The notes below the pieces were generated by a model. It did no database searches. It saw only the letters and a program-made list of their open reading frames with translations, and was not told the origin of the DNA. Positions 1-32,142 of a stretch of DNA of 32,142 bases are shown piece by piece; the stretch's first letter is position 1, and every line of letters starts with the position of its first letter. The translations under genes and the position numbers were made by a program. The stretch is from positions 1 to 32,142 of the forward strand of contig JAJFJL010000032.1 of the NCBI GenBank assembly GCA_021774055.1, given 5' to 3'. The stretch comes from Nitrosomonas sp. (GTDB taxonomy: Bacteria > Pseudomonadota > Gammaproteobacteria > Burkholderiales > Nitrosomonadaceae).

Positions 1-445
1 TTTTGATAAGCCATTAAAAGAGATTTCTTTTGGTAAAATATTGCTGCAATTATTCCGGGCATCTCGACAATTTAATGTTGAAATTCAACCACAATTAGTC
101 TTGTTACAAAAAACACTATTGAATATTGAAGGCTTAGGACGTGATCTTGACCCTGACCTTGATCTATGGAAAACTGCCAAACCTTTTTTAGAAACCTGGA
201 TGTCTGAACAAATTGGTTTGCGTGGATTTGCTAGTCGGTTACAAAAAGAAGCACCTAATTGGGCACTAATTTTCCCACAATTTCCACGCCTAATTCATCA
301 AAATTTGAGTGAACATCGAGCACAAGCTCAAGCATTGGAAGAAAGAATGACAGATTTACTGGCAGAAGAAAAACGACAAACACGTTTATTAATACTGCTG
401 GCGATTCTAATAACTGCGTTGTTGGTTTGGTTGGTAATACAGTAA
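1..445 (+). CDS. ubiB: UbiB, ABC1-type kinase-like protein, C-terminal part (5' end outside window)
   Basis: The reading frame is open from base 2 to the TAA at 443-445 and has no start inside the window, so only about 147 C-terminal residues are present. UbiB is a membrane-associated atypical kinase/ATPase needed for ubiquinone synthesis. The visible part lies after the catalytic core: a charged helical stretch ([20 protein letters not shown]) followed by a hydrophobic segment close to the C-terminus ([19 protein letters not shown]). This matches the C-terminal transmembrane region of proteobacterial UbiB. In gammaproteobacteria ubiB normally follows ubiE and ubiJ, which would lie to the left. 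UbiE also methylates demethylmenaquinone, so it may serve the Men pathway found further on. Identification rests on the tail only. Confidence 0.8.
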
Positions 446-820
446 ATTAATTGGCATCTTTTCATTTAATTAAGTATAGCCACTAAATTAAATAACCAAG
501 GATAAAATATGACACTAACAGAATGTAACTATTCACATCCCCACCGCAGAAATTGGCAAAAGAAGTACAGATAAACCAGATCTCCTGTTACGCTCTGCTA
601 AATACTTCCATGGCGACACGTTTCAATGTAAGTATCATCCTCCCTCCTATTTTTTTAATGCTGACATGTTACCATTATCTTGTTTTCTTTTATAATCAGT
701 GTGTTACATTGGTTAAAATGATGTTTTTTACCGAAAAGTAAAAGATTATATCTATAAAAATAAGATTATTACAAAGAAATAAGCGAACCGAGGGTAATTA
801 CATTTGATAAATTCTAATGG
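446..820. other. Intergenic stretch without a convincing gene
   Basis: This 375 bp gap separates the end of ubiB from the 3' end of the convergent minus-strand acyltransferase-like gene. A short ATG reading frame starts at 509 but stops quickly. A 62-codon frame at 553-741 has no ribosome binding site and no recognisable composition. I see no clear terminator hairpin with a T-tract and no RNA gene. It may be eroded coding sequence, but nothing in it can be assigned. Confidence 0.5.
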
Positions 821-1942
821 TTAAATCTCCAAAGACCCAAATTTAAGCCCTAATAAATAAACAATTATTTTTCTTAAATAGCGCAATAAGGCAGGGTAAA
901 ACTCAACATAATATCGACATGGAAAAAGTTTACAAGACATTCTTTTTTTAAAACAATAACTGGTCATTCCAAAGTCTATTTTTTTACATCCCTTTTCTAT
1001 TGCAAACTCAATGGCGGCATAAAATAAATTAAAATAAGCCCGTGTATCATACGATTTATCATAATCTAACCCCACACTTTTAAAGTATAAGGTTTCATTA
1101 TTTTGCATTAATAAGCAATAGGCAATGAGTTTATTATTAACACGAATGATTAAAGCATGAGGATTTAAGTCTTGATAAGATGATAAATTGGCAAAAAAAG
1201 CTTCATTAATCACAATGGGGGTTTGTATATAATCATCGTCTTGTTTTTTTCTATCGGTTGTTTTTTTATATAAAGCATATAATTCTGAGCTAATCGCAGA
1301 AGGGTAATCACAAATTTCAACACAGCTACCCGCTTCAGTTAAACGTTTTTTGTCGGCTAATAATCGCCGACGTTTTTTACTAGATAGGGCTTTTAAATAA
1401 GCTTCAAAGCTATCATGCTGAATGGTTAGCAATGTATTGGGTAAAAAATCAAGGGCTGTAAATCGGCCATCATTGATGAATTTATCAGTGATCGTATCCT
1501 CTTTGATGCATAAGGCGTGCATTTTGACCGTTTTATGTAAATAATCACTTATCTGAGTAAAAATAAGCTGGTTTTCATCAGTCGTTAGTTTTTGGCGGGT
1601 TAATAACCCTGAATAATTTGAAATGGGAATTTCAAGGAATCCTATCGCTAATTTAGGAAATAGGGATTTAAGTAACGTAGATTGCTGAATGATGCGAGAA
1701 AGAGGGTGACCTAAATAAGTATAAATTTTAAGATCCTTGAGAAGCATTAAAATAGCTACGCCAATAACCTCATCCGTTTTTAGCACTTTAATAAAAATTA
1801 ACTCAATATCACTATCTGAGGATTCTTTTATTAAGCTTGACCAGGCTAAAGCCATGTTGCCACTAATAAAATCAGCAGAGAAATCATTGAATGAAATGAC
1901 CTCATCGGGACAGGAAGGGTTAAATTGCTGGATTTCATACAT
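821..1942 (-). CDS. FemAB/GNAT-like acyltransferase of unknown substrate
   Basis: A 373-residue soluble protein with the look of the GNAT-fold acyltransferase group often annotated as BioF2-like, FemAB-like or peptidogalycan biosynthesis protein. The C-terminal half carries the recognisable part: a basic stretch around residue 190 (SSKKRRRLLADKKRL), then a segment reading ALIIRVNNKLIAYCLLMQNN, typical of the beta-strand region that binds the acyl donor. It continues with YFKSVGLDYDKSY, a helix, and KGCKKIDFGMTSYCFKKRM near residue 330. The family transfers amino-acyl or acyl groups to cell-envelope or small-molecule amines; the substrate here cannot be read from sequence. The gene stands alone, convergent with ubiB and divergent from menA. 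No signal peptide or membrane segment is evident. Confidence 0.6.
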   Translation of the reverse strand: MYEIQQFNPSCPDEVISFNDFSADFISGNMALAWSSLIKESSDSDIELIFIKVLKTDEVIGVAILMLLKDLKIYTYLGHPLSRIIQQSTLLKSLFPKLAIGFLEIPISNYSGLLTRQKLTTDENQLIFTQISDYLHKTVKMHALCIKEDTITDKFINDGRFTALDFLPNTLLTIQHDSFEAYLKALSSKKRRRLLADKKRLTEAGSCVEICDYPSAISSELYALYKKTTDRKKQDDDYIQTPIVINEAFFANLSSYQDLNPHALIIRVNNKLIAYCLLMQNNETLYFKSVGLDYDKSYDTRAYFNLFYAAIEFAIEKGCKKIDFGMTSYCFKKRMSCKLFPCRYYVEFYPALLRYLRKIIVYLLGLKFGSLEI

Positions 1943-2102
1943 AATTTATTCCTAAATTGAGCTTTAATGAGTTTTAGAGGGGATTATGCAACAATGAGAT
2001 GAGCTGTCGAGTAAAATAGTGACTCAGCCAGAAATACTTAATGCTGGATTACGTTGTTTCGAGTGCTTATTCAATTTTTAATAAACCAAGTATTAGGGTA
2101 TT

Positions 2103-2996
2103 TTGATGGATCCTCAAACTTCTGCGATAAAAATTTGGCTGATGGCGTTGCGACCTAAAACGTTAACCGCATCGGTAGGCCCTATTATGATAGCAACTGC
2201 AATGGCCTTTGGTGATGATAAAGGCGATGGTTTAATCGCCTTTATTTGTTTATTAACTGCATTGCTATTACAAATTGGGACAAATATCGCTAATGATTAT
2301 TTTGATTTTAAAAAAGGATCTGATAGAGAAGACCGTATAGGCCCTACGCGGGTTACGCAAGCAGGACTGTTACCGCCATCAACCATTCGGATGGCTTTTA
2401 TTATCAGTTTTGTTTTGGCGGCCATCGGCTGGTTATTTTTAATTAATCACGCGGGTTGGGTTATGGCGGTCTTAGCGGTGACCTCTATTTTATCAGGAAT
2501 TTATTATACCGCAGGGTCTAAAGCCTTAGGTTATATGGGTTTAGGTGATGTCTTTGTATTTATCTTTTTTGGTCCTGTAGCGGTGGCAGGAACTTATTAT
2601 GCTCAAGCATTAGAAATAAACCTAAGCGTCTTAATTGCAGGTATTGCCCCTGGTTTAATTTCAGTGGCAATTTTAACCGTTAATAATCTACGCGATGTTG
2701 AAAGTGATCGACAATCTAATAAAAAAACCCTCGTGGTACGTTTTGGGGTGAAATTTGCCCAGTTTGAATATTTAAGCGCGTTGCTCGTTGCTGCCTTTAT
2801 TCCGATCGGTCTTTATTTAATAACTAACCAACACCCTGCGACATTGATTGCGTCTATTATTAGTCTAATCGCTATTCCGATGATTTATGAGGTGATGACA
2901 AAAACAGGGGAAATTTTAAATCAAACTTTAGCAAAAACAGGACAGTTATTATTGATTTACAGTATTTTATTTTCAGTCGCTTGGTTATGGGATTAA
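2103..2996 (+). CDS. menA: MenA, 1,4-dihydroxy-2-naphthoate polyprenyltransferase
   Basis: A 297-residue UbiA-superfamily membrane prenyltransferase that joins the polyprenyl chain to 1,4-dihydroxy-2-naphthoate, giving demethylmenaquinone in the inner membrane. The first Asp-rich motif is NDYFDFKKGSDRED (residues 64-77); the second is NNLRDVESDRQSNKK near residues 196-210. Both bind Mg-diphosphate in the family. The N-terminal LMALRPKTLTASVGP is characteristic of MenA rather than UbiA. About eight or nine hydrophobic segments fill the rest. Length fits bacterial MenA (about 300). ATG at 2103 is the first good start; no strong Shine-Dalgarno sequence precedes it. The polyprenyl diphosphate synthase gene lies just beyond the insertion sequence, so menA and ispB were probably adjacent before that element arrived. 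Confidence 0.93.
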   Translation: MMDPQTSAIKIWLMALRPKTLTASVGPIMIATAMAFGDDKGDGLIAFICLLTALLLQIGTNIANDYFDFKKGSDREDRIGPTRVTQAGLLPPSTIRMAFIISFVLAAIGWLFLINHAGWVMAVLAVTSILSGIYYTAGSKALGYMGLGDVFVFIFFGPVAVAGTYYAQALEINLSVLIAGIAPGLISVAILTVNNLRDVESDRQSNKKTLVVRFGVKFAQFEYLSALLVAAFIPIGLYLITNQHPATLIASIISLIAIPMIYEVMTKTGEILNQTLAKTGQLLLIYSILFSVAWLWD

Positions 2997-3010
2997 AGCA
3001 AGCAATTTAG

Positions 3011-3026
3011 AACAATACCTTCGCCA
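3011..3026 (+). repeat. Left terminal inverted repeat of the insertion sequence
   Basis: The sequence AACAATACCTTCGCCA is matched as an exact reverse complement at 4462-4477. This 16 bp match includes one base that may belong to the target duplication. The transposase stop codon lies about 20 bp inside this end. Confidence 0.85.
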
Positions 3027-4476
3027 GAAACCACCCCAAATCACACTATTTTCTCGCATGAATTCTACCAATTTCAGCAGCTTGGAAAAGGTCGTCGTTA
3101 TTTAAAAAGTCATCAGGGTTTAAGCCGAGTGAATTAATAACCCTAAGTGTGAGTTTATGCGCTCTGCAAGAAGTTTTTAAGTCCTGCATACTTCCAGATT
3201 TTACGCCTTCTACTTTTGGTAATAATATCTGTGAAAATGTAACCATAAACAAAGAAAAACTAGCTGCATTGTTAACTTGATCTTTCTTGATATTCATAAA
3301 ATCTTCAAGTCCCCAATACTGTTTGGCATCACGAAAATTAAATTCAATTTGAAAACGTAACTTGTAATAGTCAATTAAATTATCATGAGACAGTCCCAAG
3401 TCACTGCTGAACAACAACACTTTTGATATTTTCCCATTGCTAAGGTTAACACGTACAATAATTACAATATTCAACATATTAGGAAATTTTTTGTGCCAAA
3501 CTTGAACTTGGTAAATACGAGTTCTGATATTACCTTCTGTCTTTTCCTCGCACAGGTGTTCATCAGTTAGACTCTCTAAAGTGACCTTCTCACCATATTT
3601 TCGAGGTTTTCCTTTACCTGAGTATTCACCTTTATATGGGAAATACAATTCTGAGTCATGACGTAACTTTGAAATAATATGTAGTCCAGTTTGTTTTATC
3701 ATCTGCAGTGCTGCATTGTTTCCTAACGCACCATCATAAACAAAATAGGTGATTTTTATTTTTAAAGCAATTAGTCGCAAAGTTCCTAAAATACATCCTT
3801 TTAGCTGTAATAAAAAAGGGGAAAGATTTACTTCAGCCAGATTCTTGTTTTTACTTCCTTTTGGTCTACCAGTATTTTTATTTGACACTTTATTTTTTTG
3901 CTCTTTTTGCTTTTTTTAGCTTTAGGTGCAGATTCTTTTACGTCTTCACGTACTAATTGCTCTGTATATAATGGATAAGATTTGCGAGATTCAACGTCTA
4001 TTAAAGATATACTGATGAAACAGATGCTTGCAACTGTTTTTTTTGGATTGATGAGAAGAACGTACCTAATCCAAATGTTTGTTTTCCTGATTTAGTTACC
4101 ACAACTTCATCACCAGCAAGCACGTAAGTTTTTGATAGTTTGTTACAAAGATGTTCTTTAACTAATATCCAGGATAATTTTCCCCATTCGTGCTTATCCT
4201 TAAAAAAACGTTGAACAGTGCGATAACTGCAACCTTCTCCCGTCCACCGGGAAATTCCCAGCATGGTCACTCGACCTGACATTGATAGGGTTGCTTCAAT
4301 TATTAAAGTTAATTGGCGGAGTGTTTTTGAAGAAATTGTTGAGTTAAGAGTAGTAAGAATTGTTATGATCTCATTCATAGTCAGGTTTTGTGAAATTTGT
4401 TGTTTTGAAGCTCATTATTTTACGCTACCTGGCTATATTTCATTTTGAAACTTGATTAAATTGGCGAAGGTATTGT
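3012..4476 (-). mobile_element. IS701/IS4-type insertion sequence, 1465 bp, complete ends
   Basis: Terminal inverted repeats of 15 bp (ACAATACCTTCGCCA at 3012-3026, and its reverse complement at 4462-4476) bound a single transposase region on the minus strand. Directly outside the ends the bases TAGA occur on both sides (3008-3011 and 4477-4480), consistent with a 4 bp target duplication. Shifting the boundary by one base gives TTAG, which fits the YTAR target preference known for IS701. The transposase has the IS4-superfamily DDE layout with a Y-x2-R-x3-E signature. The element sits between menA and ispB without interrupting either. Family-level assignment is by motif, not by database match. 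Confidence 0.85.
3046..4378 (-). pseudogene. IS701/IS4-family transposase split by two single-base frame changes
   Basis: Translation starts at the ATG at 4378 and reads 125 residues to a stop at 4001. The family sequence continues in a second frame (SLIDVESRKSYPLYTEQLVR, about 4007-3948), then in a third frame to the stop at 3046. All three catalytic acids are still present, one per piece: D in VLAGDEVVVTKSGKQT, D in FVYDGALGNN, and E in the YYKLRFQIEFNFRD signature. Both breaks sit at A-runs on the coding strand (A8 at 4037-4044, A7 at 3892-3898). Adding one A to each restores a continuous protein of about 444 residues, the expected length. The defects could be true mutations, homopolymer sequencing errors, or sites of -1 slippage; sequence alone cannot tell these apart. 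Confidence 0.85.
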
Positions 4477-4477
4477 T
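4462..4477 (-). repeat. Right terminal inverted repeat of the insertion sequence
   Basis: TGGCGAAGGTATTGTT is the exact reverse complement of the left end at 3011-3026. It lies about 85 bp upstream of the transposase start codon on the minus strand, leaving room for the element's promoter. Confidence 0.85.
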
Positions 4478-4628
4478 AGAAAGGAATGAATTAATGATGC
4501 CAAAAATACAAAATTCCTAGTAATTATGGCGGATAAAGATAAGTTTGATAAATTTTTAAATTTTGCACATGCTTTCAAACACTAATCTTTTATGGATTAT
4601 TTTAAATGTTTTCAACGGAAGTTAACTT

Positions 4629-5621
4629 ATGACGCATGATAAATTAATGGCCTTACTTAAAGCTGATAGTGAAAAAATTGATGCCATTATGCGTTGTGAT
4701 CTTAATACAATTACTAATCAACACCTACATCAAGTGATCGCGTATGCTATTTTTAATGGCGGGAAGCGCATTCGGCCTTTATTAACCATCTTAGCCGCGC
4801 GTTTGTGCCAAACAAAGATATCTCTTAATGAAACTAACTTATATCGTTTTGCGATATGTTTTGAGTACCTTCATGCTGCCAGTTTATTACATGATGATGT
4901 GATTGATAAAGCCCAGCAGCGCAGAGGGCAAAAAAGTGCTAATAGGATTTGGGATAATACACAGGTTATTCTTGCGGGTGATTTTCTACATTCACGAGCA
5001 ATGTCACTTGCAGGCACACTCGGTAATCAACAGTGTTTAGGCATTATTTGTGATGCAATCCAAGCGATGGTGAATGCTGAATTTATACAGATTGATAACA
5101 CGAATAGTTTAAATATATCAGAGCAACCGTATCTGCAGGTACTTTTGGGGAAAACAGCCGCTTTAATCAGCGCGGCTTGTCAGACAGGTGGGATATTATC
5201 TAATGCAACCAAGGCTCAATGTCAGGCGTTGACCATTTTAGGGACGAATATGGGTTTAACTTTTCAAATTGTTGATGATTTGCTGGATTATTTAGGTGAA
5301 CCTGAAAAAACAGGCAAAATGAGGGGCAATGATATTAGGAAGAATAAAATGACTTTACCCTTAATTTATACGCTAAATCATGCGACGGATAAGGATAAAC
5401 AATGGTTAGTTAGCATATTAAAAACAGATGAAAATACGCGTATGAGTGAATTTAAGTCGATTAAAGCCTTGATTGAAAAAACAGGAGGCTTTAATTACAC
5501 GTGTGAAAAAGCGCGGCAACTCACTGAAGAGGCGATCACAGCATTAGACGTATTTTCAGATGGTTTTGAAAAAGATAAAATGACCGCGCTTTCAATGTAT
5601 GTTTTACAACGTGAACACTAA
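4629..5621 (+). CDS. ispB: IspB-type trans-polyprenyl diphosphate synthase
   Basis: A 330-residue soluble all-helical prenyl chain elongation enzyme. It condenses isopentenyl diphosphate onto farnesyl diphosphate to make the long quinone side chain. Visible motifs are GGKRIRPLL (44-52), the first Asp-rich motif LLHDDVIDKAQQRRG (86-100) and the second Asp-rich motif QIVDDLLDYLGEPEKTGK (213-230). GNDIRKNKMTLPLIY follows the second. Chain length cannot be fixed by eye; octaprenyl is usual for gammaproteobacteria. The residue before the first motif is a small hydrophobic one, which suits long-chain products. It lies between menA and menF on the same strand, so it probably supplies the side chain for menaquinone and, given ubiB, ubiquinone too. 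Confidence 0.9.
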   Translation: MTHDKLMALLKADSEKIDAIMRCDLNTITNQHLHQVIAYAIFNGGKRIRPLLTILAARLCQTKISLNETNLYRFAICFEYLHAASLLHDDVIDKAQQRRGQKSANRIWDNTQVILAGDFLHSRAMSLAGTLGNQQCLGIICDAIQAMVNAEFIQIDNTNSLNISEQPYLQVLLGKTAALISAACQTGGILSNATKAQCQALTILGTNMGLTFQIVDDLLDYLGEPEKTGKMRGNDIRKNKMTLPLIYTLNHATDKDKQWLVSILKTDENTRMSEFKSIKALIEKTGGFNYTCEKARQLTEEAITALDVFSDGFEKDKMTALSMYVLQREH

Positions 5622-5629
5622 GGGACGTG

Positions 5630-5773
5630 CATGAAATAACTTGAGCAGCTAGCACACAGGATTTATGCTCATATTCAAAGCGTGTAAACAGGTGTATAGC
5701 AAGGCTATGTAACTGTTTACATAATGCAGAAGATGAATATAAAGACAAAGCTAGATGCTCAAGTTATTCCATG
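5630..5773. repeat. 144 bp imperfect palindrome, MITE-like
   Basis: The outer arms, 5630-5652 and 5751-5773, are reverse complements with two mismatches in 23 bp (CATGAAATAACTTGAGCA against CATGGAATAACTTGAGCA when read inward). An inner pair, TGTAAACAG and CTGTTTACA, plus GTATAGC/GCTATG around the centre, lets the whole segment fold as one long hairpin. It begins about 9 bp after the ispB stop codon. There is no coding capacity. It may be a non-autonomous mobile element or a transcript-end structure; no T-tract follows it. Confidence 0.75.
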
Positions 5774-5792
5774 CAGGTTCCTTTGTATTTAT

Positions 5793-5984
5793 GCCCGCCA
5801 TCATAAAGATGAGCCAATAAAAAAACACGGTTATAAAGAGAGGTCAATCTTTAGGTTGGGGCTAAATATTATCAGAAAGGACTTCGTGAATACAAAAATA
5901 AGAATAACAGATATGTTTTTAACAATGCTTGAATCATGTGGTTATAGTTTTGTAGCTGATCGGCAATTAAAAAATGTCCCGTAG
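5793..5984 (+). pseudogene. Remnant of an IS4-like transposase C-terminus
   Basis: The frame ending at the TAG at 5982-5984 reads EPIKKHGYKERSIFRLGLN and then IIRKDFVNTK, followed by a hydrophobic helix ending LESCG. This resembles the C-terminal tail of IS4-family transposases (a Gly-Tyr-Lys-x-Arg-Ser-x-Phe-Arg-x-Gly-Leu pattern). No catalytic domain lies upstream: the frame runs back into the adjacent palindrome. It is a tail fragment left between ispB and menF and unlikely to be translated usefully. Assignment is from pattern memory only. Confidence 0.45.
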
Positions 5985-6050
5985 TATGGATGAGTTTAAT
6001 GATCTGGTTTATATTAGTCGAGTCACGTTAGCCATTATTAATAAATACTA

Positions 6051-7226
6051 ATGACAACAACACATATTAATGGAAAAAATTATTCCGAATCACAAATTTT
6101 AAACGCTTTTTTACAGGCGGCAACCTGTCATCAAGCCTCAATTGTTTTTTGGAATGAGCCTAATTCGCAACAACTGTGTTTATTAGTGAATTTTAGCCAA
6201 GCGGTTGCCTGTCAAATTTCAGATAAATTAGCGGCAGGGTTTATTTTTAGTCCTTTTTTATCAACCAATAAAGCCTGTTTTTTTTTACAGGCGGAATTAT
6301 TTTATACCATTGAAAATAAACAATTATTGGAAAAAAGTATTGTAGGTCATGCTAAAAAACAAGCGTTTTTAACTACAGTTATAAATTGTTTAAATCAAGC
6401 CAAAAAAAGCGATTATTTTGTCGGGATAGCCCCCGTGGATAGCTCAGCTGATCTTAAAGCCTGTTTTATTGCCTTAGTTAAGCAAGGTTTGAGAGAAATT
6501 AAAAATTCAGCATTTGAAAAAATTGTTTTTGCGCGGACTAAAACCATTAAATTACCCGATAATTTTGATTTAATCTCTACTTTTCAACGAATTCGGCAAA
6601 CGTATCCCCAACATTTTATTTCATTGATTTCAACGGCAGACTATGGATCATGGCTGGGATGTAGCCCTGAATTATTACTTGCCATTGAAGGTTTAGCCTT
6701 ACAAACAGTATCATTAGCTGGGACAAAACTAAACACACAGGCGTGGACAGAAAAGGAATATCAAGAGCAGGCATTAGTCACTGAGTTTATTAGACAACAA
6801 TTACATCAACTTACGATTATGGATGTTGAAGAAATGCCGCCGACTAATTTGACAATTGGTGCATTTAAACATTTACAAACGCAATTTAAAATTCATTTAA
6901 ATTCACAACAATCGCTTAATCAAACGGCGGAACGTTTGTTAGCGTTATTACACCCCACCCCTGCGGTTTGTGGAATGCCCAAACAAGAGGCTTTAGATTT
7001 TATCCAGCAGCATGAAAGTTTTGATCGACAATTATATTGTGGTTATTTAGGCCCTTGTAATATTGATAAGGGAAAAATTCAATTATATGTCAACATTCGT
7101 TGTTTGCAACTAGTCACTCATCATGCGATTTTATATGCAGGTGCAGGGATTACCGAGGCTTCTGATCCTGAAAAGGAATGGGAAGAGACCGAGTTAAAAT
7201 GCCAAACCTTATTGGATTTTTTATAA
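6051..7226 (+). CDS. menF: MenF, isochorismate synthase
   Basis: A 391-residue chorismate-binding enzyme that converts chorismate to isochorismate, the first committed step of menaquinone synthesis. The C-terminal catalytic domain is clear: EKIVFART with the general-base lysine at about residue 157, CSPELLLAIEG near 209, VSLAGT near 220, HPTPAVCGMPKQEALDFI near 304, FDRQLYCGYLGP, and AGAGITEASDPEKEWEETE holding the Mg-binding glutamates. The residues favour isochorismate synthase over anthranilate or aminodeoxychorismate synthase. The start at 6051 overlaps a short upstream reading frame by one base (TAATG). The stop codon directly abuts the menD ATG, indicating translational coupling in a men operon. 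Confidence 0.92.
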   Translation: MTTTHINGKNYSESQILNAFLQAATCHQASIVFWNEPNSQQLCLLVNFSQAVACQISDKLAAGFIFSPFLSTNKACFFLQAELFYTIENKQLLEKSIVGHAKKQAFLTTVINCLNQAKKSDYFVGIAPVDSSADLKACFIALVKQGLREIKNSAFEKIVFARTKTIKLPDNFDLISTFQRIRQTYPQHFISLISTADYGSWLGCSPELLLAIEGLALQTVSLAGTKLNTQAWTEKEYQEQALVTEFIRQQLHQLTIMDVEEMPPTNLTIGAFKHLQTQFKIHLNSQQSLNQTAERLLALLHPTPAVCGMPKQEALDFIQQHESFDRQLYCGYLGPCNIDKGKIQLYVNIRCLQLVTHHAILYAGAGITEASDPEKEWEETELKCQTLLDFL

Positions 7227-8930
7227 ATGTCTAAGACTTATTTAGAATCCATTATGAACATTGCCGAGATTTGTGCGCGGCTAGGGGTGGAAGATGCGAT
7301 TCTTTCCGCAGGTTCACGTTGCGCACCGTTGGTGATTGCCTTTAATCGCCATCCTAATATAAAGGTAAACACTGTTGTTGATGAACGCGCAGCTGCTTTT
7401 ATTGCGTTAGGTATTGCTCAGCAAAAACAAAGTCCTGTGGTTATCGTGTGTACCTCAGGAACTGCAGCATTAAATTATTGCCCAGCGATTGCCGAAGCGT
7501 ATTATCAAACGATTCCCTTAATTGTTTTTACCTGCGACCGTCCTCCCGAATGGATTGGACAGCAAGATGGACAAACCATTAATCAAGTAGGCATTTATCA
7601 AAATTACGTCAAAGCAAGTTATAACTTACCTGTTGATAATCATCATCCTGACTCTATTTGGCATATTGAGCGAACAGTGGCCGAAGCCGTTAATTTAGCC
7701 ATGAGCCCCGCTTTTGCACCCGTGCATTTAAATCTGCCTTTTCGAGAGCCTTTTTATCCACAAGCTCAACAAACGATTGGGTTTAATCCTAAGATAAAAA
7801 TCATTCAACAATTAAATAGCCAAGCGGTATTAAATGAAACGCAATGGCAGTCGCTTATCGGTGAGCTTAAGCAAGCGAAACGTATTTTAATTGTCGTGGG
7901 ACAGCAATTTTTAGATTACAAACAATTATCCTGTTTAAATCAATTAAATATCACTGTTATCGGGGATATTATTTCCAATGTACACGGCATAGAACCATTG
8001 ATTCAGCATAGCGATAATTTTTTAAGTGCTATTGATGAAACCACTCAACAACAGCTACGCCCTGATTTATTAATTAGCTTTGGGCAATCCATCATTTCCA
8101 AGAATCTTAAATTGTATTTAAGAGCGTATCCTGCAAACCAGCATTGGCATTTACAAGTAGCAGGGCAGGTGGCTGATAGCTATCAATCGTTAACTCAAAT
8201 CATTCGCATCAATCCAGTTGATTTTTTTAATCGACTAAAGCAACAGGATTTAGTCGCCATTGACCCTAGTTATCAAACTGGATGGCGTATTTTAGAAGAT
8301 AAAGCCCAAGCATTATTAAACACATTTTTTATTAAACAAGTATTTAACGAATTTTTAGCGGTTAAAACACTGATGGATTCATTGCCTAAACGGTGTTTAT
8401 TGCATTTAGGTAATAGTATGCCGATTCGTTATGCAAACTTAGTGGGTTTAAATAAAAAAGAGAGCGTCGTTTATGCTAATCGTGGTACATCGGGTATTGA
8501 TGGCTGTATGAGTACTGCGGCAGGTCATAGTTTGGCGAGTGATTTATTGAATATTCTTATTATTGGTGATATAAGTTTTTTTTATGATAAAAATGCACTC
8601 TGGCATAACTCAAGCCCTTTAAACTTAAGAATTGTATTATTAAATAATCAGGGGGGAGGAATTTTTGATATTCTTCCCGACTCACGGCAATTACCTGAAT
8701 TAAATGACTGCTTTATTACTCCGCATCAATTAACTGCTAAAAACACCGCTGATGATTTTGGCTTAGAGTATTACTCGTGCGATAATTTGGCTCAATTGCA
8801 CAACATCCTAAACCATTTTTTTAGACCCGCTAAACAATCAAAACTTTTAGAGATTAATACAAAAATTAATACCAATAGCCTGATTTTTAAAGATTTTAAA
8901 CAACAATGGAAACAGGTTTATGCAAACTAA
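7227..8930 (+). CDS. menD: MenD, SEPHCHC synthase (thiamine diphosphate-dependent)
   Basis: A 567-residue ThDP enzyme that adds succinic semialdehyde, from 2-oxoglutarate, to isochorismate, giving SEPHCHC. The N-terminal pyrimidine-binding domain shows [14 protein letters not shown] (27-40), [13 protein letters not shown] with the ThDP-activating glutamate at about 53, [14 protein letters not shown] and [19 protein letters not shown]. The C-terminal pyrophosphate-binding domain has [34 protein letters not shown] and [14 protein letters not shown], the GD...NN metal and diphosphate site. Length fits the family (about 555-570). The classical GSRSTPL stretch reads GSRCAPL here, a mild variation. 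Its start directly follows the menF stop, and its end overlaps menB by 11 bp. Confidence 0.95.
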
Positions 8931-9744
8931 TGTGGCTTGGAAAACAATCAAAAGTTATCAAGAAATTTTATTTCAATATTACCAAGGCATCGGTAAAATT
9001 AGTATTAACCGCCCTCATAAACATAATGCGTTCACCCCGTTAACGATTCAAGAAATGTTAGATGCAGTAGCACTTTGTCGTGAAAATAAAGACATTGGGG
9101 TTGTAGTCATTACAGGCGAAGGCGGGAAGGCTTTTTGTAGTGGTGGTGATCAATCTGTGCGTGGTGACGGGGGATATTTAGGTGACGATGAAGTCCCACG
9201 TTTGAATGTCTTAGACTTACAAAAACAAATCCGCTCTTTGCCTAAACCTGTGGTTGCAATGGTCGCAGGTTGGGCAATAGGCGGCGGCCATGTTCTGCAT
9301 GTGATTTGTGATTTAACCATTGCCGCTGATAATGCACGCTTTGGGCAGACAGGGCCTAATGTAGGCTCTTTTGATGGCGGCTTTGGTGCATCTTATTTAG
9401 CACGGATTGTTGGACAGAAAAAAGCCCGTGAGATTTGGTTTTTATGCGATCAATATGATGCTGAAGAAGCCTTAACGATGGGATTGGTGAACAAGGTTGT
9501 TCCATTAGATCAATTAGAAGAAACCACGCTAGCATGGTGCCAAAAAATGCTAAAAAAATCACCGATAGCGTTGCGATTATTAAAATCAGCATTTAATGCT
9601 GAGTTAGATGGACAAGCGGGTATTCAAGAATTAGCAGGAAATGCAACCTTATTATATTACTTAACCGAAGAAGCCAAAGAAGGTAAGCAGGCCTTTTTAG
9701 AAAAACGCGAGCCTGACTTTAGCCAGTACCAAAAATTTCCCTAA
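8920..9744 (+). CDS. menB: MenB, 1,4-dihydroxy-2-naphthoyl-CoA synthase
   Basis: A 274-residue crotonase-fold enzyme that closes the second ring of the naphthoquinone from o-succinylbenzoyl-CoA. It is very close to the E. coli type: [38 protein letters not shown] (oxyanion-hole region), [40 protein letters not shown] and the C-terminal [20 protein letters not shown]. The QTGP segment is that of the bicarbonate-dependent class of MenB. The start overlaps the last codons of menD, so the two are probably translationally coupled. In E. coli menH lies between menD and menB; here there is no space for it. Confidence 0.96.
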
Positions 9745-9758
9745 ATACTATTTAAAAC

Positions 9759-9992
9759 GTGACAGATGTCGGTAAAAGTCATATTTGTGTTGATTTTGAA
9801 CCTGGCCTGGCTAATATGCCCTTAGGTAGCGTTGTTTTAGGATTAACGGATAATGGTGGTGGAATCTTTGCTATCGTAGGACTTAGTAAAAAGTATTACA
9901 TCCAGCAGGGTATGGGATTGGTTAAGCATCGACATCGGCAAGATCTTCTGGGAAAGCAATATTGGTTTCTTGTGACAGCCCTTTATAACTAA
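9759..9992 (+). CDS. Doubtful 77-codon reading frame between menB and menC
   Basis: A GTG-started frame of 77 codons fills the 274 bp between menB and menC. It encodes CVDFEPGLANMPLGSVVLGL and a glycine-rich stretch (TDNGGGIFAIVGLS), then a basic, Tyr/His-containing tail. I do not recognise it. No Shine-Dalgarno sequence precedes the GTG. It could be an unannotated small protein of the men operon, the decayed remnant of a gene lost from this position, or chance. The otherwise tight spacing of this operon makes a purely empty gap here slightly odd. Confidence 0.25.
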   Translation: MTDVGKSHICVDFEPGLANMPLGSVVLGLTDNGGGIFAIVGLSKKYYIQQGMGLVKHRHRQDLLGKQYWFLVTALYN

Positions 9993-10018
9993 TGTATTTA
10001 AAACTGTGAGCATAACTT

Positions 10019-11083
10019 ATGCTATTAGCCACTTGGCATCAACACAATTTGCAGTTTAAACGTCCCATAACCACCTCTCGTGATACCTTAACACAAAAAC
10101 CTAGTTGGTTTCTATTGCTTAAAGAGACGAAGACGCTAAAAATAGGGATCGGTGAATGCAGTCCTTTAGCAGGATTAAGTATTGATGATTTAACACAGTT
10201 TGAAAACAAATTAACAGAAGTTTGTCAGGAAATAAATGCTTACCAAACTAATTTTTTGAAAACACTACAGACCTTTCCTGCGATTCAATGTGGCTTAGAA
10301 AATGCGTTATTAGCCTTAGAATCTAAAGAAAACACTCTCTTTACAACGCCGTTTACGCAAGGTAAACAAGTCATCCCGATTAATGGATTGATTTGGATGG
10401 CATCTAAAGCGAACATGTTACAACAAATCAACAAAAAATTAGCTCAAGGTTTTAAGTGTTTAAAACTTAAAATTGGCGCACTTGATTTTGAAGAAGAATA
10501 TGGTTTATTAAGGACAATTCGTCGGCAATATTCCGTTGATGATATTGAGATTCGTGTGGATGCGAATGGAGCCTTTCATCAAGATCACGCTTTGGAAAAA
10601 TTACAACGTTTAGCAGATTTACAACTTCATTCGATTGAACAACCAATTGCCGCAGGACAATTTGAAACTATGGCAGAATTGGTTGAGAAGAGCCCGTTGC
10701 CGATTGCCCTAGATGAAGAGCTTATTGGTCTTTATCAGCAACACAAACGAATAGAATTACTGGACTGTATTCAACCCGATTATATTATTTTGAAACCCAG
10801 TTTTTTAGGTGGCTTTTATCAAACAAAACAATGGATAACCTTAGCTCAGCAACGTAATATGAAATGGTGGATTACTTCGGCACTAGAATCAAATTTAGGG
10901 TTGAATGTACTCGCTCAATGGACTTCAACTTTAAACAACCCGCTTCCCCAAGGATTAGGAACAGGTTTACTTTATAGTAATAATTTACCTTCGGCATTAT
11001 CAATTCACCGTGGGGAACTGCATTTTTCCCCCGATTATCCGCTTAACGAAGCATGGAACACCTTTTTTAATGCTAAGGTCTAG
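10019..11083 (+). CDS. menC: MenC, o-succinylbenzoate synthase
   Basis: A 354-residue enolase-superfamily enzyme that dehydrates SHCHC to o-succinylbenzoate. The acid/base lysine pair lies in CLKLKIGALDFEEEY (K149-x-K151). The metal ligands follow in order: DANGAF (D181), EQPI (E207) and DEEL (D232). The second catalytic lysine is in YIILKPSFLGG (K259). The N-terminal capping domain begins ATWHQHNLQFKRPITTSRDT, typical of the gammaproteobacterial MenC. ATG at 10019 gives the expected N-terminus. The 3' end overlaps menE by 14 bp. Confidence 0.93.
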   Translation: MLLATWHQHNLQFKRPITTSRDTLTQKPSWFLLLKETKTLKIGIGECSPLAGLSIDDLTQFENKLTEVCQEINAYQTNFLKTLQTFPAIQCGLENALLALESKENTLFTTPFTQGKQVIPINGLIWMASKANMLQQINKKLAQGFKCLKLKIGALDFEEEYGLLRTIRRQYSVDDIEIRVDANGAFHQDHALEKLQRLADLQLHSIEQPIAAGQFETMAELVEKSPLPIALDEELIGLYQQHKRIELLDCIQPDYIILKPSFLGGFYQTKQWITLAQQRNMKWWITSALESNLGLNVLAQWTSTLNNPLPQGLGTGLLYSNNLPSALSIHRGELHFSPDYPLNEAWNTFFNAKV

Positions 11084-12164
11084 TTTATTACTCAATGGTC
11101 AGTGTTATAAACAGGCTAAATTAATCAACTTATGCCAACATAAAATAACAAGTAATCACCTTGCAGATTGGGAAAGGAATCTGTATTTATTTATTCAGCA
11201 ATGGCTGGATAATACTCAGACGATCGCTATAAAAACCTCAGGTTCAACAGGTACTGCAAAAACGATTAACGTGTTTAAATCTGCAATGAGGCAGTCCGCA
11301 CAGATGACAGGACAGTATTTCCAACTTAAACCCAATGATAATGCGTTACTGTGTTTGCCAACCACCTATATTGCAGGACAAATGATGGTGGTTCGTGCGT
11401 TTGTTTTAGGATTAAATTTAATCCCTATTCGACCTAATGCTATTTCATTTGGCGCATTTAATCAGTGTATTGATTTTGTCGCCATGCTGCCATTACAACT
11501 TTATCAGCTCTTAGCATCAAACCCCACTTTAGAAAAGTTTAAAACGATCAAAACGGTATTAATCGGGGGAGCGAGTGTAAGTCTAAAAAGTTTACATGCG
11601 ATCCAAAACTTAACAACAAAGGTTTATCAAAGCTATGGAATGACTGAAACTGTTAGCCACATTGCTATTCGCTGTTTAAATTCACCACAAGAATTAACTT
11701 ATAGCGTATTAGAAGGGATTCAAATTAAACAAGACATGCAAGGGCGTTTAGTTATCCACGCGCCACATTTAGGCGTTCATCAATTAAAAACCCATGATGT
11801 GATTAGACTGCATTCAAAGAATCAATTTGAGTTATTAGGACGTATTGATAACATCATTAATTCAGGGGGAATAAAATTTAACCCTGAACAATTAGAAGCT
11901 CAAATAGAGCGCTTTATCCCAACACGGCGTTTTTTTATTAGTGGGGTTGACGATGAAAAGTTAGGCAGTAAGTTAGTTTTATGGATAGAAGGTCAGCCTT
12001 TTACATTGCTTGAAATGAAAACACTTCAAGATCAAATTAGTCATCAGTTAGATAAGTATCAGCAACCTAAAGTAATTCGTTTTCTAAATCAATTTAAACA
12101 AACGCCAACAGGTAAAATTCAGCGCAAGATAAATTTAGCAGCAGCTCTATCCGATATAAAATAG
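11070..12164 (+). CDS. menE: MenE, o-succinylbenzoate--CoA ligase
   Basis: A 364-residue member of the ANL adenylate-forming family that activates o-succinylbenzoate as its CoA thioester. The ATP-binding P-loop reads KTSGSTGTAKTI (55-66). Downstream are TVLIGGASVS, VYQSYGMTETVSHIAIR (aromatic/TE motif), GRIDNIINSGGIKFNPEQLE (hinge region) and PTGKIQRKIN with the C-terminal catalytic lysine. I chose ATG 11070, giving MLRSSLLLNGQ and a 14 bp overlap with menC. The longer in-frame start at 11010 would add residues read inside menC that have no family counterpart. It is the last gene of the men cluster; a 113 bp gap follows. Confidence 0.92.
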   Translation: MLRSSLLLNGQCYKQAKLINLCQHKITSNHLADWERNLYLFIQQWLDNTQTIAIKTSGSTGTAKTINVFKSAMRQSAQMTGQYFQLKPNDNALLCLPTTYIAGQMMVVRAFVLGLNLIPIRPNAISFGAFNQCIDFVAMLPLQLYQLLASNPTLEKFKTIKTVLIGGASVSLKSLHAIQNLTTKVYQSYGMTETVSHIAIRCLNSPQELTYSVLEGIQIKQDMQGRLVIHAPHLGVHQLKTHDVIRLHSKNQFELLGRIDNIINSGGIKFNPEQLEAQIERFIPTRRFFISGVDDEKLGSKLVLWIEGQPFTLLEMKTLQDQISHQLDKYQQPKVIRFLNQFKQTPTGKIQRKINLAAALSDIK

Positions 12165-12277
12165 GTGACGGATAGAAACTTATCACCCAAGTTAACTATT
12201 GTGTAATATCAGTTAGTTGAAATGATTAGTAATAATATGGGCTACCAACTTATTTCATACCTATAATTTTAGTATTT

Positions 12278-13369
12278 ATGGCACTTTTGGAAATTTGTAA
12301 TCTAACTAAGTCATTTGGTGACTTCGCTGCAATTGATAAAGTTAGTTTTAGCGTTGAAGCAGGTGAATTTTTTACATTGCTTGGGCCTTCTGGTTGTGGA
12401 AAAACTACACTTCTACGCCTAATTGCTGGATTTGATGCTCCTGATACCGGTCAAATTATTCTTGATGGTATGGATATCACTCAACTACCTCCAGAGAAAC
12501 GTCCAATTCATACCGTATTCCAAAGTTATGCTTTATTTCCACATATGACTGTGGCTGACAATATTTCATTTCCTCTCAAAATGTCAGGGGAGTTGCCTGC
12601 TGAGATAAAAGCTAGAGTTAAGCAGGCACTTAATGATGTACAGTTAACAAAGTTTGGTCATCGGTTTCCGCAAGAATTATCTGGCGGACAAAAACAACGA
12701 GTTGCCTTTGCACGTGGTTTGATCAACCGCCCGCAATTATTGTTACTGGATGAACCATTGGGCGCTTTGGATGAAAAATTACGTGTCGATATGCAGAGAG
12801 AACTTATTAAACTACAAAAAGATAGCGGAATCACTTTTGTTTTTATTACCCACTCACAGAATGAAGCCTTAGCATTGTCACATCGTATTGCGGTTATGAA
12901 TCACGGTACTATCAAGCAAATTGACACCCCCTCGCAAATTTATAATTTCCCAGATAACTATTTTGTAGCTAACTTTATTGGCAAAATTAACAGCCTGAAT
13001 GCTCAAGTATTGGCAATTACTGATCAACAATTAGAACTTGAAGTTACTGGGTTAGGTGTAGTAAAGGTACTAAGCAAAGAAGCGGTTAATGTTGGTGCGC
13101 AAGGAGTCATCGCAATTCGACCTGAACAGGTAACAATTAAGTATTACTCTACACCAGAAGAAGCAGTCGATGGTTTTCTTGGTAAAGTAAAAGATTTTCT
13201 TTATGTTGGCGATGTGACAACTTACCTGGTGCAGCTGCCTAATGGTGCTTGTATTGAGGCATTAACACCAAATGCCACACCAGGGCGGACGCAGTTTTTT
13301 AACATCGGTGATCCTGTAGTGGTTAATTGGGAATATGCTTCAGGAAAATTTCTTAAAAATGAAGCATGA
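12278..13369 (+). CDS. potA: PotA, spermidine/putrescine ABC transporter ATPase
   Basis: A 363-residue ABC ATPase of the polyamine/opine importer class. Walker A is GPSGCGKTT (36-44), the Q-loop glutamine is near 82 (TVFQSYALFPHM), the signature is LSGGQKQR (134-141), Walker B is LLLLDEP (154-160) and the switch histidine is in FITHSQNEAL. The C-terminal third is a TOBE-type regulatory domain (IAIRPEQVTI; FLYVGDVTTYLVQLPNG). It powers uptake through PotB and PotC. Its 3' end overlaps potB, placing it first in a four-gene operon; the gap to menE suggests a separate promoter. Confidence 0.93.
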   Translation: MALLEICNLTKSFGDFAAIDKVSFSVEAGEFFTLLGPSGCGKTTLLRLIAGFDAPDTGQIILDGMDITQLPPEKRPIHTVFQSYALFPHMTVADNISFPLKMSGELPAEIKARVKQALNDVQLTKFGHRFPQELSGGQKQRVAFARGLINRPQLLLLDEPLGALDEKLRVDMQRELIKLQKDSGITFVFITHSQNEALALSHRIAVMNHGTIKQIDTPSQIYNFPDNYFVANFIGKINSLNAQVLAITDQQLELEVTGLGVVKVLSKEAVNVGAQGVIAIRPEQVTIKYYSTPEEAVDGFLGKVKDFLYVGDVTTYLVQLPNGACIEALTPNATPGRTQFFNIGDPVVVNWEYASGKFLKNEA

Positions 13370-14291
13370 TCAACAAATAAATAAAAATAACCGACTAAAT
13401 AGATATTTGATAAGTTGGCCACCTTTGCTGTTTTTACTGGTATTCTTTGCGCTACCAAGTCTGATTATGCTGTTGACTTCGTTTCGTTTCCCAGGTGAAT
13501 TTGGTGGTTTAGCTCCAATTGCACCAACCGCAGAAGAAACAAACCATGAATATGGTTTAACACTGGAGACCTATCAATTTTTTTTCAGTGATATTATTTA
13601 TGCTGAAATTTTTCTGAAATCTTTGACTGTCGCAGCAATAACTACCTTGATTTGTCTGGTGATGGCTTATCCACTAGCATTATTTATCGCACGTAGTCAG
13701 AAACGTTTTCGTAATCTAATGATTATGCTGGTGATATTGCCATTTGCTAGTAATTTCCTAATTCGTATATACGCTTGGATGATTATCCTTGGGCCAGAAT
13801 CAGCATTTAGTTATTTAATTAATACTATTTTAGCTTTATTTGGTATTGCACCAGTCACCTTGTTGTTTTCATCATTTGCAGTGTTAGTCGGTATGGTCTA
13901 TGTCCATCTACCATTTATGATATTGCCGCTTTATACTAATTTAGAAAAACATGACCCGGTATTGTTGGACGCCGCTCAGGATTTAGGAGCAAATAGTTGG
14001 CAACGTTTTTGGCGAATCACTTTACCTCAGTCATTGCCAGGAATATTTGCTGGTTCAGCATTGGTTTTTATTCCGGTTTTAGGTATGTTTGCGGTACCTG
14101 ATATTCTGGGTGGAACTGGTGACATATTGATAGGAAATCTAATTAAAGACCAGTTCTTAGGGTCACGTGACTGGCCTTTTGGTGCGACTTTATCAATTAT
14201 GTTGACATTGGTTGTATTAGCAATTGTAGGTTTAGTAACTTGGCTTGCCCGTCCTGCTAACAGACAAACAATAACAAACGATGGCACGTAA
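13359..14291 (+). CDS. potB: PotB, spermidine/putrescine ABC transporter permease
   Basis: An inner-membrane permease of about 310 residues with six hydrophobic segments. The ATPase-coupling EAA loop reads DAAQDLGANSWQRFWRITLP. Two starts are possible: 13335 and 13359. I chose 13359 (MKHDQQINKNNRLNRYLISW) because it gives the family-like short basic N-terminus and a small overlap with potA; an AGGA lies 13 bases upstream, a little far. PotB overlaps the start of potC by 11 bp. With PotC it forms the membrane channel fed by the lipoprotein PotD. Confidence 0.9.
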   Translation: MKHDQQINKNNRLNRYLISWPPLLFLLVFFALPSLIMLLTSFRFPGEFGGLAPIAPTAEETNHEYGLTLETYQFFFSDIIYAEIFLKSLTVAAITTLICLVMAYPLALFIARSQKRFRNLMIMLVILPFASNFLIRIYAWMIILGPESAFSYLINTILALFGIAPVTLLFSSFAVLVGMVYVHLPFMILPLYTNLEKHDPVLLDAAQDLGANSWQRFWRITLPQSLPGIFAGSALVFIPVLGMFAVPDILGGTGDILIGNLIKDQFLGSRDWPFGATLSIMLTLVVLAIVGLVTWLARPANRQTITNDGT

Positions 14292-15066
14292 TTCTATTGC
14301 GCTGTGGGTAGCAGCAATTCTAGTCTATGCTTTTCTTTATATTCCATTGATTATCGTCGTGGTGTATTCATTTAATGATTCCAGGTTAAATGCTGAATGG
14401 GTAGGTTTCACCTTGTACTGGTACAAAGCATTATTCAACAATACAGAAATGCTTACCGCTGCGCGTAATTCATTAATTATTGCAGTTAGTGCCAGCTTGT
14501 TGGCAACTGTGCTTGGCACGATGGCTGGTTTGGCAATCCATCGTTACAAACTTAAAGTATTACCAATATTAGCATTCACACCACTAGCGATACCTGAAAT
14601 TTTACTAGGAGTTGCTTTGCTGTTGTTCTTTCTGCAAGTGCTTAATTTAACCTTAGGGATGCTGTCTATTATTCTGGCACACACTGTTTTTTGTATTGGT
14701 TTTGTGGCTATTATTGTGCGAGCACGTTTGCAAGGAATGGATGAAAGTATTTTTGAGGCTGCCCGTGATCTAGGTGCTACTCCTTGGCAAACATTTCATC
14801 AAATTACTTTACCGCTAATTATGCCTGCAGTTGTTGCTGGTGCTTTGATGTCATTTACCTTGTCAATTGATGATTTTGTAATTACTTTTTTTGTTAAAGG
14901 GGTAGGGGAGCCAATTTTAGCTACGCAAATTTACACCATGATTAAGGTTGCAGTGACACCAGAAGTTAATGCTATTTCAAGCTTATTAATGTTGCTCACT
15001 TTAATCATGATAATTATTGCAACAAGATTTGATTCTAGTATGTTGCAGGGTGGTTCTAAGCAGTGA
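14281..15066 (+). CDS. potC: PotC, spermidine/putrescine ABC transporter permease
   Basis: A 261-residue permease with six hydrophobic segments, partner of PotB. The N-terminus (VYAFLYIPLIIVVVYSFNDS) and the Asn-rich GFTLYWYKALFNN loop are characteristic of PotC. The EAA coupling loop reads EAARDLGATPWQTFHQITLP and is followed by SIDDFVITFF, a conserved PotC stretch. It overlaps potB by 11 bp upstream and potD by 4 bp downstream (GTGA), so translation of the operon is coupled throughout. Confidence 0.93.
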   Translation: MARNSIALWVAAILVYAFLYIPLIIVVVYSFNDSRLNAEWVGFTLYWYKALFNNTEMLTAARNSLIIAVSASLLATVLGTMAGLAIHRYKLKVLPILAFTPLAIPEILLGVALLLFFLQVLNLTLGMLSIILAHTVFCIGFVAIIVRARLQGMDESIFEAARDLGATPWQTFHQITLPLIMPAVVAGALMSFTLSIDDFVITFFVKGVGEPILATQIYTMIKVAVTPEVNAISSLLMLLTLIMIIIATRFDSSMLQGGSKQ

Positions 15067-16169
15067 CTTTTAATAGATTTATTCGTCCGTTTATATTGAT
15101 CTTTGGGTTGTTATTGCTAGTTGCTTGTAATGGACAGCAATCATCTTCGGCTAATGATGGTTCACTTGGTACACTATATTTATTTAACTGGAATAATTAT
15201 ATTGCACCAGAAACCTTGAAACGGTTTGAAGATGAATGTAACTGCCGGGTAGCACAAGATTATTATTCTGATAATGAAGAAATGTTGGCGAAGTTAGCAG
15301 CAGGTGCAAGTGGTTATGATTTATTAGTGCCAACTGGTAATGCAATGGATACTTTGATTCGTCAAGATGCACTTAGACCCGTAGATAAATCACAATTGCC
15401 AAGCTTTAAGAACATTAGTTCAGCCTATCTAAACACTGAATTTGATGCTGCAAATAAATATTCAGTCCCTTATGCTTACACCTTAACAGTGCTTGGCTTT
15501 AATTACGATAAAATGCAGCAGCTTGATTTACCAATGGATAGCTGGGCGATTATCTTTGAACCAAAGTATCTAGAAAAAATAAAAGGGCGGATCACAGTAC
15601 TTGATAGCCAACGTGAATTAATGGCCGCAGCGCTTAAATATCTAGGCTATTCAGTAAACGATAACAATTTAGATCATTGGCAGCAAGCTAAAGATTTAAT
15701 CATACGTGCCAAACCTTACTGGGCTACATTTAGTAATACTAGTTATATTAGAGAATTAGCTGTTGGTAATATATGGGTAGCACATGGTTATTCAAATGAT
15801 TTATTTCAAGCTGCATTGGATGCAAATAACACAGGACGAAATTTCAGCATTCATTATGCAACTCCAAAAGAAGGCGCTGTGCTAGCTCTTGATAGTATGG
15901 TATTACATAAAACTGGCTTGCGTCCTGACCTTGCGCATCAATTTATTAATTTTATGTTAGTGGGAGAGAATGCTGCTGAATTGACTAATCTAATCGGTTC
16001 TGGCAATCCTAATCAGCAGGCAATACCATTCATTTATCCAGAGCTAATTAAAAACAAAGCAATTTTTCCTGATCAAGCAGTACTTGATCGGTTAGAAATG
16101 TTGCAAGATCTTGACCATAAACAACGCCGGCTGTTAAGTCGGTTATGGACAGAAATAAAGCTACGCTAA
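15063..16169 (+). CDS. potD: PotD-type polyamine-binding lipoprotein
   Basis: A 368-residue periplasmic substrate-binding protein of the PotD/PotF family. GTG at 15063 overlaps the potC stop (GTGA). The N-terminus is a lipoprotein signal: basic residues, a hydrophobic core and LLVAC, with the lipidated cysteine at residue 22. The protein should therefore be membrane-anchored, unlike the soluble E. coli PotD. Family features are LYLFNWNNYIAPETLKRFE, a YDLLVPTGNAM segment lining the ligand cleft, VPYAYTLTVLGFNYDKM, and a C-terminal LDRLEMLQDLDHKQRRLLSRLW. The exact polyamine cannot be determined from sequence. Confidence 0.9.
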   Translation: MTFNRFIRPFILIFGLLLLVACNGQQSSSANDGSLGTLYLFNWNNYIAPETLKRFEDECNCRVAQDYYSDNEEMLAKLAAGASGYDLLVPTGNAMDTLIRQDALRPVDKSQLPSFKNISSAYLNTEFDAANKYSVPYAYTLTVLGFNYDKMQQLDLPMDSWAIIFEPKYLEKIKGRITVLDSQRELMAAALKYLGYSVNDNNLDHWQQAKDLIIRAKPYWATFSNTSYIRELAVGNIWVAHGYSNDLFQAALDANNTGRNFSIHYATPKEGAVLALDSMVLHKTGLRPDLAHQFINFMLVGENAAELTNLIGSGNPNQQAIPFIYPELIKNKAIFPDQAVLDRLEMLQDLDHKQRRLLSRLWTEIKLR

Positions 16170-16199
16170 TATTCCCTTTAACTTTTCACATAAATTCAT

Positions 16200-16508
16200 A
16201 TGAGCTATTACCAACAACATGTATTTTTCTGTGTTAATCAGCGTGCAGACGGCGCCGTATGCTGCAACAACTGTAATGCGCAGGAAGTTCGTGATTATGC
16301 TAAAAAGCAGATTAAATCACTAAAATTATCGGGTGCAGGAAAAATCCGTATTAATAATGCCGGCTGTTTAGATCGCTGTGATGAAGGTCCGGTGATTGTG
16401 ATCTATCCAGAAGAGACATGGTATACCTATGTTGACAAAGAAGATGTTGATGAAATCATTGAGGAACATTTAAAAAATGGACGTGTTGTTGAACGTTTAA
16501 AAATTTAA
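16200..16508 (+). CDS. Thioredoxin-like [2Fe-2S] ferredoxin domain protein
   Basis: A 102-residue single-domain protein of the thioredoxin-fold [2Fe-2S] ferredoxin family. Likely cluster cysteines are C11 (HVFFC), the C21-C22-x2-C25 group, and the later pair in NNAGCLDRCDEGPVIVIYPE; the family uses two from each half. The C-terminus (YTYVDKEDVDEIIEEHLKNG) is also typical. These small proteins carry electrons to unidentified partners. It sits 31 bp after potD, close enough for cotranscription, although a functional link with polyamine uptake is not obvious. Confidence 0.88.
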   Translation: MSYYQQHVFFCVNQRADGAVCCNNCNAQEVRDYAKKQIKSLKLSGAGKIRINNAGCLDRCDEGPVIVIYPEETWYTYVDKEDVDEIIEEHLKNGRVVERLKI

Positions 16509-16524
16509 TCTAGGTTTAATTAAT

Positions 16525-16681
16525 GGACGAGGAAATAATAGTTTGTCCATTTAGGCGAAGTCATTTTGCTCTGATTTGAGGCGGTCCGTAGGGCGCATAG
16601 TTATTCTATGTAACCGTAGGACCAACGAAAAATCAGAGTAAAAGGGCAAGCATAAATGGATAAAGTATTATGTCCTCGTCC
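16525..16681. repeat. 157 bp palindromic element in front of ridA
   Basis: The left arm starting GGACGAGGAAATAATAG at 16525 is mirrored by the right arm ending at 16681. Read inward the right arm is GGACGAGGACATAATAC, and similarity continues over about 52 bp to CTCTGATTT in both arms. The centre is its own hairpin (GGTCC...CATAG TTATT CTATG...GGACC). The right end lies two bases before the ridA Shine-Dalgarno sequence. It may be a MITE-like insertion or a regulatory RNA structure in the ridA leader. There is no coding capacity. Confidence 0.8.
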
Positions 16682-16682
16682 C

Positions 16683-16690
16683 TAAGGAGG
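16683..16690 (+). promoter_or_regulatory. Strong ribosome binding site that fixes the ridA start
   Basis: TAAGGAGG lies six bases before the ATG at 16697. It is the best Shine-Dalgarno match in the region and shows that ridA begins at 16697, not at the in-frame ATG at 16670, which lies inside the palindromic element. Confidence 0.85.
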
Positions 16691-16696
16691 AAACAA

Positions 16697-17095
16697 ATGG
16701 AAAAACAAATAATACAAACAAATGATGCACCTAAAGCGATTGGCACTTATTCGCAGGCAATTCGTGTTAGTGCTGGCGATACAGTTTATCTTTCTGGTCA
16801 AATTGGCTTAGATGCAGTCACTATGCAGATGGTGAATGGTATTGAAGCACAAATTCAGCAAGTTTTTTTAAATCTAAAAGCAGTGGCAACAGCTAGTGGT
16901 GGAAGTTTAAAAGATATTGTTAAATTAAATATTTTTCTGACTAGCATGGATGACTTCGCCATGGTAAATGAAATTATGGGCAGTTATTTTAGTCAGCCTT
17001 ATCCAGCACGTGCAGCGGTTTGTGTTAAATCATTGCCTCGTGATGCGCTAGTTGAAATGGACGCAATTATGGTATTACCTAGATCCTGCAAGTAA
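16697..17095 (+). CDS. ridA: RidA, 2-iminobutanoate/2-iminopropanoate deaminase
   Basis: A 132-residue protein of the RidA/YjgF/UK114 family. It is a cytosolic trimer that hydrolyses reactive enamine/imine intermediates released by PLP enzymes. Family marks are [14 protein letters not shown] near the N-terminus, [11 protein letters not shown], a [20 protein letters not shown] helix, [20 protein letters not shown] with the active-site arginine, and MDAIMVLP at the end. The last few residues after MVLP (RSCK) and the stop codon are encoded by the left arm of the next palindromic element, so the original C-terminus was replaced. The start is fixed by a strong Shine-Dalgarno sequence. The gene is enclosed by two unrelated palindromes. 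Confidence 0.93.
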
Positions 17096-17240
17096 TCGCA
17101 CACATACTGCACAACAGATTGCTCCATAGAGTAAACCTTATTCTTTGGGAATATCAATAAGTATTCCACGCAGAATAAGATTCACTCTATGAAACAATTT
17201 GTTACACATTATATGTACGATTACCTGCAGGATCTAGGTA
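17076..17240. repeat. 165 bp palindromic element overlapping the ridA 3' end
   Basis: The left arm begins TACCTAGATCCTGCAAGTAATCG at 17076. The right arm ends at 17240 and read inward is TACCTAGATCCTGCAGGTAATCG; both arms stay similar for about 75 bp (CATAGAGT...TTATTCT...GGAAT in each). The first 20 bp are also the final codons and stop of ridA. No T-tract follows. It differs in sequence from the palindrome upstream of ridA, so the two are not copies of one element. Confidence 0.82.
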
Positions 17241-17280
17241 TTAGCAAAGTAATCTATCTCTATTAAACAGGAACCACCGA

Positions 17281-18186
17281 ATGAGTATTGAACAACTTAA
17301 TAACGATCACGGAATTACTGAGCAGCTTAAATTTATCGAAGGTAATGGCGGATTGACTATGATTGAAGTCAATCACGCTAAAGCTAAGGCTTTAATCTCT
17401 CTGCATGCTGGTCAAGTACTTTCTTTTCAACCAAATAACGAAGCAGACGATTTAATGTTTTTAAGTAACAAAGCATATTATCAATCTGGTAAAGCTATCA
17501 AAGGTGGCGCGCCGATTTGTTGGCCTTGGTTTGGTGCTGATCCAGAAGGCCTTGGTCGTCCAGGTCATGGATTTGTACGTAATCGTGCCTGGAATGTTGT
17601 GAGTACCGGCGTAACAGCAGACGGTAATATTCTGGTGACACTTGGCTTAGAAGCGACTGATGAGACCAAAGCAATCTGGCCACATTCATTTGTACTAACA
17701 CAAGAAATAACTATTGGTGATACCTTGAACCTGGCGTTGATTACACGTAACACCGGTACAGAAACATTCCCAATTACCCAAGCATTTCATACTTATTTCA
17801 GAGTAGGGGATATCAACCAGGCAACAGTATTAGGTCTTGAAGACTGTAATTATATTGATAAAGTTGATAATGGTTCAACCAAGCAACAAACCGGCGCAGT
17901 AACCATTAGCGGAGAAGTAGATCGTGTCTATCTGGATGTTAAAGATAATTTAGTAATTGATGATGCAGCACTAAAGCGTCGTATTCAAATAACATCCAAA
18001 GGAAACACTACTGCAGTGGTATGGAACCCCTGGGCAAAGATAGCAACAGCAATGGCTGATCTGCAAGATGATGATTATCAGAATCTACTTTGTGTTGAAA
18101 CTACTAACGCGGAATCGGACATCGTGCAAGTTGCACCAGGTAATAGTTGTCGTTTAGAAGCTAATTATCGTATTGTGCGGGATTAG
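17281..18186 (+). CDS. yeaD: YeaD-family D-hexose-6-phosphate mutarotase
   Basis: A 301-residue beta-sandwich protein of the aldose-1-epimerase superfamily, glucose-6-phosphate 1-epimerase type. It interconverts the alpha and beta anomers of hexose-6-phosphates in the cytosol. Family sequence includes KAIKGGAPICWPWFGAD with phosphate-binding residues, GRPGHGFVRNRAW, the catalytic histidine in TQAFHTYFRVGDI and the catalytic glutamate in LLCVETTNAE, then VVWNPWAKIATAMADL. Length matches the family (about 290-300). An AGGAA lies upstream of the ATG. A rho-independent terminator follows, so this is the end of its transcript. Confidence 0.9.
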   Translation: MSIEQLNNDHGITEQLKFIEGNGGLTMIEVNHAKAKALISLHAGQVLSFQPNNEADDLMFLSNKAYYQSGKAIKGGAPICWPWFGADPEGLGRPGHGFVRNRAWNVVSTGVTADGNILVTLGLEATDETKAIWPHSFVLTQEITIGDTLNLALITRNTGTETFPITQAFHTYFRVGDINQATVLGLEDCNYIDKVDNGSTKQQTGAVTISGEVDRVYLDVKDNLVIDDAALKRRIQITSKGNTTAVVWNPWAKIATAMADLQDDDYQNLLCVETTNAESDIVQVAPGNSCRLEANYRIVRD

Positions 18187-18208
18187 ATTCTGATGATTTG
18201 TGGAAGAG

Positions 18209-18248
18209 CATTGCATCAATGGTAGGATATTTGGTGCAATGTTTTTTT
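18209..18248 (+). terminator. Rho-independent terminator after the mutarotase gene
   Basis: An 11 bp stem (CATTGCATCAA pairing with TTGGTGCAATG, one G-U pair) with an 11-base loop is followed directly by seven Ts at 18242-18248. It starts 22 bp after the stop codon of the mutarotase gene. Confidence 0.85.
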
Positions 18249-18393
18249 AGCGCATTATTGGCTACTAATAAATAATGGGAGAATATGATTAGCAGTATCA
18301 GGTGAACAACCTTATACAATTGATCCGCTAAAATAATATTAACCCGAGAGTAAAACAAGTTAGAGAAAAAAGGCAACTTAAGCCAGAACAATA

Positions 18394-18429
18394 AGCACGG
18401 TAGGTCGTAGAGAGGAACAAACCTCAACA
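18394..18429 (+). repeat. Dispersed repeat copy, AGCACGGTAGG family
   Basis: AGCACGGTAGGTCGTAGAGA continues GGAACAAACCTCAACA. The reverse complement of 24339-24374 is nearly the same (AGCACGGTAGGTTGGGGAGA, then GGAACGAACCCCAACA). The ends AGGT...CCTCAACA are partly complementary, so each copy can form a small hairpin. Confidence 0.7.
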
Positions 18430-18518
18430 GAATCAACGTACCTTTATTCAAAATAACCTCAGCGTGGTAGGTTCAAAAATCCCTAATTTAATATCGCAAC
18501 GATGAAAATGATTTGCTT

Positions 18519-18572
18519 AGCACGGTAGGCTGGGTTAGGTTTTTTATAATAGTAAAAAAACGTAACCTAGCA
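18519..18572 (+). repeat. Dispersed repeat copy, AGCACGGTAGG family, longer variant
   Basis: It begins AGCACGGTAGGCTGGGTTAG, runs through a T- and A-rich centre and ends CGTAACCTAGCA. GGTTAGGTT and AACCTAGC pair across the centre. It shares the first 11 bases with the copy at 18394. Confidence 0.6.
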
Positions 18573-18677
18573 TTCACCATAAGACCTCTATCAACATCTG
18601 CTTCCTAGAATTCTGGGTTATATGTTATCTCGCTACGTTCATAAGCTGACTCTGCCTACGCATTAAAGGAGAATTAA

Positions 18678-19190
18678 GTGCCATTTACACCATTCCACAT
18701 GGGGCCAGGTATTTTGGTAAAGGCAATATTGCAAAGCAGTTTTAGTTTAATGGTATTTGGTTGGGCGCAAATTGTAATGGACATTCAACCACTGATTGTT
18801 CTTATTACAGGATCCGGACATTTACATGGTTTTTCGCACACATATGTTGGGGCAACACTACTGGCCATATTCTCCGCGCTATCAGGTAAATATTTAGCCG
18901 AATTTGGGTTAAAGGTGTTGCGCATTTCTAAAGAATCAGCTCCAATATTGATTAAATGGTGGGTGGTGTTTTTAAGCGCTTTTTTGGGGACTTATAGCCA
19001 TGTGGTTCTAGATGCCATAATGCACAGTGATGTAGAACCATTTTATCCTTTATCACAAGAGAATGGTCTTTTAGGGATAATAACTATATCTCAACTACAC
19101 CAGTTTTGTATCTATACTGGGCTGGTTGGTGCGGTAGTATATTATTTGGTTGAATATGTGCGAAAAAAACATAACGCACTAAATCACTAA
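18678..19190 (+). CDS. Small membrane protein, possibly related to DUF4184/YdjM-type putative hydrolases
   Basis: A 170-residue protein with about four hydrophobic segments. GTG at 18678 is supported by AAGGAG seven bases upstream. The opening MPFTPFHMGPGILVKAIL and the later GSGHLHGFSHTYVGATLL and GTYSHVVLDAIMHSDVEPFY place several His and Asp residues near membrane boundaries. The pattern (an N-terminal H followed by D, then SHT and HVVLDAIMHSD) resembles membrane-bound putative metal-dependent hydrolases of the DUF4184/YdjM sort. That would imply a metal site at the membrane face, but the activity is unproven. It stands alone, after a terminator and before the diguanylate cyclase gene. Confidence 0.55.
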   Translation: MPFTPFHMGPGILVKAILQSSFSLMVFGWAQIVMDIQPLIVLITGSGHLHGFSHTYVGATLLAIFSALSGKYLAEFGLKVLRISKESAPILIKWWVVFLSAFLGTYSHVVLDAIMHSDVEPFYPLSQENGLLGIITISQLHQFCIYTGLVGAVVYYLVEYVRKKHNALNH

Positions 19191-19263
19191 AAATGTGTAA
19201 CTGTTAGATTGAGTCCTAGCGAATACACATTAGTGATATCAAATCATTAACTCAGAAAAGTTC

Positions 19264-21012
19264 ATGAATATTAGTAAATATACCGTTGCAGACACTATGA
19301 AAAATGATGTGCTGGCAAAAAATGCCGGTCTTGCCACTATTTTATGGTTCATCATTGTTGGTAGCCTAATCATCCATATTATTATAGTGGTTGTCGCTCA
19401 AACTGTTTTATCTGACTGGCTCTGGACAGGCCTTTCAGTGCATACATCATTGGAAATTAGCGGTGCTATAACGGCATTATTTGTTGCTATGTTTCTGCTT
19501 CGCTATGAGCGTTTTGGTCGGGGCACCAAATTTAACATTCGAATCGCCGCAGCCTTGATTGGCATGGGAGTGCTCGACGGATTTCATGCCGTCATAGTAG
19601 TTGGTAATGCCTTTGTATGGTTACATAGCATGGCCACTTTCCTCGGTGGCTTGCTGTTCGCATTTATTTTAGTGCCATCGAAGTGGTGCATATTTGATGC
19701 TAATCGCTGGCCATATATAGTAATGGTTGGTTCAATATTTATCGGCATTTTTGCTCTATTTTATCCTGAGCTTCTCCCGATGATGGTTGTGCAGGGTGAA
19801 TTTACCAATTTTGCCGTGTTCCTCAATGTTTCTGGTGGTTTGTTGTTGTTTATTTCAGCCATTAAATTAATTGCCACTTATCAGCGTTATAAAAATACCG
19901 ATGATCTGCTATTTTGTCTCCATTGTATGCTGTTTGGTGCAGCAGCCATTATGTTCCAACAGTCAATGTTGTGGGATGTTTCTTGGTGGGGATGGCATAT
20001 CCTGAGATTTTTGGCTTATGCCGTTGCTTTGTGGTTTGTCGTTCGTGGTGAAGGGCAAATCCTCAATGAGCTGGAAGCGCATCGCCTTCGTTTAACCGAA
20101 TTGGTGGCCGAAAGAACTCGAAAATATCAGCAAAGTGAAGCACAGTTAAAAGATGCTCAAAGAGTTGCACACCTTGGTAGCTGGCGTAAAGATATCGAGT
20201 CCGGAAAAATGGAGTGGTCAGATGAACTCTTTCGCATCCTTGGATTTGAGCCTGAATCGGTGCCACCTACGCTGGAGACTTTTCGCATGGTGTTAGGCGA
20301 TGAAGGAAATAGATTCCTTGGTGAATACGACGAGACAATAATGTGCGACGGTTCAATGCAGCAGGTGTGCCGGATCACTTGCCTCAGTGGTGAAGTCCGC
20401 TATCTTCGTGTATCAGCCGTAATAAATTATGATGAAAAAAAGCGTCCGTTTGAAATCGTCGGTATCGCTCTGGATATTACTGAGCAAAGAGAAAAGGAAG
20501 CACAAATAGAGCATTTGGCCAATCATGATGCCTTAACAGATTTACCTGGTTTGCGTCTCAGTCGGGAAATAATGAAAGCTGAACTGGCTCGTTCTAAACG
20601 TAGTAAAACCATTTTTGCGGTCATGTTTATAGACCTTGATGGTTTTAAACAAATCAACGATACATTGGGTCACGATATCGGCGATAGCCTGCTTCAGGAG
20701 GTGGCAAAACGGTTGACCTCCTGCTTAAGGGATTGTGACATGATTGCTCGCGTTGGTGGAGATGAATTTTTAGTATTGCAAACCGATGTAAGAAACTCAG
20801 CGGCGGTAGCCAGCGTCGCTCAGAAACTAGTCAACAATATTGCCAAACCTTATGAGATCAGGGGTCACGTTATTCAAATCGGTGCAAGTATTGGCATATC
20901 CCTTTATCCGGAGCATGGCGATACGACTATTTCATTGATGAAAAAGGCCGATCAAGCAATGTATCGGGTGAAGAAGGACGGGAAAAATAGCTTCGAGTTT
21001 GCGTCGTTATAA
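19264..21012 (+). CDS. Membrane-anchored PAS-GGDEF diguanylate cyclase
   Basis: A 582-residue inner-membrane signalling enzyme making cyclic di-GMP. Residues 20-250 hold about seven hydrophobic helices and form a MASE-like sensor region (IGMGVLDGFHAVIVVGNAFV; WLHSMATFLGGLLFAFIL). A charged linker with coiled-coil character follows (255-285), then a PAS domain (about 290-405: LGSWRKDIESGKMEWSDELF, ending VGIALDITEQREKEAQIE). The GGDEF domain (about 415-580) shows HDALTDLPGL, MFIDLDGFKQINDTLGHDIG and the intact signature RVGGDEF (498-502). The inhibitory-site RxxD (RDCD, 489-492) is five residues before it, so product feedback inhibition is likely. No EAL domain is present. The stimulus is unknown. 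Confidence 0.9.
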   Translation: MNISKYTVADTMKNDVLAKNAGLATILWFIIVGSLIIHIIIVVVAQTVLSDWLWTGLSVHTSLEISGAITALFVAMFLLRYERFGRGTKFNIRIAAALIGMGVLDGFHAVIVVGNAFVWLHSMATFLGGLLFAFILVPSKWCIFDANRWPYIVMVGSIFIGIFALFYPELLPMMVVQGEFTNFAVFLNVSGGLLLFISAIKLIATYQRYKNTDDLLFCLHCMLFGAAAIMFQQSMLWDVSWWGWHILRFLAYAVALWFVVRGEGQILNELEAHRLRLTELVAERTRKYQQSEAQLKDAQRVAHLGSWRKDIESGKMEWSDELFRILGFEPESVPPTLETFRMVLGDEGNRFLGEYDETIMCDGSMQQVCRITCLSGEVRYLRVSAVINYDEKKRPFEIVGIALDITEQREKEAQIEHLANHDALTDLPGLRLSREIMKAELARSKRSKTIFAVMFIDLDGFKQINDTLGHDIGDSLLQEVAKRLTSCLRDCDMIARVGGDEFLVLQTDVRNSAAVASVAQKLVNNIAKPYEIRGHVIQIGASIGISLYPEHGDTTISLMKKADQAMYRVKKDGKNSFEFASL

Positions 21013-21055
21013 CGGCAAATCCTTGTTTACGGAGCTGCTGATTAATTCAATTATG

Positions 21056-21171
21056 ACGTTCCCGTGAAAGCGGGAACCCAGAAAAATCAGGACTACCAGC
21101 TTAGAACGGGACAAGATATGACATACTTCAATGCCTGCCCACCGTCATTCCTGCATGCCTTTAGTGGGAAT
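21056..21171. repeat. Two short REP-like hairpins next to the intron
   Basis: GTTCCCGTGAAAGCGGGAAC (21059-21078) forms a perfect 7 bp stem. A second unit reads CATTCCTGCATGCCTTTAGT and then GGGAATG at about 21145-21171, with CATTCC/GGAATG ends pairing. Both resemble the short intergenic palindromes common in proteobacteria. The second lies close to the probable 3' end of the group II intron. Confidence 0.6.
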
Positions 21172-21252
21172 GTAACAAGTTTTGGTCGAGTAGACCGGCA
21201 CTCCAATATATTGAATTCACACCCAATAAAAGTTGTAGCCAAGCCCCTCTCA

Positions 21253-21285
21253 GAACCGTGCTTGCGCTATTTACGCACACGTCTC
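21253..21285 (-). ncRNA. Group II intron domain V hairpin, altered
   Basis: On the minus strand the sequence is GAGACGTGTGCG, a short loop region, then GCGCAAGCACGGTTC. The bacterial consensus begins GAGCCGTGTGC, with the catalytic triad AGC at positions 2-4. Here the triad reads AGA, which should disrupt the ribozyme active site. The 3' strand AAGCACGGTTC is standard. Confidence 0.75.
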
Positions 21286-21305
21286 CTCAATAACACTCTT
21301 CACCT

Positions 21306-22756
21306 CTAAGTTGACAATAAATTCACCATGATTCGCTGCTTTGGCAAGGGAAACAACTGGAGTAGTTTTGTAAACTTCTCCCATGTGTAACAACCTCGTT
21401 TTCCGCGTCTATTTAGCCATTTAAACAGCGTTTGCGTTACTAAAACTACTGATACATTTGCTATCATCTGTTACTCCATAATAAGCAAAATGCCCACGCA
21501 ACTTAGCTGCGCTCGTTTTCATGATTTCAGCTGTAGTTAATGTCCTGTTTGACCTTAACCACTGCTTAAAACCAATTAGCTTAACTGTGAAACGTTTGCT
21601 AATGGTCTTTCGTTTCATCCGAAAACGTCTGCCATCTAGACTACGGGAACAGTAATGCGTAAACCCCAGAAAATCAAAAGTCGCAACCCGCTCTCCTCTG
21701 GCTTTTGCTTTTTGTTGGGCAAAAACTCCAAATTCAAGTAGCTTGGTCTTTTCAGGGGCAACTTCAAGATTAAATTGCTTAAGCCGTGCTTGCATGAAGT
21801 GTTGTGCATCTGCAGTCTGCTGAAAACAGACAACGTAGTCATCCGCGTATCTTATCAGTCTTGCAAACCCTTGATATTCATGCTTAACACGCTTTTCAAA
21901 CCATAGATCAAGTACATAATGAAGATAAATATTGGCAAGAAGTGGCGATATAACACCACCTTGCGGTGTACCATTTTCACTAGCCTTATATTTACCATCT
22001 TCTTGCATTCCCGCTTTTAAAAAGCGCTTGATCATTCTGAGTATCCGTTTGTCCGCTATTCAATGTCTGATAAATGCCATTAATTGTTCTTGATCAACAT
22101 TATCAAAGAAGCTAGGACTTACGCATTGACAAAATTATATACTTTCTAATCAGCTAGTTGATACATGCAAAGAAAATCAAAAAGTAAATTTTCATATACC
22201 TAACTTATTGATAAATCAATATTCTTATTTGTCAATGCGTAAGTCCTAGAAGCCTTTTATGTCTGCTTCGACGATGACATTGATTGGTTCACCTTCGACG
22301 CTCTGACTTAACGCTCGAAGTGCATCATGACATCCACGTCCAGGTCTGAAACCATAAGAGTCATCAATAAAGTATTGTTCATAGATCGCTTGTAAGATCT
22401 TAACTAGACCGGCTTGCACTAGTTTATCTTCTAACGTTGGGATACCAAGTGGTCGCTGTTTATGGCTGCCCGACTTAGGTATGTAGATTCTTAGCACGGG
22501 TTGTGGCTTATATGCCATTTGATGCAGACGTGATACCCAATCTATCAAGGTTCGCATCTAAATCATCGGCATATTCTGCCTTGGTTATGTTATCTATGCC
22601 TGACGCTGCATTTACTTTCAGCTGCGAAAAACATTCCAGCAATAAGCTTTTGTTCATCAGATGAAATAAACTGGTGAATTTAAATTGCTTATCTACTCTG
22701 GCCTTATTGGCTATGCGTTTTAGTTTTGTTGCCACGGTTTGTTCGTTTCTGTGCAC
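21306..22756 (-). pseudogene. Group II intron reverse transcriptase/maturase, multiply disrupted
   Basis: The protein reads in pieces. 22756-22508 gives the N-terminal domain (SGIDNITKAEYADDLDANLD). A single extra G near 22540 shifts the frame, and 22557-22246 continues with RIYIPKSGSHKQRPLGIPTL, YGFRPGRGCHDALRAL and EADIKGF. A 136 bp insertion then interrupts GFFDNVD. After it an in-frame TGA replaces the expected arginine codon in IRHRIADKR, and 22035-21421 carries GTPQGGVISPLLANIYLHYV and the catalytic RYADDYVV. A further frameshift near 21430 moves the maturase tail (FKWLNRRGKRGCYTWEKF) to another frame, ending at 21306. No endonuclease domain follows. No functional maturase can be made from this copy. 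Confidence 0.9.
22113..22248. repeat. 136 bp MITE-like insertion inside the intron reverse transcriptase
   Basis: Perfect 21 bp terminal inverted repeats (TAGGACTTACGCATTGACAAA at the left end, reverse complement at the right) bound an AT-rich non-coding core. GAAGC flanks it on both sides (22108-22112 and 22249-22253), a 5 bp target duplication. Removing the element and one GAAGC restores the reverse transcriptase codons for DIKGFFDNVD exactly. The terminal repeats suggest mobilisation by a DDE transposase encoded elsewhere. Confidence 0.92.
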
Positions 22757-23237
22757 GATTTTTGTGTCCTTAAAACGCTGTTGTTATTGTAATGGCCTTT
22801 CCTCCTGATGCATTACACATCTATCAACGGTACTACGCCATCGTCCGACTTCCCAAGTAGCATCAGTTGCCCTTGCTTTATTATCACTTGTTCAACCTAC
22901 TCTCACATTTGAAAGACCACTTGGGATCTCCCGAGTTGCCGATTATTCCTAATGTCCAACATGCCATGCTTTACAACCCCGGAGCAGCTTTATGATACTT
23001 GTCTCTCGTATCATAAAATGGAGGCTTCCAGAAGGGGTACGCTGTCGCCCTGCTCGTGTGAAAACTTTCGAGGCTAAATCACTTCAACTTTTTCGTTTAC
23101 GGCCTATTGGCTTACGCCCATCGTGCTTAACATTTGGAGTTGCCTCCGCCTGCCCGATGCTTGCTATCCAGTGGCTGACCTACCTTGCCGGAACGGGATT
23201 CACACCCGCTGGAATTATCGACCTTGCTCGGCCGCAC

Positions 23238-23248
23238 ACCCCTTATTT
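23238..23248 (+). repeat. ACCCCTTATTT motif abutting the intron 5' boundary
   Basis: These 11 bases directly adjoin the first intron nucleotide at 23237. The same 11 bases occur in the peroxidase pseudogene (reverse complement at 24225-24235) and again at 24273-24283. Confidence 0.7.
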
Positions 23249-23336
23249 TAATCAAGGTGTTACATCTGCTCTAGCGTTAAATTCCTCCCAATACCAAAAT
23301 AGGCATTAGGAGAATATTAATTACACAGATATGATG

Positions 23337-24260
23337 CTAGTCTGCAACTGGTAAGCCGCTTGGCAGTTGTTTTGGTACATCACGACGCAAATCGGTACAA
23401 CCAACATCAGTCAAACCAACTATTAAGAACTCTAGTAGATCCGATATTTCACTATTTGTTAGGTCAATTGACTCCAATTCATTGGCGTTAGCAATAGCCT
23501 GACGAATACTTGCATCATTATGTGCAATAAAATCTAGTTGATCTAGGTCATCTCTAGAAACTAGTAATGCTTGAGTTGTGTCGTAATTATTTAATGCTTC
23601 CACTGGATTTAAGTGATGGCGCACAACTGCTTCCAGACTATTGTAAGCACCATCATGTCCCCATGGCCCAGTAAATGCAACTTGACGTAGCGTAGGTGTA
23701 CGAAATTTATAACGATCAACAATCTCTCCAGTTACACGTTCACGACCAAAGTCCTCATGACCGTTTAAACCATCACCCTTGCCAGGACCAATCTGAGGCA
23801 TAGCAATTGCATGGTATTTATTGTCGGTCTGGAATAACCCTGTATGACAGGTAGAGCAGCTAGCTTTGCCATAAAATAATTCACCACCCCTAAGCACTTT
23901 AGAACTTATCGTGTCTAGAGAACCTGTTCTAACAAACTGGTCAAATGGAGAGTTATCACATTTCCACGCAGTTGCTTCAAATTCAGCGATAGCATTTGCA
24001 GCATGTACAAAGGTGATATCAGTAGCCGTATTGACATCATCAAAGGCATCAATAAATAACTCTACATATTCACTATTGGTACGCAAACGATCCGCTAGTT
24101 GCACCCATACACCATCTGGACCAGCAAGATTACCTTGTGCTGTAGCATCGGCAATTGAGTTTTCACCTGGCTGGCCAGCCATTTCTGCAGCTGAAGTCAC
24201 TGGAAACATAGACTGTACTGAATAAAATAAGGGGTCATGTGTATTTTTCAATATTATCAT
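23337..24260 (-). pseudogene. Di-heme cytochrome c peroxidase/MauG family, N-terminal heme domain lost
   Basis: The frame encodes the C-terminal half of a bacterial di-heme cytochrome c peroxidase. Family sequence begins at once (DPLFYSVQSMFPVTSAAEMA, about residues 9-28) and includes ELFYGKASCSTCHTGLFQTD with one heme site CSTCH (135-139). FRTPTLRQVAFTGPWGHDGA and VVRHHLNP, typical of the electron-transferring domain, follow. The first heme-binding CxxCH, the signal peptide and roughly 100-150 residues are absent, so the ORF's first residues (MIILKNTH) are read from foreign DNA. The family is periplasmic; without a signal this product would not be exported or loaded with heme. The break coincides with an inverted repeat at 24225-24283. 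Confidence 0.85.
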
Positions 24261-24283
24261 ATGTGACTCATAACCCCTTATTT
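24225..24283. repeat. Inverted repeat at the truncated 5' end of the peroxidase gene
   Basis: AAATAAGGGGT at 24225-24235 (reverse of the peroxidase codons for DPLF) is mirrored by ACCCCTTATTT at 24273-24283. Partial similarity extends to either side and the arms are separated by 37 bp. Family similarity of the peroxidase ends just inside this hairpin. Confidence 0.65.
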
Positions 24284-24338
24284 AGCTCTACGATAACGCA
24301 TGATTTTAAAGTGTTTTTTAGTTGCTGGGGCATTTTTC

Positions 24339-24374
24339 TGTTGGGGTTCGTTCCTCTCCCCAACCTACCGTGCT
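24339..24374 (-). repeat. Dispersed repeat copy, AGCACGGTAGG family, minus strand
   Basis: On the minus strand it reads AGCACGGTAGGTTGGGGAGA and then GGAACGAACCCCAACA. GTTGGGG and CCCCAAC pair, so it forms a better hairpin than the copy at 18394. Confidence 0.7.
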
Positions 24375-24384
24375 ATGCATTTAA

Positions 24385-24410
24385 TTATAGAAAACTGGAA
24401 AAAACCAGTT
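24385..24410 (-). terminator. Possible weak terminator after the SulP gene
   Basis: On the minus strand AACTGG, a TTTTTT loop and CCAGTT form a 6 bp stem followed by TTCTATAATT. It begins about 15 bp after the SulP stop codon. The stem is short and the T-tract poor, so this is tentative. Confidence 0.4.
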
Positions 24411-24424
24411 GAATCCTATAAAAG

Positions 24425-26587
24425 TTAATCAATCACCCTCTGCAACTCTGCATCTGCCCAACGCAGATGTTCACTCAGGGCTTGACTTAACTCAGTTAAT
24501 ATACTGATCGTTGCTGATGGGCTGTTTTGTTGTAACTTCTCAAAACCTTTTTTATCCAACACATATAATTCAGTATCATGAGTTACTCGCGCATCAGCGG
24601 TTCTTGTACCAGATTGTAAAAAACAAATTTCACCAAAAAAAGTGCCTGTACCAAAAGTTGCCAGGCGTTTGTAGTGGTGGCCACCAAACGGAAGTGTGAT
24701 ATCGACTTCTCCACTTAATATAATAAATAATTCGTCACCGCTATCACCACTGCGAAACAGAATATCTCCCGCTGAATACGTTTGTTTTTTTAACACCTCT
24801 GCCAGTTCAGATAGTTCAGCAGTAGAAAGCTCGTTGAACAATTCTATTTCTTCCAGGTCAACAGCTTGTGTAGGTAGTTGGTGAGGTTTGCCAAGCGACT
24901 CTAACAAAGCATTTTCTGCGTATTCCAGTGACTCGTCAGAATCTATAAAAGTCTTTATCGCAACAGTGGTTCCATGTGGACTTATTTTACGTAAGGTTTT
25001 TTCTACTTTATCACCTAAACCTTCACCGGTACGCACTGTTGCGAAGACTAATTCTCCGCCGTGTGACATAAGCCGAGAAGCCATCTGCTGAAGAATCTTC
25101 GCAGCAGTTAAATCCACTCGAGTTACACGACCCATATCTAAAATTATCCATACTGGCCGATCAAGAGCAGTTTCCATTTCCCCAAACAAAATGTCAACAG
25201 TTCCAAAAAAAAGATTACCTTGTAGTTCATAACGAATAATGCGTTCACCATGCTCTGCTAGTAGATCGCGCTCCGCCTCAGGTCTTCTTCGCAAGGATGC
25301 TCGTTGCGATGCAGTTGATTGGCTATGTATAACAGGAGCTTTAACTTGCGCATGTACAAATTGAAAAACAGCTATCAGAACTCCGGCACCAACTGCAACC
25401 ATAAGGTCATAAACAACTGTCACGATTGTTACCAATACGGCAATTGCGCCATCCATGCGCGTGCTTTTACGACGTAACCAAGCGGGGATATCGCGTTCAA
25501 TTATTCCAACAATTGCAACGTGGAGAATAATTCCTGCAAGCACACTTATCGGTAGATAAGCCGCTGCTGACCCCACCAATAATACAAGCAGTAAGATAGT
25601 GAAACCTGTTGCAACAGCAACCCAATGGCGCCCGCCACTATTAACAGCAATAACCGTTGCTCCAGTACTTCCTGCTCCGGATGTTCCACCTAATAATCCT
25701 GAAAGTATTTGCCCAACACCCTGCCCTATTAATTCTCGCCTGGCATTGTGGCGTTTACCTGTGCTTACATCTGCAACAACTGATGTTAACAGTGTATCAA
25801 GTGAAGCTAGCACCGCAAGTGCCATACTTGCTGCAATAATTATATTCCAGGGTAAACCTTCAAATAGTTTTGTAGAGACACCAATATTAATACTGTCAGG
25901 ACCAGGTAACTGACCGATTACCCAATGGTTTGCAACATCACTTGAAGTTACCCATAACAGAAGATAAAAAGCGACGGTTCCTCCAATCAATCCAGCGACA
26001 GTTCCAGGGATGAAAGGCAACCAGCGAGGAATGAACATCATTGCTACAAACGTTGTTAGCGTGGTTAATATAGGGACATAATGCAAACTATCAAAAAAAG
26101 TTGCGACTTGTGCTCCAGTGGCTGATTCGAGTTGGGAGGAAATCATCAGAAAAGCTGAACCAGTCATGAATCCGGCAACAACTGGGTAGGGAATAAATTT
26201 TATGAGACAACCACCATTGGATAAGCCAATGAGTATCTGAAAAAAACCTGTCAACAACAATATGATCACAAGAACTTCTGGTAACACGTCAGCTTGCATA
26301 CCAGACGCTTGTAAACTCAATAAGGTGCCGCTCAGTAATACCAGCGTAGGACCTGTTGGAGAGCTAACCATTCCACAAGTGCCACCCGCCACACCGGATG
26401 AAAAACTCAATGCAGCAGCAGTAATAAGTCCGGCCAATGCCCCGGTGGCAGCATCACCACCGAATATACTCCATAACGCAACACCAAATGCCATCGCTTG
26501 AGGTAAAACCACAAATGCGGATGCAACTCCGCCCCATATGTCACCTAATTCAGCTCGTCTTGTTATCATGTTTTTTGGATTTATCAA
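24425..26587 (-). CDS. SulP-family anion transporter with STAS and cyclic-nucleotide-binding domains
   Basis: A 720-residue inner-membrane protein in three parts. Residues 1-430 are the SulP membrane domain with about 12-14 hydrophobic segments; recognisable stretches are GGVASAFVVLPQAMAFGVAL, GTCGMVSSPTGPTLVLLSGT and GGTSGAGSTGATVIAVNSGG. A STAS domain follows (about 450-555: RYELQGNLFFGTVDIL, VWIILDMGRVTRVDLTAAKI). The C-terminus is a cNMP-binding domain (about 587-710) with YSAGDILFRSGDSGDELFII and the phosphate-binding cassette FFGEICFLQSGTRTADARV. SulP proteins move sulfate, bicarbonate or other anions; the substrate is not decidable here. A cNMP domain suggests direct gating by cAMP or cGMP. 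It lies 17 bp downstream of the polyphosphate:AMP phosphotransferase gene, so they form an operon. Confidence 0.9.
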   Translation of the reverse strand: MINPKNMITRRAELGDIWGGVASAFVVLPQAMAFGVALWSIFGGDAATGALAGLITAAALSFSSGVAGGTCGMVSSPTGPTLVLLSGTLLSLQASGMQADVLPEVLVIILLLTGFFQILIGLSNGGCLIKFIPYPVVAGFMTGSAFLMISSQLESATGAQVATFFDSLHYVPILTTLTTFVAMMFIPRWLPFIPGTVAGLIGGTVAFYLLLWVTSSDVANHWVIGQLPGPDSINIGVSTKLFEGLPWNIIIAASMALAVLASLDTLLTSVVADVSTGKRHNARRELIGQGVGQILSGLLGGTSGAGSTGATVIAVNSGGRHWVAVATGFTILLLVLLVGSAAAYLPISVLAGIILHVAIVGIIERDIPAWLRRKSTRMDGAIAVLVTIVTVVYDLMVAVGAGVLIAVFQFVHAQVKAPVIHSQSTASQRASLRRRPEAERDLLAEHGERIIRYELQGNLFFGTVDILFGEMETALDRPVWIILDMGRVTRVDLTAAKILQQMASRLMSHGGELVFATVRTGEGLGDKVEKTLRKISPHGTTVAIKTFIDSDESLEYAENALLESLGKPHQLPTQAVDLEEIELFNELSTAELSELAEVLKKQTYSAGDILFRSGDSGDELFIILSGEVDITLPFGGHHYKRLATFGTGTFFGEICFLQSGTRTADARVTHDTELYVLDKKGFEKLQQNSPSATISILTELSQALSEHLRWADAELQRVID

Positions 26588-26604
26588 TAATCACAAACGC
26601 TAAT

Positions 26605-28092
26605 TTATGAATCCAACACCTCTTCCAAACTTTTACACAATATTTTGAGAATTTCTACACGAGCGAACTTTTTATCATTGCCAGGAATAATATGCCATCT
26701 CGAGCCGGCTGTACTTGTGCGGGTTACCATCTCATTGACGGCTTCTTTATAATCATCCCACTTTTCTCTATTTCGCCAATCTTCATCGGTAATTTTATAT
26801 TGTTTCCATGCCACTAGTTCTCGTTCTTTAAAACGTTTTAACTGTTCTTCCTGACTTATATGCACCCAAAATTTATTGACCACTGTGCCATGCGAAAACA
26901 ATTGTTCTTCAAAACTATTAATTTCCTGATAAGCGCGCATCCATTCATTTTCTTTTGCAAATCCTTCGACTCGTTCAACCAATACACGACCATACCAGGA
27001 CCGATCATAAAGTGTCACATAACCAGCTCGTGGAATATGTCGCCAGAAACGCCACAAATAATGTTGAGCAAGTTCTTCATCCGTTGGTGCTGCAACAGAT
27101 ATTGTTCGATACAAACGAGCATCAATTGATGCAGTAACCTGGCGAATAGCTCCACCTTTTCCAGCTGCATCCCAGCCTTCAAATACGGCAACACTGGAAC
27201 ATTGTTTATTACGTGCCTGCCAACTTAGCTTACTCAAACGATTTTGATATTTTGTTAATTGTTTTTTATAATCCTTACGGGAAAGAGATTGTGATAAATC
27301 AACTTGATCTAGAATAGTAATGGTTGCGGATGCCGCTTCGGGGGATAATGGGCTATGGATGCCATCAGGTTCTGTAGAAATCACTTTGTCATTAAGACGT
27401 TGACGTATGGCTTCAATTAGCGTTCGTCCTACTGTCAAATCCCTGTAAAATTTGTCTGATGCTTCAATCAGGTACCACGGGCTTTTTCCACTATCGGTTT
27501 GTCTAATTGCGCTTTCTGAAACTTCGGCGAAACGATTATAACGTTTCGCATACCGTTGCTTCAACGACTCCCCTTTCTTTTTCTTAAATTTCTCATCATC
27601 TTCTCGCAAACGAATAGACTGATCATCTTTGGTGAGATGAAACCAAAATTTAATAACCAAGGCACCGTCTCTGGTTAGTGTATTCTCCAGTTCAACAATT
27701 CGGCTAAGTTCTGTTTCAAACTCTGCATCTTCAATTTTATTAAACACACGATCAACAATAGGATGGGTATACCAGGAACCAAACATAATGCCAATAGTTC
27801 CTCGCGGTGGCAATTTTCGCCAAAAACGCCAAAAATGTGGTCGTTCACTTTCTTCATCAGTATGATCCCAAAAGGCATGAGTCTGGAGACCACGCGTATC
27901 CAGCCACTCATTGAGCCGATTAACAACTTCACCTTTGCCAGCGCCTTCCACACCAGAAATAATAACAATTACCGGCATATTGGAATCTTTTAGTTTGCCT
28001 TGCACATCAAGCAACTGCGTACGAATTTCAGGTTCCTGTTTTTTGTATTCTTCTTTTGATACTTTTCGCCCAAGTTCGACTGCTTCAAACAT
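26605..28092 (-). CDS. pap: Polyphosphate:AMP phosphotransferase (two-domain PPK2)
   Basis: A 495-residue protein made of two tandem PPK2 domains. Such fused proteins are class II PPK2 enzymes that phosphorylate AMP to ADP with inorganic polyphosphate. Domain 1 (about 1-235) has the Walker A-like IISGVEGAGKGEVV (45-58) and RPHFWRFWRKLPPRGTIGIM. Domain 2 (about 265-495) has VFEGWDAAGKGGAI (303-316), HYLWRFWRHIPRAGYVTLYD and RSWYGRVLVERVEGF. The second domain has the more canonical catalytic residues, as is usual in the fused enzymes. It is the first gene of the minus-strand pair with the SulP transporter and is divergent from the cyclase-FHA gene across a 141 bp region. Confidence 0.93.
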   Translation of the reverse strand: MFEAVELGRKVSKEEYKKQEPEIRTQLLDVQGKLKDSNMPVIVIISGVEGAGKGEVVNRLNEWLDTRGLQTHAFWDHTDEESERPHFWRFWRKLPPRGTIGIMFGSWYTHPIVDRVFNKIEDAEFETELSRIVELENTLTRDGALVIKFWFHLTKDDQSIRLREDDEKFKKKKGESLKQRYAKRYNRFAEVSESAIRQTDSGKSPWYLIEASDKFYRDLTVGRTLIEAIRQRLNDKVISTEPDGIHSPLSPEAASATITILDQVDLSQSLSRKDYKKQLTKYQNRLSKLSWQARNKQCSSVAVFEGWDAAGKGGAIRQVTASIDARLYRTISVAAPTDEELAQHYLWRFWRHIPRAGYVTLYDRSWYGRVLVERVEGFAKENEWMRAYQEINSFEEQLFSHGTVVNKFWVHISQEEQLKRFKERELVAWKQYKITDEDWRNREKWDDYKEAVNEMVTRTSTAGSRWHIIPGNDKKFARVEILKILCKSLEEVLDS

Positions 28093-28233
28093 TTCTCCCC
28101 CACCCTGTCGATTAGTGTATGTATTTATTATGGCACTTAACCTAGTTAGTTACCAGTAGAACAAACGATTTGTTGGCTTAACGGATAGATTAATTTATTA
28201 TCTAGAAACATAGTTATAATAAACTACTTAGAT

Positions 28234-29145
28234 ATGGAAAAAACACAAAAAAACTTTGCAGTCCTATTTGCCGATGTTGCCGGTAGCACTCATATTTATG
28301 AAAAATTTGGCGATACAAAAGCCAGCGCAATCATTAACACAACGCTCAATATAATGACTGAAATAGTTGAGCAACATGGTGGTATTTTAATAAAAACTAT
28401 CGGCGATGAAGTTATGTGTCGCTTTGATCACGTAGACAACGCGGTTGAGTCCGCGTGTGAATTCAATGAGCAGTTGGACATAAATCCACCGTTTCAGAAA
28501 ATAATACTCGTCGTAAGAACAGGCATACATTGGGGGCCTGCCCTCCTACAGGAAGATGGTGATCTATTTGGCGATGTGGTCAATGTGGCCGCAAGGATGA
28601 CAGGAATTGCACAGGCAAGACAAATTATTACCACTGAAGACACGGTTTCTCATTTAAACGAACATCTAAAACTTAAGTGCCGTGAATTTGATCGGGCAGA
28701 AGTAAAAGGTAAAGCAGAATCGTTAGTAATATATGAAGTTGTATGGGAACCGCAATATGTAACTCGCCTAGTACCTATTCTGAATATCACACCAAAAGCC
28801 TCAGCTGTTAAACCCCTACTAGTCACCTATCAGGATTTTAAGAAAACAATTTCTAGTGAAACAGGCCCGGTGCTGATGGGCAGAAGTGAACAATGTGACA
28901 TTGTTGTGCAGTCCCCAGTTGCATCCAGAAATCATGCGGCTATTAAGTTCAACAGGGGTAAATTTATTCTTGTGGACCAAAGTACCAACGGCACTTATGT
29001 TTGTTTAAGCGATGGTAAAAAATTCTATCTTCGTCGAGAAAATCTGCCGCTTTCTGGTAGCGGTATAATCAGCTTGGGGGAAGAGTTTGGTGCTGATGAA
29101 ACGCACTATATTCATTTCAAATTTGATGTTGGCTATGCGTTTTAG
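28234..29145 (+). CDS. Class III adenylate/guanylate cyclase fused to an FHA domain; 3' end rewritten
   Basis: A 303-residue soluble protein. The cyclase domain (about 5-170) keeps the catalytic set: LFADVAGST with metal-binding D14, LIKTIGDEVM with K54 and D58, and DLFGDVVNVAARM with D114, N117 and R121. It should therefore make cAMP, or cGMP; K54 and D114 favour ATP. A linker leads to an FHA phosphothreonine-binding domain (about 213-295): MGRSEQCDIVV, SRNHAAIKF, DQSTNGTYV. The last codons (GYAF) and the stop lie in a truncated group II intron copy beginning at 29129, so the native end was lost, probably by only a few residues. A TATAAT at 28215-28220 lies upstream, close to the ATG. Divergent from pap-sulP, whose transporter has a cNMP-binding domain. 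Confidence 0.9.
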   Translation: MEKTQKNFAVLFADVAGSTHIYEKFGDTKASAIINTTLNIMTEIVEQHGGILIKTIGDEVMCRFDHVDNAVESACEFNEQLDINPPFQKIILVVRTGIHWGPALLQEDGDLFGDVVNVAARMTGIAQARQIITTEDTVSHLNEHLKLKCREFDRAEVKGKAESLVIYEVVWEPQYVTRLVPILNITPKASAVKPLLVTYQDFKKTISSETGPVLMGRSEQCDIVVQSPVASRNHAAIKFNRGKFILVDQSTNGTYVCLSDGKKFYLRRENLPLSGSGIISLGEEFGADETHYIHFKFDVGYAF

Positions 29146-29657
29146 TTTTGTTGCCACGGGTTCTTCGTTTCTGTGCACGATTTGTGTGTCCTTAAAACGC
29201 TGTTGTTATTGTGATGGCCTTTCCTCCTGATGCATTACACATCTATCAACGGTACTACGCCATCATCCGACTTCCCAAGTAGCATCAGTTGGTCTTGTTT
29301 TATTATCACTTGTTCAACCTACTCTCACATTTGAAAGATCACTTGGGATCTCCCGAGTTGCCGATTATTCCTAATGTCTAACATGCCATGCTTTACAACC
29401 CCGGAGCAGCTTTATGACACTTGTCTGTCGTATCATAAAATGGAGGCTTCCAGAAGGGGAACTCTGTCGCCCTGCTCGTGCAGAGTCTTTCGAGGCTAAA
29501 TCACTTCAACTCTAGTTTACGGCCTGTTGGCTTACGCCCATCGTGCTTAACATTTGGAGTTGCCTCCACCTGCCCGATGATTGCTATCCGGTGGCTGACC
29601 TGCCTTGCCGGAACGGGATTCACACCCGCTGGAACTATCGACCTTGCTCGGCCGCAC
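29129..29657 (-). mobile_element. Truncated second copy of the group II intron (5' part only)
   Basis: The segment is nearly identical to 22707-23237, with the same orientation and the same 5' end GTGCGGCCGAGCAAGGTCG beginning at 29657. It contains the 5' RNA domains and the first 17 or so codons of the reverse transcriptase (GTGCACAGAAACGAAGAACC onward), then stops abruptly at 29129, where the cyclase-FHA gene begins on the other strand. No domain V, no maturase and no 3' end are present, so it cannot splice or move. The minus-strand 5' exon reads GGGAGTTCTGGGGA, a piece of a REP-like palindrome. Confidence 0.9.
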
Positions 29658-29830
29658 TCCCCAGAACTCCCGGTTTTTTTCAGAAAACAGCACCCAGATT
29701 TACCAATTTAATTTTTATACCATTGTTTTCACAGAATAGTAAGTTTAATTACAGGTGCTGACACTGTAAAATATTGGAAGCTGATTTACAGTAGCATGCA
29801 TGAAACTAAGACTATTTGGAGTAACGATTT

Positions 29831-30190
29831 CTATCCTCCTGCCAACTTAACCGAGAAACCAATTTTCTCGAGATAACTTCTCAATTTGTCACGATGGTCC
29901 CCTTGAATCTCAATCGTCCCCTCTTTATAAGTTCCACCAGAACCACAATGCGCTTTGAGTTTCTTGGTAAGTCCTAACCAGTATTTTTCATTCTGAGGGA
30001 GTTCGAAAAGGACACTGACCGACTTACCGCCACGGCCATTTTTTTCGATTCTGATTTTAAGAGTCAGATCAGCAGGAATTATCTTCTGATCTAAACGGCA
30101 TTGGCAGGGATTGAGGCCACATTTATCACATAAATTATTATGAGATCCATCCGTAGCAAAGACGAGGCGACGATTGTTGTTTTGAGACAT
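29831..30190 (-). CDS. yciH: YciH, SUI1/eIF1-family translation factor
   Basis: A 119-residue protein whose C-terminal two thirds form a SUI1 domain: KIRIEKNGRGGKSVSVLFEL, LTKKLKAHCGSGGTYKEGTI and EIQGDHRDKLRSYLEKIGF. It ends KLAGG, as in E. coli YciH. The N-terminal third has a cysteine group (LCDKCGLNPCQC) that E. coli YciH lacks but many bacterial relatives have, possibly a small zinc site. YciH homologues act at translation initiation and start-codon selection in vitro; the cellular role is unclear. GAGGAAG upstream of the ATG gives a good ribosome binding site. It is a single-gene unit. Confidence 0.92.
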   Translation of the reverse strand: MSQNNNRRLVFATDGSHNNLCDKCGLNPCQCRLDQKIIPADLTLKIRIEKNGRGGKSVSVLFELPQNEKYWLGLTKKLKAHCGSGGTYKEGTIEIQGDHRDKLRSYLEKIGFSVKLAGG

Positions 30191-30367
30191 TTCTTCCTCA
30201 TTTCAGCGCGCCATTAACAGTCAGAAATTAACCTGTGCATGGCGAATTACTAATTCTCGCCAAAAATCAATCCCGTTGCCAGCCTTGTAATTATCTCGGA
30301 CACACATAATATCGAGATCGATGAGAACTGTCCTTTTACTTGTTGTGTATTTTCCTACCACACTCGC

Positions 30368-30570
30368 GATGAAAGACTAATCGGCACTCTCAGGCGCGAG
30401 TATCTTGATCAGGTTTACTTTGGAATGCACGCGATTTAGAAAAGAAACTCGATGCCTTCAAAGACTATTATAACGGTTACCGTGTTCACGCTGCATTAGA
30501 TGGCGAGCTGCCATTAAGTTTCAGCGGAAATGATGTGCTGGGCAAGACGAACATCAACGAGCACAGGTGA
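30368..30570 (+). pseudogene. Integrase-type (IS3/IS481-like) transposase C-terminal remnant
   Basis: DERLIGTLRREYLDQVYF is followed, after a one-base frameshift near 30420, by WNARDLEKKLDAFKDYYNGY and RVHAALDGELPLSF, ending at a TGA at 30568-30570. This is the tail of an rve-type DDE transposase, including the glutamate-side helix context and the YYN-x2-R-x-HAAL pattern. Similar-looking residues (AEIYFRRRWQLEL) continue in frame after the stop to about 30618, so the stop is itself probably a mutation. The catalytic core upstream is absent. This explains the otherwise gene-free stretch between yciH and the lipoprotein gene. Confidence 0.75.
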
Positions 30571-30817
30571 AATCACATTGCCGAGATCTATTTCAGACGC
30601 AGATGGCAGCTTGAATTGTAATTCGCCACCTACAGGACAATTATAGGTACGTGTCGATGCAATTTTACTCACCAGACTTACCAAATCGCATGGATTTCAA
30701 CAGCGTAGAACCCAGATAATTCAGTAGTTCAGGAAGCTCAGAGGACATAATTCTTAATCGCCAAAAGATAATTAACGTGTCCCATGAACTTCCTTTTTGT
30801 TGGGTATAAGCGATTAA

Positions 30818-31153
30818 TTATTCTTCAGCTTCATCATCTTCAGCTTCATCATCTTCAGCTTCAGCTTCATCATCGTCTTCAGCTTCATCATCAGCATCGT
30901 CGTCTTCAGATTCGTCACCATCAAATGCTTCTTCTACAGCTTCTTCTACAGCTTCTATTGCTTCTTCAACTGCTTCTTCTATTGTATCCATTACAGTTTT
31001 TTCTTGTTCTGCTGTTTCTTCCAGGGCAGCGTCAAGTTCATCCATTCCTTCACGCTCATCCATGAATCCAGGCGGGTACTGGCCTGGTTTTGGATCACCA
31101 CAAGCGCTTAATGCAAATGCTACAAGGACTGCAGCAATAAGTGAGTATTTCAT
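30818..31153 (-). CDS. Small, extremely acidic lipoprotein with low-complexity tail
   Basis: A 111-residue protein. Residues 1-18 are a lipoprotein signal (MKYSLIAAVLVAFALSAC) with the lipid-anchored cysteine at 18 and GDPKPGQYPPGFMDEREG after it. The middle (about 40-75) is built from Glu/Ala-rich helical repeats (TIEEAVEEAIEAVEEAVEEA). The tail is almost purely Asp, Glu and Ala in repeats of EDDEAE. AAGGAGA six bases before the ATG supports the start. The DNA carries a matching near-perfect repeat of CTTCATCATCTTCAG-like units, which would vary in number by slippage. Function unknown; a highly charged surface tether or a cation-binding role is possible but unproven. Confidence 0.75.
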   Translation of the reverse strand: MKYSLIAAVLVAFALSACGDPKPGQYPPGFMDEREGMDELDAALEETAEQEKTVMDTIEEAVEEAIEAVEEAVEEAFDGDESEDDDADDEAEDDDEAEAEDDEAEDDEAEE

Positions 31154-31763
31154 TACAATCTCCTTTAAATTTAATATATATTACTTTTAGTATTGTTTTA
31201 TTTCACGTTGAAACTTGTTCAGCTACAAGCCCCATGCCTGGACTGCGATCTTTATATGGATTCGTGCCGCATTTCCACGAAGAAAAAATAGGCTTTTAGA
31301 AAGTCAGGTATTTCTTAAAACTTAACTCTCTAAAATAAAGGAATATGATTCCTGAAGAGAATAAGATAAATTAAAAAATACTTAAACCTTCGTAAGCATA
31401 ACATTTAAAAATAAAGTGGGGTGATTTTGATGAGTGCCCATGGAGGGTTCATATATGGGCCGCCTAGTATTGCAAAAAATAATTCACTATTTAAATGCAT
31501 CCCGTTAGCATAAGTTGGACAAAACGGCCTGATTGCCCTAGAGATAGAAAAGGAGCGATGATGACCAACAATTAAAGCTGCGGCATTGAGAAAAAGTCGC
31601 AGCTCAATCTACTACAGCTACTTCAATTGCAGCCAAAGGTGGAAAGTTCTGCAAGTTCTGGGGACACAATATTTAATTAATTTCTAATTGGGTAAACTCA
31701 CCTTTCTTTCAGAAATTAAGCATTGTGTCCCCAGAACTCCTTTACATCGAGGTGAAACGCAAT
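31154..31763. other. Gene-free stretch with hairpins and probable mobile-element debris
   Basis: No intact gene is visible in these 610 bp. A small hairpin (GCCCAT...ATGGGC) lies at 31436-31460. After AAAGGAGCG at 31550 a short frame with an early stop (MTNN, then in-frame ...KKSQLNLLQLLQLQPKVES) looks like a decayed start of a gene, perhaps a transposon gene. A REP-like palindrome at 31654-31738 closes the stretch. Confidence 0.5.
31654..31738. repeat. REP-like palindrome, AGTTCTGGGGACACAAT arms
   Basis: AGTTCTGGGGACACAAT (31654-31670) is repeated as an exact reverse complement at 31722-31738, with weaker pairing (TTAATT/AATTAA) continuing inward. It lies 25 bp past the sohB stop codon. Part of the same sequence (TCCCCAGAACTCC) adjoins the truncated intron at 29658-29670. 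Palindromes of this kind are known to be moved by RAYT transposases; none is present in the window. Confidence 0.8.
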
Positions 31764-32142
31764 TCAACCATATTGCGCCTTGTCGATAAGTCGCTGAATT
31801 TGGATCCCCATTCTTTCACTCAATGATTTTTTGCTCACATATGTAATTTCATAAATATCGGCATCTATGCTACTTTCCAACAAGTAGTCATCACTGGTTT
31901 TCAGCTCATCAATCAGTTTCTTTTCCAATGCGCGTGTTCCGGGCCAACTTTCACCGGTAGAGACCTTAACGATGTCGACGTCGGGTCGGTGTTGAACAAT
32001 GAAATCTTTAAACAATACGTGAATATCCTCAATTTCTTCGCGAAATTTAGCCTTTGCTTCATCAGTATTTTCACCAAACAAGGTTACGGTTCTTTTAAAT
32101 TCACCCGCAGTAAACTGATCGTATTCAATGTTATGCTTCTTC
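31764..32142 (-). CDS. sohB: SohB-type S49 signal peptide peptidase-like protease, C-terminal part
   Basis: The frame is open from the window edge to the stop at 31764 and gives about 125 C-terminal residues. KKHNIEYDQFTAGEFKRTVT, then FGENTDEAKAKFREEIEDIH, VLFKDFIVQHRPDVDI and VSTGESWPGTRALEKKLIDEL match the end of inner-membrane proteases of the SohB/SppA (S49) family. The serine nucleophile and lysine lie earlier, outside the window. The WPGTRALEKKLIDEL stretch corresponds to the conserved G-x-x-A-x-x-x-G-L-x-D region, here with Lys in place of Gly. ATG 32081 is internal and not the start. Confidence 0.85.
   Translation of the reverse strand, partial: KKHNIEYDQFTAGEFKRTVTLFGENTDEAKAKFREEIEDIHVLFKDFIVQHRPDVDIVKVSTGESWPGTRALEKKLIDELKTSDDYLLESSIDADIYEITYVSKKSLSERMGIQIQRLIDKAQYG

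What the first reader, a model, noticed from the sequence alone, without database searches (positions are those of the whole stretch)
24425..29145. Divergent locus linking a cNMP cyclase-FHA protein to a SulP transporter with a cNMP-binding domain and a polyphosphate enzyme
Seen: a class III cyclase with intact catalytic residues and an FHA domain is divergent from an operon of pap and a SulP transporter carrying a C-terminal cNMP-binding domain with a good phosphate-binding cassette. Known: cNMP-binding domains regulate fused effectors, and FHA domains read phosphothreonine. Inference: a kinase signal is sensed by FHA, cNMP is made, and the anion transporter is gated, with Pap recovering the AMP produced when cAMP is broken down. 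This would be a compact signalling-transport module.
Basis: partly seen in the sequence, partly recalled or inferred. Interest (0 to 1): 0.7.

Follow-up and report, generated by a model that had tools for sequence, protein, structure and literature searches.

The report
Cyclase beside nucleotide-sensing anion transporter
A bacterial DNA stretch puts an enzyme that probably makes the messenger cAMP next to an anion transporter with a built-in cAMP-sensing domain and a polyphosphate enzyme; each part is a known kind, but the set may be a small phosphorylation-to-transport circuit.

Summary
Observation confirmed: an intact class III cyclase-FHA gene is divergent from a pap-sulP pair; the SulP has a BicA-like transport domain, STAS and a C-terminal cyclic-nucleotide-binding (CNB) domain with a conserved cassette.

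Interpretation partly supported. Input side strong: cyclase-FHA homologs lie with a PP2C phosphatase or Ser/Thr kinase in 26 of 40 class loci and with PP2C in 25 of 30 phylum loci. Output side weaker: none of those 70 loci has a SulP transporter nearby; 2 of 80 SulP-CNB loci have a cyclase-FHA neighbour, both catalytically degenerate and of another clade. PPK2 is the next gene in 4 of 80 SulP-CNB loci, and pseudo-cyclase-FHA genes sit beside Pap in two genomes: all three pairings recur, each rarely. SulP-CNB genomes are enriched for cyclase-FHA (33 of 50 against 92 of 369) and Pap (27 of 50 against 67 of 369), uncorrected for descent.

Best reading: a loosely linked kinase/phosphatase, FHA-cyclase, cAMP, CNB-transporter circuit, probably moving bicarbonate. 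New variant of known kinds; the coupling is untested.

The parts
24425..26587 (-). SulP anion transporter, 720 aa: BicA-like transport domain (about 15-364), STAS (444-519), C-terminal CNB domain (602-688)
   Evidence: Pfam; closest solved chain BicA 6ki1 143 bits; CNB cassette conserved; AlphaFold2 model mean pLDDT 87.4 with a helical part, a mixed part over STAS and a strand-rich part over the CNB region
26605..28092 (-). Pap, polyphosphate:AMP phosphotransferase (two-domain class II PPK2), 495 aa; 17 nt upstream of sulP on the same strand, likely operon
   Evidence: TIGR03708 674.5 bits over cut-off; two PPK2 stretches
28093..28233 (.). 141-nt divergent intergenic region between pap and the cyclase gene; one weak sigma-70-like site at 28173-28201 (+); no CRP-like match
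   Evidence: scans, (consensus matches only)
28234..29145 (+). class III nucleotidyl cyclase (residues 3-162) with C-terminal FHA domain (214-264), 303 aa; catalytic and phosphothreonine-binding residues kept
   Evidence: Pfam; residue check
22707..23242 (-). left flanking group II intron copy (RF02005 at 22967-23202)
   Evidence: Rfam; repeats 95-96% identical to right copy
29129..29662 (-). right flanking group II intron copy (RF02005 at 29389-29622); the repeat starts at 29129 and so overlaps the last codons of the cyclase gene

Best explanation
The locus encodes a cyclic-nucleotide-gated SulP transporter, probably a Na+-dependent bicarbonate (BicA-like) carrier, together with a cAMP-making enzyme under protein-phosphorylation control. 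A Ser/Thr kinase and PP2C phosphatase encoded elsewhere set the phosphorylation of a target that the FHA domain binds. This places or activates the cyclase, cAMP rises, and cAMP binding to the C-terminal CNB domain changes SulP activity. Pap, in operon with SulP, uses polyphosphate to turn AMP into ADP and is co-expressed with the transporter under the same energy or phosphate condition, rather than being a dedicated recycler of cAMP-derived AMP. Shown by sequence: gene order, domains, residues, recurrent kinase/PP2C context, recurrent but rare PPK2 and FHA-(pseudo)cyclase linkage to SulP-CNB. Inferred: cAMP as the product, binding, gating, substrate, direction of effect, role of Pap.
For: Domains and residues. 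Kinase or PP2C beside cyclase-FHA in 26 of 40 class loci and PP2C in 25 of 30 phylum loci; kinase plus PP2C on G000 contig 28. SulP-CNB genomes: 33 of 50 with cyclase-FHA (32 of the 37 that I counted as gamma-, beta- or unspecified Pseudomonadota) and 27 of 50 with Pap, against 92 of 369 and 67 of 369 in the class sample, own genome included. Within the class sample 13 of 16 SulP-CNB genomes have cyclase-FHA against 78 of 352 others. FHA-cyclase next to SulP-CNB in L198 and L199; PPK2 as next gene in L204, L216, L237 and L259 of 80 loci, plus L146; pseudo-cyclase-FHA next to Pap in L296 and L299. BicA as closest solved relative; carbonic anhydrase in 3 of 128 scanned neighbour genes.
Against: No cyclase-FHA locus in the class set (0 of 40), phylum set (0 of 30, 1.5-kb flanks) or a further set (0 of 20) has a SulP transporter beside it; Pap lies beside it in 0 of 40, 0 of 30 and 2 of 20 (sister genomes). 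The two SulP-adjacent relatives, L198 and L199, lack the catalytic Asn and Arg and fall in another clade than the window protein. Of the 20 best class-level Pap matches only G219's lies beside SulP-CNB. 0 of 10 Zetaproteobacteria with SulP-CNB have cyclase-FHA. The genome has other CNB proteins that could be the cAMP target, and one cyclase-FHA homolog sits with a CRP regulator instead (L156). Co-occurrence tests are not corrected for phylogeny, and neighbourhood expectations are my rough estimates.
Confidence: 0.42

Rival explanations
1. Neighbours without private coupling. The cyclase feeds the general cAMP pool (CRP-type regulators), the SulP CNB domain reads that same pool, and the three genes sit together because of horizontal acquisition and intron-mediated rearrangement.
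For: No match spanning SulP plus CNB, or cyclase plus FHA, in the 99 other family genomes drawn; locus flanked by group II intron copies; adjacency rare; cyclase-FHA with CRP in L156; SulP-CNB without cyclase-FHA in 10 of 10 Zetaproteobacteria.
Against: All three pairwise linkages recur in other genomes, and the genome-level co-occurrence of all three families is above the class background.
Confidence: 0.38
2. The FHA-cyclase family acts on transporters mainly as a phosphothreonine-directed partner protein; cAMP synthesis is secondary or, in one subfamily, lost.
For: SulP- and Pap-adjacent relatives are pseudo-cyclases that keep the FHA residues; other members of that clade or its sister lie beside MFS (L297, L300) and ABC and CorA transporter genes (L295).
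Against: The window protein keeps every catalytic residue checked and the SulP cassette is conserved, which argues for cAMP as output. L298, in the same sister group, lies beside a poly(A)-polymerase-like gene and BacA, not a solute carrier.
Confidence: 0.12
3. The CNB domain is a structural or differently liganded module (for example another nucleotide), and the transporter is not gated by cNMP.
For: CNB domains can bind nucleosides instead of cNMP (trypanosomatid PKA, PMC10959531, start of abstract in a search listing only); the cassette departs in some homologs (E653 in 4 of 42, R662 in 1 of 42).
Against: G, E and R of the cassette are in 42, 38 and 41 of 42 homologs; the best solved CNB matches include cGMP- and cAMP-dependent kinase domains.
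Confidence: 0.08

Closest known systems
BicA-type SulP bicarbonate transporter (SLC26/SulP family)
   Same: Best solved match (6ki1, 143 bits) and best NCBIfam model; equivalents of BicA T69, D258, T262, G300 and T302 are kept (BicA residue numbers recalled, positions read by eye)
   Different: BicA has no CNB domain (recalled); 210.8 bits is far below the BicA equivalog cut-off of 880; A301 equivalent is Ser
SLC9C1 (sperm Na+/H+ exchanger with CNB domain)
   Same: A solute carrier with a CNB domain, modulated by cAMP (PMC6052114, passages read); functional analogue of a cAMP-gated carrier
   Different: Different transporter family, has a voltage sensor, eukaryotic; an analogue, not a relative
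Fungal SLC26/SulP proteins with CNB domain (Aspergillus nidulans Sbt proteins, PMC5541321)
   Same: SulP, STAS and cyclic-nt-binding domains are named in one figure legend of that paper (passages read), so the architecture has probably been annotated before
   Different: Fungal; which protein carries the CNB was not checked; no gene linkage to a cyclase seen in the passages
FHA proteins clustered with Ser/Thr kinase and phosphatase genes
   Same: Such clustering is reported for M. tuberculosis (PMC1262709, passages read); cyclase-FHA shows the same company
   Different: Here FHA is fused to a class III cyclase, and in the window the kinase and phosphatase are absent from the locus

Membership tests
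SulP/SLC26 transporter | Sulfate_transp and STAS domains over cut-off | tested here: met
   131.5 and 33.1 bits
BicA bicarbonate transporter | NCBIfam BicA equivalog cut-off | tested here: not met
   210.8 bits against 880
BicA bicarbonate transporter | Na+/HCO3- site residues | tested here: inconclusive
   T78, D264, T268, G306, T308 kept, A301 equivalent is S307; in 42 homologs D264 is D in 31, N in 11; numbers of BicA recalled
cNMP-binding domain | PF00027 over cut-off and phosphate-binding cassette G-E...R | tested here: met
   68.1 against 27.5 bits; G652, E653, R662
cNMP-binding domain | binds cAMP or cGMP | not testable with these tools
   needs protein
Class III nucleotidyl cyclase | two metal Asp, transition-state Asn and Arg, adenine-specifying Lys/Asp | tested here: met
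   D14, D58, N117, R121, K54, D110; residue roles recalled
FHA domain | GR, SxxH, NG motif | tested here: met
   R217, S231, H234, N252, G253; motif as in PMC1262709
Class II PPK2 / Pap | two fused PPK2 domains, TIGR03708 cut-off | tested here: met
   674.5 against 547.65 bits, two stretches; the stricter NF050016 model is not met (364.7 against 800)
Conserved cyclase-SulP-Pap module | same gene set adjacent in related genomes | tested here: not met
   no other locus seen with all three; pairwise links only
Kinase/PP2C-linked FHA-cyclase | kinase or PP2C gene beside the cyclase-FHA gene | tested here: not met
   typical of relatives (26 of 40; 25 of 30 with PP2C) but not in the window locus; the genome's kinase and PP2C lie on another contig

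The most novel reading that the evidence does not exclude
A bacterial phosphorylation-to-transport switch: a Ser/Thr kinase-PP2C pair controls an FHA-cyclase whose cAMP gates a BicA-like SulP carrier through a built-in CNB domain. FHA-(pseudo)cyclases would then have been recruited to SulP-CNB at least twice, once as an active cyclase (window) and once as a dead one (L198/L199), with polyphosphate enzymes as the third recurrent partner: a prokaryotic counterpart of cAMP-modulated SLC9C1.
Probability: 0.27. Interest if true: 0.7.

Novelty: new variant of a known kind. Interest (0 to 1): 0.42.

Why it matters
Direct cAMP gating of a bacterial secondary transporter, fed by a kinase-controlled cyclase, would join protein phosphorylation, cAMP and inorganic-anion uptake in one short path; CRP-type regulators are the usual bacterial cAMP targets (recalled). 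The family is wide (529 candidate stretches encode a relative of this SulP; not all need have a CNB domain), and I saw no report of a tested bacterial SulP-CNB in my ten searches (open-licence papers, mostly listings). The recurrent PP2C-FHA-cyclase pairing makes the input side directly testable.

Tried and rejected
Mis-binned contig: considered because menD of the window has only distant matches in 24 same-genus genomes (one same-order genome, G489, has a likely homolog); rejected because PotB matches the same genus best and composition is near normal. CRP site in the divergent region: 120 loose matches in the window against 137 expected, none in 28093-28233. Conserved three-gene module: rejected. 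L198/L199 as simple support for cAMP production: rejected after the residue check. Plasmid spread of SulP-CNB: 338 plasmid records match, all under 60% identity, the 30 listed at 30% or less, 3 over at least 80% of the query. Structure: the SulP model came out well, but the fold search could not be run. Literature: ten full-text searches ran (two of them returned no paper); no listed title or abstract start describes this gene set or a tested bacterial SulP-CNB. Only open-licence PMC papers are held, and I opened four of them, as passages only.

Limits: gene calls in relatives are my own simple ORF chains, so some neighbours are missed or wrong. One search scored at most 3 candidates per genome, so SulP-CNB is undercounted there. 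The 80 named loci are the best 80 of 529. Of the neighbour proteins, those under 110 or over 620 aa were left out before the scan of 128, as were six duplicate loci and the window's own. In the SulP tree ten duplicate, truncated or odd loci and any protein under 600 aa were left out; in both trees the window sits in an unresolved part with no starred group of its own. The 92 of 369 and 33 of 50 counts include some matches to one domain only. The 50 genomes are those of loci L190-L239, of 80. The 20 Pap loci were picked after leaving out those already known to lie beside SulP or cyclase-FHA, so they are no unbiased control; the unbiased count is 1 of the 20 best class matches, one of them not examined. 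Kinase and PP2C families were confirmed by Pfam for representatives only.
Full report
What is there. The window is the whole contig C182 of a 3.07-Mb, 84% complete genome. The SulP protein has transport, STAS and CNB domains; Pap is a two-domain PPK2; the third protein is a class III cyclase followed by an FHA domain. Pap and SulP are 17 nt apart on one strand and the cyclase diverges from pap with 141 nt between (coordinates). An AlphaFold2 model of SulP from 42 homologs has mean pLDDT 87.4 and shows a helical membrane part, a mixed part over STAS and a strand-rich part over the CNB region, with weak stretches around residues 521-540. The fold search of that model could not be run.

Residues. 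In an alignment of 43 cyclase-FHA proteins the window protein keeps both metal Asp, the Lys and Asp of adenine choice, and the Asn and Arg of catalysis; all 43 keep the FHA residues (roles of the cyclase residues recalled). Of the 40 class relatives 36 keep all six cyclase residues. The CNB cassette Gly, Glu and Arg occur in 42, 38 and 41 of 42 SulP-CNB homologs. The transport domain is closest to BicA among solved chains, 143 bits over residues 8-400. The equivalents of BicA T69, D258, T262, G300 and T302 are kept and A301 is Ser (positions read by eye; BicA numbers recalled); these sites vary among the 42 homologs. A comparative study finds one group of 700-900 aa SulP proteins inside a BicA clade and calls that clade likely bicarbonate or dicarboxylate carriers (PMC5840216, passages read; it does not mention CNB domains). 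So bicarbonate is a better guess than sulfate, but the BicA equivalog cut-off is not met.

Input side. Of 40 class-level cyclase-FHA loci, 24 carry a Ser/Thr kinase and 19 a PP2C phosphatase within the fetched stretch of 3.7 to 19.5 kb, 26 either (25 and 19 by profile search; representatives confirmed by Pfam). In a second draw at phylum level, 25 of the 30 loci fetched have PP2C within 1.5 kb. The window locus lacks both, but the same genome has a kinase and a PP2C gene together on contig 28. FHA as reader of that phosphorylation is therefore well supported as inference.

Output side. Among 80 named SulP-CNB loci (best 80 of 529 candidates), 69 have at least 1.2 kb upstream and 67 downstream. 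Two have a cyclase-FHA gene next door: L198 on the same strand, L199 divergent. A third, L202, has a response-regulator cyclase 0.9 kb upstream; L206 and L245 have a cyclase 3-4 kb away. L198 and L199 lack the catalytic Asn and Arg and lie in a clade of six pseudo-cyclases (SH-aLRT 99), whereas the window protein lies among mostly intact ones. L296 and L299, in the same clade, sit beside Pap. PPK2 is the next gene of SulP-CNB in L204, L216, L237 (cut by the contig end) and L259 (1.2 kb away), and of a SulP cut off by the contig end in L146; L255 has Pap beside a short SulP fragment and L141 has Pap and PPK1 near SulP-CNB. Against this, no SulP transporter lies by cyclase-FHA in 40 class loci, 30 phylum loci or 20 further loci, and of the 20 best class-level Pap matches one (G219) is beside SulP-CNB, 18 are not, one was not examined. 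Of 128 neighbour proteins scanned, the most frequent families include PPK2 (4), RNB (4), carbonic anhydrase (3) and FHA (3): recurrent, but a small minority.

Rough odds. With about one cyclase-FHA and two PPK2 genes per genome of some 3,200 genes (my estimates), about 0.05 and 0.1 chance neighbours are expected in 80 loci; Poisson tails are. Taken as independent events rather than loci the excess is modest for the cyclase (one event beyond the window, tail about 0.05) and stronger for PPK2.

Genome level. In the class sample 13 of 16 SulP-CNB genomes have cyclase-FHA against 78 of 352 others (Fisher p 1.8e-6, not corrected for descent; 9 of 12 families). Of 50 genomes with the closest SulP-CNB genes, 33 have cyclase-FHA and 27 have Pap; the class sample has 92 and 67 of 369, own genome included. 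Ten Zetaproteobacteria have none of the former. The association follows lineage at least in part.

Origin. None of the 99 other genomes drawn from the same family has a match that spans both halves of SulP-CNB or of cyclase-FHA, so the locus is a recent gain or a rare survivor there. Two group II intron copies, 95-96% alike, flank the block.

How it most likely works. Kinase and phosphatase set a phosphothreonine; FHA binds it; the cyclase makes cAMP; cAMP binds the SulP CNB domain and alters anion transport; Pap shares the operon and ties it to polyphosphate and adenylate balance. These steps are inference from families. The private link between this cyclase and this transporter is about as likely as both simply using the general cAMP pool.

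Comparison. A carrier modulated by cAMP through a CNB domain is known from sperm SLC9C1 (PMC6052114, passages), and CNB-bearing SulP proteins seem to be annotated in fungi (PMC5541321, passages). I saw no report of the bacterial gene set in ten searches, which cover open-licence papers only and were read mostly as listings.

Noticed in passing
window 22707-23242 and 29129-29662: Two group II intron copies on the minus strand flank the MauG-like, SulP, Pap and cyclase genes; the right repeat overlaps the last codons of the cyclase gene.
   Followed up: partly
window 6051-12164: A cluster that reads as menaquinone-type genes; menD (7227-8930) has only distant matches in 24 same-genus genomes, and a likely homolog in one same-order genome, G489.
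   Followed up: partly
L198 9049-9954, L199 8910-9872, L295, L296, L297, L299, L300: Degenerate cyclase-FHA proteins (and L295, which keeps the Arg but not the Lys and Asn) lie beside transporter genes (SulP-CNB, ABC and CorA, MFS) or Pap; six of them form one clade.
   Followed up: partly
L156 8918-10620: Cyclase-FHA (K54 and D110 equivalents changed to Asn) followed by a CRP-type regulator on the same strand.
   Followed up: no
L182 16484-19500: Large secreted-looking proteins (one reads to me like a haemagglutinin-type adhesin) lie near the PP2C-kinase-cyclase-FHA genes; related ORFs occur in 9-10 of the class loci.
   Followed up: no
window 23337-24260 (-): MauG-like di-haem peroxidase ORF whose Pfam match starts at profile position 77, so probably shortened at its N-terminus.
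   Followed up: no
window 30818-31153 (-): Lipoprotein-like ORF with a long acidic E/D/A repeat tail; no Pfam match.
   Followed up: no
L141 6825-14350: SulP-CNB near Pap and PPK1 (polyphosphate kinase 1), with an AAA gene between.
   Followed up: no
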